Shown piece after piece: positions 1 through 64,000 of a stretch of DNA of 64,000 bases. A model generated the notes under the pieces. It saw nothing but the letters and a program-made list of their open reading frames with translations, ran no database searches and was not told the origin of the DNA. The stretch comes from Flavobacteriaceae bacterium (GTDB taxonomy: Bacteria > Bacteroidota > Bacteroidia > Flavobacteriales > Flavobacteriaceae): assembly GCA_029238215.1 (NCBI GenBank), contig JAQWGN010000008.1:1-64000 (forward strand), in the 5' to 3' direction. Within the stretch, counting starts at the first letter, position 1. Every line of letters starts with the position of its first letter. The position numbers and the translations under genes were made by a program.

Positions 1-26
1 TCTAATTTGTGTGCGTGATTTGCCAT
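1..26 (-). CDS. Start of a cytochrome oxidase subunit IV-like gene (partial)
   Basis: Only the first eight codons are in the window (ATG at 24-26 on the minus strand, reading MANHAHKL). The gene starts 16 bases after the stop of the upstream subunit III gene, in the same direction. In Flavobacteriaceae the gene at this place normally encodes the small membrane subunit IV of the haem-copper oxidase, often with a His-rich N-terminus like this one. The identity rests on position and the short N-terminus, so it is an inference. Confidence 0.5.
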
Positions 27-42
27 TTTAAAAAATTATATG

Positions 43-1047
43 TTAAACTAGGTAAAAGAATGTAAATACAAATACCCAAACTAAATCTACAAAGTGCCAG
101 TATAAACCTACTTTTTCAACCATTTCGTAGTTTTTTCGACGTTCATAAGTTCCAATAATAACATTAAAGAAAATAATAATATTAATAACCACACCAGACA
201 ATACGTGAAACCCATGAAAACCAGTTATAAAGAAAAAGAAGTCCGCAAATAATGGCGCGCCGTATTCATTAACTTCAAGGTTAGCTCCTTTGACATATCG
301 CTTCCCGTTATCTTTAACCTGTGATAAAGATGCCTCTCTAGAAAGGATTGTTTTTTCACCATCCTCATTAATTGTTTGCGTACGAACTAATATGGAAGGA
401 TGTGCCTTTAATCCATGGTATACGTCATTAACAGAAAATGCTGGTAAGGCACTTTCTCCTACAAACCAAAGACCATTTTTATTTTCATGTTGAATGCGCT
501 CAGTTGCTGAGGCTGTTGTAAACTCTTCAACCGCAACTCTTTTAAACACAAGATCACCACTTTCAACTGTCCTGTACTCTCCAAACTGTAAAATATTCCC
601 TCCATTAGTTTGAATGGCCCCATAATCTCCTTTTATAAAAGTTGCCCATTCCCAGGCTTGGGATCCAACAAAAATAGCTCCTCCAATAATTGTGAAAAAC
701 ATATACCAAATAACTTTGTTTTTCTTCATTTCGTGGCCTGCATCTACAGCTAAAACCATAGTTACAGACGACATTATTAGAACAAAAGTCATAAAAGCAA
801 CGTAAATCATTGGCAACTCTTGTCCGTGTAAAAATGGAACGTGTGTAAAGACCTCATCTGCTATAGGCCAATAATCAATAAACTTAAATCTAGAAAATCC
901 ATAAGCTGCTAAAAAGCCCGAAAAGGTTAATGCATCGGAAACAATGAAAAACCACATCATCATTTTGCCATAAGATGCATTGAGTGGCTTATTTCCTCCG
1001 TCCCAAACGCTTCCGTCTTCTACTAAATCTGTTGTTGGTGCTTCCAT
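43..1047 (-). CDS. Cytochrome c oxidase subunit III, long form with extra-membrane insertion
   Basis: Haem-copper oxidase subunit III, an inner-membrane helical subunit that supports the CoxA proton-pumping core. The 334-residue protein has typical subunit III helices at its N-terminal end (about 28-55, 78-100, 112-135) and C-terminal end (about 265-334, with the FFFFITGFHGFHVLSG segment). Between them, about residues 138-262 form a hydrophilic insertion that short subunit III proteins lack. It follows a shorter subunit III gene by 42 bases and precedes a probable subunit IV gene by 16 bases, so all are likely co-transcribed from the ctaB promoter. Long and short subunit III genes side by side are usual in Flavobacteriaceae. 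The start codon is ATG. Confidence 0.9.
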   Translation of the reverse strand: MEAPTTDLVEDGSVWDGGNKPLNASYGKMMMWFFIVSDALTFSGFLAAYGFSRFKFIDYWPIADEVFTHVPFLHGQELPMIYVAFMTFVLIMSSVTMVLAVDAGHEMKKNKVIWYMFFTIIGGAIFVGSQAWEWATFIKGDYGAIQTNGGNILQFGEYRTVESGDLVFKRVAVEEFTTASATERIQHENKNGLWFVGESALPAFSVNDVYHGLKAHPSILVRTQTINEDGEKTILSREASLSQVKDNGKRYVKGANLEVNEYGAPLFADFFFFITGFHGFHVLSGVVINIIIFFNVIIGTYERRKNYEMVEKVGLYWHFVDLVWVFVFTFFYLV

Positions 1048-1089
1048 GTGGTTAAAGGTTATATTGAGTACAAAATTACGTATTAAACT

Positions 1090-1665
1090 TTATCTTAAAA
1101 AGAATAAGAAAACAAATAAATAGAGCCATAAAAAACCCAGAAAATGCCAAAAGGTATGTGCAAGCACAAAACCAAGCGGATTATCAGAGTAACGTCCCTT
1201 AAAATGCTGTAAAAGCACGACGAGAAGTACAACTACGCCCCCAATAAGGTGTGCAAAGTGAGTAATCACCAATACATACAAAAAAGAAGTTGTAACAGTG
1301 CTTTCGGCACCCGTAAAATAATATCCTTGGGCTACAATGGTGTTAAATCCTGTCCATTGGCTTGCAGCAAATACAAGAGCTAGAATCAATGTAATTCCTG
1401 TGTACATTGTTACGCTACGTGAATCATTTTTCTTAAGTGCTTTAGACGCCATCCAAAAACTAAGACTGCTTAATAATATAACCAGCGTACTAAGATGAAA
1501 TGCTGAAGGCAGTGCAAAATCGTCTAACCAGTCGGGGCGGGCCTTACTTACCACATAAGCACTGGTAAGTCCAGCAAACATCATTGTCATGCTGATCATC
1601 GCAAACCAAAGCATCATTTTTTTGGCTTTAGCCTGTGGAGTTAATAAAGAAGGGTGAGTATTCAT
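1090..1665 (-). CDS. Cytochrome c oxidase subunit III, short form
   Basis: A 191-residue haem-copper oxidase subunit III of ordinary length. It has five or so membrane helices and the family signature around HFAHLIGGVVVLLVVLL and THFWHFLGFLWLYLF-type segments near the C-terminus (seen here as HTFWHFLGFLWLYLF). The ATG abuts the ctaB stop codon with no bases between them, which indicates translational coupling. Together with the longer paralogue downstream it would supply the subunit III layer of the aa3-type oxidase whose subunits I and II are encoded at 16901-19747. Which paralogue goes into which oxidase cannot be told from sequence. Confidence 0.93.
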   Translation of the reverse strand: MNTHPSLLTPQAKAKKMMLWFAMISMTMMFAGLTSAYVVSKARPDWLDDFALPSAFHLSTLVILLSSLSFWMASKALKKNDSRSVTMYTGITLILALVFAASQWTGFNTIVAQGYYFTGAESTVTTSFLYVLVITHFAHLIGGVVVLLVVLLQHFKGRYSDNPLGFVLAHTFWHFLGFLWLYLFVFLFFLR

Positions 1666-2568
1666 TTATAAAAATTTATCTAAAACATAAATCCATTGTA
1701 TTGCTGTAATGTATACAATGCTAACTATCATTAATTTCTTGGCTGCTACAACATTTTGGTTACGATACAGCGCAAAACCAAACCACAACAACACAAGTCC
1801 AACAATCCCTACTGAAATAGCCGCAGGAATTGAAAGCTTTAAGGCACCACTTAATCCCATAACGGGAAATACGGAAATAACTATGGTCCAAAGGGTGTAT
1901 AAAATTATTTGGAATGCCGTAGATTTATCAGGCTGCCCTGTCGGTAGCATATTAATTCCCGCTCTTGAATAATCTTCATGCATCATCCACCCTATAGCCC
2001 AAAAATGAGGAAACTGCCAAAAAAACTGAATCATAAATAATATTCCCGCCTCTATTCCAAAACTTCCTGTTGCCGACACCCAGCCTAGCATAAAAGGGAT
2101 AGCCCCTGGGATAGCACCCACAAAAACAGATAATGATGTAACTGTTTTTAGTGGTGTGTAAGCACTGGTATATAAAAATACCGAGATGGCACCAAACATG
2201 GCTGTCTTTGGATTAAGCATGTACAATAAGACAAGCCCGACAACAAGCAAAGTAGCAGCTATACCAAAAGCGGTTTGAGTGGACATACGTCCTCCCGGAA
2301 TTGGACGATTTTGTGTACGTACCATTTTAGCATCAATATCCTTTTCAATGATTTGATTAAACGCATTCGAAGCTCCTGCTAAACCATAACCTCCTATGGA
2401 AAGTAATGCGATATGCATAAGTGAAGGGTGCGGAGTAGCAATTAAATACCCTGCCAGTGAAGAAAACACAACACTAATTGTTAGCCGCGCTTTTGTAAGC
2501 AAGAGCGCATCAGTTATAAAAAGTGAAAGCGTAGGCGTTTTTTGGGTGTTAACTAGCATATTGTGCAT
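1666..2568 (-). CDS. ctaB: Protohaem IX farnesyltransferase (haem O synthase)
   Basis: A UbiA-superfamily membrane prenyltransferase that adds a farnesyl group to haem B to make haem O, the precursor of haem A used by the aa3 oxidase. The 300-residue protein is of family length, with about nine membrane helices. The Asp-rich substrate motif NAFNQIIEKDIDAKMVRTQN lies near residues 85-104, and the second polar motif is at about HFWAIGWMMHEDY. The ATG at 2568 was chosen because it sits 13 bases after a TATATTTG -7 box; an in-frame ATG three codons later is possible. It heads a ctaB-subunit III-subunit III-subunit IV run, a standard flavobacterial arrangement. Confidence 0.95.
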   Translation of the reverse strand: MHNMLVNTQKTPTLSLFITDALLLTKARLTISVVFSSLAGYLIATPHPSLMHIALLSIGGYGLAGASNAFNQIIEKDIDAKMVRTQNRPIPGGRMSTQTAFGIAATLLVVGLVLLYMLNPKTAMFGAISVFLYTSAYTPLKTVTSLSVFVGAIPGAIPFMLGWVSATGSFGIEAGILFMIQFFWQFPHFWAIGWMMHEDYSRAGINMLPTGQPDKSTAFQIILYTLWTIVISVFPVMGLSGALKLSIPAAISVGIVGLVLLWFGFALYRNQNVVAAKKLMIVSIVYITAIQWIYVLDKFL

Positions 2569-2581
2569 ACGAATAGATAGG

Positions 2582-2589
2582 CAAATATA
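2582..2589 (-). promoter_or_regulatory. Bacteroidota -7 box for the ctaB-oxidase operon
   Basis: Reads TATATTTG on the minus strand, an exact match to the Bacteroidota housekeeping -7 consensus TAnnTTTG, 13 bases before the ctaB ATG. A TTG lies 20 bases further upstream as a weak -33 element. Confidence 0.7.
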
Positions 2590-2639
2590 CTGTACAAAAG
2601 GAGGTTACGCAACGTAACTTCCAAATACAATTACATTCC

Positions 2640-3341
2640 TTATTCTAATCTAAAACTAATGGGGATGCTAAACGGAACTCGCACCGGACGACCACGTTGT
2701 TTACCGGGAATCATGACAGGGAGTCTTTCAATAATTCGTTGAGCCTCTTTTTCCAAGTTCTTATCCGGACCTCGTGTTCTTATCCCTGTGATAGAGCCAT
2801 CCTTGGAAATAACAAACTGTACATAAACACGCCCTTGAATTCCCATTTCTTGAGCGATTTCAGGGTAACGAAAGTTTTTTGAAATATGACGTTGAATTTT
2901 CTCCTGAAAGCATTTTCTGCGCTCTGATTTTTTTACATTCTCACATCCAGGAAACAATGGAACGTCCTCAATAATCGCAAAAGGAACTTCCACATCTACT
3001 TCCTCTTCAATTACCTCTACATCCTCAATAATTTGTTCTTGCGTAGTTTCGGTAGACTCAATAATAGTTTCCTCCACTTCTTTCTCATCTTCAACAACTT
3101 CAATAATTGTAGGTGCTGGTGGCGGTGGCGGTGGCGGTGGTGTTTTTAGTTGTTCTGTGATCGGAACAAGTTCGTCATCGTCATCTTCAATTTGTAATGT
3201 TTCATAATTAAAATCACTTTTATCATAGGTCTTATGTTCAATAAGGCGCCATGACACAAAGAGAACGAGACATAAACCAATGGCAAAATAAAGACTGCTG
3301 TTTTTGGTCAGGTCAACTTCCGGATTTTTTTTGGGGTCCAT
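2640..3341 (-). CDS. TonB-family energy transducer, copy 1
   Basis: Periplasm-spanning TonB-like protein (233 residues) that would couple the proton-motive force to outer-membrane TonB-dependent transporters. It has a short cytoplasmic N-terminus, one membrane anchor at about residues 16-32, an acidic stretch, a run of eight prolines followed by an Asp/Glu-rich linker, and a C-terminal TonB domain from about residue 150. That domain holds the RYPEIAQEMGIQGRVYVQF core typical of Bacteroidota TonB proteins. Two cysteines (PGC and KCF) flank a basic segment before the domain. Same length and closely similar to the neighbouring copy at 3422-4123, so the pair arose by tandem duplication. The copies are separated by a terminator, so this one probably has its own promoter. 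Confidence 0.92.
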   Translation of the reverse strand: MDPKKNPEVDLTKNSSLYFAIGLCLVLFVSWRLIEHKTYDKSDFNYETLQIEDDDDELVPITEQLKTPPPPPPPPAPTIIEVVEDEKEVEETIIESTETTQEQIIEDVEVIEEEVDVEVPFAIIEDVPLFPGCENVKKSERRKCFQEKIQRHISKNFRYPEIAQEMGIQGRVYVQFVISKDGSITGIRTRGPDKNLEKEAQRIIERLPVMIPGKQRGRPVRVPFSIPISFRLE

Positions 3342-3390
3342 TTCATAGGTGTTTAAGATTTGTTAAACGTAAGCTACAAAAAAATTACCA

Positions 3391-3418
3391 AAAAAAAAAC
3401 CCGGCTACTGCCGGGCTT
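3391..3418 (-). terminator. Rho-independent terminator after TonB copy 2
   Basis: On the minus strand a GC-rich hairpin (CCCGGC, loop AGTA, GCCGGG, extended by A-T and G-T pairs) is followed by nine T residues, directly after the stop of the gene at 3422-4123. It separates the two TonB copies into different transcription units. Confidence 0.88.
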
Positions 3419-3421
3419 AAG

Positions 3422-4123
3422 TTATTGTAAACGAAATGTGATGGGAATGCTAAAAGGAACCCTTACCGGACGTCCCCGTTGTTTTCCGGGTGTCATGGTA
3501 GGAAGTCTTGAAATAATTCGATTCGCTTCTTTCTCTAGATTTTTATCTGGTCCTCGGGTGCGTATCCCGCTAATAGATCCATCTTTTCCAATGACAAACT
3601 GCACATAAACACGCCCTTGAATCCCCATTTCTTGGGCAATTTCAGGGTAACGGAAGTTTTTGGCAATGTGTCGCTGAATTTTTTCTTGAAAACACTTTCT
3701 TCGCTCCGATTTTTTTACACGCTCACAGCCAGGAAACAATGGAACGTCTTCAATGATAGCAAAAGGAACATCTACATCAAGATCCTCTTCCATCACCTCA
3801 ACTTCTTCAATAATTTCTTCTTGTGTAGTTTCCGTAGATTCAATCACTGTTTCCTCTACTTCCTCTTCATCTTCAACAACTTCAATAATTTCGGGAGCTG
3901 GTGGCGGTGGCGGAGGTGGCGGTGTTTTTAGCTGCTCAGTAATAGGAACAAGCTCATCATCATCATCGTCAACATTTAATGCCTCATATCCATATTTAGA
4001 CTTATCGTATGTTTTCCACTCAATACTTTGCCAAGAAATGAATAATACGATGCAGAGTCCAATAGCAAAATAAAGGTTGCTATTCTTAGTTAAATCTGCT
4101 TGAGGGTTTTTCTTTGATTGCAT
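3422..4123 (-). CDS. TonB-family energy transducer, copy 2
   Basis: A 233-residue TonB-like protein with the same plan as its neighbour: N-terminal membrane anchor at about residues 16-32, DDDDELVPITEQLKTP followed by eight prolines, an acidic linker, paired cysteines (PGC, KCF), and a C-terminal TonB domain with RYPEIAQEMGIQGRVYVQF. Differences from copy 1 are mostly conservative (for example GYEALNVDDDD against NYETLQIEDDD), which points to a fairly recent duplication or to gene conversion. The gene lies 76 bases after gcvH and ends at a strong terminator. A hairpin-forming palindrome (TTGCTA-AAA-TAGCAA, about 4140-4154) lies in its 5' region. Partner transporters are not encoded nearby. 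Confidence 0.92.
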   Translation of the reverse strand: MQSKKNPQADLTKNSNLYFAIGLCIVLFISWQSIEWKTYDKSKYGYEALNVDDDDDELVPITEQLKTPPPPPPPPAPEIIEVVEDEEEVEETVIESTETTQEEIIEEVEVMEEDLDVDVPFAIIEDVPLFPGCERVKKSERRKCFQEKIQRHIAKNFRYPEIAQEMGIQGRVYVQFVIGKDGSISGIRTRGPDKNLEKEANRIISRLPTMTPGKQRGRPVRVPFSIPITFRLQ

Positions 4124-4199
4124 GCGAATCGTTTAGATAGTTGCTAAAATAGCAATTTTAGGTTTAGATTAATAAATAATTTGACTTGACTAGTAAAAA

Positions 4200-4577
4200 T
4201 TATGATATAATCGATTGATATCCCTGGCTTGTTAAAAGTGAATCTATTTGTGTTAAATCATCAAGCTTTATTTTTATAATCCAACCCTCGCCATATGGAT
4301 CTTCATTAACCAATTCTGGAGTGTCTTCAAGCTGCTCGTTAAACGCTACAATTAATCCAGATACAGGGAGAAACAAATCTGAAACTGTTTTTACTGCTTC
4401 AACTGTCCCAAAAACCGCTTCTTGCTCTAAGGTTTCATCAACTGTTTCGACCTCAACATAGACAATGTCTCCAAGTTCGCTTTGTGCGAAATCAGTAATT
4501 CCTATTGTTGCTTCATCTCCTTCAATACGAACCCATTCGTGATCTTTGGTATATTTTAAGTCTTGCGGAATTTTCAT
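4200..4577 (-). CDS. gcvH: Glycine cleavage system H protein
   Basis: Lipoyl carrier protein of the glycine cleavage complex, shuttling the aminomethyl group between the P and T proteins in the cytoplasm. From the ATG at 4577 it is 125 residues, the family length. It begins MKIPQDLKYTKDHEWV and carries the lipoylation site in EAVKTVSD (the Lys). The C-terminal GEGWIIKIKL motif is present. A longer frame opens at 4742 but that part lies inside sprA on the same strand and matches nothing, so the shorter start is used. It follows sprA by 34 bases; the ruvA-sprA-gcvH order is conserved in Flavobacteriaceae. No other gcv genes are nearby. Confidence 0.96.
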   Translation of the reverse strand: MKIPQDLKYTKDHEWVRIEGDEATIGITDFAQSELGDIVYVEVETVDETLEQEAVFGTVEAVKTVSDLFLPVSGLIVAFNEQLEDTPELVNEDPYGEGWIIKIKLDDLTQIDSLLTSQGYQSIIS

Positions 4578-4611
4578 TCTAGAATTTTTTTTAAAGTACT
4601 GTAAAAAGAAG

Positions 4612-7600
4612 CTAATTTCCAAAATTGTACCGCAAGGTAATTCCAGATCGTATATTAGTTTGTGGAAATGCAGTGGAAATGGCAAACTTTGAGAATGCAT
4701 GGTCGTAAAAGAACAATGCGGTAAAGTTTCGCGACAGTGCATAGTCTGCCGACAATTTAAAGGACCACAAACGTTGCCCTGCCGTTACTTGATCACTTAA
4801 CAAGTCTAAATTGCGGATAAGTGTAATATTGTCTCTAACAGATAAATCCCCTTTAATATTAATGTCTCCTTTTAATTTGGTAGACTTTCCACCAATATTG
4901 GTTTTAAATTTCACATCTTTTATACGATACCCCATTCCGACAATCCACTCATCCCCTGACGTTTCGGTAAGTAAATTGTTATCCAGCGACAATGATAAAG
5001 CACGGTCTTTTCGAACTTCTGCCGAAAGTTGAATGCTGTTTTTAAGCTCAAAATCGAGTTTCATAAGTGGGTTGAATTGCTCTACCAAATTCACATTTGT
5101 GTACAATATTTTATTCAAAAAATTGCCTGACTTATCCGTGTTATTCGGCTGATATTCCAAATTGGTGGCAAAAGCATTAAGGGTGTGGCTTGCACGGTAT
5201 CCATGAGAAATAGCAAACCGTTTGAATCGTTTTTTAAATGCTTTTAATCGCATAAGACCCGTGTATTGAAGGCTCCAGTTTGGGAGCGGAAATGATCGCT
5301 TAGCATCCATGCTTACTCCATTAGGATCTGCGCCAGAATAGGCAGATAAAAATGCGGGAATCAATACTGCCTGATTATTTTTTCCAAATCCTTTTGGAAA
5401 ACCGTCTGCATCAACGTCTCCAGCTGGTACCCCGCGACTTGTGGCCAATCGCTGTGCAATAATCAAACGGTTTTGTTTTAAATCACTAAAGGCCTGAGAC
5501 TCCAAACCACTACCGCCAAAAGATGTACGCAACAAAATGGTAGAAATTTCAAAATTGCCAAATAAGCGGGGTGCAAGTGCCGTATAAGTACCGTTTTCAA
5601 CACGGTAGCTTTCAGAATTATTTTCTGAATAACTTCGGTTCCCGGATAAATCCAATTGTAATCCTTTTAACAATCCGATTTCAGCGTTATAACTAATTTC
5701 GTTGGCATGAACTGTGGTATAGGCCTGGTTAAAGTTTGGAAACTCCGTTAACCATCCCTTCTTTGCCGCCTCAAAACGAATATCATCTTGACGACCCAGT
5801 GCAAATGCTAACCCTGGATTTGAAGTCCCTAAAAAGCCAATATTTTGGGTATAGCCAGGAAGTACGGTTCCGTTATTCTCGCTGTAAGTAAATTGCACTC
5901 TTTGAAGAGCTGTAAGCATTCCTACTAAAGAGTTTTTGAGTTGTACACTTGGCTTTTTCTTATCTTTTGTGCTGTTGTTTTTCTTTAAACCGATGGACCT
6001 GTATAAAGCTTGCATATTGGCACTTCCATTCCACTGAATGGTATTCGCGTTTTGTATCGTATGAACAATTCCAAGAGCATTATTGTTTTCGTCAACAACA
6101 TTGGCTAATGAGGAAGATCCACGTTGCCAATTGAAATTGCCAGAATAGGAATAGGTCCCATCAAGGAACGAAAGCAAAGGAATGAACTTGAAAGGCAACT
6201 GATAAGTTGCGCCAATCGATTGATCAAAGCGATCCATTTGACCCATATCCCACATACCGTCCCAAATATCAAGCTGTGTGTCTACTTGGGTAGTACCTGC
6301 GGTAGCACCATCTTTTAGGTAATTGCGAACAATATTTCTGCTCGAGGCTGAAAAATCAACTCGAAATGAATTCGTTATGTTGTGGTTTATTGTAAACAGC
6401 CAATCGAACAAATAGTTGCGTTGTTGTAAATCTGGAAGTGCAATTTGGTTCGAGCCATCAACTCCTTCTAAGTAAACTTGTCTAAATCGTTGGCTTTGGA
6501 AAGTTCGGTTGATGTTTGCGCCAAGCGTAACAGAACTGGGTAGCAGGTTTAAATTAATTTCTGAAAGCCAGCGCAAATACTTTTTGGTTGATATAGCTTG
6601 AACGTTATTTAACGGTTTTATGGATAAAGGTTTAAAGGAATAATTATATCCTGCTCCAATTCGTAGATTTTTAAAGGAATAATCCTCTATTTCAAAATCG
6701 TGACGTTTCTCTTCATTGTATGAATATGAGAAATCTAAATTTTCAACATCAAAGAAATTTTGTTTTGCGTTTGCTCCGCGCTGTTTTCGAACACCAATAA
6801 GGTTGATACTCTTAAGCTTGGAAACACTAAGCGCTTGATCGCGAATGGAATCGCGCTGGGTTTGACGATCAGCGGCATCAAGCCGATCTTGAAGTCTGAT
6901 ATCCCTATAAAACGGGTCGTATTCAGGGGTAATAACTTCTTGATTATAACTGTAACTCACTGGAACTACCAATCCCCATTTTTCAGGAAATAGCATCCCT
7001 GCATTAATACTAGTTGTAACTCCATACGAACGAATATCTTCTTGACTCCGCTGATTTGGTGACTGGTCAATCGCTCCAAATCCTACGGTTGAAATTGCCC
7101 CATTTACCGTCACATTGGCAAAGTCGGCAAGGTTGGCATCCATTGTTCCTACTGCTGCCCAACCGCCTCGTGAATCAATTTCGGACAACCTCAGTTCGTT
7201 AAACCACACCTCCCCGCTTAAACGTTCCCCTGGCGTAGTACTAGGGTTTTTGACCCCTACTACCAAAGTACGAATAGCGCCTAATGATGGATTTCCTCGA
7301 ATTGAAAATTTATATTTTTTCTCTCCTGGTAAACTCGCATTTGGAGCAAATTCATCTATTGGATTGAGTTCTTCGTCAAAATAAGTAGCTCCCTGCACCT
7401 TTCGGTTTGCGATAGATTTTGCCTTGAGCTGCGTAAGCAATTCTACAGGAATATCAATTTCATTAGTAGCTACTTGCCAAACTTCCTCTGCGCTAAGATT
7501 ATTGGATACACCTTCCGTATAGGGTGTTGGCTTTAATGGGATTTCAATTTGATAATAGTTTTCTGTAATATCAGTTCCAAGTCTTATAAAGGCAACCAAT

Positions 7601-10600
7601 CGCTCATTGATATCCTCTTCTGCCAACTCTCCAGGCAGTGGATTCTTACCAGATAAGGATTCGGCGTGCAAAAACATACGCAATCGCTTGTATTGGCGCA
7701 TATCCAAATCCAAATGTTTGTACACCCCTTCACTATCCTTTGGTTCCAAGTCTGTAACCGTCAACGATAACGATTGTTCATTTTCACGAATTAAATTATT
7801 GTAGCTATTGAGCGTTTCTCTTACAATACCAGGGGGAAGTTTGTATCGGATAGGAGTCCGTGTTTCATTCTCAAGAATATTTACAGCACTAACTTCAAGC
7901 TGGGTATTTGGATAGGGAACCTCGTCAGTATTTAGTGGATTTGCAACACGTGTCCAATCTGCACGCACAATATCAAGGGTGCCAAAACGAAAAACTGTAG
8001 GGTCGCTAAATCCGGTAACCATCATCCGCATAAAACGAATGGATCGCATATCATCAATCCCATTAATTGCTTCAAAATAATTTCTGTATTGTGGTGTACT
8101 GTAGTAATCCGGAACTACTGGAACACGGAATTGCAACCATCGTGAAGAAGTAACCTGTCCATTTGGCAATTCAATATTGTCATTCTCGCGTACATCAACC
8201 AAGAAAGGGTGTACCCCAATTTGCATGTTTTTTTGGATTGGAATTCGATACTGGAAATACCTGTCAATGGTATTCATGGTATTGTCTTGATTCAAATCTT
8301 CTGCATCAGGCACAGTGTATGAGCCTCTAAACTGCTCGGTAACTTCAAGGGGTGAATTTCCTTGGGTACCGTTATAATTTTTATACCGCTCTAAAATCGA
8401 ACCGCTGCCTTGTGCAAAATAGGAATAGTTATCTCCTGCTGGATCTTCAGCAGGCCCATTGGTGTATATTAAACGCTCTTCATCGTCTGTAAGTCCATCA
8501 AGACCTACATCCTGTAAGGAGCGGTTTTGACCCTCGGCATCAAAAGCATAAACTAGCGACTGCGTTGCCGGAGTGGTTCCCCAAGAGGAGCTGTAAGTAG
8601 CCGTATTTTGACCCGAAGCAGGAAGCCCATTTTCGTATTGCTTTCGCCCGTCTTTTAATACATCTTCCGATATATTACCCAGATGAAAAACAAGCTCTCC
8701 AAGTTCGGATTCTGTGCTTGTTTGTTCTGAAAATGTATCAAGAATCCAAAACTCAATATACTCCACGTTAGACTGACTAAAATCTGTTGTGGTCATGGCG
8801 CGGGTAATTCCAGCCCAATTTTTTTGTGGATCTGTACCAAAGTTGGGGGCGTTATTGTACGGTCCTCGTTCGGATGGATAATAGGCCAAATCAAAAGTGT
8901 ATTGCACCATTGATTGCCCTTGAACAATGTCTTGTTGTGGGAAAATTTCATCAATAAAAATTCGGCGGGCAGCATTGGTAGACAGATCATCATCCGAAAT
9001 ACCTCCGGGGCGTCTGTTTGAATAAAACAAGGGATCAATATTGTACCATGAAAGCTTTGCACGCTGAAAACCTGCACTAATATCATCAACGCCCGAGCTA
9101 GCCCCAGCAATAGGAAGCTGCGTTGATGGAGCGGGAATACTAGACAACAACCAGGAATAGGTGTCTCTAATATCTAAATTTGTTTGTGTCCCTTCAAAAT
9201 CATCAATATAAGTTGTTGCAGCATTGTTTAGCTCGGTTCCTTTGGGGGCGCCTACTTGTAAGTACGCAGCCTCAGCACGAATAGATACATTGGATGCTAC
9301 TTGTGTGTCAATGTTTGGTAGTTTGTTTACCATACGGGTTAAAAACGGAACCTCTTTTGAAAACACACCACTAATTCCGAACATGCTATTATTTACAGGC
9401 TCTGTCCCATAATTGGCCTTTTGCGTAAGGGGTCTTTCACTAAGACGCATATAGGTTCCTCCCAAAATTAAGTCATCGTTTACTTTGTGTTCAGCAGTAA
9501 GGCCCATAAAGCGTTTATTTTGCTGATTAAACAATGAATTACTTTCTGTTGAAACTTCAATTGGAATATTGGAGTTTTTGATTCCTTCATTCAGAATAGT
9601 AACTCTCCCCAACTGATAATTTACTGTATAGTCTAACCCTTCTTGCAACAAACGGCCCCCTGCTGTAACGCGAACAGATCCACGAGGTACATTAAATGCT
9701 CCAAGGGCTATTCCTTGTCCACCACCAGATGATTTATAACGTCCTTTTAACTCAAACTTATTGTACCGTTGATAATCCGCTGCGTCGGCTTTAGTAGTTT
9801 CGTACATCTCCTTAAAGACATACTTTTTCTGGTTTTCGTTGAAAAAATTTCTGTCTGAATAATCTTCTAATGGGTCATTGGATTTCAGTAATTCAAAAAG
9901 ATATTCTCCAAAGGGTTCTACACTTGGGAAAATGATTTGTCCTTGCTCTGGAAGTACTGTGATTCCACTTACAAAATCAAAAAAACCGTCTCCTTCTGAT
10001 TGAGCATCTTGGTAAATATTAAGCTTATCTAGGCCAAATAAGTTTAATAAAATCCGGTCGTCTGTTCCCTCAGGCCATAAGGCCTCATCTTCAGGACGGA
10101 TAAAGTTAGCTGGCGACGGATCTGTATACAATATATTAAAAATGAAATCTTCTTGAGCAAGTTGAAAAGCACCAATATTATAGACGTTTTTCATCATTAA
10201 ATTAAATACTGGTTGAGCTACATCAAGTACCGAGCTTTTAAGCATTTTCAGCACCAAACTGTTATTGTTTACTACAGGTGCGGTATTGGCTGTTTCTGTA
10301 ACAGTTGTTGCGGCTACTCCATCAGCCGAAAATTCTCCCACTTGGTATGTTTGCCCATTGACCGTGTATTGAAAAGCCACCGCCAATACTTCATCATTAT
10401 TAAGGGATTGATTTAATGAAACATATCCCAATTGTTCATGAAATGTGTATTCAGTTTGGGTCAGTTTTCGAGCACTTTCTAAAACGGCGTAATCTCGCCC
10501 TTCGCTTACTTGTGTTGATAGCGCACCAAAACCATTGCGAGCAGTAGCAATATCCCGGATAGGGCTTGTAAGTAATCCAACACCATCTATTAATTCAGGG

Positions 10601-11895
10601 TCGAGTCTATTTACATCATTATCAGGATATGCACCTGGTGCTGCGGTAAAGAATCCAGGGTCATAATCGTCGATAATTGTACGTGTTGGATTTGTTTCAC
10701 CTAAATCTTGAAGTGCCAATACGTTACGAACGTTTTGGGTTCGTGCCGATCGGTTAGTAACCCAAACTTCAATACGTGTAATTTGAATTGGTGAATTTAC
10801 ATATGGATATGTTTTAACAGCCGCATCATAATTATCTCTAAAGTACTGTGCCAAGAAAAAATGACGATTGTCTTCGTAATCCAAAGCGAATAATGAAAAC
10901 TCCTCCAAAGTACCTTCTCCATTAGTTTGAATGGTTTGGGTTTGAGAGCGTTGTTCGGAAATTACAGCAGAAATATCGGTGTTGCCAAACTTAAGTTGTG
11001 CTTTAACCCCAAAAAGGCTTTGCGCCCCTGTAATTAATGAACTGTTAATTGGCATGCTTACGTTACCAACTTCTAATTTTTGAATAATACCGTCTTCATT
11101 TCCACTAATTCCGTTTTGTTGAACATTGCTAGCTTTGTCTAAGAGTCCTTTCCCTTTATTCACTAATCCCTTACCCTTATTTACCAGCTCTTTTCCTTTG
11201 TTTACGGTATTGGATACGCTACTAGGTACCAAATCCTCAGGGAAAAATTCGAGCTTTATCACGCGCTGGAAATCGAAAGTAGACTGGGTATCGTAATTGG
11301 CATTTACTTTTAGTCGTGTACCAATAGTACCAGAAAGTCCAAGATTTATCCGTTGATTGAAATCAAAGCCTAATGAGCTTTGATTTCTTGGCGACAGGCT
11401 TGGGTTACCAGACTTTTGATAGCGTATCCCAAGGTCAACTGCTGCAGAACCTTGAGGACGAATATTAATTTCGTTACTACCAAAGATGGTTTCAAAAAAT
11501 TTAGAGTTAACATAATAATCTGGAAGCAGGTCTTGTTGGCTGTCTGCATCTTTAGTTATTCCTGCTAATGCTTGTTGTTTCTCACGAATATATTCCCGTG
11601 ATTTTTCTGCAAATACACGTTGACGATATTCATCAGGGGTTAAGGCTAAGGGCTTTTCAGCATCTATTTCTCCTACTTTCACATTGTAGAAGTATAAATT
11701 TAATTTTGGATCAAATGTATATGATGATGCAAAAGAAGCTGGCTTTTGCTTTGTGGTTATTTGTTTTAAGTTTTGCGCTAGCAATAAACTATCTGACGTT
11801 GTCGAAGTGTTGGTTTGCGCAAACAATAAAGGGGCTGTAATTACACATAAAAACAGTGTAAATGCATTTAGTTTATTTTTCACAACGTGCTTCAT
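4612..11895 (-). CDS. sprA: SprA, outer-membrane translocon of the type IX secretion system
   Basis: A 2427-residue outer-membrane protein, the giant beta-barrel pore of the type IX secretion system, also needed for surface gliding. It has an N-terminal signal peptide (about 1-26, ending LLFAQ), then long alternating beta segments to the terminus. The last residues, ITLRYNFGN, are a typical barrel end. The length is close to that of known flavobacterial SprA proteins. Residues about 229-257 contain three copies of a heptad VNKGKGL in a soluble insertion. Its ATG overlaps the ruvA stop by one base (TAATG), so it is translationally coupled to ruvA. Other T9SS genes (gldKLMN, porV) are not in the window. 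Confidence 0.95.
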   Translation of the reverse strand: MKHVVKNKLNAFTLFLCVITAPLLFAQTNTSTTSDSLLLAQNLKQITTKQKPASFASSYTFDPKLNLYFYNVKVGEIDAEKPLALTPDEYRQRVFAEKSREYIREKQQALAGITKDADSQQDLLPDYYVNSKFFETIFGSNEINIRPQGSAAVDLGIRYQKSGNPSLSPRNQSSLGFDFNQRINLGLSGTIGTRLKVNANYDTQSTFDFQRVIKLEFFPEDLVPSSVSNTVNKGKELVNKGKGLVNKGKGLLDKASNVQQNGISGNEDGIIQKLEVGNVSMPINSSLITGAQSLFGVKAQLKFGNTDISAVISEQRSQTQTIQTNGEGTLEEFSLFALDYEDNRHFFLAQYFRDNYDAAVKTYPYVNSPIQITRIEVWVTNRSARTQNVRNVLALQDLGETNPTRTIIDDYDPGFFTAAPGAYPDNDVNRLDPELIDGVGLLTSPIRDIATARNGFGALSTQVSEGRDYAVLESARKLTQTEYTFHEQLGYVSLNQSLNNDEVLAVAFQYTVNGQTYQVGEFSADGVAATTVTETANTAPVVNNNSLVLKMLKSSVLDVAQPVFNLMMKNVYNIGAFQLAQEDFIFNILYTDPSPANFIRPEDEALWPEGTDDRILLNLFGLDKLNIYQDAQSEGDGFFDFVSGITVLPEQGQIIFPSVEPFGEYLFELLKSNDPLEDYSDRNFFNENQKKYVFKEMYETTKADAADYQRYNKFELKGRYKSSGGGQGIALGAFNVPRGSVRVTAGGRLLQEGLDYTVNYQLGRVTILNEGIKNSNIPIEVSTESNSLFNQQNKRFMGLTAEHKVNDDLILGGTYMRLSERPLTQKANYGTEPVNNSMFGISGVFSKEVPFLTRMVNKLPNIDTQVASNVSIRAEAAYLQVGAPKGTELNNAATTYIDDFEGTQTNLDIRDTYSWLLSSIPAPSTQLPIAGASSGVDDISAGFQRAKLSWYNIDPLFYSNRRPGGISDDDLSTNAARRIFIDEIFPQQDIVQGQSMVQYTFDLAYYPSERGPYNNAPNFGTDPQKNWAGITRAMTTTDFSQSNVEYIEFWILDTFSEQTSTESELGELVFHLGNISEDVLKDGRKQYENGLPASGQNTATYSSSWGTTPATQSLVYAFDAEGQNRSLQDVGLDGLTDDEERLIYTNGPAEDPAGDNYSYFAQGSGSILERYKNYNGTQGNSPLEVTEQFRGSYTVPDAEDLNQDNTMNTIDRYFQYRIPIQKNMQIGVHPFLVDVRENDNIELPNGQVTSSRWLQFRVPVVPDYYSTPQYRNYFEAINGIDDMRSIRFMRMMVTGFSDPTVFRFGTLDIVRADWTRVANPLNTDEVPYPNTQLEVSAVNILENETRTPIRYKLPPGIVRETLNSYNNLIRENEQSLSLTVTDLEPKDSEGVYKHLDLDMRQYKRLRMFLHAESLSGKNPLPGELAEEDINERLVAFIRLGTDITENYYQIEIPLKPTPYTEGVSNNLSAEEVWQVATNEIDIPVELLTQLKAKSIANRKVQGATYFDEELNPIDEFAPNASLPGEKKYKFSIRGNPSLGAIRTLVVGVKNPSTTPGERLSGEVWFNELRLSEIDSRGGWAAVGTMDANLADFANVTVNGAISTVGFGAIDQSPNQRSQEDIRSYGVTTSINAGMLFPEKWGLVVPVSYSYNQEVITPEYDPFYRDIRLQDRLDAADRQTQRDSIRDQALSVSKLKSINLIGVRKQRGANAKQNFFDVENLDFSYSYNEEKRHDFEIEDYSFKNLRIGAGYNYSFKPLSIKPLNNVQAISTKKYLRWLSEINLNLLPSSVTLGANINRTFQSQRFRQVYLEGVDGSNQIALPDLQQRNYLFDWLFTINHNITNSFRVDFSASSRNIVRNYLKDGATAGTTQVDTQLDIWDGMWDMGQMDRFDQSIGATYQLPFKFIPLLSFLDGTYSYSGNFNWQRGSSSLANVVDENNNALGIVHTIQNANTIQWNGSANMQALYRSIGLKKNNSTKDKKKPSVQLKNSLVGMLTALQRVQFTYSENNGTVLPGYTQNIGFLGTSNPGLAFALGRQDDIRFEAAKKGWLTEFPNFNQAYTTVHANEISYNAEIGLLKGLQLDLSGNRSYSENNSESYRVENGTYTALAPRLFGNFEISTILLRTSFGGSGLESQAFSDLKQNRLIIAQRLATSRGVPAGDVDADGFPKGFGKNNQAVLIPAFLSAYSGADPNGVSMDAKRSFPLPNWSLQYTGLMRLKAFKKRFKRFAISHGYRASHTLNAFATNLEYQPNNTDKSGNFLNKILYTNVNLVEQFNPLMKLDFELKNSIQLSAEVRKDRALSLSLDNNLLTETSGDEWIVGMGYRIKDVKFKTNIGGKSTKLKGDINIKGDLSVRDNITLIRNLDLLSDQVTAGQRLWSFKLSADYALSRNFTALFFYDHAFSKFAISTAFPQTNIRSGITLRYNFGN

Positions 11896-12476
11896 TATAG
11901 CTTGTTCAGTGCGTTTTTAATGAGTCGTTCTACAGACATGTTTGGTTCAACTTGCAACAAGCCATCCACAATTTTTTGTGTTTGCTTCATTGGGTATCCC
12001 AATACGCTTAATGCAGATAACGCCTCATCGCGTTGTGTATTGCTCGAAGTAATGGATATATTTTCATCCCCTGCCAATTGGGTTACTTTGTCGCGCAAAT
12101 CTACAATTACGCGTTGTGCTGTTTTGGCACCAATCCCTTTTACCGCTTGGATAGCGGCAACATTATCGGTTTGTATTGCCTGAACGACTTCCTGGGGGTT
12201 CATTGAAGACAGCATGGTACGTGCCGTATTGGCACCAATGCCACTCACGCTAAGGAGCAAACGAAACACGCTTCTTTCTATCGGTTTAATAAATCCATAT
12301 AGGGTATGTGCATCCTCACGGACTTGCATATGAGTATAAACAAGAATTTGTTCATCATCAGAAAGTTGACCATAGGTAAATAGTGAGATATGAACTTCAT
12401 AACCAACGCCACCACAGTCTATGACGAGTGTTGTTGGAGTCTTTGAGACCAATCTGCCTTTAAGTTGTGTAATCAT
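11895..12476 (-). CDS. ruvA: Holliday junction branch-migration protein RuvA
   Basis: Junction-binding subunit of the RuvAB branch-migration motor. The 193-residue protein starts MITQLKGRLVSKTPTTLVID (OB-fold) and has the two helix-hairpin-helix motifs (LLSVSGIGANTARTMLSSM at about 78-96 and VKGIGAKTAQRVIVDLRDK at about 113-131). A short C-terminal RuvB-binding domain closes the protein. Its partner ruvB is at 15831-16853, separated by queG and maeB. The stop overlaps the sprA start by one base. Confidence 0.97.
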   Translation of the reverse strand: MITQLKGRLVSKTPTTLVIDCGGVGYEVHISLFTYGQLSDDEQILVYTHMQVREDAHTLYGFIKPIERSVFRLLLSVSGIGANTARTMLSSMNPQEVVQAIQTDNVAAIQAVKGIGAKTAQRVIVDLRDKVTQLAGDENISITSSNTQRDEALSALSVLGYPMKQTQKIVDGLLQVEPNMSVERLIKNALNKL

Positions 12477-12591
12477 ACTAAAAAATTATCTACTAATCGA
12501 TTCCTAACTAAACTGATAAAACTTGCAAAATGCATTTATACACCTTGAATTGTTGATTCAACAAACATCGGCTATTAAGCCGAATCAAGTG
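12477..12591 (-). other. ruvA-maeB intergenic region with two palindromes
   Basis: This 115-base gap holds two short perfect inverted repeats: 12551-12563 (TGTTGA-T-TCAACA) and 12568-12583 (TCGGCT-ATTA-AGCCGA). An outer GATTC/GAATC pair (12555-12559, 12582-12586) overlaps the first of them. No T-tract follows on the minus strand, so it is not a standard terminator for maeB. It could be a mRNA end or processing structure. No convincing TAnnTTTG box for ruvA was found. Confidence 0.45.
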
Positions 12592-14871
12592 CTACTTATA
12601 ACTTTCCTTTTTATTTTGAGCATCCACAACGGCCACGGCTGTCATGTGTATAATTTCATCCACGCTAGCGCCCAACTGTAAAATATGTACCGGGTGTTTT
12701 AAGCCCATCATTATTGGACCAATAGAAAGCGCATTATCTAACTCTTTAATTAATTTATAGGCAATATTAGCAGCATTTAAATTAGGGAATAAAAGTGTAT
12801 TTACGGCAAGTCCAGCAATTTTAGAGAACGGGAACTTATCGGCAAGCATTGTTTTATTTAAAGCAAAGTCGGCCTGTATTGGACCATCTACATCAATGTT
12901 TGGAAGAAAACGGTGCAATAAAGAAACTGCCTTGCTTACTTTATTTACTTCTTCGTTTTTAGAAGATCCAAAGTTGGCGTATGAAAGCATGGCGACACGT
13001 GGGTGAATCCCAAAAAGCGATGCTGTTTTTGCTGTCATTTGGGCAATTTTTGCCAAGTCTTTATCATTAGGGTTAATGTTAATAGAGGTATCGGCCAAAA
13101 AGATAGGGCCTCTATTTGTTATCATCAAATTGGTAGTTGCAACTCTGTCTACCCCTTGTTGCCTATCGATAACCTGTAGTACAGGTTTTAACACCATCGG
13201 GTAGCTTCGGCTGTACCCAGAAATCATGGCATCAGCATCACCCTCGCGCACCATCATAGCGGCAAAAAAATTGCGTTCTCGCATGCGGCTTTGCGCATTG
13301 TAAAGGGTTACTCCTTTGCGTTGGCGCAGTTGCCAATAGGTATTGGCATAAGCTTCGCGCTGGTCTTTGACAGCATCCTCTTTGGGGTCTATAATGGAAA
13401 TGTCTGCATCAAACTCTAACGTCTGCATCAGTTCTTTTATACGTGCCGCATTGCCCAATAATATCGGCGTTGCTATTCCTTCTTCATAAACCAATTGCGC
13501 TGCTTTGAGCACATCCAACTCGTCCGCTTCAGCATATACCACACGTTGTGGATTTCGTTTTGCTTGGCTTGTAATTTGACGCACCAGTTTTTTATCTGCA
13601 TCGGTACGTTGATGCAATTGTTCTTCATACTGATTCCAATTGGTAATAGGTTCTCGGGCAACTCCGCTCTCCATAGCAGCTTTTGCAACTGCCATTGGAA
13701 CCGTTGTAATCAGTCTTGGATCAAAGGGTTTTGGAATAATATATTCCTTTCCAAAGGCTAACTTTGTAGTGCCGTAAGTTATGTTTACCTGCTCTGGAAC
13801 TGTCTCTTTGGCTAACGCGGCCAACGCACGTACCGCTGCCATTTTCATGGCTTCGTTTATTTTGGTAGCACGGACATCTAAAGCTCCTCTAAAAATAAAA
13901 GGAAAGCCCAATACATTATTTACTTGGTTAGGAAAATCAGATCTTCCTGTTGCGATAATGACATCATCTCGGGTAGCCATTGCAAGATCATATTCGATTT
14001 CAGGATCTGGGTTAGCCATAGCAAACACAATTGGCGTATCGGCCATAGAAGTTAACATCGTAGCTGTCATAATATTAGCTTTCGAAAGACCAATAAATAC
14101 ATCTGCGCCAACAAGAGCGTCTTCAAGTGTATATACATCTTGAGAAGTGGCAAATTCTTCTTTTTGGGAAGTTAGATTATCTCGGTCTGCGCGTATCACT
14201 CCTTTACTATCCGTCATCATCATGTTCTTGGGCAATACACCCAATGATCGATACAAGCGTGCGCACGAAATAGCTGCTGCACCTGCCCCACTAATCACCA
14301 TCTTAACTTCAGCCATTTTTTTATTGGCAAGCTCAACAGCATTTAATAAAGCAGCTCCAGAAATAATTGCTGTACCATGCTGATCATCGTGCATTACAGG
14401 AATATTGAGTTCCTCAACCAAACGACGTTCAATTTCAAAGGCTTCTGGTGCTTTTATGTCTTCTAGGTTTATCCCGCCAAAAGTGGGAGCAATATTTTTT
14501 ACGGTCTCAACAAAGGCATCTACATCTTTAGTATCCACCTCAATATCAAACACATCAATTCCTGCAAAAATCTTAAACAACAATCCTTTGCCTTCCATGA
14601 CAGGCTTTGATGCCTCGGGACCAATATCTCCAAGTCCTAATACTGCAGTTCCATTGGAAATAACGGCAACCAAATTGGACTTATTCGTGTATTTGTAAAC
14701 GTTGTCTGTTTCTTTTTCTATCTCCAAACAAGGAGCGGCAACACCGGGTGAGTATGCCAGAGAGAGGTCCCGCTGACTTGCGTAGGGCTTACTAGGGTTA
14801 ACTTCTAATTTTCCAGGCTTCGGTTTGGCGTGATATATAAGTGCTTCACGACGTTTACTTTCTTGACTCAT
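12592..14871 (-). CDS. maeB: NADP-dependent malic enzyme with phosphotransacetylase-like domain
   Basis: Cytoplasmic oxidative decarboxylation of malate to pyruvate, giving NADPH. The 759-residue protein is the two-domain MaeB form. Residues 1 to about 420 are malic enzyme, with the YSPGVAAPCLEI, MHDDQHGTAIISGAALLNA and VISGAGAAAISCARLY (nucleotide-binding) motifs. Residues about 430-759 resemble phosphate acetyltransferase, which in this family acts as a regulatory or oligomerisation domain rather than as an active enzyme. It sits between queG and ruvA, 39 bases after queG, with no obvious functional link to either. The ATG at 14871 gives a normal N-terminus. Confidence 0.95.
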   Translation of the reverse strand: MSQESKRREALIYHAKPKPGKLEVNPSKPYASQRDLSLAYSPGVAAPCLEIEKETDNVYKYTNKSNLVAVISNGTAVLGLGDIGPEASKPVMEGKGLLFKIFAGIDVFDIEVDTKDVDAFVETVKNIAPTFGGINLEDIKAPEAFEIERRLVEELNIPVMHDDQHGTAIISGAALLNAVELANKKMAEVKMVISGAGAAAISCARLYRSLGVLPKNMMMTDSKGVIRADRDNLTSQKEEFATSQDVYTLEDALVGADVFIGLSKANIMTATMLTSMADTPIVFAMANPDPEIEYDLAMATRDDVIIATGRSDFPNQVNNVLGFPFIFRGALDVRATKINEAMKMAAVRALAALAKETVPEQVNITYGTTKLAFGKEYIIPKPFDPRLITTVPMAVAKAAMESGVAREPITNWNQYEEQLHQRTDADKKLVRQITSQAKRNPQRVVYAEADELDVLKAAQLVYEEGIATPILLGNAARIKELMQTLEFDADISIIDPKEDAVKDQREAYANTYWQLRQRKGVTLYNAQSRMRERNFFAAMMVREGDADAMISGYSRSYPMVLKPVLQVIDRQQGVDRVATTNLMITNRGPIFLADTSININPNDKDLAKIAQMTAKTASLFGIHPRVAMLSYANFGSSKNEEVNKVSKAVSLLHRFLPNIDVDGPIQADFALNKTMLADKFPFSKIAGLAVNTLLFPNLNAANIAYKLIKELDNALSIGPIMMGLKHPVHILQLGASVDEIIHMTAVAVVDAQNKKESYK

Positions 14872-14910
14872 AGGTCATTGTTTTAGGCCTCGAAAGGTAT
14901 TGAATTCTAT

Positions 14911-15834
14911 TTATTTTAAAAACTCTAAGTTTCGTTTTAAACCAGAAAATCCTGTCCGCTGCACAGCACTCACCTCAAACAATCGGTTAAACACCTCTTC
15001 AGTAATTTCATCCCAATCGTTTTGTGCCATGCCCATCAGTTCCGGATTTGGGTTAAAGGCAGGCTCCTTGTGTGGCGTTGAAAACCGATTCCATGGGCAT
15101 ACTTCCTGACAGATGTCACAGCCAAAAGCCCATTGATCAAATTTTCCCTTAACTTCTTGTGGAATAGCCTCTTTAAGTTCAATTGTAAAATATGAAATAC
15201 ACTTACTTGCATCGAGTTTATAAGGAGCTGTAAACGCATCCGTTGGACAAGCGTCAAGGCATGCCGTGCAACTGCCACAATGATCGGTAACAGCTCCATC
15301 TGCTTCAAGAGAAATATCAAGGATGAGTTCAGCGATAAAAAAATAAGAACCCTCTTGTTTACGAATAAGATTTGTGTTTTTACCAACCCAACCCAATCCG
15401 CTTTTGGCAGCCCATGCCTTTTCCATTACAGGGGCAGAGTCAACAAATACACGACCGCCCACAGCGCCAATCTCTGTTTGGATTTCGTGCATAAATTCAA
15501 AAAGCTTGTCTTTAATTACCCGATGATAATCCTGTCCGTAGGCATAGCGTGCAATTTTTGGAGCATCGCTATCACTTGGTGTGTTTTCAGGAAAATAATT
15601 GAACAGTAAAGAAACAACACTTTTGGCACCAGGAACAAGCTTTCTGGGGTCAAGACGTTTATCAAAGTTACGCTCCATATATCCCATTTGCCCATGGTGA
15701 TTTTGATTAAGCCACTGCTCCAGCCTTGGAGCTTCGTCTGCTAAAAAATCGGCTTTGGAAATACCGCAAGCCATAAAGCCCAAACGTTTGGAAATTTGTT
15801 TTACTATTGAAGCATGGATTGCTTCGCTACTCAA
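14911..15834 (-). CDS. queG: Epoxyqueuosine reductase
   Basis: Cobalamin- and iron-sulfur-dependent enzyme that performs the last step of queuosine synthesis in the tRNA wobble position. The 307-residue protein carries two 4Fe-4S motifs: C186, C189, C192 with C246, and C239, C242 with C196 and C212 nearby. It also has the conserved Asp132 in [13 protein letters not shown]. The start is a TTG at 15832-15834 that overlaps the ruvB stop as TTGA. The first in-frame ATG is 20 codons later and would remove conserved residues, so the TTG start is preferred. Coupling to ruvB is therefore translational. Confidence 0.94.
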
Positions 15835-16853
15835 AACAAACCATTTTGAGTGTTGGGCATGGACTTTCCAAGATGTTTATACGCTTTCTCGGTTACTTCC
15901 CGACCTCGAGGTGTTCTGACAATAAACCCTTCCTGTATTAAAAAAGGTTCGTATACCTCCTCAATAGTTTCACCGCTTTCAGAAACTGCTGTAGCAAGTG
16001 TGCTAATACCAACAGGACCTCCTTTAAACTTATCAATAAGCGTAGTCAGAATTTTGTTATCCATTTCATCCAGGCCATTCGCATCTACATGCAATGCCTT
16101 GAGACCTATCTGAGTAATCGCCAGATCAATAGTACCGTCTCCCTTTATTTGTGCAAAATCACGAATACGTCTAAGTAGTGCATTCGCAATACGTGGAGTT
16201 CCTCGACTGCGGCTTGCTATTTCTATAGCCGCCTGATCCTGAATTGGAATATTTAAGATTCCAGCGCTACGGGATACAATTCCAGATAAAACTTCTGACG
16301 AATAATACTCCAATCGGCTATTAATTCCAAAACGAGCACGCATAGGTGCTGTAAGCAATCCTGAACGAGTCGTAGCACCTACTAAAGTAAATGGGCTCAA
16401 TTCGATTTGTACCGAACGGGCATTTGGCCCTGTTTCGATCATAATATCAATGCGATAATCTTCCATAGCAGAGTACAAATACTCCTCAACAATGGGGCTT
16501 AGTCGGTGAATTTCATCAATAAACAATACATCTCGGGGCTGTAAGTTAGTCAGTAGTCCTGCCAAATCTCCAGGTTTATCAAGCACTGGACCAGAAGTAA
16601 GTTTTACATCCACGCCCAATTCTTGTGCCAAAATATGCGCCAGTGTTGTTTTTCCAAGACCCGGTGGGCCATGTAAAAGCGTATGATCTAGGGCTTCTTC
16701 GCGCTGATTGGCAGCAGCAACAAAAATTTCAAGATTTTCGAGGACTTGTGGCTGTCCGCTAAAGTCATTAAAGCTTATGGGTCGCAGGGCTCGATCAACA
16801 TCGTGCTCTTCGCGACTCAGGTTTTCTCCAGATGGGTCTAGATGTTCATTCAT
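15831..16853 (-). CDS. ruvB: Holliday junction branch-migration helicase RuvB
   Basis: AAA+ motor of the RuvAB complex that drives branch migration during recombinational repair. The 340-residue protein has Walker [10 protein letters not shown] (62-70), Walker B with DEIH (113-116), sensor 1 [10 protein letters not shown], the arginine-finger region and a C-terminal winged helix ([14 protein letters not shown]). Its -7 box TATCTTTG lies only five bases before the ATG, just after the coxA terminator, so its mRNA is probably leaderless. It overlaps queG by four bases. Confidence 0.97.
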
Positions 16854-16858
16854 CTATC

Positions 16859-16866
16859 CAAAGATA
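16859..16866 (-). promoter_or_regulatory. -7 box of the ruvB promoter, five bases from the ATG
   Basis: TATCTTTG on the minus strand matches TAnnTTTG exactly. It lies between the coxA terminator (16876-16900) and the ruvB ATG (16851-16853). The -33 region would fall inside the terminator stem and shows no clear TTTG. Confidence 0.65.
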
Positions 16867-16875
16867 CGTAAAACT

Positions 16876-16900
16876 AAAAAGCCCCTGAACGGGGCTTTTT
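16876..16900 (-). terminator. Rho-independent terminator of the act-cox operon
   Basis: Perfect ten-base stem AAAAAGCCCC / GGGGCTTTTT with a five-base loop, immediately after the coxA stop at 16901. The stem is followed by T-rich sequence on the minus strand. Near-symmetrical, but only minus-strand transcription makes sense here. Confidence 0.9.
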
Positions 16901-18664
16901 TTAATGTTGTAATTCTTCTTCTCCTTCAGCGAGCGGAACGCTTTGGGGAACAAAATCCTCTTCTTGTCCAGGCTTGGAGTAATCGTAAGCCCAACGGTGA
17001 ACATCAGGAATTTTACCTGGCCAGTTACCGTGAATATGCTCTACAGGCGTCGTCCACTCAAGGGTATTAGAGCGCCAGGGGTTTTGAACAGCTTTTTTAC
17101 CGTAGAAAATACTGTGAATAAAGTTGTACAAGAATACCAATTGTGCCGCTCCAGCAATTAATGCAAAAATAGTGATGACTACATTAATATCTGCCAAGTC
17201 GTCGAAGTATGGAAAAGCCGTATTTGAATAATACCTTCTTGGGAGTCCAGCCATACCTATAAAGTGCATGGGGAAAAATACACCATAAGCACAAACAGCA
17301 GTTACCCAAAAGTGTACATACCCTAGGTTTTTATTCAACATGCGACCAAACATTTTTGGAAACCAGTGGTATACCCCAGCAAATAAACCATACAGTGCCG
17401 AAATGCCCATTACCAAATGGAAGTGCGCTACTACAAAATAAGTGTCGTGAACGTTAATGTCTAAAGTACTATCTCCTAGTATAATCCCAGTCAATCCACC
17501 CGAAATAAAGGTTGAAACCAATCCAATAGAAAATAGCATTCCTGGGTTCAGCTGAAGGTTACCTTTCCAAAGCGTGGTAATATAATTAAATGCTTTTACA
17601 GCCGAAGGAATCGCAATTAGTAGGGTTGTAAATGTAAACACCGATCCAAGGAATGGATTCATTCCTGAAATAAACATGTGGTGTCCCCATACAATGGTAG
17701 ATAAAAAGGCAATGGCCAAAATAGACGCTACCATAGCGCGGTATCCAAAGATTGGTTTTCTGGCATTGGTTGCTAATACTTCAGAAGTAATTCCTAAAGC
17801 TGGTAACAATACAATGTACACCTCTGGGTGACCCAAGAACCAAAATAAATGCTCATACAATACAGGAGAACCGCCTTGATAATGCAGTACTTCTCCTTGA
17901 ATAAAAATATCCGACAAGAAAAATGAAGTACCAAAACCCCTATCCATAATCAATAGTAAGGCTGCTGAAAGTAGTACTGGAAACGATACAACACCAATTA
18001 TCGCAGTAACGAAAAATGCCCAAATTGTAAGTGGTAAACGCGTCATTGACATCCCCTTAGTACGAAGGTTTATTACTGTTACGATATAGTTCAGTGAACC
18101 TAATAAAGACGATGCAATAAAGATTGCCATAGACACCAACCAAAGGGTCATTCCAAGACCAGAACCAGGTTGTGCTTGTGGCAGCGCGCTAAGTGGAGGG
18201 TAAATAGTCCATCCCGCTGCTGCAGGTCCAGACTCAACAAAAAGCGAGGCAATCATGATAACAGAAGACAAAAAGAACAACCAATAGGATATCATATTTA
18301 ATAATCCAGAAGCCATATCGCGTGCACCAATTTGCAATGGAATAAGAAGGTTACTAAACGTACCACTCAACCCTGCAGTAAGAACAAAGAAAACCATCAG
18401 CGTACCGTGAATGGTTACTAATGCCAAATAAACGTTAGGATCCATAACTCCATCAGGCGCCCACTTACCCAATAAGACTTCAAATATTCCAAAAGACCGT
18501 TCTGGCCATGCGAGTTGAAGGCGAAACAACAACGACATAGCAATGCCAATAATTCCCATAATCAAGCCTGTGATAAGGTATTGCTTAGCAATCATCTTAT
18601 GATCTTGACTAAAGATGTATTTGGTGATAAACGTTTCTTTGTGATGTGCGTGATCTGCTCCCAT
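16901..18664 (-). CDS. coxA: Cytochrome c oxidase subunit I
   Basis: Catalytic core of the aa3-type haem-copper oxidase, reducing O2 to water and pumping protons in the inner membrane. The 587-residue, 12-helix protein has all metal ligands: His86 (IHGTLMVFF) and His416 for low-spin haem a, His414 for haem a3, and His279, His328 and His329 for CuB. Tyr283 in GHPEVYIVLLP forms the His-Tyr cross-link. The C-terminal tail is hydrophilic. It is the last gene of the act-cox operon, nine bases after coxB, and its stop abuts a strong terminator. Full length with no oddities. Confidence 0.97.
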   Translation of the reverse strand: MGADHAHHKETFITKYIFSQDHKMIAKQYLITGLIMGIIGIAMSLLFRLQLAWPERSFGIFEVLLGKWAPDGVMDPNVYLALVTIHGTLMVFFVLTAGLSGTFSNLLIPLQIGARDMASGLLNMISYWLFFLSSVIMIASLFVESGPAAAGWTIYPPLSALPQAQPGSGLGMTLWLVSMAIFIASSLLGSLNYIVTVINLRTKGMSMTRLPLTIWAFFVTAIIGVVSFPVLLSAALLLIMDRGFGTSFFLSDIFIQGEVLHYQGGSPVLYEHLFWFLGHPEVYIVLLPALGITSEVLATNARKPIFGYRAMVASILAIAFLSTIVWGHHMFISGMNPFLGSVFTFTTLLIAIPSAVKAFNYITTLWKGNLQLNPGMLFSIGLVSTFISGGLTGIILGDSTLDINVHDTYFVVAHFHLVMGISALYGLFAGVYHWFPKMFGRMLNKNLGYVHFWVTAVCAYGVFFPMHFIGMAGLPRRYYSNTAFPYFDDLADINVVITIFALIAGAAQLVFLYNFIHSIFYGKKAVQNPWRSNTLEWTTPVEHIHGNWPGKIPDVHRWAYDYSKPGQEEDFVPQSVPLAEGEEELQH

Positions 18665-18673
18665 AGCTATATT

Positions 18674-19747
18674 TTACTGTTGGATGGTTTGTGCAAACGT
18701 AGTTTGCTGCGCCAACCAATTGTTAAAATCCTTTTCTTCCTCAACAACAATTTTCATTTGCATATTATAATGCGATGCCCCACAAATTTTATTACAAAGC
18801 AATAAAAAATCAAACTGATACGGATCAAGTGCCTCTTCGCCATTGGCAATGAGAGTCTTGCTATTTTCGAAACGTATCTTGTTAATTTTATTCACCTTAG
18901 CTGTCATATCCGCTGTTTGACGCATTTCTTCAGTGGTCATGGATGGCGTAAATGCAAATTCAGTAATCATTCCTGGCACACAATTCATTTGTGCTCTAAA
19001 GTGAGGCATATAAGCCGAATGCAAAACATCTTGTGAGCGCATTTTAAAAATGACCTCTCGCCCTTTAGGTAAATGTAATTCCTGAACAATAACATCATCC
19101 AGTCCGTTAGGATCTGAAGCATCAATACCTACTAAATTCAATCCATCAAAGTCTTGAAGGAAGCGAACGTTAGCATCTCCAAGTACTCTGTCAGCTCCTG
19201 CATAACGTGCTTTCCAATTAAACTGTTGTGCATATAACTCTACTACTAGAGCTTCATCATTTTCTTCAATATTCATAATGGATGTCCATGTGAATAAGCC
19301 ATACATAATTAATCCAGCTAAGGTAATCACAGGGATAATTGTCCAAATAAACTCTAGTTTATCGTTGTCGGCATAAAAAAGGGCTTTTTGATCTTTTCGC
19401 CCACGATACTGATATGAAAAATAATGAAGTAAGGCTTGTGTGATCGTCTGAACAAAAAAGATAAGTGCAAAAGAGATCCACATTAAGCGATCGACTTCTT
19501 GACCGTGCTCCGAGGCAGCCTCAGGAAGCAATACATCACCCCATTTCCAAAATGAATATATGGTGATGAAATAAATAAACACCAAGAATACAAACATCAA
19601 TTGGCCATTCCAATTGTTGTCTTTGTCATTGGCTACCTGAGAGTCGTCTTTGGTTTCTCGCAATTGCGATAATTCAAATATTTTGGTGATTTGCCAAATA
19701 GCAACTCCCACTAAAACTAAAATCGCAAAAAGAATAACTGCAGTCAT
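18674..19747 (-). CDS. coxB: Cytochrome c oxidase subunit II
   Basis: Carries the CuA electron-entry site on the periplasmic side of the oxidase. The 357-residue protein has an N-terminal hydrophobic segment (about 1-20), two further helices (about 50-66 and 125-150) and a cupredoxin domain. Near the end is the CuA motif CNKICGASHYNM (C318, C322, H326, M329), with the remaining His in VLHSAYMPHFRAQMNC. The residue that is usually Glu in the CxExC loop is Lys here; it contributes only a backbone carbonyl in known structures. There is no fused cytochrome c domain, in keeping with electron delivery by the neighbouring Act complex. Confidence 0.95.
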   Translation of the reverse strand: MTAVILFAILVLVGVAIWQITKIFELSQLRETKDDSQVANDKDNNWNGQLMFVFLVFIYFITIYSFWKWGDVLLPEAASEHGQEVDRLMWISFALIFFVQTITQALLHYFSYQYRGRKDQKALFYADNDKLEFIWTIIPVITLAGLIMYGLFTWTSIMNIEENDEALVVELYAQQFNWKARYAGADRVLGDANVRFLQDFDGLNLVGIDASDPNGLDDVIVQELHLPKGREVIFKMRSQDVLHSAYMPHFRAQMNCVPGMITEFAFTPSMTTEEMRQTADMTAKVNKINKIRFENSKTLIANGEEALDPYQFDFLLLCNKICGASHYNMQMKIVVEEEKDFNNWLAQQTTFAQTIQQ

Positions 19748-19764
19748 TTACGTGTTCTATAACA

Positions 19765-21165
19765 TTAATATACAAATCGTTCACTCTCTCCAACAAACGG
19801 ATCGCCAGATGGCTCTAACGGAGCCTTTGTCATTGCGCGGAAAACCACAAAAATAAATAGCCCAGCAAAAAACAAGAACCCTCCAATTTCAGACCACCCA
19901 ATAAACCACTGATCGCCAACTGTTGCAGGCATAATCATGTTGAATATATCAATATAATGGCCAAAAACAATTGCAACACCAGCCATGACAATAATCCAGT
20001 TGGAGCGTTTGTAATCACTACTCATTAAAATAAGCAATGGAAAAATAAAATTCAATGCAACCATGCCAAAAAATGGCAGGTTGTAATCTTCAATACGTGT
20101 AAGGAAATACGTGACTTCTTCAGGGATGTTAGAATACCAGATCAGCATAAACTGTGAAAACCATAGGTATGTCCAGAAAACACTTAACCCAAACATAAAC
20201 TTAGCCAAATCGTGTAAGTGACTATGGTTAACATTAGGCAAGTATCCCTTTGACTTCAAATAAATAGTTACCATAGCAATAACCGTAACTGCAGTCACCA
20301 ACATACTAGACAATACATACCATCCAAATAAGGTACTAAACCAGTGTGGGTCTAAAGACATGATCCAGTCCCAAGACATCATCGATTCGGTTACAAAAAA
20401 GAATACCAAGAAGACTGCAGAAATGCGAAAATTCTTTTTGTAGTTACTTACATCACCTGCATTGGCATTGTCTTGAGCCAAAGAAAACTTACGTGAGAAA
20501 TAACGGTATAGATTCCAGCCTGTGAGGTAAATTACAGCACGTAGCAAAAAGAACGGCACATTAAGATAGCCTACTTTACCTTGAATGATTTCGTCGTGAG
20601 CTACAGTTTCGGCATCCATCCAAACAAAAAGGTGGTTGGCATGGGCTCCTGTAAGCACAAGAAATACAAAAATAATAACCGAGGCGGGAAATAAATATGC
20701 TGTTATGGCTTCCATAACGCGAAACAATAAAATGGACCACCCCGCCTGAGCTGCACGTTGAATGGCATAGAACAACAAGGTTCCTAGGGGGATCATAAAG
20801 AAAAAGAAAATGGCTACATATAATGCCGCCCAAGGCTTGTTTTGTAGTTGGTGTAATAAATGTTCTCCATGCGCATCTCCGTGATCATCCGCATGAGAAT
20901 CGTGTCCAGTAGTCGCAGCGTGGGAATCATGAGTATCATGAGTTGAATGAATCATGGCAGCATGGTCATCTCCGTGATCGCTTCCGTGATCGCTTCCGTG
21001 ATCGCTTTCGTGGTCGCTTTCGTGTCCTCCGTGCGCATCAGCAACCATGGCTTGTGCTTCTGCTACAGTAGAAGGTGCGCTGATAAAACCAATAGCTAAC
21101 CCAATAGCGCCAAGTCCCATCAAAACGTAAGCGATAATTTTTAGTCGTTGAGCGAAGGTATACAT
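19765..21165 (-). CDS. actF: Alternative complex III subunit ActF (NrfD-like, quinol-side membrane subunit)
   Basis: Membrane subunit of the quinol:cytochrome c oxidoreductase (alternative complex III). About 466 residues with around ten helices, homologous to the C-terminal part of NrfD/PsrC-type proteins. Between helix 1 (about 10-30) and helix 2 (about 110-130) lies a His/Asp-rich loop at about 45-105 with some 17 histidines, built on tandem SDHG repeats. A TTG immediately after the actE stop could also start translation, but the ATG two codons later (21165) is preferred. It lies 17 bases before coxB. The His-rich loop may bind metal; that is an inference. Confidence 0.92.
   Translation of the reverse strand: MYTFAQRLKIIAYVLMGLGAIGLAIGFISAPSTVAEAQAMVADAHGGHESDHESDHGSDHGSDHGDDHAAMIHSTHDTHDSHAATTGHDSHADDHGDAHGEHLLHQLQNKPWAALYVAIFFFFMIPLGTLLFYAIQRAAQAGWSILLFRVMEAITAYLFPASVIIFVFLVLTGAHANHLFVWMDAETVAHDEIIQGKVGYLNVPFFLLRAVIYLTGWNLYRYFSRKFSLAQDNANAGDVSNYKKNFRISAVFLVFFFVTESMMSWDWIMSLDPHWFSTLFGWYVLSSMLVTAVTVIAMVTIYLKSKGYLPNVNHSHLHDLAKFMFGLSVFWTYLWFSQFMLIWYSNIPEEVTYFLTRIEDYNLPFFGMVALNFIFPLLILMSSDYKRSNWIIVMAGVAIVFGHYIDIFNMIMPATVGDQWFIGWSEIGGFLFFAGLFIFVVFRAMTKAPLEPSGDPFVGESERFVY
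20970..21026 (-). repeat. In-frame 12-base tandem repeat encoding His-Asp-rich loop of ActF
   Basis: About four to five imperfect copies of a 12-base unit (plus strand tccgtgatcgct) encode successive SDHG/SDHE units within actF. The period is a multiple of three, so copy-number changes would keep the frame. Confidence 0.8.
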
Positions 21166-21171
21166 GGTCAA

Positions 21172-21717
21172 TTATTTTGTCAATTCGTTTCGTAAATACA
21201 TTACATGTTGGGCAATTTGCCAGCGTTCGGTTGCATTTACCTGTCCAGCATGAGATCCCATTGCATTTTTTCCATACATCAGTACGTGATAAATGCTTCC
21301 TTGATTAATATCGCGATCGGCATAGCTAGGAATTCCTAAAAACTTTTCGCGTGTCATTAATATTCCTTGTCCATCCCCTTTAGAACCATGGCAAACAGCA
21401 CAGTAAACACCATACAATTCTTTACCCTCAGCCCGGTGGACATCTGTTTGTTCAAGAGGTGATTTTAAGCTTGCCTTTGCAGCTTCATAACCCACATTTG
21501 TATTTGGAAAATCGTAAGGGGCCCATCCACGAGCAACACTGCCTTCAACGGGCAATTGCGCCTCTATACCATTATTAAATGCCTTCGATTCAGCATAGGT
21601 TTCATACCCTATTGCCTCATACATATTTGGGAAATATTGGTAATTCGGTTTTGATGGGTTGGAACAAGACAACACCATTAACGAACTTAGTACAATAAGG
21701 ATGCTTGCTTTTTTCAT
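21172..21717 (-). CDS. actE: Alternative complex III subunit ActE, monohaem cytochrome c lipoprotein
   Basis: A 181-residue periplasmic cytochrome c. It has a lipoprotein signal (LSSLMVLSCSNP, acylated Cys at about 18) and one haem site CAVCH with the GSKGDGQG continuation at about 109-121. An axial Met is available in the C-terminal part (VLMYGKNAMGSHAG). In alternative complex III this subunit takes electrons from the ActA haems and hands them on to the oxidase. Its start overlaps actD by four bases, and actF follows directly after its stop. Confidence 0.93.
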   Translation of the reverse strand: MKKASILIVLSSLMVLSCSNPSKPNYQYFPNMYEAIGYETYAESKAFNNGIEAQLPVEGSVARGWAPYDFPNTNVGYEAAKASLKSPLEQTDVHRAEGKELYGVYCAVCHGSKGDGQGILMTREKFLGIPSYADRDINQGSIYHVLMYGKNAMGSHAGQVNATERWQIAQHVMYLRNELTK

Positions 21718-22244
21718 GCTTGATCGTTTTCGTGAATACTAATGGCTATAGCTCCTGTTTTTTTCAACAATGCAGTCAATTTCTTTTCATCGCCATCCAA
21801 TGCTACTTGCATTAAAAACTTGTCGTCGGTAGTTTCTGGCATGGGGTTTTCGGCTTTTTTAAACGGCCACAAGCGGCTACGTAAATAAAACGTAATTACC
21901 ATAAGGTGAGCCGCAAAAAAAACAGTCATCTCAAAAATAACGGGCACAAAGGCAGGCAGGTTTTCTAAAAAAGAAAAGCTTGGCTTACCTCCTATGTTTT
22001 GTGGCCAATCCTGTATCATGATATAGTTAATCATCGTTATTGCCACTACAAAACCTAAGATGCCATACATAAAAGCGGTTACGGCAATTCGTGTTCCAGC
22101 AAGGCCCATAGCATGGTCTAATCCATGGACTGGAAACGGAGTAAATACTTCCTCAATCTGATAATCGGCTTTTTTAACATCCTTTACGGCATGTAAAAGC
22201 GTATCATCATCGTCATAAACGGCATGTACTAATTTACTACTCAT
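21714..22244 (-). CDS. actD: Alternative complex III subunit ActD (DUF3341)
   Basis: A 176-residue protein with two membrane helices (about 52-74 and 96-118) flanked by soluble ends. It belongs to the DUF3341 family found only in alternative complex III operons. The N-terminal part KLVHAVYDDDDTLLHAVKDVKKADYQIEEVFTPFPVHGLD-type region (quoted in part) is characteristic of ActD. It is a structural subunit without cofactors. It overlaps actC by eight bases and actE by four, so tight translational coupling is likely. Confidence 0.93.
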   Translation of the reverse strand: MSSKLVHAVYDDDDTLLHAVKDVKKADYQIEEVFTPFPVHGLDHAMGLAGTRIAVTAFMYGILGFVVAITMINYIMIQDWPQNIGGKPSFSFLENLPAFVPVIFEMTVFFAAHLMVITFYLRSRLWPFKKAENPMPETTDDKFLMQVALDGDEKKLTALLKKTGAIAISIHENDQA

Positions 22245-23622
22245 GGCTGTGGTTGTTTTTATATTTATCTCCCGATGCTTTTAATATCGATTTTACTTCC
22301 GCTTGCGCAATTACAGGAAATGTACGTGCATAGAGCAAGAATAACACAAAGAAGAAACCAATGGTTCCAATAAAAATTCCAATATCAACAAACGTGGGGG
22401 AGAACATCGTCCACGATGAAGGTAAATAATCGCGATGCAGTGAGGTAACAATAATCACAAAACGCTCAAACCACATCCCAATATTTACTACAATGGAAAT
22501 AATAAAGGAGAACATAATACTTGTTCGTAATTTTTTAAACCACATCAATTGAGGAGAGAATACGTTACATGTCATCATAGACCAGTAAGCCCACCAATAG
22601 GGTCCGGTAGCGCGATTTAAGAAAGCGTATTGCTCATACTCTACACCCGAATACCAGGCAATGAATAGCTCTGTAATATAAGCTACACCAACAATAGAAC
22701 CCGTGATCATAATAACGATATTCATCAATTCGATGTGCTGAAGGGTGATGTAATTTTCTAATCGAGATACCTTACGCATAATAATAAGCAGCGTGTTCAC
22801 CATCGCAAATCCAGAAAAAATAGCTCCCGCCACAAAATAAGGTGGAAAGATTGTGGTGTGCCATCCAGGAATTACTGAAGTAGCAAAGTCAAACGATACA
22901 ATAGTATGAACCGAAAGCACCAAAGGAGTAGCCAATCCGGCCAAGACCAAAGACACCTCCTCAAAGCGTTGCCAATCTTTAGCACGTCCACTCCAACCAA
23001 AGCTCAACAAGCCATAAATTTTCTTTTGAAATGGTTTGATTGCTCTATCGCGAATCATGGCAAAATCAGGAAGTAATCCAGTCCACCAGAATACTAACGA
23101 TACCGAAAGATAGGTCGAGATTGCAAAAACATCCCATAGAAGTGGTGAGTTAAAGTTTACCCACAACGAACCAAATTGGTTTGGAATAGGAAGCACCCAA
23201 TATGCCAACCATGGACGGCCCATGTGTATAATTGGGAATAATCCGGCTTGAATTACTGAAAATATTGTCATGGCTTCCGCAGAGCGGTTAATGGCCATAC
23301 GCCATTTTTGACGGAATAGTAAAAGTACTGCAGATATAAGGGTTCCGGCGTGTCCAATTCCAACCCACCAAACGAAGTTGGTAATGTCCCATGCCCATCC
23401 TACTGTTTTGTTTAATCCCCAAACACCAATACCTGTAGAAACTGTATAAATTATACATCCGAGACCCCATAAAAATGCGGTGAGTGCAATGCCAAAAGCC
23501 AAAAACCATTGCTTGTTAGGCGGGTTTTCAACAGGCGCAGCAATATCTACCGTAACATCGTGGTACGATTTGTTCCCTGTTACTAAGGGCTTTCTAATGG
23601 GTGCTTCGTAGTGACTTGCCAT
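22237..23622 (-). CDS. actC: Alternative complex III subunit ActC (NrfD-like menaquinol-binding subunit)
   Basis: Polytopic membrane subunit (461 residues, about ten helices) of the NrfD/PsrC family. In alternative complex III it forms the menaquinol oxidation site next to the Fe-S protein ActB. The fold is evident from the regularly spaced hydrophobic segments and from motifs such as WWVGIGHAGTLISAVLLLFR and IIHMGRPWLAYWVLP, both typical of the family. It lies ten bases after actB and overlaps actD. Start ATG at 23622 gives the expected cytosolic N-terminus. Confidence 0.94.
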   Translation of the reverse strand: MASHYEAPIRKPLVTGNKSYHDVTVDIAAPVENPPNKQWFLAFGIALTAFLWGLGCIIYTVSTGIGVWGLNKTVGWAWDITNFVWWVGIGHAGTLISAVLLLFRQKWRMAINRSAEAMTIFSVIQAGLFPIIHMGRPWLAYWVLPIPNQFGSLWVNFNSPLLWDVFAISTYLSVSLVFWWTGLLPDFAMIRDRAIKPFQKKIYGLLSFGWSGRAKDWQRFEEVSLVLAGLATPLVLSVHTIVSFDFATSVIPGWHTTIFPPYFVAGAIFSGFAMVNTLLIIMRKVSRLENYITLQHIELMNIVIMITGSIVGVAYITELFIAWYSGVEYEQYAFLNRATGPYWWAYWSMMTCNVFSPQLMWFKKLRTSIMFSFIISIVVNIGMWFERFVIIVTSLHRDYLPSSWTMFSPTFVDIGIFIGTIGFFFVLFLLYARTFPVIAQAEVKSILKASGDKYKNNHSHE

Positions 23623-23632
23623 AAATCGATCC

Positions 23633-26600
23633 TTAAGTATTTCTTACCTTAACTTGGTACATTACATTGGGTTTTGTACCGATGCTTTCCAACAAGTGGT
23701 ACATTCGTTTGTCTTCTGTCAACTGCTTTACATGACTTTCCTTGTCGTTAATGTCTCCAAAAGATAGCGCTCCGTTTCCACAAGCATTGGAGCATGCAGT
23801 TTGGAATTCACCATCCTTAATTTCACGCCCTTCAAGCTTGGCATCTAAAATTGTTTTTTGTGTCATTTGAATACAAAGTGAACATTTTTCCATGACCCCT
23901 CTAGAACGTACAACTACATCAGGGTTTAGTACCATACGGCCCAAATCATCATTCATATAATAATCAAACTCATCATTCTTATTGTACAAGAACCAGTTAA
24001 ATCGTCGCACTTTATACGGGCAGTTATTGGCACAGTAGCGTGTTCCTACACAGCGGTTATACGCCATGTGATTTTGTCCTTGACGCCCGTGTGAACTTGC
24101 TGCAACAGGACAAACCGTTTCACAAGGTGCATGGTTACAGTGCTGACACATAACAGGTTGAAAAGTAACCTCAGGATTTGCTGAGGGATCTTCCATTTTT
24201 CCGAAAGTTGATAAAGAGTCTGACAAACCACTAATATTATCAACAACTTCTAAATCTTCTTTAAATGTCTCTTCAGAAGAATAATAGCGGTCAATTCGTA
24301 GCCAGTGCATATCACGCGACTTACGAATTTCTCGTTTTCCAACAATAGGAACATTATTTTCTGCATGACAAGCAATAACACAAGCACCACAACCAGTACA
24401 AGCATTCAAGTCAATGGATAAATTAAAATGGTGTCCTATAGAACGGTCAAAAGCTTGCCACATATCGGCTTCCTTAGCCGTCACATCTATTTCAACATGA
24501 TCACGTGAAACCTGAGTCATCGGATTCCAATACTTAGCGTCTTTCGTGTTAAAGATCTCCAAGGTAGTTTCTCGAACAATCTCTCCTCTACCCATCAAGG
24601 TATTTTGCAATTGTGTACATGCAAATTCATGCATGTCCTTGGTGGCAGTAACAGAAACGGATTGAACAGGACTAAAATTTGTATAAAGCGGATAGGCGTT
24701 AGTTCCTACCTGCATTTCGGACTTCATCCCAGCCGTTTTACCATATCCGAATGCCAATCCTACAGTTCCTTTGGCTTGACCAGGCTGAATTAGAACTGGT
24801 GCTTTTACTATTTTGCCATTTAAGGAAATTTCGGCAACACTACCATCAAGCGCTCCATCAGATTGATTAATATTTTTTAACCCTAACGCTTCAGCGTCTG
24901 CCTTAGAAACGGTAAGGTAATTGTCCCATGTTACACGAGAAATAGGATCTGGGAATTCTTGTAGCCATGGGTTGTTCGCCTGTTGACCATCACCAATTCC
25001 AGTTTTAGTGTATAAATGTAATTCTAAGCCGGAGACCGCCTTTGCTCGCGCCAACCGTTGGATCAAGGCCTCTACATTATCACGATAACGCAACGTATCA
25101 GATTTTTTTGAAACAAAGTAACCGTCGTGAAGAGCGTCATTAAATGAATTACCGCCTAAAATATTGGAAGACCAATATGATTTTATCGTGTCTTTATAAT
25201 TGCTTGAGCTTTCGCTTAAACTTAACAGTACGTCCTGAAATTGTTTGGTATTAAATAATGGTCGAATAGTAGGTTGGGTAAGGGCATAATGGCCTGTTTT
25301 CATTTCTACATCTCCCCAAGATTCCAAATAATGTGGTGTGGCAGCTACCCATTGACAGTGAAGTGCTGTTTCATCATTCTTCATGCTAAAGCAAAGCGAT
25401 AATTTTGCTTTTTTCAAGCCTGCAACAAAAGCTTCAGCGTTGGGAAGTGTATATGCAGGATTTACCCCAGCCATAATAATACCTTTTACTTTTCCTGAGT
25501 TAACATTATTAACCAATTGATTAATGACACTTGCATCGCCTTGACGAAGCTGAGTAGCGTGATTTACGTCAATTACCTTAGAGCCAAGCTGATGATTGAT
25601 CGCAAGTGCTGCACGTTGAGCGTCTTCATTGTCTAGGCCGGTTACGACTATCCCACGTTCACCAGCAGCTTTCAACTCAGCAGCAATAGCTTTTACTTTC
25701 TTTTTGATGGCATCACTTAAAGGAGTTGGATAGGTAATATTTGTTAACTCACCATAAAGAGCAGCCATTATAAACTGTTGTTGGGTAGCAGTCGTTGGAA
25801 TCCTATGATCGGCATTTGCACCCGAAAGAGTCATGTTTGCCTCAAATTGATAATGCTTAGACATGGTTGCCTTACCTGCTTTTCCTTTTGGAATACGAGA
25901 CTTGGAATACCCTGCGTCAAAACCTCCACCTTGCCAATCGCCTAAAATATCTGCCCCTATAGAAACAATGCATGTGGCTTTGCTAAAGTCATAACTTGGA
26001 AGTGCACGTTTACCGTAGGCTTTTTCAAATGCGTTTAGTGCAGCAGTATCCGAAATTGCATCATATACATGATGTGTAACATTAGGATATTTGACTTGGA
26101 ATTTTTTAATAAGCTGCTGTGTGGTTGGACTAGCAAGTGACGGTGTTAGAAGTACTACTTCTTCATTGGCATCGGCCATCTGAGCAAGTTGGGTACGCAC
26201 ATTTGATTCAAGTGTTTCCCAACTAACATCAACGCCTGCTTGTGTAGGTCCTTGAACACGCATGCTGTCATACAACGACAATACCGAAGCTTGCACACGA
26301 GCATTTGCCGTATTGTGCACGGGTGCATCTGGATTGTTTTCAACTTTAATAGGACGCCCTTCACGAGTTTTGATTAAAATACTTGCTGTATCAAAACCAT
26401 CGACAATTGTGGTGGCATAAAAATTAGCAACACCAGGTATAATCTGCTCAGGTTGAATCACATATGGAATCGATGTGTTTACGGGACCTTCACACGCTGC
26501 CAAGGTAGCAGCGGCAGTACTAAAGCCCATATACTTCAAAAAGTCACGTCTTGAGGTATCACTATCAGGAAGTTCTGTACTTCCTAAAAGATCCTCTGGA

Positions 26601-26698
26601 AGCTTTTGAGCAAACTCCTTTTGGCTAAGCTCGTCAACCAATGTGGACTGCTCGTTTAGTTCAACTTCGCTTTTCCAGTATTTTTTTTGATTGGGCAT
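23633..26698 (-). CDS. actB: Alternative complex III subunit ActB (Fe-S / molybdopterin-enzyme-like)
   Basis: Large periplasmic subunit (1021 residues) of alternative complex III. A Tat signal is visible at SRRDFLKYMGFS (about residues 50-61 of the product). The middle resembles the catalytic domain of molybdopterin oxidoreductases, which in this complex carries no cofactor. The C-terminal 250 residues form a ferredoxin-like domain with clusters ligated by CTGCGACVIAC, CQHCNHAPCETVCP, CVGTRYCANNCPY and CSLCIQM. The ATG at 26698 is used; a GTG further up (26728) would overlap actA and looks less likely. It follows actA by ten bases and is followed closely by actC. Confidence 0.94.
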   Translation of the reverse strand: MPNQKKYWKSEVELNEQSTLVDELSQKEFAQKLPEDLLGSTELPDSDTSRRDFLKYMGFSTAAATLAACEGPVNTSIPYVIQPEQIIPGVANFYATTIVDGFDTASILIKTREGRPIKVENNPDAPVHNTANARVQASVLSLYDSMRVQGPTQAGVDVSWETLESNVRTQLAQMADANEEVVLLTPSLASPTTQQLIKKFQVKYPNVTHHVYDAISDTAALNAFEKAYGKRALPSYDFSKATCIVSIGADILGDWQGGGFDAGYSKSRIPKGKAGKATMSKHYQFEANMTLSGANADHRIPTTATQQQFIMAALYGELTNITYPTPLSDAIKKKVKAIAAELKAAGERGIVVTGLDNEDAQRAALAINHQLGSKVIDVNHATQLRQGDASVINQLVNNVNSGKVKGIIMAGVNPAYTLPNAEAFVAGLKKAKLSLCFSMKNDETALHCQWVAATPHYLESWGDVEMKTGHYALTQPTIRPLFNTKQFQDVLLSLSESSSNYKDTIKSYWSSNILGGNSFNDALHDGYFVSKKSDTLRYRDNVEALIQRLARAKAVSGLELHLYTKTGIGDGQQANNPWLQEFPDPISRVTWDNYLTVSKADAEALGLKNINQSDGALDGSVAEISLNGKIVKAPVLIQPGQAKGTVGLAFGYGKTAGMKSEMQVGTNAYPLYTNFSPVQSVSVTATKDMHEFACTQLQNTLMGRGEIVRETTLEIFNTKDAKYWNPMTQVSRDHVEIDVTAKEADMWQAFDRSIGHHFNLSIDLNACTGCGACVIACHAENNVPIVGKREIRKSRDMHWLRIDRYYSSEETFKEDLEVVDNISGLSDSLSTFGKMEDPSANPEVTFQPVMCQHCNHAPCETVCPVAASSHGRQGQNHMAYNRCVGTRYCANNCPYKVRRFNWFLYNKNDEFDYYMNDDLGRMVLNPDVVVRSRGVMEKCSLCIQMTQKTILDAKLEGREIKDGEFQTACSNACGNGALSFGDINDKESHVKQLTEDKRMYHLLESIGTKPNVMYQVKVRNT

Positions 26699-26708
26699 AT
26701 GCTTATTC

Positions 26709-28007
26709 TTAATAGTGACACTTTCCACATTCTAATCCACCCATTTGGGCAGCAGTAAGTTTATCTACTCCGTATTTTTTTGACAATTCTTCGTGAATCT
26801 TGGTATAGTATTCATTGTCTTTAACCTTAACATTGGTTTCGCGGTGACAATTTATACACCATCCCATGGTAAGCGATGAATGTTGATACATGATTTCCAT
26901 CTCCTCAACAGGACCATGACACTTTTGACATTCAATTCCTGCTACAGAAACGTGTTGTGCGTGATTAAAGTACACAAAGTCTGGCAAATTGTGAATGCGA
27001 ATCCACTTCACGGGTTGCGTATCTCCTGTATAGCTTTGGGTTTGTTCATCCCAGCCCACAGCTTTGTAAAGCTTTTTGATTTCGTTCGTGTAAAATTCTT
27101 TAGTATATCCTTTTTCTAAATCCTCTTCACCGTTATATTCTGCAATGTTCATGTGGCAATTCATACACACATTGAGTGACGGTATTCCAGAATGCTTAGA
27201 CACGCGTGCCGATGAATGGCAGTATTTACATTCAATTTGGTTGTCACCAGCATGAATTTTATGCGAATAATGAATAGGTTGAATAGGCATATATCCTTGG
27301 TCAATTCCTACTTGCATTATATAACTGTATCCAACGTAAGCACTAGAAAGCAACAGAAATATTACCGTAACAAAAACTAAAAAAGGGTTCTGTGCATATG
27401 CTTTCCAAAGCGGCGTGCGAGACTGTTTTTCCTTATTCATGAATTCAACACCATTAGCAGCAGCTATCTTCCTAAGTGTTTTATTCACTAAAAATAACAT
27501 GGTTACTAAGGCTGCAAGTACCAACATAAGTACTGCTAGAATTAAATCGTTTGTTGCGCTACTTTCAGGAGCTGCAGCAACTTCAACAGCCTGAGTACCT
27601 GCCGCAGGTGCGGGAGGCGTGTAGTCTGTGTAAGCTAAAATATTATCAATGTCTTCATCTGAAAGCTGTGGGAATGAAGTCATCACTGAGCCGTTGTACT
27701 CTTCATAAATAGCAACTGCTTGAGCATCGCCAGACTTTACCATGGCGGTAGAATTCTTTATCCAGCTATACAGCCATTCTTTATCATACTTACTGCTAAC
27801 ACCAGCAAGTGCAGGACCAACAGCGCGCTTGTTCAATTTATGACACGCAGCACAATTTGCGTTAAACAACGATTTCCCTTTTTGAATGTCAGGCTCTTGT
27901 GCGTTTAAAACAACGCTGAAGCAAAGTGAGAAGAACAGTAACGGTAGTTTGGCTAAAAAGCTGCTCTCGAGCATATAGGTTAATTGATGGTTAAATTCAA
28001 CTTTCAT
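26709..28007 (-). CDS. actA: Alternative complex III subunit ActA, multihaem cytochrome c with N-terminal extra haem domain
   Basis: Membrane-anchored periplasmic multihaem cytochrome (432 residues), first gene of the act-cox operon. It begins with a signal segment (ending NAQEPD at about 36-41) and a class I cytochrome c domain (CAACH at about 55, axial Met in VMTSFPQL). Two membrane helices follow (about 155-173 and 209-229), then a C-terminal module with five more CxxCH sites: CKYCH, CMNCH, CQKCH, CINCH, CGKCH. That gives six haem sites in all; ActA is commonly described with five, so the N-terminal domain looks like an extra. The start could be the ATG 11 codons later; the first ATG is given because it follows the promoter. 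Confidence 0.93.
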   Translation of the reverse strand: MKVEFNHQLTYMLESSFLAKLPLLFFSLCFSVVLNAQEPDIQKGKSLFNANCAACHKLNKRAVGPALAGVSSKYDKEWLYSWIKNSTAMVKSGDAQAVAIYEEYNGSVMTSFPQLSDEDIDNILAYTDYTPPAPAAGTQAVEVAAAPESSATNDLILAVLMLVLAALVTMLFLVNKTLRKIAAANGVEFMNKEKQSRTPLWKAYAQNPFLVFVTVIFLLLSSAYVGYSYIMQVGIDQGYMPIQPIHYSHKIHAGDNQIECKYCHSSARVSKHSGIPSLNVCMNCHMNIAEYNGEEDLEKGYTKEFYTNEIKKLYKAVGWDEQTQSYTGDTQPVKWIRIHNLPDFVYFNHAQHVSVAGIECQKCHGPVEEMEIMYQHSSLTMGWCINCHRETNVKVKDNEYYTKIHEELSKKYGVDKLTAAQMGGLECGKCHY

Positions 28008-28018
28008 GAATTATCAAG

Positions 28019-28026
28019 CAAAATTA
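28019..28026 (-). promoter_or_regulatory. -7 box of the act-cox operon promoter
   Basis: TAATTTTG on the minus strand matches TAnnTTTG exactly, 11 bases before the actA ATG. A T-run about 18 bases further upstream may act as a poor -33 element. Confidence 0.65.
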
Positions 28027-28172
28027 CGACACAGACCTCATTTTAAAAACCTCTGGGCATTTAAAATAATAATTTATAATCCTTCTAAATAATTTATTAA
28101 TACATTGATAATGTGTCTGTTATAAAAGAATTGTTTAGCATCTTTTTAACAAACTTTAATCAAATATTACTG

Positions 28173-28180
28173 TATTTTTG
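28173..28180 (+). promoter_or_regulatory. -7 box for the SPOR-domain gene
   Basis: TATTTTTG, exact match to TAnnTTTG, seven bases before the chosen ATG at 28188. It lies downstream of the earlier in-frame ATG at 28113, so it supports the later start. Confidence 0.6.
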
Positions 28181-28187
28181 TAAGCCT

Positions 28188-28571
28188 ATGAAACAAATCA
28201 AATTTTATCGAATAAACGCGCTTTTTTTTAGTGTTTTGTTCTGTTGTAGTGTTGCATTTGGACAAACAGCAAAAACCCAAATTGATGCCCCAGAAGAGCT
28301 TACAAAGCTCCTAAACCGCAAAATTGAATTGGACCGAATAGCCTCTACCAAAAAGCTATTTACCATTCAGGTATATTATGGAGATTTTGAATCATCGTTG
28401 CTGCAATTAGAGCGCTTTGAAACACTATTCCCTGAATTATCAGCAAAAACAATTTTTGAAACACCCAACTATAAGATTCGAGTTGGAAACTTTGCCACAG
28501 AACGTGAAGCCTTAGCAATGCTAGAAAAAATACAACGGAAATTTAAAGCCGCTTTTGTGTTAAGGCCTTAA
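28188..28571 (+). CDS. SPOR-domain secreted protein
   Basis: A 127-residue secreted protein. An N-terminal signal peptide (MKQIKFYRINALFFSVLF through SVAFGQ, about 1-24) is followed by a linker with KLLNRKIELDR. A C-terminal SPOR-like domain (about 58-127) holds FTIQVYYGDFESSLLQLERF and YKIRVGNFATEREALAMLEK. SPOR domains bind denuded peptidoglycan glycan strands, so a periplasmic cell-wall role is likely but not shown. The frame opens earlier at 28113, but the signal peptide and the -7 box just upstream support the ATG at 28188. It is convergent with infB, with six bases between the stop codons. Confidence 0.85.
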   Translation: MKQIKFYRINALFFSVLFCCSVAFGQTAKTQIDAPEELTKLLNRKIELDRIASTKKLFTIQVYYGDFESSLLQLERFETLFPELSAKTIFETPNYKIRVGNFATEREALAMLEKIQRKFKAAFVLRP

Positions 28572-28577
28572 ATAGTC

Positions 28578-31286
28578 TTACTTAAGTTTCTTCTTGATGG
28601 CAACTTCTTGGTAGCCTTCAACTACATCACCCTCTTTAATGTCGTTAAATCCTTTGACTTGCAGTCCGCAATCATACCCTTTGGTCACTTCTTTTGCATC
28701 ATCCTTAAATCGTTTAAGAGAAACTAGTGATCCCGTATGAACAACTACGCCTTCGCGAATGACACGAATTCCTGAATTTCGAATAATCTTACCGTCAGTA
28801 ACCATACAACCAGCAATGGTGCCTACTTTGGATATTTTAAACGTCTCCCTTATTTCTGCGGTTCCTGTAATTTCTTCTTTAAACTCGGGAGAAAGCATGC
28901 CTTCCATCGCGTCCTTAAGATCATTAATGGCATCGTAAATAATCGAGTAACTTCTAATGTCAATCTCTTCTTTTTCGGCTAACTGGCGGGCTGTTCCCAT
29001 TGGACGCACGTTAAAGCCAATAACAATAGCATCGGAAGCAGATGCAAGTAATACATCTGATTCTGTTATTGCTCCTACACCTTTATGTATAATATTAACT
29101 TGAATTTCTTCGTTAGAAAGCTTTTGGAATGAATCTGTTAATGCTTCAACAGAACCATCTACATCTCCTTTAAGGATTATGTTTAATTCTTTAAAGTCAC
29201 CTAATGCAATACGTCGACCAATTTCATCTAACGTAATATGGCGTTGTGTTCGCACTGATTGTTCGCGAACAAGTTGTGTGCGCTTGGATGCAATTTGTTT
29301 GGCCTCCCGTTCATCAGCATATACGTTAAAGCGATCTCCAGCTTGTGGCGCACCATCAAGCCCTAAAATAGAAACTGGTGTTGATGGTCCAGCGGTAGTT
29401 ACTTCACGACCGTGTTCATCTTGTAGTGCTTTAACCTTTCCGCTATGACGACCTGCTAAAATATAGTCGCCAATTTTTAACGTTCCAGCCTGAACCAAAA
29501 TCGTTGACACATATCCACGTCCTTTATCCAAAAATGCTTCTACCACTGTTCCTTGAGCAGCTTTATTAGGATTCGCTTTAAGTTCTAAAAGTTCAGCCTC
29601 AAGCAATACTTTTTCTAATAATTCTTCAACGCCCTGACCTGTTTTTGCCGAAATATCATGGGATTGAATTTTTCCTCCCCAATCTTCAACTAGCAAATTC
29701 ATTCCGGCTAAGCTCTCTTTGATTTTATCGGGGTTTGCTGCAGGTAAATCTACTTTGTTAATAGCAAACACAATTGGCACAGATGCCGCTTGAGCATGGC
29801 TAATTGCTTCTTTTGTTTGCGGCATGATATCATCATCAGCAGCAATTACAATAATGACTAAATCGGTTACCTGTGTTCCACGAGCACGCATGGCGGTAAA
29901 CGCTTCGTGACCAGGAGTGTCTAAAAACGCCATTTGTTGTCCGCTTTTAAGTTTGACACTATAGGCGCCAATATGCTGTGTAATTCCACCCGACTCATCA
30001 GCGATTACATTAGCATTACGAACATAATCTAAGAGGGATGTTTTTCCATGATCAACGTGCCCCATTACTGTGACTATAGGAGCCCGAGACTTTAAGTCTT
30101 CTGGATTATCAACTACTACTTCTTGAGCTTCTTCAATGTCGGCGGTGATAAATTCGACTTCATAGCCAAATTCCTCAGCCACTACAGAAAGTGTTTCGGC
30201 ATCCAAACGCTGGTTCATAGTAACCATGATGCCTAGTGTCATACAAGCAGAAATAATCTGTGTGGAACTGATGTCCATCATGGTAGCAACTTCACCAACA
30301 GTAACAAACTCCGTTACTTTTAAAATTTTACTTTCTGCTTCTTGAAGCGCTTCTTCTTCTTCTGTTTTTAAACGGTGAGAATCTCTTTTTTCGCGGCGGT
30401 ATTTAGCCCCTTTAGACTTTGAAGTTTTTCCTTGAAGTTTCTCGAGGGTTTCTCGAATTTGTTTTTGGATTTCTTCTTCAGTAGGTTCTTCTTTAGTTAC
30501 TGCGGGTCGCTGTTGTTTTTGACCGCCTCTATTTTGTGCCGGTTTTCGGTTACCAGGTCCTGTGTCTTTGGTAATACGTTTTCTTCGACGCTTATTATCG
30601 TTGTCAGCAGACTTTTTAGGTTCAGGTTTTTTAAATTGATTTAAATCAATTGTTTGGCCTGTAGCTTTTAACCCACTCAGTTTTTTATACTGGGTTTGTA
30701 TTTTATCGCTGTTCTCAGCAGTTGGTTCAGGCTTATCATCTGGTGTTGCTGTTTCTTTTACAACAGCTGCTTCCTCCTTTACAACAGCTGCTGCTGCTTC
30801 TTTTATCTCAGCTTTTATTGGTGCAGGTTCAGCTTTTGCTTTTGCTTTTTCCTTTGGAACTTCGGCTTTTTTGGGTGTTTGCTTTGGGGTTAAATCGATT
30901 TTTCCAACGGTCTTAAGGCCACTTAATGTTGCTTGGGCTCGAACTAGGGTTTCTTTTTTAGGAGCAGCTGGCTTTGCTGGCTCAGGAGCTACGGGTGCCA
31001 CGGCTTGAGGCGCTGCTGGCTTGGGCTCATCCTCTTTTTGAGACTGTTTGCGGATGGCTTCTTTTTCTTTTCGCTTTTCCTCGTAAGCTTCATGGGAAGC
31101 TTCTCTTTTTGAGCGGTCAGTCTGAAACGCATCCAAAAGATGGTCATACTCCTGTTGCGAGATTTTTGCCGTAGGTCGTGCTTCCACCTGATATCCTTTT
31201 TCGGATAGGTGTTCCACAGCACGATCCAACGAAATGTTTAATTCGCGGAGTACTTTATTTATTCGTATCGTTTTTAAATCAGCCAT
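28578..31286 (-). CDS. infB: Translation initiation factor IF-2
   Basis: GTPase that delivers initiator tRNA to the 30S subunit (902 residues). It has a long low-complexity Lys/Glu/Ala/Pro N-terminal region (about 60-300) and an IF2N domain (about 330-385). The GTPase domain has G1 [13 protein letters not shown]3 DTPGHEAF and G4 NKVDLP. The C-terminal IF2 beta-barrel and fMet-tRNA-binding domains follow. It is third in the rimP-nusA-infB operon, 38 bases after nusA. Flavobacterial IF-2 proteins usually have such extended N-termini. Confidence 0.97.
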
Positions 31287-31324
31287 AAAATGTTTGTGCG
31301 CTCAAAATTAAAAAAATGCCTCGT

Positions 31325-32560
31325 TTATTCGTTATTGAACTCTGCGCTTAGCACTTTTCGTACATCTTGAATTGTTTCTTCTTCCAAGTCGGTTCGTTTT
31401 ACCAAATCTTCAACGTCTTGTTCTAAGACACTTTTTGCAGTGTCTAATCCTACTTTTTTAAATTCTTCTATAATCCATGCTTCGATTTCATCGGAGAATT
31501 CGGTAAGCTCTACGTCTTCTTCCATCCCCTCGCGATAAACATCAATTTCATAGCCGGTAAGTTGCCCTGCCAAACGGATATTAAATCCACCACGGCCGAT
31601 AGCCTTAGAAACCTCATCGGGATCCATCATAACCTCAACACGCTTTGTTTCTTCGTTTATTTTAACCGATGTCACTTTTGCTGGACTCAAAGCCCGCGTA
31701 ATCATTAACTGGGTGTTGTTGGTATAATTAATGACGTCAATATTTTCATTACCAAGTTCACGAACAATCCCGTGGATTCGGGATCCTTTCATTCCAACAC
31801 AAGCACCGACTGGGTCGATACGGTCATCATAAGAATCTACCGCTACTTTGGCTTTTTCACCTGCAATTCGAACTGCTTTTTTAATTGTAATTAATCCATC
31901 AAAAACTTCAGGAATTTCTTGCTCAAAAAGTTTCTCTAAAAACTTTGGTGCCGTACGTGACATAATAATACTTGGCTTTGAACCTTTCAGCTCTACGCTT
32001 TCAATAATTCCACGAACGTTATCGCCTTTTCTGTAAAAGTCTGAAGGAATTTGTCTATCCTTAGGAAGGATAATTTCATTTCCTTCATCGTCTAGTAAGA
32101 TAACCACACGATTGCGAATGTGGTGTACTTCAGCAGTGTAAATTTCACCAACCATGTCGATAAACTGCTTGTAAATAATGGTGTTGTCGTGCTCGTGAAT
32201 ACGGGCTACAAGATTTTGACGCAGGGACAATACAGAGCGGCGTCCGAGGTCTGTAAGCTTTACCTCTTCAGAAACATCTTCTCCAACTTCAAAGTCAGGT
32301 TCAATTTTGCGTGCTTCAGTAAGCTCAATTTCCTCGTTAGGCTCCTCAACAGCGCCATCTGCGACAACGACACGATTACGCCAGATTTCTAAATCTCCCT
32401 TGTCGGGATTGATAATAATATCAAAGTTCTCGTCTGTGCCGAATTTTTTCTTCAGCGTGTTGCGAAATACCTCTTCCAAAATGGACATGAGTGTTACACG
32501 GTCGATGAATTTTTCATCTTTAAACTCCGAGAAAGACTCTATAAGGGCCAGATTTTCCAT
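31325..32560 (-). CDS. nusA: Transcription termination/antitermination factor NusA
   Basis: RNA polymerase-bound elongation factor acting in pausing, termination and antitermination. The 411-residue protein has an N-terminal RNAP-binding domain (1 to about 125), an S1 domain (about 130-200) and two KH domains (about 225-345, with VGACVGMKGSRI and AIGRGGFNIRLAGQLTGYEI). An acidic C-terminal tail follows. It lies two bases after rimP and is the second gene of the operon. The proteobacterial C-terminal AR repeats are absent, which is normal outside that phylum. Confidence 0.97.
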   Translation of the reverse strand: MENLALIESFSEFKDEKFIDRVTLMSILEEVFRNTLKKKFGTDENFDIIINPDKGDLEIWRNRVVVADGAVEEPNEEIELTEARKIEPDFEVGEDVSEEVKLTDLGRRSVLSLRQNLVARIHEHDNTIIYKQFIDMVGEIYTAEVHHIRNRVVILLDDEGNEIILPKDRQIPSDFYRKGDNVRGIIESVELKGSKPSIIMSRTAPKFLEKLFEQEIPEVFDGLITIKKAVRIAGEKAKVAVDSYDDRIDPVGACVGMKGSRIHGIVRELGNENIDVINYTNNTQLMITRALSPAKVTSVKINEETKRVEVMMDPDEVSKAIGRGGFNIRLAGQLTGYEIDVYREGMEEDVELTEFSDEIEAWIIEEFKKVGLDTAKSVLEQDVEDLVKRTDLEEETIQDVRKVLSAEFNNE

Positions 32561-32562
32561 GT

Positions 32563-33036
32563 TTACTTATTAAATTGAATTTGTACAGTTGCTTTCTTTA
32601 TGTGTTCGTAGGAAAGGGCGGCTTCTTTAGTCACCGTATGTTTTCCTTTTCCAATAGGTTTGGGTTCACGTGCTTTCCATTGCAATGTAATCCCGTTGTT
32701 GTCGGTTGTGGTTAGGGTGCCTTTTAGGGCTTCGTCTTCGTTTGTTACTATGGCCAAAATACGTCCCAAATGCTTTTTGTATTGCCGTGGAATTGTCAGT
32801 GGCGATGCTGCTCCAGCGGATCCTACTTCTAAAGAAAAATCGTGTTCTTCTCTGTCCATATTGTGTTCTATATGCCGGCTAACACGCATACACTGTTCTA
32901 AGGTAACGCCTTCATCTCCGTCGAGAACCACACGAATGTGCGAAGCACTATCAATATGCGCATCTACCAAAAACAGCGTAGGCTGTTCGGCTAATGCTTC
33001 TTCTAGTAAATCGTGTACCTGTGTATTAAAATCCAT
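32563..33036 (-). CDS. rimP: Ribosome maturation factor RimP
   Basis: Assembly factor for the 30S ribosomal subunit (157 residues, family length). Conserved segments include DGDEGVTLEQCMRVSRHIEH and FSLEVGSAGAASPLTIPRQYKKHLGR, the latter being the family core (usually LEVSSPG). It is first in the rimP-nusA-infB operon. The promoter is at 33087-33116, and a terminator-like hairpin lies in its short leader (33047-33063). Confidence 0.95.
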   Translation of the reverse strand: MDFNTQVHDLLEEALAEQPTLFLVDAHIDSASHIRVVLDGDEGVTLEQCMRVSRHIEHNMDREEHDFSLEVGSAGAASPLTIPRQYKKHLGRILAIVTNEDEALKGTLTTTDNNGITLQWKAREPKPIGKGKHTVTKEAALSYEHIKKATVQIQFNK

Positions 33037-33046
33037 AAAATAAAAA

Positions 33047-33063
33047 AGAGGACGCTGTCCCCC
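33047..33063 (-). promoter_or_regulatory. Terminator-like hairpin in the rimP leader
   Basis: On the minus strand GGGGGAC-AGC-GTCCTCT forms a seven-pair stem with two G-T pairs and is followed by six T residues, ending ten bases before the rimP ATG. It could act as an attenuator for the rimP-nusA-infB operon. This is an inference from shape only. Confidence 0.4.
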
Positions 33064-33086
33064 TACCTCTATCCCGTTAAACGATG

Positions 33087-33116
33087 CAAATATAAGGGTT
33101 TAATTTTAATCTGCAA
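33087..33116 (-). promoter_or_regulatory. Promoter of rimP-nusA-infB
   Basis: TTG at 33114-33116 and TATATTTG at 33087-33094 on the minus strand, separated by 19 bases, which fits the Bacteroidota -33/-7 pattern well. The start of transcription should lie about 40-45 bases before rimP. Confidence 0.75.
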
Positions 33117-33134
33117 TTCGTTCTCGTCTTAAAC

Positions 33135-33163
33135 CAAAAAACCCCTTCTTTATGAAGGGGTTT
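33135..33163 (-). terminator. Terminator of the tRNA-Gln transcript
   Basis: On the minus strand AACCCCTTC-ATAAA-GAAGGGGTT followed by T residues, three bases past the tRNA 3' end. A textbook intrinsic terminator. Confidence 0.88.
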
Positions 33164-33165
33164 TG

Positions 33166-33238
33166 TTGGCCTACTAGGGCTCGAACCTAGACTCTTCTGA
33201 ACCAAAATCAGACGTGTTGCCAGTTACACCATAGGCCA
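33166..33238 (-). tRNA. tRNA-Gln (anticodon TTG)
   Basis: On the minus strand the acceptor stem TGGCCTA pairs with TAGGCCA. The anticodon arm is TCTGA-TTTTGGT-TCAGA, giving anticodon TTG, and the T arm contains GGTTCGAGCC. The 3' CCA is not encoded. It is followed at once by a terminator. A broken relative lies just upstream at 33286-33368. Confidence 0.95.
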
Positions 33239-33285
33239 AAATTTCAAATTCCGTTTTAAGTCGGAAAAAAACTCCCTTCAAAAAC

Positions 33286-33368
33286 GGTCTGATTTTGAAT
33301 CAGACCTGCCTGCGGCAGGCAGGCGTGTTGCCCGCTTGGCTGCCTTTGGTAGCTTACACCATAGGCCA
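33286..33368 (-). pseudogene. Broken 5'-half copy of tRNA-Gln carrying palindromic inserts
   Basis: Read on the minus strand, it begins with the same 15 bases as the intact tRNA-Gln (TGGCCTATGGTGTAA). Some 21 foreign bases follow, then GGCAACACG as in the tRNA, then a 19-base perfect hairpin, then TCTGATT of the anticodon stem mirrored into a second perfect hairpin. The T arm and 3' acceptor strand are missing, so no functional tRNA can form. It lies 47 bases upstream of the real tRNA in the same orientation. Confidence 0.8.
33305..33323. repeat. Perfect palindrome (8-base stem) inside the tRNA-Gln remnant
   Basis: CCTGCCTG-CGG-CAGGCAGG. It abuts a second perfect hairpin at 33286-33306 (GGTCTGATT-TTG-AATCAGACC). 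GC-rich palindromes of this kind recur in flavobacterial genomes, though I cannot count copies here since only one is in the window. Confidence 0.8.
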
Positions 33369-33446
33369 ATGAGGCTGCAAAAATAAGATAAAGTTTTTGT
33401 TGCACCAATAGTTTAAAAAATCTTGTGTGTGTTTTTATAGAAATTG

Positions 33447-33454
33447 TACTTTTA
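33447..33454 (+). promoter_or_regulatory. Weak -7 box of the DUF2723 gene
   Basis: TACTTTTA, one mismatch to TAnnTTTG, 16 bases before the ATG at 33471, with a TTG about 21 bases upstream. It lies after the earliest in-frame ATG (33444) and so favours 33471 as the start. Confidence 0.4.
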
Positions 33455-33470
33455 TCGCTTAACTAAATCT

Positions 33471-36400
33471 ATGAATTTTAGAACGGGAAACTCCCTTTCA
33501 GGTTGGTTTGTATTTTTTGTAGCACTCACCACCTATTACCTTACCGTTGAGCCTACAGCAAGCTATTGGGACTGTAGTGAGTATATCGCCACTTCGGCAA
33601 AATTACAGGTTGGGCACCCCCCTGGCGCACCATTATTTCAAATGATTGGCGCGGTCTTTTCATCTTTTGCGAGTGGGCCCGAAAGCGTGGCTTTCTGGGT
33701 AAATATGATGTCGGTACTTGCAAGTGCATTCACCATTTTATTTTTGTTCTGGTCCACTACGCGTATTATTACACGTTTTGTCATAAAAGACGAGAATCCG
33801 ACAGGAATAACTGCCTTTTTGGTGTTAGGCGCAGGGGTTGTAGGTGCACTAAGCTATACCTTTTCGGATAGTTTCTGGTTTAATGCTGTTGAGGCCGAAG
33901 TTTATGCTATGGCCATGCTTATTACTTCAGCCATGTTTTGGTTGGGATTACGCTGGGAGGCAGCTATGTTAAAACCACGTGGTGATCGCTGGTTGGTGCT
34001 TATCGCGTTTTTGATAGGGCTTTGTTTTGGCGTACACTTTATGGGCTTACTCACAGTTCCTGCCATCGGAATGTTATATTATTTTAGGCATTATCCCTTT
34101 GCATGGAAGTCGTTTGTAATAGCCAACGTGGTATCTATAGCTGTACTGCTTTTTATATTTAAATTATTATTACCGCTAACACTCGCTTACTTCGCAAATG
34201 CTGAGGTGTTTTTTGTAAACTCATTTGGTCTACCCTTTAACTCAGGAACAATCATTGCTGGGATTTCTATTGTCGCATTTTTTGGTTGGGTTATACAACT
34301 TACACATCAAAAAAATTGGATACAAGTCAACACAGGCTTGTGGTGTGTGGTCTTTATTTTGATTGGCTTTTCCTCATGGATTATGCTCCCTATTCGAGCC
34401 AATGCCAATACGGTCATTAATGAGAATGCTCCAACAGATGCACGAGCATTACTAGCGTATTACAACCTAGAGCAATATCCAGAAACTCACTTATTCTATG
34501 GCCCCATGTATACCGATATGTATGCAGGACAAGACGAAGACAATCCCTATAAAGATGACAAACCCAAGTATGAAAAAGACCTTAAAAAAGGGCGTTATGT
34601 CGTTGTAAATGCATGGAAGGATGCAAGAATAAATGCAAATAGTAAGCATACTGGATTACTGCCGCGTATGTGGAGCACAGGGAATACTACCAACTACATT
34701 ACCTATTATGGTGCTCCCGATTTTGACATCAAGCCAGAATATCGCAATCAAGAGCAGCTTATAAATGCGATAAATGATTTTATTGGACAGGTAAATAACC
34801 AAGAGGTTGATGCCAATGGTTATCATCAGTTTTTACAACGCTTTGGTTCTTACTTAGATATCGAAAAACCCAGTTTACTCGATAACCTGAACTACCTGTT
34901 TACCTTTCAGATCAATTATATGTACTTCCGCTATTTTATGTGGAATTTTGCTGGAAAGCAAAATGACGAACAGGGTAAACTCGATCCGTTTAATGGAAAC
35001 TGGATAAGCGGGATTTCGTGGTTAGACAGCTTTCGTTTAGGGCCTCAAAACAATCTTTATGAGGATGCCAAAAACAATAAAGGACGCAACACCTATTATA
35101 TGTTGCCCCTACTTTTAGGGTTATTGGGTGCGTTATTTTTATACCAACAAGACAAAAAACGCTTTTGGGTGTTATTGGTGTTTTTTCTGTTTACAGGACT
35201 TGCATTAAAAGTATACCTCAATGAGCGTGTTTTTGAACCTCGAGAAAGAGATTATGCTTTAGTAGGCTCATTTTACGTATTTGCCATGTGTATTGGAATT
35301 GGGGTAGTTGCCCTTGCAGACAGCTTAAAAAAATTCCTATCGCCTCGTGTGGCAGTACCCGCTGCGGTCATCCTAAGTTTGCTAACCGTCCCCGTACTTT
35401 TGGGGTCGCAAAACTGGGACGATCACAATCGCTCTGGGCGTTTTACTGCACAATCGACGGCAAAAGCCTATCTAGACTCCATTGAGGAAGGAAAAGATGC
35501 CATGATTTTCACCATCGGAGACAACGATACCTTTGCATTGTGGTACGCACAAGAAATTGAGGAATATCGTACCGATGTACGCAGCATCAATACCCAGCTA
35601 CTGGCTACAGATTGGTATATTGATCAGCTCAAGCGACGAACCTATGAAAGTTCTCCGATTCCATCCCAACTCAACCATAGTCAATATGCCTACGGCACAC
35701 GAGATTATGTAAAGTACGAGGCACTAATCGATAGCGTCCGTTGGGATCTAGGTGATTTTATGGATTGGATAGCAAGTGATAATCCCCGTACACGGTATAA
35801 ACATTTACTGCAACAATACGATGTAGACATTTCAAGAATCCCTGAAGGGACACAAGAAATGGTGTATTATCCTACCAATAAAATTAGAGTGCCTGTCAAT
35901 AAAGAAAATGTACTTAAAAGTGGTGTGGTAAAACTCGAAGATGCAGATCTAATTGTAGAGTATATAGACATAGACTTACCAGAGTCTGGGATGTATAAAA
36001 ACCGAATTATGATGCTCGACATGTTGCGAAACAACGACTGGAAACGGCCTATTTACTTTACAGGAGGCAGCTATGATGACGCAGAATACATGTGGATGAA
36101 GGAATACCTTCAGTTAGAAGGATTGGTTTACAAACTTGTTCCTATCAAAACTCCTGAAAATCCAAAAAACCCATACCAAATGGGGAGGATAGACACAGAC
36201 AATATGTATGAAATTGTAAAAAAATGGGATTGGGGAAATGCGAACAGCCCAGATATTTACCACGATCCTGAAACACGCAAAAACAGCATTTCCTTCCGTA
36301 GCAACTTGGCGCGCTTAGCAGAGCAATTGGTCGAAGAGAATAACTCTGAAAAAGCCATTGAAATTTTAGATTTGGCTATGGAAAAAATGCCTCTTGACTA

Positions 36401-36992
36401 CTTTGGTTATTACAGCTTGGTTACTCCAATAGCTGCGACCTACTATCAAGCTGGAGAATTCGAAAAAGGAAGTGCTTTAACAACGCGACTTGCTGAAAAA
36501 TACAGCGATAAACTACGCTATTATACCTCATTTAGCACTGCAGAGCAGCAACGTTATGCAGAAACTATATTAATTGATGTAGAGCGTTATCGTGCAGTAG
36601 TTGATGTGGCCGTAAGCGCTGAAGACACTGAACATGCAAGTCAATTGGTTCAAGGTTTTATTGAAAACACCCGTACTTCCGCTCCCCTATACTCGGCATA
36701 CGATTATTATACCCCTCTAATGCCTTACATGAGCGTGCTGTTTGATGCTGATATGCCCGAATCTGGACGTTTACTTTACGATGCAATTGCTCAAGTGTAT
36801 AGCAACAGGCTATCGCTATTTAGTCAAGTTCCTGAAGAAGAACTAACTTATTATAAAGAAAGTATTTACGTTGAAATTAATGGCTATAAGGAACTCTTGG
36901 AGTCCTATCAGTCAATTGAGCCAGATTTGGAACGGGTAGCAAAAGCGAATGCAGCATTTAAAGGGTCTGTGAGCCCGTACATGGAAAATTAG
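33471..36992 (+). CDS. DUF2723 multi-spanning membrane protein, probable glycosyltransferase-like
   Basis: A 1173-residue inner-membrane protein. The N-terminal half has about ten or more helices and the DUF2723 signature (YLTVEPTASYWDCSEYIATS and HPPGAPLFQMIG near residues 20-55). A long periplasmic region follows, and the C-terminal part has TPR-like helices (about 930-1060). The ASYWDCSE/GHPPGAP region resembles the catalytic loop of GT-C protein O-mannosyltransferases; the eukaryotic DUF2723 protein TMEM260 is reported to be such an enzyme. A role in protein O-glycosylation is plausible but inferred. It is convergent with the thioredoxin-like gene; their stop codons interlock. Confidence 0.85.
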   Translation: MNFRTGNSLSGWFVFFVALTTYYLTVEPTASYWDCSEYIATSAKLQVGHPPGAPLFQMIGAVFSSFASGPESVAFWVNMMSVLASAFTILFLFWSTTRIITRFVIKDENPTGITAFLVLGAGVVGALSYTFSDSFWFNAVEAEVYAMAMLITSAMFWLGLRWEAAMLKPRGDRWLVLIAFLIGLCFGVHFMGLLTVPAIGMLYYFRHYPFAWKSFVIANVVSIAVLLFIFKLLLPLTLAYFANAEVFFVNSFGLPFNSGTIIAGISIVAFFGWVIQLTHQKNWIQVNTGLWCVVFILIGFSSWIMLPIRANANTVINENAPTDARALLAYYNLEQYPETHLFYGPMYTDMYAGQDEDNPYKDDKPKYEKDLKKGRYVVVNAWKDARINANSKHTGLLPRMWSTGNTTNYITYYGAPDFDIKPEYRNQEQLINAINDFIGQVNNQEVDANGYHQFLQRFGSYLDIEKPSLLDNLNYLFTFQINYMYFRYFMWNFAGKQNDEQGKLDPFNGNWISGISWLDSFRLGPQNNLYEDAKNNKGRNTYYMLPLLLGLLGALFLYQQDKKRFWVLLVFFLFTGLALKVYLNERVFEPRERDYALVGSFYVFAMCIGIGVVALADSLKKFLSPRVAVPAAVILSLLTVPVLLGSQNWDDHNRSGRFTAQSTAKAYLDSIEEGKDAMIFTIGDNDTFALWYAQEIEEYRTDVRSINTQLLATDWYIDQLKRRTYESSPIPSQLNHSQYAYGTRDYVKYEALIDSVRWDLGDFMDWIASDNPRTRYKHLLQQYDVDISRIPEGTQEMVYYPTNKIRVPVNKENVLKSGVVKLEDADLIVEYIDIDLPESGMYKNRIMMLDMLRNNDWKRPIYFTGGSYDDAEYMWMKEYLQLEGLVYKLVPIKTPENPKNPYQMGRIDTDNMYEIVKKWDWGNANSPDIYHDPETRKNSISFRSNLARLAEQLVEENNSEKAIEILDLAMEKMPLDYFGYYSLVTPIAATYYQAGEFEKGSALTTRLAEKYSDKLRYYTSFSTAEQQRYAETILIDVERYRAVVDVAVSAEDTEHASQLVQGFIENTRTSAPLYSAYDYYTPLMPYMSVLFDADMPESGRLLYDAIAQVYSNRLSLFSQVPEEELTYYKESIYVEINGYKELLESYQSIEPDLERVAKANAAFKGSVSPYMEN

Positions 36993-37285
36993 ACGAAATC
37001 TTTCATCAAGCCAATGAGTGTATTGGCGTCTTGTTCACCACTTTGACGCCATACCATTTCTCCCGATTTATAAATCATGAGCGTAGGTAACCCCTTTACA
37101 CGCAGGGCTTCGGCCAATTTCGGGTTTTTGTCAACGTCTATTTTTACTACTTTTCCTGCATCGCCCATAGCAGCAGCTACATCACGAAGTACCGCATGCA
37201 TTTGCACGGATGGGTCATTCCAGTCTGTATAAAAGCTTAACAGAATGGGGGCATTTGCGTCAATTAATTCACCAAACTTAGACAT
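36989..37285 (-). CDS. Thioredoxin-fold protein lacking the redox cysteines
   Basis: A 98-residue thioredoxin-like protein, starting MSKFGELIDANAPILLSFYT. The family pattern is clear: hydrophobic strand before the active site, VVKIDVDKNPKLAEALRVKGLPTLMIYKSGE with the cis-Pro, and a GEQDANTLIGLM C-terminal helix. The usual WCGPC is replaced by WNDPS, and the shorter protein has no cysteine at all, so it cannot do disulfide exchange. The frame opens earlier at 37420, but only the ATG at 37285 gives a family-like start. A TATTTTTG box lies 18 bases upstream (37304-37311). Divergent from polA. Confidence 0.88.
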   Translation of the reverse strand: MSKFGELIDANAPILLSFYTDWNDPSVQMHAVLRDVAAAMGDAGKVVKIDVDKNPKLAEALRVKGLPTLMIYKSGEMVWRQSGEQDANTLIGLMKDFV

Positions 37286-37303
37286 AGTGTCAGTTTTATA
37301 GAG

Positions 37304-37311
37304 CAAAAATA
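37304..37311 (-). promoter_or_regulatory. -7 box of the thioredoxin-like gene
   Basis: TATTTTTG on the minus strand, exact match to TAnnTTTG, 18 bases upstream of the ATG at 37285. It supports that start over the longer frame. Confidence 0.6.
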
Positions 37312-37437
37312 CGTTTTTTCCGCAACTCAATGAATTTTGATAAAATCCGCTAATACCAAAAGCACACACCACAAAACGTTTCATTTTTTTACCTTTACCA
37401 AGAGTTGCTGTTTTTAGCACAACACTTTTTCAATTCC

Positions 37438-40239
37438 ATGGCACAAAAACGATTATTCCTCCTAGACGCATATGCACTTATTTTTCGTGGGTATTATGCT
37501 TTTATTAAAAACCCTCGCATCAATTCTAAAGGTATGGACACCAGTGCCATATTGGGCTTTACCAATTCGCTTTTCGACGTAATTAAACGCGAACGACCCG
37601 ATCATTTGGCCGTTGCTTTTGATAAAGGAGGATCAAAAGTCCGCAATGAACTATTTACCGATTACAAAGCCAATCGATCAGAAACTCCTGAGGCCATCAA
37701 AATTGCGGTACCCTACATCCAAAACTTACTTAGAGCCTTAAATATTCCTGTTGTTGAATTGGAAGGCTTTGAAGCAGATGACATCATTGGTACACTCGCC
37801 AAACAGGCCGAAAAAGAAGCTTTTCAGGTATTTATGGTAACTCCTGATAAAGATTTCGCGCAGTTGGTCTCAGAAAATATCTTTATGTACCGCCCAGCAC
37901 GTATGGGGAATGGGATTGAAATATGGGGAATCCCTGAAGTTCAAAAGAAGTTTGAGATAGAGCGTCCAGAACAAGTCATTGATTATTTGGGCATGATGGG
38001 CGATGCGGTAGATAACATTCCTGGACTCCCTGGAGTTGGCGATAAAACTGCAAAAAAGTTTTTAGCGCAATACGGTAGTATGGAGGCACTTTTGGAAAAT
38101 ACGGCAGACCTAAAGGGTAAAATGAAAGAACGTGTTGAGGCCAACAAAGAATTGGGTATTTTGTCCAAAAAACTCGCCCGGATTTTACTCGATGTTCCCG
38201 TACAATTTGATGCAGAGTCTTATATTCTTAGTGAGCCTGATGTGGAAGCCGTACGTTCCATTTTTTTAGAACTTGAATTTAGACGCCTAAGCGAATCTTT
38301 TGTTAAAATATTTAGTCCAGCACAAGCTGCTGAAACCCCCAAAGAAGCCGAGAAACAGGCGCCTGCAATGGCATTTGACTTGTTTAATCAACCTGGTGGT
38401 GGGCAAGCCGAAAGCGTTTCAGCATTTAAGTCGTTAGCCTCCACAGCGCACCACTACCAATGCGTAAGTACCGAAATGGAACTTAGGTTGTTGCTTAAAA
38501 CCCTTATGCAACAAAAAAGCGTGTGCTTTGATACGGAAACTACAGGTCTTGACCCCATAACGGCTGAACTCGTGGGAATTGCCTTTTGTTGGAAAGCGCA
38601 TACCGGCTACTATGTTCCTATTTCGGAAAACGAAAAAGAGCGTAACGACACCCTTGAAACCCTAAAACCATTTTTTGCCGACGTTGCAATAGAAAAGGTT
38701 GGACAAAATTTAAAGTTTGATATTAAAGTTATGCAGCAACAAGGCGTCATAATTAAAGGTCCGTTGTTTGACACCATGCTTGCGCATTATATAATCAACC
38801 CCGATATGCGCCACAATATGGATGTTTTAGCTGAAACTTATTTAGGATATCAGCCCAAGCCCATTACTGACTTGATTGGAAAAAAAGGGAAAAATCAAGG
38901 TTCGATGCGCGATGTTCCTTTGGATCAACAAACGGAATATGCTGCCGAAGATGCTGATATTACCTGGCAACTTAAAGAACATTTTGAAGTCGAACTAGGC
39001 AAAAACGAACAAAGAAGGCTATTGGACGACGTAGAGCATCCGTTGGTAGGAGTGCTTGCCGCTATGGAACTGGCAGGAATTGGGATTGATGTACCGTACT
39101 TGAATACCATGGCTAAACAATTAGATCAAGAAGCCAAGGCATTAGAAGCACGTGTTTTTGAACAAGCGGGAGAAACATTTAACCTCGCCTCGCCAAAGCA
39201 ACTCGGAATTGTTTTATTTGACAAACTAAAGCTTGTAGACAAACCCAAGAAAACAAAAACAGGACAATACTCCACGGCTGAAGATGTGTTGTCTTCCTTA
39301 GCAAAGGACCATTCAATAATAGCGGATATTTTGGAATGGCGAAGTGTCCAAAAACTAAACAACACCTATGTTTCTGCTTTGCCTAACGAAGTAAATCCTA
39401 AAACACAACGCATCCATACAATATATAACCAAGCGGTAGCTGCAACGGGCAGGCTCAGTAGCAACCACCCTAACTTGCAAAATATCCCTATTAGAACTCC
39501 ACGAGGGCAACAAGTGCGAAAAGCCTTTGTAGCCAAGGATGCAAACCATGTGTTGGTCGCTGCAGATTACTCCCAAATTGAGCTTCGTATTATCGCATCA
39601 TTAAGCGAAGATCCAAACATGTTGGCTGCCTTTCAAAACAACGAAGACATTCATGCCGCCACGGCAGCTCGAGTTTTTGGCGTGCCCTTAGACCAAGTAA
39701 CCAGAGAGCAACGTAGCCAAGCCAAAACAGTAAACTTTGGAATCATTTATGGTGTGTCTGCATTTGGGCTTAGTAACCAAACGACGCTTAATCGCACTGA
39801 GGCTAAAACGCTTATCGATGCCTATTATGAAAGTTATCCTAAGCTTAGAGAATACATGAGCGATCAAGTAAACTTTGCTCGTGAGAACGGCTATGTGGCT
39901 ACGGTTTTGGGTAGAAGACGTTATCTAAAAGATATAAACTCACAGAATGCTATTGTGCGTGGTGCTGCTGAACGGAATGCTGTAAATGCGCCCATTCAAG
40001 GAAGTGCTGCGGATATTATTAAACTTGCCATGCTGCGGATTCATGACCGTATGCAAAATGAGCAATTCCAAGCGCAAATGCTGCTACAGGTACATGATGA
40101 ACTGGTGTTTGAGTGCCCAAAAACAGAATTAGAGGCCTTAAAAAAACTTATAAAAACCTCGATGGAAGAGGCCTATTCACTTCGTGTACCATTGACTGTA
40201 GATATTGGGATTGGGGACAATTGGCTAGAGGCGCATTGA
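37438..40239 (+). CDS. polA: DNA polymerase I
   Basis: Repair and Okazaki-fragment polymerase (933 residues). The N-terminal 5' nuclease domain starts MAQKRLFLLDAYALIFRGYY and has the helix-hairpin-helix GLPGVGDKTAKKFLAQYG. The central 3'-5' exonuclease domain has an intact CFDTETTGLD motif and YAAEDADITWQL, so proofreading is expected. The C-terminal polymerase has AADYSQIELRI (motif A), the RSQAKTVNFGIIYGVSAFGL helix (motif B) and LLQVHDELVFE (motif C). The ATG at 37438 is chosen over an upstream in-frame codon at 37405 because the family starts here. Divergent from the thioredoxin-like gene. Confidence 0.97.
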   Translation: MAQKRLFLLDAYALIFRGYYAFIKNPRINSKGMDTSAILGFTNSLFDVIKRERPDHLAVAFDKGGSKVRNELFTDYKANRSETPEAIKIAVPYIQNLLRALNIPVVELEGFEADDIIGTLAKQAEKEAFQVFMVTPDKDFAQLVSENIFMYRPARMGNGIEIWGIPEVQKKFEIERPEQVIDYLGMMGDAVDNIPGLPGVGDKTAKKFLAQYGSMEALLENTADLKGKMKERVEANKELGILSKKLARILLDVPVQFDAESYILSEPDVEAVRSIFLELEFRRLSESFVKIFSPAQAAETPKEAEKQAPAMAFDLFNQPGGGQAESVSAFKSLASTAHHYQCVSTEMELRLLLKTLMQQKSVCFDTETTGLDPITAELVGIAFCWKAHTGYYVPISENEKERNDTLETLKPFFADVAIEKVGQNLKFDIKVMQQQGVIIKGPLFDTMLAHYIINPDMRHNMDVLAETYLGYQPKPITDLIGKKGKNQGSMRDVPLDQQTEYAAEDADITWQLKEHFEVELGKNEQRRLLDDVEHPLVGVLAAMELAGIGIDVPYLNTMAKQLDQEAKALEARVFEQAGETFNLASPKQLGIVLFDKLKLVDKPKKTKTGQYSTAEDVLSSLAKDHSIIADILEWRSVQKLNNTYVSALPNEVNPKTQRIHTIYNQAVAATGRLSSNHPNLQNIPIRTPRGQQVRKAFVAKDANHVLVAADYSQIELRIIASLSEDPNMLAAFQNNEDIHAATAARVFGVPLDQVTREQRSQAKTVNFGIIYGVSAFGLSNQTTLNRTEAKTLIDAYYESYPKLREYMSDQVNFARENGYVATVLGRRRYLKDINSQNAIVRGAAERNAVNAPIQGSAADIIKLAMLRIHDRMQNEQFQAQMLLQVHDELVFECPKTELEALKKLIKTSMEEAYSLRVPLTVDIGIGDNWLEAH

Positions 40240-40267
40240 TAGGCTTTAAACAAATCCAAAAATTGGG

Positions 40268-40298
40268 TTTGCATTATTGGGGATAGTTTGTACATTTG
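40268..40298 (+). promoter_or_regulatory. Strong promoter of rplM-rpsI
   Basis: TTTG at 40268-40271 and TACATTTG at 40291-40298 with a 19-base spacer, an exact match to the Bacteroidota -33/-7 consensus. The best promoter in the window. Confidence 0.85.
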
Positions 40299-40354
40299 CA
40301 GCCCGCTAAACAGAGGTATTTTCTGTTTTTTGGTAACGAGCAAAAACATATCCT
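40299..40354 (+). promoter_or_regulatory. Structured leader of rplM
   Basis: The roughly 50-base leader contains AAACAGA-GGTATTT-TCTGTTT (40308-40328), a seven-pair hairpin followed by more T residues, like a small attenuator. L13 leaders have been described in Bacteroidia; whether this is the same element needs a covariance-model search. Autoregulation by L13 is an inference. Confidence 0.5.
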
Positions 40355-40810
40355 GTGGACTCATTAAGTTATAAAACCGTATCCATCAACAAGCAAAACG
40401 CTGATAAACAGTGGGTTGTAGTTGATGCCGCCGACCAAATTTTAGGTCGCTTTTCGTCTAAAGTAGCCAAGCTGCTACGTGGTAAGTACAAGCCTAGCTT
40501 TACCCCTCACGTAGATTGTGGCGATAACGTAATTGTTATCAATGCAGAAAAAATCAAGCTTACTGGCAACAAATGGACCGATAAAACCTATATCCGCCAC
40601 ACAGGCTATCCTGGTGGACAACGTTCGCTAACTGCTATTGAGGTCTTTGAAAAAGATCCAAACCGCGTGGTTGAAAAAGCCGTGAAGGGTATGCTTCCAA
40701 AAAACAAATTAGGCGCTGAGCTGTTCCGCAACTTATACGTTGTTACGGGTGCAGAGCACGCTCACGGGGGTCAAAAACCCACAGAACTAAACATCAACGA
40801 GTTAAACTAA
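40355..40810 (+). CDS. rplM: 50S ribosomal protein L13
   Basis: Large-subunit protein bound early in 50S assembly (151 residues, family length). Motifs include WVVVDAADQILGRFSSKVAKLLRGK (quoted in part), FTPHVDCGDNVIVINAEKI, YIRHTGYPGG and the MLPKNKLG segment. Start is GTG at 40355, giving MDSLSYKTVSINK, which aligns with flavobacterial L13 starts; no ATG fits. It is one base ahead of rpsI, the universal L13-S9 pair. It is driven by the consensus promoter at 40268-40298. Confidence 0.97.
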   Translation: MDSLSYKTVSINKQNADKQWVVVDAADQILGRFSSKVAKLLRGKYKPSFTPHVDCGDNVIVINAEKIKLTGNKWTDKTYIRHTGYPGGQRSLTAIEVFEKDPNRVVEKAVKGMLPKNKLGAELFRNLYVVTGAEHAHGGQKPTELNINELN

Positions 40811-40811
40811 T

Positions 40812-41198
40812 ATGGAAACCATCCACAAAATTGGTCGTCGCAAAACAGCCATAGCCAGAATATTCCTTTCAGAAGGAAAAGGTGAAATCACGGTAAATAA
40901 AAAACCATTGGCCGAATATTTTGCGCCAGCGACACTACAATACAAAGTAAATCAACCTTTTGCCTTAACAGAAACTGCAGGTCAATATAACCTAAAAGTG
41001 ACTGTTGTAGGTGGAGGACCTAACGGCCAAGCTGAAGCAGTTCGCTTAGCAATATCCCGTGCGCTTTGTTCAATTGATGAAGAATATCGTACCGTGCTTA
41101 AGCCTGAAGGCCTGCTTACTCGTGATCCTAGAATGGTTGAGCGTAAAAAATTCGGTCAAAAGAAAGCACGTAAGAAATTCCAATTCTCGAAACGTTAA
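40812..41198 (+). CDS. rpsI: 30S ribosomal protein S9
   Basis: Small-subunit protein whose C-terminal tail reaches the P-site tRNA (128 residues). It has IGRRKTAIARIFLSEGKGEI at the start, the GGGPNGQAEAVRLAISRAL core and the basic C-terminal RKKFQFSKR ending in the conserved Lys-Arg. Co-transcribed with rplM, one base after it. Confidence 0.98.
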   Translation: METIHKIGRRKTAIARIFLSEGKGEITVNKKPLAEYFAPATLQYKVNQPFALTETAGQYNLKVTVVGGGPNGQAEAVRLAISRALCSIDEEYRTVLKPEGLLTRDPRMVERKKFGQKKARKKFQFSKR

Positions 41199-41337
41199 GA
41201 GTACCGTTGCGTTTACGCAACATCAAGTTCATTTAAATATCATTAATTTGTTGCCATTAGTTTAGCATCTAAATAGCCAAGGCCGAACAACTCGCCACTT
41301 GGATATTGCTAATCAGGGAACGTAAACTATTACAACA
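41199..41337 (+). promoter_or_regulatory. rpsI-rpsB spacer: hairpin and candidate S2 leader
   Basis: A first hairpin GTTGCG-TTTA-CGCAAC (about 41208-41223) follows rpsI. A near-consensus -7 box TTAATTTG is at 41243-41250. After it a nested structure is visible: outer stem TTAGCA (41262-41267) with TGCTAA (41307-41312) and inner stem CCAAG (41277-41281) with CTTGG (41298-41302). This looks like a structured leader of rpsB-tsf. Regulation by S2 is inferred only. Confidence 0.5.
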
Positions 41338-42321
41338 ATGTCTAAAATAGAAGTCAAAGACCTATTAACTGCCGGAGTGCATTTTGGTCACCTTACCCGC
41401 AAGTGGAACCCCAATATGGCGCCATATATTTATATGGAACGCAACGGGATTCACATTATCAACCTATACAAATCGGTTGCTAAAATTGAAGAAGCAAACG
41501 AAGCCCTAAAGAAAATCGCTGCTTCTGGTCGCAAAATCTTATTTGTTGCCACAAAAAAACAAGCAAAAGATATCGTTTCTGAAAAAGTAGCGAATGTAAA
41601 CATGCCGTATATCACAGAGCGCTGGCCTGGAGGGATGCTTACCAACTTTGTAACCATCCGTAAAGCTGTTAAAAAGATGGCCGCTATCGATAAAATGAAA
41701 GCAGATGGTACTTTTGAGACACTTTCTAAAAAAGAAAAATTACAAGTGAGTCGTTTACGTGCAAAACTCGAAAAGAACCTTGGCTCTATTTCTGACATGA
41801 CGCGTTTACCTGGTGCCTTATTTATTGTAGATACGCGCCGTGAGCACATTGCTGTTAAAGAAGCACAAAAACTGAATATTCCTATTTTTGCGATGGTAGA
41901 TACTAACGCAGATCCTAGAGAAGTAGATTATATCATCCCAGCAAACGATGATGCATCTAAATCGATTGACAAAATCATGACGCTTGTTACGGATGCTGTT
42001 GCAGAGGGACTTAAAGAACGTCAAAAAGACAAAACAGAAGCTGATGCTGCTGCAACTGAAGGTGAATTAGTAGCGCCAACAACAGAAGAAGTCGTTGCTG
42101 AAGCGGCTCAAGCAACAGAAGCTGTAGCGCCTGTCGAAACTACTAAAGAAGCTGTTGAAGAAGTTACTCCTGTTAAAGAAAAAGTTGCGGCTAAAAAGTC
42201 TGCTGCTAAAAAATCTGCTGCTAAAAAATCTGCTGCTAAAGCTAAGGAAGAAACTCCAGAAACTGAAGAAGCTGTTGCTCCTGAAGTAGAAACTGAAGAA
42301 CCAACTGAAGAAGACAACTAA
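41338..42321 (+). CDS. rpsB: 30S ribosomal protein S2 with long C-terminal extension
   Basis: Small-subunit protein S2 (327 residues against about 230-250 usual). The canonical part (1 to about 228) has LLTAGVHFGHLTRKWNPNM, ITERWPGGMLTNFVTIR, PGALFIVDTRREHIAVKEA and NIPIFAMVDTNADPREVDY. The extra 100 residues are acidic and Ala-rich, then contain three KKSAA repeats (nucleotides about 42189-42240) and an acidic end. The tail looks disordered. The gene is 11 bases ahead of tsf, a universal pairing. Confidence 0.97.
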   Translation: MSKIEVKDLLTAGVHFGHLTRKWNPNMAPYIYMERNGIHIINLYKSVAKIEEANEALKKIAASGRKILFVATKKQAKDIVSEKVANVNMPYITERWPGGMLTNFVTIRKAVKKMAAIDKMKADGTFETLSKKEKLQVSRLRAKLEKNLGSISDMTRLPGALFIVDTRREHIAVKEAQKLNIPIFAMVDTNADPREVDYIIPANDDASKSIDKIMTLVTDAVAEGLKERQKDKTEADAAATEGELVAPTTEEVVAEAAQATEAVAPVETTKEAVEEVTPVKEKVAAKKSAAKKSAAKKSAAKAKEETPETEEAVAPEVETEEPTEEDN

Positions 42322-42332
42322 TACAAAAAGCT

Positions 42333-43160
42333 ATGTCAAAAATTACTGCTGCTGAAGTAAATAAGCTGCGCAAATCAACAGGCGCAGGTATGATGGACTG
42401 TAAAAAAGCCTTGGTAGAAGCCGAAGGTGACTTTGAAGCTGCTATTGAATTCCTTCGTAAGAAAGGACAGAAAGTAGCTGCAAACCGTGCCGATCGCGAA
42501 TCGTCTGAAGGAGCTGTTATTGCTCGAGTAAACGACGACGCTACCGCTGGTGTTGTAGTTTCTATCAATTGTGAAACAGACTTTGTTGCCAAAAACGATA
42601 CCTATTTAGAACTTGCTAATAAAATGGCCGATATCGCCCTTGCGCATCGTTCAAAAGAAACTTTCTTGGCGGCTAGCTTTGAAGATGGGCTTACCGTTTC
42701 CGAAAAGCTAACCGAACAAACTGGTTTGATTGGAGAAAAAGTAGAAATTGGAGGATTTGAGCGTTTAGAAGCTCCTTTTGTTGGATCATACATCCACGCT
42801 GGAAATAAAATCGCAACACTTGTAAGCCTTTCAGCATCTGTTGAAGGAGCAGCTGAAGCGGCAAAAAATGTAGCCATGCAAGCCGCTGCTATGAATCCTA
42901 TAGCACTTAATGAAGATGGTGTTGATGCTGCCGTAATCGAAAAAGAAATTGAAATTGCAAAAGATCAATTGCGTCAAGAAGGCAAACCAGAAGCCATGCT
43001 TGATAACATTGCAAAAGGTAAAATCAAACGTTTCTTTAAAGATAACACCTTGGTAAATCAAGACTTTATTAAAGATGGCAAGCAGAGCGTCTCAGCTTAT
43101 GTTCAATCAGTACATGCTGATCTTACCGTAACAGGCTTTAAGCGTTTGGCGCTGGGATAA
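42333..43160 (+). CDS. tsf: Elongation factor Ts
   Basis: Guanine-nucleotide exchange factor for EF-Tu (275 residues). The N-terminal UBA-like domain is MSKITAAEVNKLRKSTGAGM followed by MDCKKAL. The exchange motif is CETDFVAKND at about 71-80, and the dimerisation region YIHAGNKIATLVSLS is near 150. Ends at a strong terminator (43187-43215). In operon with rpsB. Confidence 0.98.
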   Translation: MSKITAAEVNKLRKSTGAGMMDCKKALVEAEGDFEAAIEFLRKKGQKVAANRADRESSEGAVIARVNDDATAGVVVSINCETDFVAKNDTYLELANKMADIALAHRSKETFLAASFEDGLTVSEKLTEQTGLIGEKVEIGGFERLEAPFVGSYIHAGNKIATLVSLSASVEGAAEAAKNVAMQAAAMNPIALNEDGVDAAVIEKEIEIAKDQLRQEGKPEAMLDNIAKGKIKRFFKDNTLVNQDFIKDGKQSVSAYVQSVHADLTVTGFKRLALG

Positions 43161-43186
43161 TGCCAAAATCATGTTAAAGTATTCAT

Positions 43187-43215
43187 AAAGACCTCCACCT
43201 TGGAGGTCTTTTTTT
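43187..43215 (+). terminator. Terminator of rpsB-tsf
   Basis: Perfect 11-base stem AAAGACCTCCA / TGGAGGTCTTT with a CCT loop, followed by a run of T residues, 26 bases after the tsf stop. Confidence 0.93.
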
Positions 43216-43244
43216 ATATTGGCAATTCCAAATTATTTAACCTA

Positions 43245-44672
43245 ATGAGAAATACTCTTTTCTTTTTATGCTTTTCATCGCTGTTTAGTACTTATGGTCA
43301 GCACATAACTGTTTTGGACAGCCTAACACAAGCTCCAATACCATTTGTTCATGTATTCGACGGTACAAAAGGCGTTATTGCTAGTGCAAATGGAGCATTT
43401 TTTTGGAAAGAAGGTACGCAAACCGATACCTTGTCCTTATCCTGTATGGGCTATACCACAAAAACAATTGCTGTTTTACAACTTAAAGACAGTATATACC
43501 TACTCCCAAAAACAGTAGCATTAACAGAAATTGTGGTGTCAAATAAGGTGCTGAGTGGGAAAGAGATTATTGAGCGAGTAATTCAAAATACTTCTCAAAA
43601 TATGGATTTTGGTCTATCTTCAAGCGAGGTATTTATCCGTACAAAGGGGAGCAACGACATCCAAAAAATGGATATTGAAATTAATAAGTCAACTGTAAAG
43701 GAATTAGATCAATCTTTTGTGGATGAAATCTTACAGGAAGTTCCTAAAAAAGAGCATTGGTCGTCTTTTTCTAGAAGCAACTGGTTACGAGACAATAGTG
43801 GCCTAAAACTCCATAAACTAAAAGTGACACAGGCAGCAACCTTACTCGACTCAATCAATGAAGCGGCCTACGTTTCTATAGAAGAAACCATGTCAAGCAT
43901 CCTTAAAAAAAGAGTGAAAAAAGACTCCTATTTTAAGGTAAAGTCGGGTCCACTTATTGCAACCAAGGTTGAAAATGATTTTGCCGAACCGGTAGACTCA
44001 ATAGCCAATGACAGCAATGCGCTAACACCGAAACAATATGCCAAAAGACAGCTTGGCACCCTTCAACAGTTGGCCATCACAAAACTATTTGAAGAAAAAT
44101 CCTGGGTATTGCCTTTTTTGGTTAAGCTCCGAAAATACAGTTTTGTTAACGAAGGGGTTGTCTATGATTTAGGAACGCCAACCTTTAAGGTGCGATTTAC
44201 TTCAACCAATAAAAAAGATTACAGCGGATACCTCCTAGTTGATGTTGAAGACTTTGGGGTTCGCAAAATATCCTACCAAAGCAACGAACATGAAAAAAGG
44301 ATTAAATTATTTGGCTTGTTCTATAAGGGAAAGCTAACCAATAGAACTTATCTGTTTGTCAAAAATCAATTGGGAAAATACACTTTATATTATCTTGGAA
44401 ATGAATATCAAACCCAAACTGGAATGACAAGACCGTTTAAAATTATTGAAAAAAATAAAATAGTAAAGGGAAGAAATCGACAAAACGTACTGTCCATGGA
44501 TGTAAATGTAAGCATGAAAAATATTGAAAAACAAAACATCTATTTTAACTCATTCACTTCTATCTCTAAAGAAGAATTTGATGCCTTTACATTTGAGCAT
44601 ACCGTAACACCTATTGATTTCTTCTCTATAGAAGCCGTTCGTGAATCTATGCCTAGCTTTCCTGTAGAATAG
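43245..44672 (+). CDS. Secreted protein with carboxypeptidase regulatory-like N-terminal domain
   Basis: A 475-residue exported protein. A signal peptide (MRNTLFFLCFSSLFSTYGQ, 1-19) is followed by a beta-sandwich of the CarboxypepD_reg-like type (about 20-95: ITVLDSLTQAPIPFVHVFDG, SLSCMGYTTKTIAV). This domain is often found at the start of Bacteroidota outer-membrane proteins. The rest has regular beta content (YSGYLLVDVEDFGVRKISYQ and similar) but no match I recognise. The frame opens at 43200, inside the tsf terminator, so the ATG at 43245 with its signal peptide is used. Lies alone between tsf and pyrH. Function unknown; probably periplasmic or outer-membrane associated. Confidence 0.8.
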   Translation: MRNTLFFLCFSSLFSTYGQHITVLDSLTQAPIPFVHVFDGTKGVIASANGAFFWKEGTQTDTLSLSCMGYTTKTIAVLQLKDSIYLLPKTVALTEIVVSNKVLSGKEIIERVIQNTSQNMDFGLSSSEVFIRTKGSNDIQKMDIEINKSTVKELDQSFVDEILQEVPKKEHWSSFSRSNWLRDNSGLKLHKLKVTQAATLLDSINEAAYVSIEETMSSILKKRVKKDSYFKVKSGPLIATKVENDFAEPVDSIANDSNALTPKQYAKRQLGTLQQLAITKLFEEKSWVLPFLVKLRKYSFVNEGVVYDLGTPTFKVRFTSTNKKDYSGYLLVDVEDFGVRKISYQSNEHEKRIKLFGLFYKGKLTNRTYLFVKNQLGKYTLYYLGNEYQTQTGMTRPFKIIEKNKIVKGRNRQNVLSMDVNVSMKNIEKQNIYFNSFTSISKEEFDAFTFEHTVTPIDFFSIEAVRESMPSFPVE

Positions 44673-44757
44673 GTATTGCCAAAATCGTGAAAATACTCGT
44701 TCGTATCTACTTCTGTTAATGCAAATTATCTTTCATTACGTATCCCAACGAACTTGT

Positions 44758-44765
44758 TATATTTG
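44758..44765 (+). promoter_or_regulatory. -7 box of pyrH-frr
   Basis: TATATTTG, exact consensus, 14 bases before the pyrH ATG, with TTTC about 23 bases upstream as a weak -33 element. Confidence 0.65.
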
Positions 44766-44779
44766 CATAAACTCATTCC

Positions 44780-45487
44780 ATGCAATACAAACGAATTCTT
44801 TTAAAATTAAGTGGTGAAGCCCTAATGGGTGATCGCAACCACGGCATAGACCCAAAACGTTTGTCTGAATATGCACAAGACATTAAAGGAATTGTAGGTA
44901 TGGGTGTTGAAGTAGCTATTGTTATTGGAGGAGGTAATATTTTCCGTGGTGTTGCTGCTGCAAGCAACGGCATGGATCGTGTACAAGGCGATTATATGGG
45001 CATGCTTGCTACTTGCATCAACGGGATGGCTTTGCAAAGTGCTTTAGAAGATGCCGATGTTCCTACCAGACTACAAACGGCACTTAAAATTGAAGCGATT
45101 GCCGAGCCTTATATTAAACGTCGTGCCGTTCGTCATTTAGAAAAAGGGCGTGTTGTAATCTTTGGTGCAGGTACTGGTAATCCATTTTTCACCACTGATT
45201 CCGCAGCCGTACTACGAGCTATAGAAGTAGGCGCTGACGTAATTCTGAAAGGGACTCGTGTTGATGGTATTTACACTGCTGACCCTGAAAAAGATAAATC
45301 GGCTGAAAAATTTGAAAACATCTCTTTTAAAGATGTGTTAAGTAAAGGATTAAAAGTTATGGACATGACAGCCTTTACGCTAAGTCAAGAAAACGAACTG
45401 CCTATTATTGTATTTGATATGAATAAGCCTGGCAACCTAAAAAAAGCTGTAATGGGAGAACCCATTGGAACGCTTGTAAACCTATAA
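44780..45487 (+). CDS. pyrH: UMP kinase
   Basis: Phosphorylates UMP to UDP in pyrimidine nucleotide synthesis (235 residues, amino-acid kinase family, hexameric in bacteria). Motifs: [14 protein letters not shown] at the start, [30 protein letters not shown] and [16 protein letters not shown]. It is followed three bases later by frr, the common pyrH-frr pair, and has its own promoter at 44758-44765. Confidence 0.97.
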
Positions 45488-45490
45488 CTT

Positions 45491-46045
45491 ATGGAAGAAG
45501 AATTATCCTTTGTACTTGAAACCATAGAAGAGGCCATGAACAAGGCCCTTGAACATTTAGACAAATCATTTATCAATATTCGTGCAGGCAAGGCTAATCC
45601 TGTAATGCTCTCTACGGTAAAAGTGGATTATTATGGAACCCTAACTTCTTTAAGTCAGGTTGCTAATATAAATACTCCCGATGCGCAAACCCTTTCAGTG
45701 CAGCCTTGGGAAAAAAGTCTTATCCCTGAAATTGAAAAGGCCATAATGGTGGCCAACTTGGGCTTTAATCCCATGAACAACGGGGAATCGGTTATCATTA
45801 GTATACCTCCGCTTACTGAAGAACGCAGACGCGAGCTTGTAAAACTAGCCAAGGCCGAGGCCGAACATGCCAAGGTTGGTATTCGCAACGCTAGAAAAGA
45901 AGGAAATACAGAATTAAAAAAATTGGAGCTTTCGGAAGACGAACTTAAAAATGCTGAGGTTGATGTGCAAGAAACGACCAATCGTTTTATTTCCTCAATT
46001 GACGAGAACTATCAAGTGAAAGAAAAAGAAATCATGACCGTATAA
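45491..46045 (+). CDS. frr: Ribosome recycling factor
   Basis: Splits post-termination ribosomes together with EF-G (184 residues, family length). It has the SFINIRAGKANPVML motif, VDYYGTLTSLSQVANI, the PPLTEERRRELVKLAKAEAE helix and the IRNARKEGN region. Co-transcribed with pyrH and followed at 21 bases by an RND-type gene. Confidence 0.97.
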   Translation: MEEELSFVLETIEEAMNKALEHLDKSFINIRAGKANPVMLSTVKVDYYGTLTSLSQVANINTPDAQTLSVQPWEKSLIPEIEKAIMVANLGFNPMNNGESVIISIPPLTEERRRELVKLAKAEAEHAKVGIRNARKEGNTELKKLELSEDELKNAEVDVQETTNRFISSIDENYQVKEKEIMTV

Positions 46046-46066
46046 AGGTTGTGAATAACCATTGCT

Positions 46067-48451
46067 ATGATTAAATGGATCAATACACGCTTCTGGGGAA
46101 GCGTGGCACGGATTATCCTCAGGAATCGTATTGTCCTTTTGTTGACCATTGTGGCAACAACCCTTTTCCTCTCTACTCAGTGGAGCAACATTCGATTTAG
46201 CTTTACTGAAGCAAACCTACTGCCCGACAATCATCCCTTTAATACCTTTTATGAGCAATTCTTAGAGCAGTTTGGCGAAGAAGGAAATATGGTAGTCATC
46301 GGGGTTGAGGACCAACAGTTCTTCGTTCCTGAAAAATTAGCAGCTTGGCAACGGCTAAGCGATAGCCTTGCAGCATCTCCAAGCATAGATAATGTTGTAG
46401 GAATTAGTAGCCTTACACAGCTGAAGCGGAATGTCAAAAAACGCATTTTTGAAGTGGCGCCTATTCCATTTCAAAATCCAAAGAACCAAGAAGAAGCGAG
46501 AGCGCTTAAACAATGGCTCTACGAACAACAACCGCTCTATAACGACCTGTTGTTCAACAAAGAAACAGGAGTAATTCAAACTGGGGTTTACTTACGCCCT
46601 GAGGTAGTAAATAGTGGTGAGCGACAGGCTTTTATAGATCAGGTACTGTTGCCTCAAATAACAGCATTTGAAAAAGAAACAGGTTTGGAGGTGCGTGTAT
46701 CGGGGATGCCATACATACGCACTATCAATGCCAAAATGATTATTGAAGAGATTGGGTTATTTGTTCTAATGGCAACTCTTGTAACCACACTTATTTTCTT
46801 TTTCTTTTTCAGGTCCTATAGGGCTACGTTTATTTCCATGTCCATTGTAGTAATAGGTGTCATGTGGGCTTTTGGAATCATTGGGTTATTAGGCTTTGAG
46901 ATAACGGTGCTTACAGCGTTAATTCCGCCCATAATAATTGTCATTGGTGTACCAAATTGCATTTTTCTCATCAATAAATACCAAAATGAAATAAAGAAAC
47001 ACGGTAACCAAGCTCGATCGCTACAGCGTGTGATTTCAAAAATTGGAAATGCTACATTAATGACCAACATGACTACCGCTAGTGGTTTTGCAACATTTAT
47101 GTTAACCAATAGTACGTTGATGCGTGAATTTGGATTGGTTGCCTCTATTAATATCATGATGCTTTTTCTGCTTTCATTATTGATGATCCCCATTATTTAC
47201 AGCTATATGTCTATTCCAAAAGATAAGCACCTTGAACACCTTAGCCGTAAATGGATGTCTGGATTTGTTGATTGGATGGAGCGTATTGTTCGAAAACGGC
47301 GCGTTTCGATTTACTTCATCGCTGTGGGTATCCTAATGCTAAGTATTGTAGGCATGTATCAAATTCGACTGTCGGGAACCATCATAGACGACATGCCTAA
47401 AAATGCAGATTTTTATAAAGATATCCGGTTTTTTGAAACCCATTTTAAAGGGGTAATGCCTATTGAAATTATGGTAGATACTAAGCGAAAAAATGGTGCT
47501 ACACGCCTTAGTACGCTCAATCGTATGAATCGTTTTGAAAATGACTTACGTGAAATCCCAGAACTTTCAAATCCTGTTTCAGCAGTAGCAGTAGCCAAAT
47601 ACCTCAAGCAATCTTTTTACAATGGAAACCCAAAATATTTCCAGCTCCCTACCAATCAAGAAAACAACTTTATCCGTTCGCATGCAAAAAACTTGGGAGG
47701 TGAAGCCAATTTCCTAACCCGTTTGGTAGATTCAACAGGGCAGTTTGCTCGGATTACTGTAATGCTTCAAGATGTTACAACTGAGCGTATGGAAGCTATA
47801 GAAAAAGAACTAGAAACTAGTATTGATAAATACTTTCCAGCACAACAGTTTGAGGTTTCCATAACCGGAAAAGCCTTGGGATATTTAAAGGGCACACGCT
47901 TCTTGGTTCGTAATTTAGTGGTTTCGCTCAGCTTAGCAATTTTGCTTATCGCCCTATTTATGGCTTATATGTTCCGTTCTTTTAGGATGATTCTTATCTC
48001 ATTACTTCCTAATGTAATTCCGTTAATTCTTACAGCAGGAATGATGGGCTTTCTGGGTATTGCTATCAAGCCTTCCACAATTTTGGTGTTCAGCGTGGCG
48101 TTTGGAATTTCAGTAGATGATACCATTCACTATCTAGTCAAATACCGACAAGAGTTACAAGCAACACGATGGAATATTAAAAAGTCCGTATACGTTGCAC
48201 TACGTGAAACAGGTGTAAGCATGTTCTACACATCGATTGTGCTATTTTTTGGATTCTCTGTGTTTATGATTTCAAGTTATGGCGGGACTGTTGCCTTAGG
48301 AGGTTTGGTCTCTGCAACCTTGCTTTTTGCCATGCTAGCTAATTTGATTTTACTTCCTTCTTTATTACTTTCTTTAGAGAGTAAAATTGCAAACGAGCGA
48401 ACCTTAAAAGAACCCAAATTCAATATTTTACCTGATAACGAAGCAGAATAA
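46067..48451 (+). CDS. RND/MMPL-superfamily membrane transporter
   Basis: A 794-residue inner-membrane protein with the duplicated RND plan: one helix near the start (about 22-42), a periplasmic domain (about 45-225), then five helices. A second helix (about 415-435), a second periplasmic domain (about 440-620) and five more helices follow. The helix clusters include FFFFRSYRATFISMSIVVIG and VFSVAFGISVDDTIHYLVKY, the latter carrying the Asp-Asp pair seen in MMPL and hopanoid-transporter-like members. No outer-membrane or adaptor gene is next to it, so it is probably a stand-alone lipid or hydrophobic-substrate exporter. Substrate unknown. Confidence 0.87.
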   Translation: MIKWINTRFWGSVARIILRNRIVLLLTIVATTLFLSTQWSNIRFSFTEANLLPDNHPFNTFYEQFLEQFGEEGNMVVIGVEDQQFFVPEKLAAWQRLSDSLAASPSIDNVVGISSLTQLKRNVKKRIFEVAPIPFQNPKNQEEARALKQWLYEQQPLYNDLLFNKETGVIQTGVYLRPEVVNSGERQAFIDQVLLPQITAFEKETGLEVRVSGMPYIRTINAKMIIEEIGLFVLMATLVTTLIFFFFFRSYRATFISMSIVVIGVMWAFGIIGLLGFEITVLTALIPPIIIVIGVPNCIFLINKYQNEIKKHGNQARSLQRVISKIGNATLMTNMTTASGFATFMLTNSTLMREFGLVASINIMMLFLLSLLMIPIIYSYMSIPKDKHLEHLSRKWMSGFVDWMERIVRKRRVSIYFIAVGILMLSIVGMYQIRLSGTIIDDMPKNADFYKDIRFFETHFKGVMPIEIMVDTKRKNGATRLSTLNRMNRFENDLREIPELSNPVSAVAVAKYLKQSFYNGNPKYFQLPTNQENNFIRSHAKNLGGEANFLTRLVDSTGQFARITVMLQDVTTERMEAIEKELETSIDKYFPAQQFEVSITGKALGYLKGTRFLVRNLVVSLSLAILLIALFMAYMFRSFRMILISLLPNVIPLILTAGMMGFLGIAIKPSTILVFSVAFGISVDDTIHYLVKYRQELQATRWNIKKSVYVALRETGVSMFYTSIVLFFGFSVFMISSYGGTVALGGLVSATLLFAMLANLILLPSLLLSLESKIANERTLKEPKFNILPDNEAE

Positions 48452-48457
48452 TTGCGT

Positions 48458-48465
48458 TATATTTG
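48458..48465 (+). promoter_or_regulatory. -7 box of asnS
   Basis: TATATTTG, exact match, 20 bases before the asnS ATG and just past the stop of the transporter gene. Confidence 0.6.
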
Positions 48466-48485
48466 CCCCTGAAATGTAAGAATTT

Positions 48486-49886
48486 ATGGACATAAGGCAG
48501 CTTTTTTTAGGAGAACATGTCAACCAAACAGTAACCGTACGAGGATGGGTACGTACCTTTCGTGCAAATCGCTTTATTGCGCTTAATGACGGTTCTTGTT
48601 TAGGCAATTTGCAATGTGTGGTAGACTTTGAACAAACTCCAGAAGAGATTCTTACAGAAATCAATACTGGTGCTGCGCTAGAAATTCAGGGAACTCTTGT
48701 AGAAAGCCAAGGAAAAGGTCAAAAGTTTGAAGTTCAAGCGGATTCGATAAAGGTACTTGGTACTTCAGACCCAGATTTATATCCCATTCAACCAAAAAAA
48801 CACTCCCTTGAGTTCCTGCGTGAAAAAGCACACCTTCGCATTCGCACAAATACTTTTGCAGCAGTCATGCGAGTGCGTGCTGCCCTTTCATTTGCTGTAC
48901 ACCAATACTTTACTCAAAATGGATTTTACCAAGCACATACTCCTATCATAACTGGAAGTGATGCAGAAGGTGCCGGAGAAATGTTTCGTGTAACAACAAA
49001 AGACCCAAACCAACCCTCAAATGAACCCGATTTTTTTGGTAAGGAAACTAATCTAACGGTTTCTGGTCAACTTGAAGCCGAAACCTACGCGATGGCTCTT
49101 GGAAAAGTATATACCTTTGGGCCAACGTTTAGAGCCGAAAATTCAAATACTTCGCGCCACTTAGCCGAATTTTGGATGATAGAACCCGAGGTTGCCTTTA
49201 ACGATCTTGACGACAATATGGACCTTGCCGAAGACTTTATAAAAGAAGTGTTGGCCTATGTTCTCAAAAACTGTAAAGAAGATTTAACTTTCTTAGATCA
49301 GCGCTTTGCCCAAGAAGAAGCCAAGAAACCACAACTAGAACGTAGTCCAATGGGGCTTTTAGAACGACTTCAGTTTGTGACTAAAAATGAGTTTAAACGT
49401 ATTTCCTATACCGAGGCTATTGATATTTTACGAAACTCTAAACCCAATAAAAAGAAGAAATTTAAATACCCTATCGAGCATTGGGGAGCTGACTTGCAAA
49501 GCGAACACGAGCGCTATTTGGTGGAAAAACATTTCTCATGTCCAGTTATTTTATTTGATTACCCGGCTGAAATTAAGGCATTTTATATGCGAATGAATGA
49601 AGATGGTAAAACCGTTCGTGCCATGGACGTCTTGTTCCCTGGCGTGGGAGAGATGGTTGGTGGCGCTCAACGTGAAGAACGTCTAGATAAATTGGTAGAG
49701 CGTATGCGCGCGATGGATGTAGATGAAAAAGAGTTGTGGTGGTATATAGATCTTCGACGATTTGGCACGGCTGTTCACTCTGGCTTTGGTCTTGGTTTTG
49801 AGCGGCTTGTGCTTTATACAACTGGGATGAGTAATATTCGAGATGTAATTCCTTACCCACGAACTCCGTTAAGTGCCGATTTTTAA
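48486..49886 (+). CDS. asnS: Asparagine--tRNA ligase
   Basis: Class IIb aminoacyl-tRNA synthetase (466 residues). The N-terminal OB-fold anticodon-binding domain has [20 protein letters not shown]. The catalytic domain has motif 2 [20 protein letters not shown] and motif 3 [21 protein letters not shown] with the asparaginyl type RD/PYPRTP end. A dedicated gene means that tRNA-Asn is charged directly. It has its own -7 box. rpoN follows 49 bases later. Confidence 0.97.
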
Positions 49887-49935
49887 GATACTTTGGCTCG
49901 AGTTTTTGTACTTTTATAGCACCCAATCCTAACAA

Positions 49936-51381
49936 ATGCTCAAACAACACCTTCAATTCAAGCTTTCTCAAAAGCTCTCACCGCAGCAGATTCAGTTAAT
50001 GAAACTGATTCAATTGCCTATACAATCCTTTGAGCAGCAAATACTTCGCGAGATTGAAGAAAACCCTGCACTTGATTCAGGAAAAGAAAATGAGACTAGC
50101 GAGGAGGAGTATGGAACAACTGATGATGATAGAGAAATCATTGAGGCTGAAGACATTGATATTGATGCGTATTTAAGTGATGATGAAATTCCTGAATACC
50201 GCCTTCGTGCACAAAATTACAGTACAGACGATGAAGAAAAACACGTGCCATATGCCGCTGGTATAAGTTTTCATCAACAGTTAATGGGGCAGTTAGACAC
50301 CTTTACTTTTACGGACGAAGAGTATCGTATTGCAGCCTTTTTAGTGGGAAGCATAGATAGTAGCGGGTACATTAGAAGAGAACTCATTGACATTGTTGAC
50401 GACTTAGCTTTTACCGAAAATATTTATACGGATGAAAAAAAAATACGCCACGTATTAGACGCTGTACAACAACTAGATCCTGCCGGCGTTGCAGCACTCG
50501 ACCTACAAGACTGTCTGCTTATTCAGTTAAAACGAAAAGCAAAATCTCCAGAAATTAATAATGCTATTGATCTCATTGAAAATTTATTTGGGGCTTTTAC
50601 AAAAAAGCATTTTAGTAAGATTAAAGCAAAACTCAAAATTGATGATCAGGCGTTAAAAGATTGCATGCGCGAAATTGAGAAGCTTAATCCCAAACCTGGA
50701 GCGGCCTACGGAACCAACACCAAAATGAATGCTCAAATAGTTCCTGATTTTAGCATTCAGCTTATAGAGGGCCAACTTCAACTAATGTTAAACGGCCGAA
50801 ATGCGCCCGAGCTTCATGTGTCGGGAGAATATAAAAACATGCTATCTGGATATAAAGAAGCCAAGAATAAAAACAAAGAACAACAAAAAGCAGTACAGTT
50901 TATTAAGCAAAAGCTGGATGCCGCACGCTGGTTTATTGATGCTATAAAACAACGTCAACACACGCTATTTGAAACCATGAATACCATCATGACTTTTCAA
51001 GAGGAATACTTCCTTTCGGGAGACGAACAAAAGCTTAAGCCCATGATTTTAAAAGACATCGCTGATCGTATTGGCATGGATATATCTACGGTTTCTCGTG
51101 TTGCAAACAGCAAGTATGTAGACACGCCCTATGGAACCAAGTTAGTAAAGTGGTTTTTTTCTGAAGGGATTACCAACGATGCGGGTGAGGATGTCTCTAC
51201 CATAGAGGTTAAAAAAGCACTAGGCGATGTGATTGATGCAGAAGATAAATCAATTCCACTGACCGACGAACAACTTATGCAGGTTATGAATAAAAAAGGA
51301 TATCCCATTGCCAGGCGTACCGTAGCCAAGTACCGCGAAATGATTGGGGCACCTGTAGCGCGACTACGAAAAGAATTATAA
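49936..51381 (+). CDS. rpoN: RNA polymerase sigma-54 factor
   Basis: Alternative sigma factor for -24/-12 promoters (481 residues). Region I starts MLKQHLQFKLSQKLSPQQIQ and an acidic region II follows. The core-binding domain has DPAGVAALDLQDCL. The C-terminal DNA-binding part has the helix-turn-helix near DIADRIGMDISTVSRVANSK and the RpoN box ARRTVAKYRE. No enhancer-binding protein gene is nearby. Its last codon overlaps the stop of the convergent small membrane gene. Confidence 0.96.
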   Translation: MLKQHLQFKLSQKLSPQQIQLMKLIQLPIQSFEQQILREIEENPALDSGKENETSEEEYGTTDDDREIIEAEDIDIDAYLSDDEIPEYRLRAQNYSTDDEEKHVPYAAGISFHQQLMGQLDTFTFTDEEYRIAAFLVGSIDSSGYIRRELIDIVDDLAFTENIYTDEKKIRHVLDAVQQLDPAGVAALDLQDCLLIQLKRKAKSPEINNAIDLIENLFGAFTKKHFSKIKAKLKIDDQALKDCMREIEKLNPKPGAAYGTNTKMNAQIVPDFSIQLIEGQLQLMLNGRNAPELHVSGEYKNMLSGYKEAKNKNKEQQKAVQFIKQKLDAARWFIDAIKQRQHTLFETMNTIMTFQEEYFLSGDEQKLKPMILKDIADRIGMDISTVSRVANSKYVDTPYGTKLVKWFFSEGITNDAGEDVSTIEVKKALGDVIDAEDKSIPLTDEQLMQVMNKKGYPIARRTVAKYREMIGAPVARLRKEL

Positions 51382-51642
51382 GGGCTTTTCTGGGCGCTCT
51401 AGCCAATTCACAAATAGATAGCCAATTCCAACAATAATGTAAAGGTATCCACTAATGGTACTTTCACCCGAAGTCAAAAATGCAATTCCTATCCCTATAA
51501 AAAATAGACTGTATACAAGCCATAAAATTTTTCGAACCCTTTCTCTTTTGTGTTTAGGCAATTTAAAGATTCTTAAGAACAAGGTGTTTAACAACAAAAC
51601 GGTAATTACAGTAAATGCTAAGAGAAGTAGGCCTTTTTCCAT
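51376..51642 (-). CDS. Small three-helix membrane protein of unknown function
   Basis: An 88-residue protein with three predicted membrane segments (about 4-24, 41-57 and 64-81), joined by a basic loop KLPKHKRERVRK. It ends in a hydrophilic NWLERPEKPL tail. I do not recognise a family. It reads convergently into rpoN; its stop lies within the last sense codon of rpoN. Codon pattern and hydrophobicity support it as a real gene. Confidence 0.65.
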   Translation of the reverse strand: MEKGLLLLAFTVITVLLLNTLFLRIFKLPKHKRERVRKILWLVYSLFFIGIGIAFLTSGESTISGYLYIIVGIGYLFVNWLERPEKPL

Positions 51643-51705
51643 ACCATAAGGAATTAAGTTTCCAATATAATTATCTATGAACTCGTTATAATATGCAGTA
51701 CGTAA

Positions 51706-53421
51706 CTAATCTATCTCGGTATAAAATAGCTCGAGTTGAAGTTTTAAGTCTGCTAGATCGGGGTCTGAAGGATTTGGCCCAACAAAAACTGCAGATTTAG
51801 GAGAAACTACAGTGCCAACGGGAATTTTATCTCCCTCAGGATCTTTAACGTTCGCCAATTGTACGGCGGTCTGGCTGGAAAAAACATTTGAAAGCGACAA
51901 TTGTAAAGGCACATTAGTCGAATCATTAGAAATTATATTTCTCAGGTGGTCCGTGATTCGGATTTTATAATACTGTTTTTCTTCTTCTTCAACAAGATAA
52001 CCTCCATATACAAGCCTACTAAGCGTAGAAGTAGCCGAAGCATCTTGAGTAAAATCAATTATAGGAGCCGCATTATCGGCATTAGATAGATACAAGCGCT
52101 GGGGTAATGAGGAGTTATAAAAATCAGTTTCTTGTTGATTAACATAAAGCGTGAGGTTGGCCTCGTTTAATAGCCAGGGCTGACCTTTAAGGGCTTCTAG
52201 TACTTCATTATCCTCAAACAAGTTTAATATGGCTACTGATCCCAAGCCTCCACTAAGTGCAATATGTTCTTGTTGTGATGTAGACACAATGTCGTTTAAG
52301 ATTGCATCTGGTGGTGTAGATTGTAAAAGCGTATTGAATTTTATGGCAGCTGCAGCATTCAATAAAAACTGATTGTTTTTTGTAACTATTACCTCTGCTC
52401 CTGCATCATTTGTTTCTTTGGTTTGATAATCATACTCCACACGAACAAGCATGTTTGTAACATCTAGAAGCATTAATAACGGGGTACTGAAATTACTGGT
52501 TTCTATAGCAATTGATCTAAAGTAATCTTGCCAATTTTCAATAGATGATAATTCCGAACTTCCTTCTTTATTGATCAATGTTTGTTGGAAAAAATCGGGA
52601 TCTAAAGCTATCCGCATTCGTGGAGCTATTTTAATAGTGTCTGTAACAATAGCTACCTCATCAAAATCAAGCTGAATAGCTTGATTAAAGAGTGTTTCTT
52701 CCTTGTATGAATTTATTTGAAAATCTGAATAATACGCTTGGGATTGCTCAAAATTCTTTTCTGGGTCTAGCTGACGAAGAAAATAATTAAGTTTAGAAAC
52801 CGATACATTAAAAGTAGCTTCACGATCACCAAATAGGGAGTCTATTGCATATAATTTTGGAAGAGGGGTAGTCAAGTTATTCGTTTCATCAACATCGTCT
52901 AAAATACCATCTCCATCCGTATCCGGAATCATAGGGTTGGTCCCGTTATTTCGTTCAGTAATATCTGAAACTCCGTCGCCGTCAGAATCACTATTAACAT
53001 CGTTGTCATCTACATCAAATTCGTCTATAAGACCATCTCCATCACTATCAGTTTGGCTTGTGAAAAATGGAATTTCTAACCAAGCGTTACTAACCGTTTC
53101 AAGCTCATTAAAATTAGATTCATTTTCTTGAACACTTGTAAGAGTACCAAATGTAGGCGAATAGCTAGTCAAGTTTAGTTGTGATACAATGGCTGCCGAG
53201 GTGTTTCCAAATAACTTATCCTCACGCTCTCCTAACTGCAATACCGAAGCGTTATTGGTCTGAACAACATCTATCGATGCATGAGAAATTGTAACAGGAT
53301 ATGAAACACTTTTGGCCTTGTATAAATCTGTTGGCAAAATACTTTGACCAACTTCGTTAAACTTTTTATCACAAGATACTACAGCAAGAACTAATGCGAT
53401 TTGGAGGATTTTTTTCGTCAT
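51706..53421 (-). CDS. DUF4270 lipoprotein with calcium-type (TSP3-like) repeats
   Basis: A 571-residue predicted outer-membrane lipoprotein. The start MTKKILQIALVLAVVSCDKK has a lipobox with the acylated Cys at 17. The body matches the DUF4270 family of Bacteroidota. An insertion at about residues 125-180 holds three Asp-rich SDGDG/TDGDGILDD repeats of the thrombospondin type 3 kind, which bind calcium in other proteins. The frame opens upstream at 53484, inside the neighbouring gene; the ATG at 53421 is chosen because it begins the lipoprotein signal. It follows the glycogen-synthase-like gene by seven bases, so the two are likely an operon. Function unknown. Confidence 0.85.
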   Translation of the reverse strand: MTKKILQIALVLAVVSCDKKFNEVGQSILPTDLYKAKSVSYPVTISHASIDVVQTNNASVLQLGEREDKLFGNTSAAIVSQLNLTSYSPTFGTLTSVQENESNFNELETVSNAWLEIPFFTSQTDSDGDGLIDEFDVDDNDVNSDSDGDGVSDITERNNGTNPMIPDTDGDGILDDVDETNNLTTPLPKLYAIDSLFGDREATFNVSVSKLNYFLRQLDPEKNFEQSQAYYSDFQINSYKEETLFNQAIQLDFDEVAIVTDTIKIAPRMRIALDPDFFQQTLINKEGSSELSSIENWQDYFRSIAIETSNFSTPLLMLLDVTNMLVRVEYDYQTKETNDAGAEVIVTKNNQFLLNAAAAIKFNTLLQSTPPDAILNDIVSTSQQEHIALSGGLGSVAILNLFEDNEVLEALKGQPWLLNEANLTLYVNQQETDFYNSSLPQRLYLSNADNAAPIIDFTQDASATSTLSRLVYGGYLVEEEEKQYYKIRITDHLRNIISNDSTNVPLQLSLSNVFSSQTAVQLANVKDPEGDKIPVGTVVSPKSAVFVGPNPSDPDLADLKLQLELFYTEID

Positions 53422-53428
53422 GGAAAGA

Positions 53429-54232
53429 TTAAAATTCAGTCTCGTAAAAAGTTTCGTGGGCAGTAAGCACATCAATATCCTCACTTAATTCTAAGAGAGG
53501 CTTAGAAGAACTTTCAGCTATTTTTTTGACCTCATCACTTATTCCTTGTGAAGCAAGAACAATGCCATCAGAGTGTAAAATTGCATTTTTAAACATCGCA
53601 TCAAGATTCGATGTTTTCAGCCCTGTCATCTGTTCATCATCAATGCCATCAAACTTAATCTTATCAAACAAGTCTCCTTCCATTTTACCCGTAAATGGTG
53701 GCGTATATAGTGATGTAATAATTTTTGTGTTAGCAAGAAGTGGCTCGTCTTTGTAATAAAACTTACAATAAAGGGGTACAAGTGATGCAATCCATCCTTG
53801 AACATGAATAATATCAGGAGACCAATTTAACTTCTTTACTGTTTCAATAACTCCCTTTGCAAAGAATATAGCGCGCTCTTCATTATCAGGATATAAAGTA
53901 CCATCTTCTTCGGAGAATAGTTTACGGCCTTTAAAATAGTCGTCGTTGTCTATAAAATAAACTTGCATGCGTTCCTTAGGAATTGACGCTACTTTAATAA
54001 TCAACGGCATATCGATATCGTTGACAACTAAATTCATTCCCGATAAACGAATAACCTCGTGCAGTTGGTGACGACGTTCGTTAATAATGCCGTATTTAGG
54101 AATAAAAATTCGGGTTTGACCTCCGCGATCGTTAACCATTTTTGGAATCTCAAATGCCAAATTAGATAACTCGCTATGAGGTAAATAAGGAACGACTTCA
54201 GAGGATATGTATAATATCTTTTTATCTTTCAT
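53429..54232 (-). CDS. Glycogen/starch synthase-like protein, N-terminal domain only
   Basis: A 267-residue protein similar to the N-terminal Rossmann half of GT5 glycogen synthases: KKILYISSEVVPYLPHSELS, a GGQTRIFIPKYG segment, and SPDIIHVQGWIASLVPLYCK. Glycogen synthases are about 480 residues and need the C-terminal GT-B half to bind ADP-glucose, which is missing here. The KxGG loop near the N-terminus is also not intact (HSELSNLAFEIPK). A free-standing half like this is seen in Flavobacteriaceae upstream of DUF4270 and next to panC. It is probably not a glycogen synthase; its job is unknown. Confidence 0.85.
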   Translation of the reverse strand: MKDKKILYISSEVVPYLPHSELSNLAFEIPKMVNDRGGQTRIFIPKYGIINERRHQLHEVIRLSGMNLVVNDIDMPLIIKVASIPKERMQVYFIDNDDYFKGRKLFSEEDGTLYPDNEERAIFFAKGVIETVKKLNWSPDIIHVQGWIASLVPLYCKFYYKDEPLLANTKIITSLYTPPFTGKMEGDLFDKIKFDGIDDEQMTGLKTSNLDAMFKNAILHSDGIVLASQGISDEVKKIAESSSKPLLELSEDIDVLTAHETFYETEF

Positions 54233-54264
54233 GTGGAAGCAAGTCGTGTTTATAAATTAAAATA

Positions 54265-54272
54265 CAAAATTA
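54265..54272 (-). promoter_or_regulatory. -7 box of the glycogen-synthase-like / DUF4270 operon
   Basis: TAATTTTG on the minus strand, exact match to TAnnTTTG, 32 bases upstream of the ATG at 54232 in the divergent spacer with panC. Confidence 0.55.
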
Positions 54273-54320
54273 CTAAAATTTAAGCGATTTTTGCCTCTAC
54301 ACATTTGTAACTGTACATTA

Positions 54321-55154
54321 ATGCCATTATTTCAAACATTAGCAGAACTCCAGCAGGCTCGAAAAGCCCAAACTGGACAGTTGTGCGGGCTGGTGCCGAC
54401 AATGGGAGCCTTGCATCAAGGACACCTAGCTTTGATAAAACAAGCGCTAAAGGAAAACCAATGTGTATGGGTTAGTATTTTTATAAATCCAACTCAATTT
54501 AACAAACAAAGTGATTTGTCGTCTTACCCCTCAAATTTGGCTGAAGATATAAAAGCAATTCACCTAGTAGATCCGTCGATCTGTATTTTTGCTCCAGCAA
54601 TAACAGAAATGTATCCTCAAGAAGTTATTTCTGCCTCTTTTTTATTTAACGGCCTTGATTGTGTCATGGAAGGTGCGGATCGCCCAGGACATTTTCAGGG
54701 GGTTATCACCATAGTATCCAAACTATTAGAAGCCGTTAAACCTGATAATGCCTATTTTGGGGAAAAAGATTTTCAACAACTACAAATTATAAAAAACTGG
54801 AGTAAAAAAGCAGGAATAGCTACCAAAATTTATGGTTGCCCTATTGTGCGGGAGTCACATGGGTTAGCCATGAGCTCTAGAAATAAACTTCTTTCTTCAG
54901 AAGCCAGAAAAGAAGCTGGATTTATTTACAAGGCATTAATTGCTTGTAAAAACACAGAAAATAAAACATCTCTTAACGCAAACATCAAAAAAATTTTTGC
55001 TGAACATCCTACATTCAAGCTGCACTACTGTGTTTGTTTGGAGGAAGAAACACTAACCGAACTGGAAGAATTTCAAACTGCTACAAGTCCAAGACTTTTT
55101 ATTGCTGCAACAGTAGAGGGAGTTCGATTAATTGATAATATCGCATTAAAATAA
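54321..55154 (+). CDS. panC: Pantothenate synthetase
   Basis: Joins pantoate and beta-alanine using ATP (277 residues, the usual length). The start [16 protein letters not shown] leads into the HIGH-like [20 protein letters not shown]. Further motifs are [45 protein letters not shown] and the KMSKS-like [10 protein letters not shown]. An in-frame ATG lies ten codons earlier (54291), but the family begins at 54321. It is followed by panD, so both beta-alanine supply and use are encoded together. Confidence 0.96.
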
Positions 55155-55155
55155 G

Positions 55156-55163
55156 TACCTTTG
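55156..55163 (+). promoter_or_regulatory. -7 box of panD, four bases from the ATG
   Basis: TACCTTTG, exact match to TAnnTTTG, starting just after the panC stop. Its last base is four bases from the panD ATG. A TTG lies about 21 bases upstream. A leaderless panD transcript is predicted. Confidence 0.6.
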
Positions 55164-55167
55164 TGCC

Positions 55168-55518
55168 ATGCAAATTGAGGTTTTAAAATCAAAGATTCAT
55201 CGCGTAAGAGTAACTGGTGCAGAGCTCGACTACATTGGTAGTATAACTATTGACAAAACATTGATGGAAGCCGCCAATATTTTACCTGGCGAGAAAGTTC
55301 AAGTGGTAAACGTTAATAATGGCGAGCGTCTTGAAACCTATGTAATTGAAGGCGCCGCAAACTCGGGCGAAATTACACTCAATGGGCCTGCTGCTCGAAA
55401 GGTTCAAAAAGGCGATTTGGTTATCGTTATCAGTTATGCCATTGTTTCTTTAGAAGAGGCCAAAACCATTAAGCCTGCTCTTATATTTCCAAATTCAGAC
55501 ACCAATTCGCTTGACTAA
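55168..55518 (+). CDS. panD: Aspartate 1-decarboxylase
   Basis: Pyruvoyl enzyme that makes beta-alanine from aspartate for pantothenate (116 residues as proenzyme). Self-cleavage is expected between Gly24 and Ser25 in [10 protein letters not shown], giving the pyruvoyl group. [27 protein letters not shown] and VIVISYA complete the fold. Start ATG at 55168 with a -7 box four bases upstream. The PanD product feeds PanC, encoded just before it. Confidence 0.97.
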
Positions 55519-55523
55519 AAACC

Positions 55524-56486
55524 ATGGCTAAACTGCTCAAGTTTCTTAAAAAAGCAGCGCCATTGGCTCTGGGTTTTTATTTAATTTATTTTTCGTTCGC
55601 AACTACCACAGAAGAAGATAGAATACAAATTATTTCCGCCATAAAATTAGCAGATTTACGGTTTGTTTTTTTGTCTTTAGCTTTTGGTGCGCTAAGCCAT
55701 TTGTCACGTGCATACCGTTGGAACTATCTCTTACGTCCATTAGGCTATCAACCCACATTTATCATGCGTGTTCTTACCGTAATGATTTCCTATTTTTCTA
55801 ACCTTGGAATACCACGCTCTGGCGAATTACTTCGTGCAACGGCATTGGCAACCTATGCAAAAGTGCCTTTTGAAAAAAGCTTTGGTACCATTGTTACCGA
55901 ACGTATCATAGACCTTCTTTTGTTGTTTAGTTTTATAGGGCTGGGCTTTGTGCTCCAACGCGATTTATTACTCGAACTTATTGGAAGTCCTTCTTTAGGC
56001 AGGCTGTCTATTCTTTGGATACTTCTATTTGCGGTAATCTTTATTGTGTTCATTCGTCAACTCAAACGTTCACAAAAAGCAAGCGCAAAAAAAATTATAA
56101 TCTTCTTTCAAGGGCTATGGCTGGGGATGTTATCGGTGCGTGATATAAAACATAAAGGTGCATTTGTGTTTCACACTCTTTTTATTTGGATCATGTATCT
56201 CATGATGTTTTGGGCAGTAACCTTTGCATTACCTGAAACTAGTGGGCTTTCACTGGCTGCTATCATCCCTGCTTTTGTGGCAGGTGGTTTTGCCATGTCT
56301 GCAACCAATGGAGGCATCGGACTTTATCCTTTAGCCGTTGCAGCTGTGCTACAAGCATTTGACATTACCTATCCTCAAGCGCTTGCTTTTGGTTGGGTCA
56401 TGTGGACTGCACAAACTATAATGGTTGTCGTGTTTGGAAGTTTGTCTTTTATACTTCTTCCTGTTTTGTCCAAAAATATTAGTTAG
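55524..56486 (+). CDS. Flippase-like membrane protein (lysylphosphatidylglycerol synthase TM-region family)
   Basis: A 320-residue inner-membrane protein with about eight helices. It shows the family pattern of the flippase-like part of MprF (UPF0104): SHLSRAYRWNYLLRPLGY, ISYFSNLGIPRSGELLRATAL, TIVTERIIDLLLLFSFIG and the glycine-rich AMSATNGGIGLYPLAVAA. The cytosolic aminoacyl-transfer domain of MprF is absent, so it is not an aminoacyl-lipid synthase. Lipid translocation is a guess from the family. It is five bases after panD and nine before radA, and is probably co-transcribed. Confidence 0.85.
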   Translation: MAKLLKFLKKAAPLALGFYLIYFSFATTTEEDRIQIISAIKLADLRFVFLSLAFGALSHLSRAYRWNYLLRPLGYQPTFIMRVLTVMISYFSNLGIPRSGELLRATALATYAKVPFEKSFGTIVTERIIDLLLLFSFIGLGFVLQRDLLLELIGSPSLGRLSILWILLFAVIFIVFIRQLKRSQKASAKKIIIFFQGLWLGMLSVRDIKHKGAFVFHTLFIWIMYLMMFWAVTFALPETSGLSLAAIIPAFVAGGFAMSATNGGIGLYPLAVAAVLQAFDITYPQALAFGWVMWTAQTIMVVVFGSLSFILLPVLSKNIS

Positions 56487-56495
56487 ATTCGCTTT

Positions 56496-57845
56496 ATGGC
56501 AAAAGTCAAAAAAGCTTTTTTCTGCACCAGTTGTGGAACGCAACACACACAATGGCAAGGGCAATGCAGCAATTGTAAAAGTTGGAACACGCTCCACGAA
56601 GAAGTCTTACAAGCCACAAAACCAAAAGCGTGGCAAGTAGATACTAAAGCTCCTCTAAAAGCAAAACCCATCCGAATTCAAGACATTGCCGTAGACCGAC
56701 TTTCGCGCTTATCGGCTCAAGATCAAGAACTCAACCGCGTATTGGGAGGCGGTATAGTCCCGGGTTCGGTAGTATTGGTAGGAGGCGAGCCTGGAATTGG
56801 AAAATCAACGCTCTTGCTTCAAGTTGCACTTGCTGTAACAGGAAAAGTAGTTTACGTTTCAGGAGAAGAAAGCGAACAACAAATAAAGCTGCGTAGTGCA
56901 CGAGTTACTGAAGAATCGAGCGAATGTTTTGTGTTAACAGAAACCCACACACAGTCTCTCCTTCATCACTTAGGTGCACTAAGCCCGGCCTTAGTAATCA
57001 TTGATTCTATTCAAACGCTTCACTCCGACGTAGTAGACAGTACCGCTGGAAGTGTCTCGCAAATTCGGGCATGTACAGCAGAGCTTTTGCATTTTGCAAA
57101 AAGCACTCAAACACCTGTTTTTTTAGTCGGCCATATTACTAAAGATGGTGCTATTGCAGGACCAAAGATTTTAGAACACATGGTGGACACGGTACTTCAC
57201 TTTGAAGGCGACAGAAATCATGTGTACCGTATTTTACGTGCTCATAAAAACCGTTTTGGCACAACTGCAGAATTGGGAATCTACACCATGGCGCAAGAAG
57301 GGCTTAAGGCAGTTTCTAACCCAAGTGCCTTATTGATTTCTAGCGAAAGCGTAGGGCTGAGTGGACATGCCATAGGTGCTACCGTTGAAGGTATTCGCCC
57401 GATGTTGATCGAAGTCCAAGCATTGGTTAGCTCTGCCGTTTATGGAACGCCACAACGCAGCAGTACAGGTTTTGATAACAAACGACTCAACATGCTTTTG
57501 GCTGTTTTGGAAAAACGTGCTGGTTTCCAGTTGGGCGCAAAAGATGTATTCTTAAACCTTGCTGGTGGTATCCGCTTAGATGATCCCGGATTGGACTTGG
57601 CAATTATGGTAGCAGTATTATCAAGCAGTTTAGATGTTGCTGTTCCTAAAGGCTATACGTTTGCTGCTGAAGTTGGTCTTTCTGGAGAATTGCGTAATGT
57701 GCCCAAAATGGAACAGCGCATGCAAGAAGCGGCCAAACTTGGCTTTGAACGAATGGTTGTTGCAAAAGGCGTTAAAAGTGTACCAAAGGGTCTTGAATTA
57801 ATCCGACTTGCGACAATTCAAGAACTTGTATCGCATTTATTCTAA
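56496..57845 (+). CDS. radA: DNA repair protein RadA
   Basis: RecA-like branch-migration ATPase (449 residues). It has an N-terminal C4 zinc finger (C10, C13, C24, C27), Walker A GGEPGIGKST at 96-105, Walker B VIIDSIQTL, the KNRFG motif and a C-terminal Lon-protease-like domain (about 285-449). It ends in a stop that interlocks with the stop of the convergent aldo/keto reductase gene. No oddities. Confidence 0.96.
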   Translation: MAKVKKAFFCTSCGTQHTQWQGQCSNCKSWNTLHEEVLQATKPKAWQVDTKAPLKAKPIRIQDIAVDRLSRLSAQDQELNRVLGGGIVPGSVVLVGGEPGIGKSTLLLQVALAVTGKVVYVSGEESEQQIKLRSARVTEESSECFVLTETHTQSLLHHLGALSPALVIIDSIQTLHSDVVDSTAGSVSQIRACTAELLHFAKSTQTPVFLVGHITKDGAIAGPKILEHMVDTVLHFEGDRNHVYRILRAHKNRFGTTAELGIYTMAQEGLKAVSNPSALLISSESVGLSGHAIGATVEGIRPMLIEVQALVSSAVYGTPQRSSTGFDNKRLNMLLAVLEKRAGFQLGAKDVFLNLAGGIRLDDPGLDLAIMVAVLSSSLDVAVPKGYTFAAEVGLSGELRNVPKMEQRMQEAAKLGFERMVVAKGVKSVPKGLELIRLATIQELVSHLF

Positions 57846-58879
57846 GGTGCAGGGTTCGGAATACTTTTGTGAACCCCATCTATTTCCGATAATATCTCAG
57901 TAGTTAATGTTACCGATGCCGAGGCTATATTTTCTTGAAGCTGTGTCATCGTAGTTGCTCCAATAATATTGGATGTCACAAATGGACGGTCGGTTACAAA
58001 AGCTAGTGAAAGTTGTGCTAACGATAGGTTGTTTTTTTCAGCAATTTTGGCATACGCTTCTGTAGCGGCTAATGATTCTTGACTGTTGTAGCGCGCCATT
58101 CTCGGGAATAGCTCTAAACGACTGTTCTTCGGAAGATTTCCATTTCTGTATTTTCCAGATAATACACCAAAAGCCATAGGAGAATAGGCCAGTAATCCCA
58201 GTTCTTCTCTGTGTGAAACTTCTGCATTACCTCCTTCAAACGTTCGGTTTAGTAGTGAATACGGATTTTGAATGGTTTTCATCCGTGGCAGGTTTTTATA
58301 CGCTGCCAACGCAAGGCATTTCATAGCGCCCCAAGGCGTTTCGTTTGATAGACCAATGTGTCTAATTTTTCCTTCTTTAATAAATCCGTCGAGAGTTTCT
58401 AGAATCCCTTGAAAATTATCTTCCCATTGTTCTTCATTGTCTGGGGCATAATCGCGTTTTCCAAAAAAATTAGTGGTTCGCTCAGGCCAATGCAACTGAT
58501 ACAAATCAATATAATCTGTTTTGAGTCGAGTAAGACTTCCTTCTATGGCTTCTCGAATACTAGCAGGAGTAAATCCTGAAGTTCGTATATGCGCCGTATA
58601 TGCGCCAGGGCCAGCTATTTTTGTAGCAAGCACTACCTTATCTCTCTTGTTATTTTGAGTAAACCATTTGCCAATAATCCGTTCTGTTTCGGCATAGGTT
58701 TCAGCATTGGCCGGAACAGGATAAAGCTCAGCGGTGTCAAAAAAATTAACGCCTTGCTCCAACGCATAATCCATTTGTTCAAAGCCCTCTTGTTGGGTAT
58801 TCTGATTTCCCCAGGTCATGGTGCCTAGGCATATTTTACTTACCCGAATATCGGTCTTAGGAATCGAAGTATATTTCAT
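57842..58879 (-). CDS. tas: NADP(H)-dependent aldo/keto reductase (Tas-like)
   Basis: TIM-barrel oxidoreductase (345 residues) closest in pattern to E. coli Tas: KICLGTMTWGNQNTQQEGFE, NFFDTAELYPVPANAETYAE and DLYQLHWPERTTNFFG. Further matches are the IQNPYSLLNRTFEGG segment and the C-terminal FVTSNIIGATTMTQLQ. The catalytic Asp, Tyr, Lys (in VVLATKI) and His (in QLHW) are all present. Its natural substrate is unknown. It starts one base after the xthA stop, so both form an operon. Confidence 0.92.
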   Translation of the reverse strand: MKYTSIPKTDIRVSKICLGTMTWGNQNTQQEGFEQMDYALEQGVNFFDTAELYPVPANAETYAETERIIGKWFTQNNKRDKVVLATKIAGPGAYTAHIRTSGFTPASIREAIEGSLTRLKTDYIDLYQLHWPERTTNFFGKRDYAPDNEEQWEDNFQGILETLDGFIKEGKIRHIGLSNETPWGAMKCLALAAYKNLPRMKTIQNPYSLLNRTFEGGNAEVSHREELGLLAYSPMAFGVLSGKYRNGNLPKNSRLELFPRMARYNSQESLAATEAYAKIAEKNNLSLAQLSLAFVTDRPFVTSNIIGATTMTQLQENIASASVTLTTEILSEIDGVHKSIPNPAP

Positions 58880-58880
58880 T

Positions 58881-59645
58881 TTATATATCTAATGTTACAC
58901 CAACCGGACAGTGATCCGAGTGGTTAGCTTGAGGTAAGATATAGGCGCGAGAAATGGAGTTTTTTAGTGGTTCGCTTACCATAGCATAATCTATCCGCCA
59001 ACCCTTATTGTTGGCGCGTGAATTAGCGCGATAACTCCACCAACTGTATTGATGTGGCTCGTTATTTAAATGACGAAAGGAGTCGATAAAACCACTGCCA
59101 ATAAATCCATCAAGCCATGTACGTTCCTCGGGGAGAAAACCCGAAACCTTAGCGTTTCGAACGGGATCATGAATGTCTATAGCTTCATGACATATGTTGT
59201 AATCTCCACAAATAACAAGGTTAGGAATGTCTTTTTTAAGGGCATTTACGTAGTCCCTAAAATCATCCATGTAGGTAAACTTATACGCCAGTCTATCAGG
59301 ATTAGTTCCTGAAGGGAGGTACAAACTCATCACTGAAACCGTATCAAAATCCACACGAATATTACGTCCTTCAAAGTCCATATAGTCTATTCCTGTACCG
59401 TATGCTACATGCTTAGGTTGTTCCTTGCACAAGATGGCAACAGAGCTGTAGCCTTTTTTTTGAGCAGAAAACCAATAGTGATACGGGTATCCTGCTTGCT
59501 CAAAAACGCTTAAATCGAGTTGATCAGGGTGCGCTTTTGTTTCCTGTAAACATATAACATCTGGAGAAGCTGCTTGCAACCAGTCTAAAAATCCTTTTTT
59601 AAGAACAGCGCGAATGCCATTAACGTTGTATGAAATGATATTCAT
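58881..59645 (-). CDS. xthA: Exodeoxyribonuclease III
   Basis: AP endonuclease and 3' exonuclease in base-excision repair (254 residues). The EEP-family motifs are intact: ISYNVNGIRAVLKKG at the start, ICLQETKAHP (metal-binding Glu), YLPSGTN, VICGDYNICHEAIDIHDP and a final ANHSDHCPVGV with the catalytic Asp-His. Its -7 box TACTTTTG is five bases from the ATG, so the mRNA is probably leaderless. Operon with tas. Confidence 0.96.
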   Translation of the reverse strand: MNIISYNVNGIRAVLKKGFLDWLQAASPDVICLQETKAHPDQLDLSVFEQAGYPYHYWFSAQKKGYSSVAILCKEQPKHVAYGTGIDYMDFEGRNIRVDFDTVSVMSLYLPSGTNPDRLAYKFTYMDDFRDYVNALKKDIPNLVICGDYNICHEAIDIHDPVRNAKVSGFLPEERTWLDGFIGSGFIDSFRHLNNEPHQYSWWSYRANSRANNKGWRIDYAMVSEPLKNSISRAYILPQANHSDHCPVGVTLDI

Positions 59646-59650
59646 TAAAG

Positions 59651-59658
59651 CAAAAGTA
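59651..59658 (-). promoter_or_regulatory. -7 box of xthA-tas, five bases from the ATG
   Basis: TACTTTTG on the minus strand, exact match to TAnnTTTG, with five bases before the xthA ATG at 59645. Divergent from the promoter at 59681-59688. Confidence 0.6.
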
Positions 59659-59680
59659 CAAACTAAAACCAGAAATTACT

Positions 59681-59688
59681 TATTTTTG
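59681..59688 (+). promoter_or_regulatory. -7 box of the beta-barrel-like gene
   Basis: TATTTTTG, exact match to TAnnTTTG, 22 bases before the ATG at 59711. It points away from the xthA promoter 22 bases to the left. Confidence 0.6.
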
Positions 59689-59710
59689 AAAGAACTAAAT
59701 CCCCAAACCA

Positions 59711-60304
59711 ATGAAACAGTTCTTATTATATTTTTTCATTCTTTTTCTCTTTTTAGGAGTTTATGCTCAAGAAGAAACCTACGACGAAGAAGTCACTAAA
59801 GTTGAAATTGTAAAAGATTCCTCTTTCGACTATGCCGACTCTTATGGTTCACACGAAATTCGTCTAAACGCCCTTGACCTTGTTGTTCATCCAGCAATTC
59901 ACATATACTATGAACGTATTGTAGATTCCTCAAACGGGTATGGGGTTTCGGTATTTGCTAATTTTGGAGATAACGAGGCTACCTATCAAAATTTTGCTGT
60001 TACCCCCTATTACCGCTTTTATTTCTTAAATCGAAAAGACTTTGGTGCCAGCGGCCTTTTTATTGAGGTCTTTAGCTCTTTTGCGTCAGTAAATTTTGAT
60101 GAATATTATTACAATAACTCTGAAAGATCAGATGATGAATTCCAATTTTCCATGGGAGTTGGTATAGGCAAGAAATGGGTGAACCGTAACGGTTTTTCAT
60201 TTGAAGTCTCTGCGGGATTTGGGCGTTATTTTACCAAAAGTGATTCAGGATATGAGCCCGAGGGCCATGGAAGAATCGGGTTAGCAATTGGAAAGCGTTT
60301 TTAA
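59711..60304 (+). CDS. Secreted outer-membrane beta-barrel-like protein, function unknown
   Basis: A 197-residue exported protein. A signal peptide (MKQFLLYFFILFLFLGVYAQ, 1-20) is followed by an acidic stretch and then alternating beta strands: EIRLNALDLVVHPAIHIYYE, FAVTPYYRFYF, FSMGVGIGKKWVNRNGFSFE. It ends on GRIGLAIGKRF with a C-terminal aromatic residue, as barrel proteins do. The plan resembles DUF3575-type small outer-membrane proteins but I cannot assign the family firmly. Its stop interlocks with that of glyS. Confidence 0.7.
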   Translation: MKQFLLYFFILFLFLGVYAQEETYDEEVTKVEIVKDSSFDYADSYGSHEIRLNALDLVVHPAIHIYYERIVDSSNGYGVSVFANFGDNEATYQNFAVTPYYRFYFLNRKDFGASGLFIEVFSSFASVNFDEYYYNNSERSDDEFQFSMGVGIGKKWVNRNGFSFEVSAGFGRYFTKSDSGYEPEGHGRIGLAIGKRF

Positions 60305-61842
60305 ACAGCATCTGTTAGCCATGTCTTAAACGACACGGCATTGTCAATCTTTTCTTTTGCTTGTGATAAGGATACGCGTTCTTGCTCCATAGTATCTCGA
60401 TGACGGATGGTAACCGTTTTATCTTCAAGCGTCTGGTGATCAACGGTAATACAAAATGGCGTTCCAAGTGCATCTTGGCGTCTGTATCGACGACCAACAG
60501 CATCTTTTTCATCATAAGTAACTGCCATGTCCCATTTGAGTTCCTCTACAAACTCTTTCGCGATATCGGGAAGTCCGTCTTTTTTTACCAATGGCAATAC
60601 AGCAACTTTAGTAGGAGCCACTACGGCAGGCAAACGCAATACGGTACGGCTAGATCCATCTTCAAGAGTTTCTTCTTGCAATGCATGCGAAAATACCGCC
60701 AAAAACAATCGATCTAAGCCAATGGAAGTTTCCAAAACATAAGGCACATAATTTTCTTGACGTTCTGTGTCAAAATATTGTAATTTTTTACCCGAAAATT
60801 TTTCGTGACTGCTTAGGTCGAAGTCTGTCCGTGAATGAATCCCTTCAAGTTCTTTAAATCCAAAAGGAAAACGAAACTCAATATCGCAGGCAGCATCAGC
60901 ATAATGGGCGAGTTTTTCGTGATCGTGAAAGCGGTAATTATCAGCGCCCAAGCCTAAAGAGTGGTGCCATTTTAATCGAGTTTTTTTCCAGTGTGCATAC
61001 CATTCTTTTTGGGTTCCAGGAGGAATAAAAAACTGCATCTCCATCTGCTCAAACTCACGCATCCGAAATATAAACTGACGGGCTACAATCTCGTTGCGAA
61101 AAGCTTTCCCAGTTTGAGCAATACCAAAAGGCAGCTTCATCCGTCCAGTTTTTTGAACGTTTGAGAAGTTAACAAAAATACCTTGTGCGGTTTCTGGACG
61201 TAAATAAAGCTCGGTTGCGCTTTCGGCAGAAGCCCCTAGTTTGGTTCCAAACATTAAGTTAAACTGCTTGACTTCTGTCCAGTTTCTAGATCCAGAAAGC
61301 GGGCAGGCGATTTCCAATTCTTCAATTAAAGCTTTTACATCAGTTAAGTCTTCTTTTTCAAGCGACTTACCCAAGCGTTTTAATATAGCATCGCCTTTTT
61401 CTTTATGGCCAAGCACACGAGGGTTGGTGGTCAAAAATTGTCCTTTGTCAAAGGAATCGCCAAAGCGTTTGGCTGCTTTTTTTACCTCTTTTTCAATTTT
61501 AGCATCTAGTTTCCCTACATAGTCCTCTACCAATACATCGGCACGGTAACGCTTTTTAGAATCTTTATTATCTATTAGCGGATCGTTAAACGCATCGACG
61601 TGACCCGACGCTTTCCAAGTCGTAGGATGCATCAAAATAGCTGCATCTAATCCAACAATATTTTCATTGAGTTGCACCATTGCTTTCCACCAATAATCTC
61701 GAAGGTTCTTTTTAAGTGCCACTCCTTGCTGACCATAGTCATAAACGGCACTTAAACCATCGTAAATTTCACTTGAAGGAAAAACAAACCCATACTCTTT
61801 GGCATGGGATAAAACTTTTTTAAACAACTCTTGATCTGCCAT
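60301..61842 (-). CDS. glyS: Glycine--tRNA ligase (homodimeric type)
   Basis: Class II synthetase of the single-chain type (513 residues). The start MADQELFKKVLSHAKEYGFV leads into the PSSEIYDGLSAVYDYGQQG motif. Motif 2 is IAQTGKAFRNEIVARQFIFR and motif 3 includes LETSIGLDRLFLAVF. The C-terminal anticodon-binding domain has VAVLPLVKKDGLPDIAKEF. The frame opens 79 codons earlier, antisense to comF, and is rejected; the ATG at 61842 matches the family and lies four bases after a -7 box. Confidence 0.96.
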   Translation of the reverse strand: MADQELFKKVLSHAKEYGFVFPSSEIYDGLSAVYDYGQQGVALKKNLRDYWWKAMVQLNENIVGLDAAILMHPTTWKASGHVDAFNDPLIDNKDSKKRYRADVLVEDYVGKLDAKIEKEVKKAAKRFGDSFDKGQFLTTNPRVLGHKEKGDAILKRLGKSLEKEDLTDVKALIEELEIACPLSGSRNWTEVKQFNLMFGTKLGASAESATELYLRPETAQGIFVNFSNVQKTGRMKLPFGIAQTGKAFRNEIVARQFIFRMREFEQMEMQFFIPPGTQKEWYAHWKKTRLKWHHSLGLGADNYRFHDHEKLAHYADAACDIEFRFPFGFKELEGIHSRTDFDLSSHEKFSGKKLQYFDTERQENYVPYVLETSIGLDRLFLAVFSHALQEETLEDGSSRTVLRLPAVVAPTKVAVLPLVKKDGLPDIAKEFVEELKWDMAVTYDEKDAVGRRYRRQDALGTPFCITVDHQTLEDKTVTIRHRDTMEQERVSLSQAKEKIDNAVSFKTWLTDAV

Positions 61843-61846
61843 GTGG

Positions 61847-61854
61847 CAAAAATA
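61847..61854 (-). promoter_or_regulatory. -7 box of glyS, four bases from the ATG
   Basis: TATTTTTG on the minus strand, exact match to TAnnTTTG, with only four bases before the glyS ATG at 61842. It predicts a leaderless mRNA. Confidence 0.6.
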
Positions 61855-61903
61855 GGATAAGTTTCGTAATTTATAAGACCCTAATTTTCTTGCGACACCT
61901 TCT

Positions 61904-62590
61904 ATGCTAAAGGATTTATTACAGGTTTGGTTTCCACAATGTTGTTTGAATTGTGGCAATGTGCTTCCTAAAGCACTGCAATGGCTCTGCCTTAGTTGTA
62001 AATCGAAACTGCCCAGAACATATTTTGAACAAGGGGTCACAAATCCATTAGAACGCTCGCTTTTAGAAGCCTTCCCCATAACAAGTGCATATGCGCCTTA
62101 TTATTTTCAACAACAATCTCCCATACAGCCGTTAATCCATGCGTTAAAATATCAGGGCAAAAAAGATGTTGCAACTTGGGTAGCTCAACAATCAACTTCA
62201 TTTATTCCAAAAACACATCCCATTTATACTTGTGAAGCGGTAATTCCAGTGCCTTTGCACGCTGCACGTGAACGAAAACGAGGATATAATCAAGTAAAGC
62301 TATTTGGGCAATTTCTGGCAAAACACTTGGGAATACCATACCTTGATTCAGTACTTTATAGAAAAAGACAAACCAAAACACTTGTTCAAATGTCACATGA
62401 AGCACGTTGGAATGAAGTTAAAGACGCCTTTGAAGTTCGTGGTAAACATTGTTTTACCCATATTTTAATCGTTGACGATGTTATAACTACTGGGGCAACG
62501 CTAACCGCATGTGGGCACACCTTATTAAAACATGTTTCAAAAGAAATTTCGATCTCGGGAATGGCTTATACGCAAGACATCCTTCCGTAA
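61904..62590 (+). CDS. comF: ComF-family phosphoribosyltransferase-like protein
   Basis: A 228-residue ComF/GntX-type protein. The N-terminal zinc-finger-like part has FPQCCLNCGNVL and WLCLSCKSKLP (four Cys). The type I PRTase fold follows, with PVPLHAARERKRGYNQVKLF and the PRPP-binding ILIVDDVITTGATLTACG. ComF proteins are linked to DNA uptake in competent bacteria, but in many species the role is unclear. Divergent from glyS with a 61-base spacer. Followed 27 bases on by a lipoprotein gene. Confidence 0.92.
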   Translation: MLKDLLQVWFPQCCLNCGNVLPKALQWLCLSCKSKLPRTYFEQGVTNPLERSLLEAFPITSAYAPYYFQQQSPIQPLIHALKYQGKKDVATWVAQQSTSFIPKTHPIYTCEAVIPVPLHAARERKRGYNQVKLFGQFLAKHLGIPYLDSVLYRKRQTKTLVQMSHEARWNEVKDAFEVRGKHCFTHILIVDDVITTGATLTACGHTLLKHVSKEISISGMAYTQDILP

Positions 62591-62617
62591 GCGAGAAAAT
62601 AATCGTTATTTTGTGTA

Positions 62618-64000
62618 ATGTTAAAAAAGCGATTTGCCATACTGTTACTTTGTGTGCTTTTTGTACAATGTGCACGGCGTGGCTCACCCACTGGTGGCCC
62701 AAAAGACGAAACACCACCGGTTATGCTACGAGCTGATCCTCCTCAAAAAACAGTTTCTTTTAAAAAAGATCGGGTTCGAATCTATTTTGACGAATATATA
62801 AAGCTAAAAAAGCTAAACGAGCAGTTGGTTATTTCTCCGCCAATGGAGCAAAGCACCTACATTATTTCACCACAAAGTATGGCGGCCAAATACCTTCAAA
62901 TTGAATTCTTGGATTCTTTGGCGCCCAACACAACCTATTCCTTCAATTTTGGAGAAAGTATTGAAGATAATAATGAAGGGAATCCATTCTCGTTTTTTAG
63001 CTATGTGTTTTCAACTGGAGAAGCCATAGATTCACTTTCCCTCCGTGCATCTGTTTCGGATGCCTTGGCAAGAACTCCAGAGTCTTTTATATCCTTAATG
63101 CTTTATCCTGTAGATAGTACGTTTTCTGACTCTATTATCTTTAAAGAGAAACCGCTTTATTACGCCAATACACTTGATAGTTTAACTGAAGTCACCCTGC
63201 CAAATCTTAAAGCTGGAAAATACCTCCTTGTAGCTCAAAAAGATGCTGCAAAAAACTATCTATATAATCCATCTGTAGATAAAATTGATGTAATCCAGGA
63301 TGTTATTACACTGCCTAACGATAGTCTTTTTCAGTTATCTCTTTTCAAAGAAACTCCTGCTTTTTCTTTTGGGAAAGCTTACCAAGCTGGTAAGCAACGC
63401 ATAGGCTTTGGTTTTACAGGAAGCGATGCTATTGAAATTGAACTCCATGAAACGGTGAGCGATAGTTTCGCATCGATTATTACTCGAGATAGTGAAAAGG
63501 ATACTCTTTATTATTGGTTTAAAGGGATTGCGGCTGACTCACTTCGTTTTACGCTGCGACATGATACCCTCGAACAATTTTATGACTACAGAATGCGTAA
63601 GGCCGAACCAGACTCTCTCAAAATATCTTTTACTCCAACCGGAATTTTACACCTTACCGATACGCTTAAGCTTATTACAAATACCCCCATTCAAAAGATC
63701 GTACAAGATTCTATGCGTCTGCGTGCTAAAGACTCTACTCTTTTGCCGTTTAGGATATCGCAAAACGGTAAACATGAATTACAACTCATCTTTGATCTTT
63801 TTCCAAAAGAAAAATACCACTTTGAACTGTTGCCCGGAGCAATTACTGACTTTTTTGAAACGCCTAATGATAGCGTATCAATTTCATTAAGCACGAAAAG
63901 CCGCATTGATTATGGAAACTTATCATTACGACTAGGGAATGCGCCATCACTTCCACTATTTATTGATTTATTAAATGAAAATGAAGATATTGTCCGTTCC
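62618..64000 (+). CDS. Ig-like-domain lipoprotein (partial, continues beyond the window)
   Basis: An open frame of 461 codons from ATG 62618 to the window edge with no stop. It starts MLKKRFAILLLCVLFVQC, a lipoprotein-type signal with the probable acylated Cys at 18, then ARRGSPTGGPKDETPPV. The next part (about 35-125) is a Big_5/SbsA-type Ig-like domain (VRIYFDEYIKLKKLNEQLVI, YSFNFGESIEDNNEGNPFSF). Later beta-rich modules are less clear. Genes of this kind stand beside comF in other Flavobacteriaceae. Probably attached to the outer membrane or cell surface; function unknown. Confidence 0.85.
   Translation, partial: MLKKRFAILLLCVLFVQCARRGSPTGGPKDETPPVMLRADPPQKTVSFKKDRVRIYFDEYIKLKKLNEQLVISPPMEQSTYIISPQSMAAKYLQIEFLDSLAPNTTYSFNFGESIEDNNEGNPFSFFSYVFSTGEAIDSLSLRASVSDALARTPESFISLMLYPVDSTFSDSIIFKEKPLYYANTLDSLTEVTLPNLKAGKYLLVAQKDAAKNYLYNPSVDKIDVIQDVITLPNDSLFQLSLFKETPAFSFGKAYQAGKQRIGFGFTGSDAIEIELHETVSDSFASIITRDSEKDTLYYWFKGIAADSLRFTLRHDTLEQFYDYRMRKAEPDSLKISFTPTGILHLTDTLKLITNTPIQKIVQDSMRLRAKDSTLLPFRISQNGKHELQLIFDLFPKEKYHFELLPGAITDFFETPNDSVSISLSTKSRIDYGNLSLRLGNAPSLPLFIDLLNENEDIVRS

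Follow-up and report, generated by a model that had tools for sequence, protein, structure and literature searches.

tRNA genes are integration sites of integrases, and the arrangement described here, a displaced tRNA piece together with a restored intact tRNA gene, resembles such a site. Nevertheless, the tRNA-Gln copy of this locus repeats the 5′ half of the gene and is interrupted by palindromes, and no integrase-bearing element was found between tRNA-Gln and its copy, which are only 48 nt apart.

SegB of the T-even phages is the nearest known system and the best experimental parallel to the mechanism proposed below. In the accessible portions of the reports, SegB of T4/T6 is a free-standing GIY-YIG homing endonuclease encoded beside tRNA genes (PMC2988022, PMC13096335). 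Its cleavage peaks lie inside tRNA genes, it drives tandem amplification of a tRNA segment, and the tRNA 5′ end shares microhomology with the 3′ end of segB (PMC13096335). As far as these portions go, a GIY-YIG gene beside tRNA genes and the tandem units are common to both systems. However, SegB is phage-borne, whereas the flavobacterial genes are chromosomal and encode proteins of about 80 aa that cluster by tRNA kind. Furthermore, the same portions describe no displaced palindrome-split tRNA copies (PMC2988022, PMC13096335), the string "palindrom" being absent from the main text of PMC13096335, and the nuclease gene is missing at the tRNA-Gln locus of the window (the whole stretch of 64,000 nucleotides of Flavobacteriaceae DNA that was analysed).

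REP sequences, mobilised in REP/RAYT systems, are also comparable, as these are short dispersed palindromes able to interrupt other sequences, according to the portions available (PMC3733652, PMC6006769), and in most of them the palindrome has a GTAG or CGTC tag at its foot (PMC3733652). Unlike these, the 19-mer of the window has neither tag on direct reading, and the flavobacterial palindromes associate with GIY-YIG genes and not with Y1 transposases. REP/RAYT was rejected as the source of the palindromes: among the 17 genus genomes, Y1_Tnp (PF01797) was found in two, and no match was obtained in the four that carry the copy (G000, G009, G010 and G016; assemblies 80-89% complete). A 2006 survey of GIY-YIG proteins contains none of the terms Bacteroid-, Flavobacter- and Cytophaga in its main text, where none of the three passages on tRNA deals with gene neighbours (PMC1564403). 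Within the part of the literature covered, no report was found that brings together GIY-YIG genes, palindromes and displaced tRNA pieces in Flavobacteriaceae.

Anatomy and conservation of the tRNA-Gln half copy

A copy of the 5′ half of tRNA-Gln was observed at 33287-33368 of the minus strand, between the sole -7-like box and the intact tRNA-Gln gene. The parts of the locus, in the direction of the tRNA, are the following:

33378-33385, minus strand: -7-like box TATTTTTG; no other TAnnTTTG lies in the 260 nt upstream of the tRNA in any of the four copy-bearing genomes
33354-33368, minus strand: displaced tRNA-Gln nt 1-15 (TGGCCTATGGTGTAA), with no mismatch to the intact tRNA at its 5′ end
33333-33353, minus strand: D-loop insert of 21 nt replacing the native CT, an imperfect hairpin
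33324-33332, minus strand: displaced tRNA-Gln nt 18-26 (GGCAACACG), 9/9 in the four genomes
33305-33323, no strand assigned: perfect 19-nt palindrome CCTGCCTGC-G-GCAGGCAGG, at the joint of tRNA nt 26/27
33287-33304, minus strand: displaced anticodon arm, inverted (TCTGATTCAAAATCAGAC), TCTGATT...; part of the 33286-33306 hairpin, 18/18 in the four genomes
33239-33286, minus strand: spacer of 48 nt, with a T-arm remnant recognisable only in G009 (CTAGGTTCGAT)
33165-33238, minus strand: intact tRNA-Gln, anticodon TTG (ARAGORN; RF00005, 63.6 bits)
33136-33164, minus strand: terminator-like hairpin and T run after the tRNA (direct reading)

The box TATTTTTG is one that we take to be of the Bacteroidetes promoter type (-7 motif consensus). 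The tRNA-Gln(TTG) gene was the sole tRNA gene called by ARAGORN in the window, and the half copy, which lies upstream of it on the same strand, was called neither by ARAGORN nor by Rfam. A divergent TMEM260-like gene (PF11028) is found on the promoter side and rimP (PF02576) on the other side.

All of the tRNA-Gln pieces named in the original prediction were located on the minus strand of 33287-33368, in the order and place given there, and the perfect 19-base palindrome, which reads CCTGCCTGCCGCAGGCAGG on the tRNA strand, was found as described. The six-pair hairpin announced for the 21-base insert was present as well, but one of its pairs is a G-T pair on the plus strand, that is, an A-C mismatch on the tRNA strand. 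The hairpin at 33286-33306, described as a perfect one formed by mirroring of the anticodon-stem end, is indeed perfect (9 bp with a 3-nt loop); what had been missed is that the arm is inverted, the displaced 18-mer matching the reverse complement of the real arm at 16/18 positions and its direct order at 12/18.

In this genome, the displaced copy follows the box after 9 nt and the intact tRNA follows it after 139 nt. Five relatives that lack the copy have their nearest TAnnTTTG 9 nt ahead of the intact tRNA, and a box was present within 30 nt of the tRNA in 65 of another 69 tRNA-Gln loci (L069-L144, assumed to be other genera on the basis of 60-72% protein identity). Since the same 9 nt separate the box from the copy here and from the tRNA in the relatives, the displaced piece is judged to occupy the original place of the tRNA behind its promoter. 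Lying downstream of the sole TAnnTTTG box, the half copy is probably co-transcribed with tRNA-Gln.

The tRNA-Gln locus was found in 14 of the 17 genomes of the genus, the assemblies of which are incomplete. The chimera was present in four of these 14 (G000, which is this genome, G009, G010 and G016), and its recurrence in three other genomes excludes chance as the source of the half copy. The original prediction had named the lack of a conserved position in relatives as an argument against a mobile element; in these four genomes the position is conserved. Among the bearers, the palindrome is kept at 18-20 of 19-20 positions and the spacer at 29-44 of 47, in addition to the invariant nt 18-26 (9/9) and arm (18/18), and nt 1-15 with the preceding T match at 16/16 positions in G009 and G016 and at 13/16 in G010. 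The D-loop insert has the same length in G009 (13/21 identical) and G010 (18/21 identical), G016 carries the palindrome with the native CT instead of the insert, and G009 retains a T-arm piece. The box stands directly before the tRNA, with no copy, in G002, G003, G008, G013 and G015; in G001, G004, G006, G007 and G014, box and tRNA are separated by 64-81 nt with no recognisable copy.

In a tree of the TMEM260-like neighbour gene (13 genus rows, G004 left out, several forks open), the copy-bearers were scattered: G010 is sister to the copy-free G015, G016 lies outside both, and close relatives are among the genomes that lack the copy. Since the breakpoints are identical in species scattered on this tree, one old origin with several losses of the copy is suggested, and some relatives may have lost it by recombination between the direct repeats.

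Beyond the genus, at L069 (TMED81, another lineage), 12 nt from the 5′ end of tRNA-Gln, mismatched at one position, were read by eye in the same place, together with a related hairpin. A 12-mer scan for upstream tRNA-Gln copies in 73 loci found none because the copies at L066 and L069, both read by eye, have diverged. A search for the split tRNA-Gln copy in 397 family genomes matched 12, of which only G000 and G016 were real by the matched text; the other 10 were rejected as unrelated inserts.

Palindromes and split copies of other tRNA genes

Recurrence of the 19-base palindrome in the genome, which the original prediction had proposed to look for, was found in part: the exact 19-mer occurs once, and a variant splits a tRNA-Gly copy. 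The 111-nt region also occurs once, and a mobile copy elsewhere in the genome was discarded. The looser pattern CCTGCC-N3-9-GGCAGG was present at two places in this genome, both inside displaced tRNA copies (Gln and Gly). Within the genus, CCTGCCTGC-N0-3-GCAGGCAGG was found at seven places in five of the 17 genomes. Some palindrome sites of the genus split or adjoin tRNA-Gln, tRNA-Arg(tct) or tRNA-Asn pieces, and the remaining ones that were read are intergenic hairpins or terminators. The same type was present in 32 of 149 family genomes, with up to 18 copies, and the pattern written backwards was absent from all 149. The palindrome of G013 at L035 was considered as part of a decayed tRNA and rejected; it adjoins a fragment of the tRNA-Asn 3′ end, which was met again at tRNA-Asn loci and resembles an attachment site.

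When the 36 tRNAs of this genome were compared with their own flanks, five matches of at least 20 bits lay outside tRNAs, two of them being the tRNA-Gln half copy; a control with reversed tRNAs gave five matches, all inside tRNA genes by their coordinates. Partial copies were thus observed at tRNA-Gln, tRNA-Gly, tRNA-Ala(ggc) and tRNA-Arg(tct). At L147 (G000:C12:33500-35300), a 3′ copy of tRNA-Gly(gcc) begins 57 nt after the intact gene, just before tRNA-Leu(taa), and reads AGTCGCG, a 20-nt palindrome and GGTTCAATCCCGTC... At L154 (G000:C6:82800-84200, on the same contig, outside the window), tRNA-Ala(ggc) is preceded by a palindrome-split partial copy made of nt 1-22, a GC palindrome and then GAGCGC. 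The small frame between this copy and the intact tRNA-Ala matches PF01541 (GIY-YIG; E 1.1e-16) and ends inside the intact tRNA-Ala, its stop codon TAG lying in GGGGATGTAG. In the tRNA-Arg(tct) copy of the genus, a similar palindrome was found exactly between nt 9/10 in G003, G006, G009 and one of the two tandem copies of G010, and was absent at this site in G000, G014 and the other G010 copy. These copies show the presence and absence of an insert at one site.

Similar arrangements were read elsewhere in the family. The exact 19-mer of the window was found between nt 22 and 23 of a displaced tRNA-Arg(tcg) copy, beside GIY-YIG genes, at L247 and L249, so that an identical palindrome is common to the tRNA-Gln copy and to members that bear the nuclease gene. 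At L252, three palindromes interrupt a 5′ copy of tRNA-Arg(tcg), which is separated from the intact tRNA by a short spacer, as at tRNA-Gln. At L251, the intact tRNA-Met gene comes after a tandem series of at least four partial copies, three or more of which have an unbroken palindrome. At neither locus does a GIY-YIG gene lie between the copies and the intact tRNA, and each has one on the other side of the tRNA. The inverted anticodon arm had no counterpart in the other displaced copies that were read.

A few further observations were made on displaced tRNA pieces. Another palindrome, TCCCGATAGCTATCGGGA, stands at the break of displaced tRNA-Pro(ggg), tRNA-Asn and tRNA-Arg(cct) copies (L273, L314, L324 and L326); it spans several genera, with variants in L319 and L327 and CCCC...GGGG variants at tRNA-Asn and tRNA-Met. 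In this genome, 3′ copies of tRNA-Met (49 nt; L172, C19) and tRNA-Asn (47 nt; L173, C17) lie near contig starts and are probably attachment sites of integrated elements. Additionally, 3′ copies of tRNA-Gln were found downstream of the gene in 12 of 73 loci (including L143, L097, L100, L106, L114, L115, L118 and L141), several with copied terminators, joined to a shared variable sequence, GGCGAGAAG...GAGCGNAGYCGA... Three tandem 3′ units were present in L143, and a similar unit occurs twice at tRNA-Met in L256. No clean hairpin was seen in the shared insert of the nine 3′ copies read, which disfavours a universal palindrome rule.

Small GIY-YIG genes beside tRNA genes

In the genus, small GIY-YIG frames were found beside tRNA-Ala, tRNA-Arg(tct) and tRNA-Met, and a partial tRNA copy flanks most of these frames on the far side; other small GIY-YIG frames lie away from tRNAs. 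As a genus control, no tRNA was present at any of 19 loci fetched for longer GIY proteins, those with frames of at least 458 aa. A profile, A1, was built from seven tRNA-linked proteins, in which the positions of the GIY-YIG catalytic type are invariant. At E 1e-8 or better, it had matches in 97 of the 149 family genomes, a few of the matches being longer proteins. NCBIfam gave no name for these proteins, and the nearest solved chains were UPF0213 proteins and SLX1.

Ninety loci were fetched, 30 of them best hits and 60 hand-picked further down among the matches listed. A tRNA was found within 150 nt of the GIY-YIG gene at 61 of the 90: at 24/30 best-hit loci, a figure biased because A1 was built from tRNA-linked proteins, and at 37/60 further loci, where the bias is smaller. 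At the other 29 loci no tRNA was found within that distance. Gene and tRNA were on the same strand in all 61 cases, the gene lying upstream in 35 and downstream in 26. Fifteen ordinary tRNA kinds were represented at these 61 loci, and tRNA-Gln was not among them.

Two of the 61 loci, called SeC or Stop tRNAs, were left out of the break test and of the tree. A displaced copy (exact run of at least 12 nt) was observed at 47 of the remaining 59 loci and not found by this exact-run test at 12. The broken end carried a hairpin of at least 6 bp with at least 4 G/C in 38 of the 47 displaced copies, and the other nine had no GC hairpin at the break; among 1572 control windows taken from these loci, such a hairpin was seen in 41. 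A strict scan of the 90 loci for insert-split copies gave 13 rows in 10 loci, among them one run-of-N artefact (L264) and two rows for the same insert (L282). Furthermore, among the matches listed, 6 of 75 palindrome sites lay within 50 nt of a GIY-YIG gene, where 0.02 would be expected under uniform placement. A class of loci was observed in Flavobacteriaceae, in which a partial tRNA split by at least one GC-rich palindrome lies beside an intact copy of that tRNA, often with a GIY-YIG gene of about 80 aa between or beside them.

The GIY-YIG tree (57 rows, being 52 of the 59 tRNA-adjacent loci and five genus proteins; rows with stops or shorter than 60 aa were dropped) clustered by tRNA kind across genera, with 19 changes against a shuffled mean of 43.9 and none of 200 shuffles as low. 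The five Leu(caa) proteins, from five genera, formed one clade. The deeper forks are unsure because the alignment has only 82 columns. Small GIY-YIG genes away from tRNAs (L193, L196, L197, L209 and L229) were seen by eye to be flanked by other repeated hairpin-like sequences, as if each of these nucleases had its own palindrome.

At tRNA-Gln itself, no GIY-YIG relative was found around the TMEM260-like gene in 80 fetched loci, 75 of them with a tRNA-Gln match, when searched with 15 queries (two being misread fragments of 21 and 17 aa). No small GIY-YIG gene lies between or beside the tRNA-Gln copies of the window. The sole small GIY-YIG frame found in this genome is the one at tRNA-Ala, 50 kb from tRNA-Gln.

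Origin of the half copy

The explanation that we favour, with somewhat better than even confidence, is that the half copy derives from the original tRNA-Gln gene, of which it would be the displaced 5′ part, and is a GIY-YIG-less relic of the split-tRNA class of Flavobacteriaceae. In favour of it are the chimera conserved in four species at the native promoter distance, the association of GIY-YIG genes with tRNAs and palindromes, and the clustering of the nucleases by tRNA kind, all of which were observed; the steps of the mechanism that follows are inferred. A GIY-YIG nuclease specific for one type of tRNA, either in cis long ago or in trans, would have cut the tRNA gene, and repair would have left a partial tandem duplication, so that the cell kept one intact tRNA. 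Palindromes would then have entered the redundant copy, mostly at tRNA joints or loops, breaking the target of the nuclease. The nuclease gene would finally have been lost from tRNA-Gln, or never have been present there, and a short relic split by palindromes would have stayed behind in the leader of the tRNA. The presence of a nuclease at this locus is an assumption, and its link to the tRNA-Gln copy is one of analogy because none was found in the 80 loci. The proposal is also weakened by the GIY-YIG loci that have no tRNA close by, no displaced copy or no GC hairpin at the break, by the 3′ tRNA-Gln copies read without a clean hairpin and by the inverted arm, which no other displaced copy read shares. 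It also counts against the proposal that a GIY-YIG protein of about 80 aa is too small to hold a separate DNA-binding domain like that of known homing enzymes; a protein of this size related to UPF0213 and SLX1 might recognise a DNA structure, such as the palindrome itself, instead of the tRNA gene.

An ordinary tandem duplication of tRNA-Gln, the upstream copy of which decayed and collected REP-like or template-switch palindromes with no nuclease involved, would account for the absence of GIY-YIG genes around tRNA-Gln and for the dispersal of the palindrome over the family, intergenic hairpins included. Quasi-palindrome template switching is a mechanism for inverted, perfected arms, and the anticodon arm fits it. 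However, break palindromes occur in copies of many tRNA kinds, with GIY-YIG genes, far above background, and both CCTGCC-N3-9-GGCAGG sites of this genome lie inside displaced tRNA copies; we consider this duplication unlikely, although it deserves to be kept in view. One suggestion of the original prediction, a decayed duplicate that took in small palindromes, is supported by the position kept in 4/14 genomes, by the dispersal of the palindrome in the family and by the insert present or absent at one site of tRNA-Arg(tct).

The other role suggested in the original prediction, a structured leader or decoy of the tRNA transcript, would depend on base pairing of the real tRNA with the displaced acceptor strand and the inverted arm, which would tune folding or processing. 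Such pairing does appear in the predicted fold of leader and tRNA, the copy is downstream of the sole -7-like box, and the arm is 18/18 in four species despite a diverged spacer. The leader also folds below shuffles (z -4.15), but its GC-rich palindromes alone could lower the folding energy to that extent, and perfect hairpins can be kept by template switching. Moreover, the function is unsupported because 10 of the 14 genus genomes with the locus, close relatives included, do without the copy, and we regard it as improbable. Hardly any weight is given to an attachment-site scar left in tRNA-Gln by an integrase-type element: the 3′ copies of tRNA-Met and tRNA-Asn in this genome do look like attachment sites, whereas at tRNA-Gln it is the 5′ half that is repeated, the copy is interrupted twice and the 48-nt spacer holds no element.

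Under the favoured reading of a relic of the split-tRNA class, a wider picture can be drawn tentatively, at rather less than even confidence. The small proteins may form a minimal chromosomal GIY-YIG family, each lineage of which is dedicated to one tRNA gene that it would invade, leaving an intact replacement and locking the displaced target with a palindrome. Palindrome and nuclease would be partners, in the manner of REP and RAYT, and the tRNA-Gln copy would be a non-autonomous product. If this is true, essential tRNA genes of a large bacterial family would have been repeatedly invaded by tiny nuclease genes that restore the tRNA, and the partner enzyme of the scattered palindromes would be distinct from the known REP transposases. 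Half tRNAs, which easily escape notice, would be explained as well, and more of them could be found by a simple rule, namely to look beside intact tRNAs for tRNA pieces split by palindromes.
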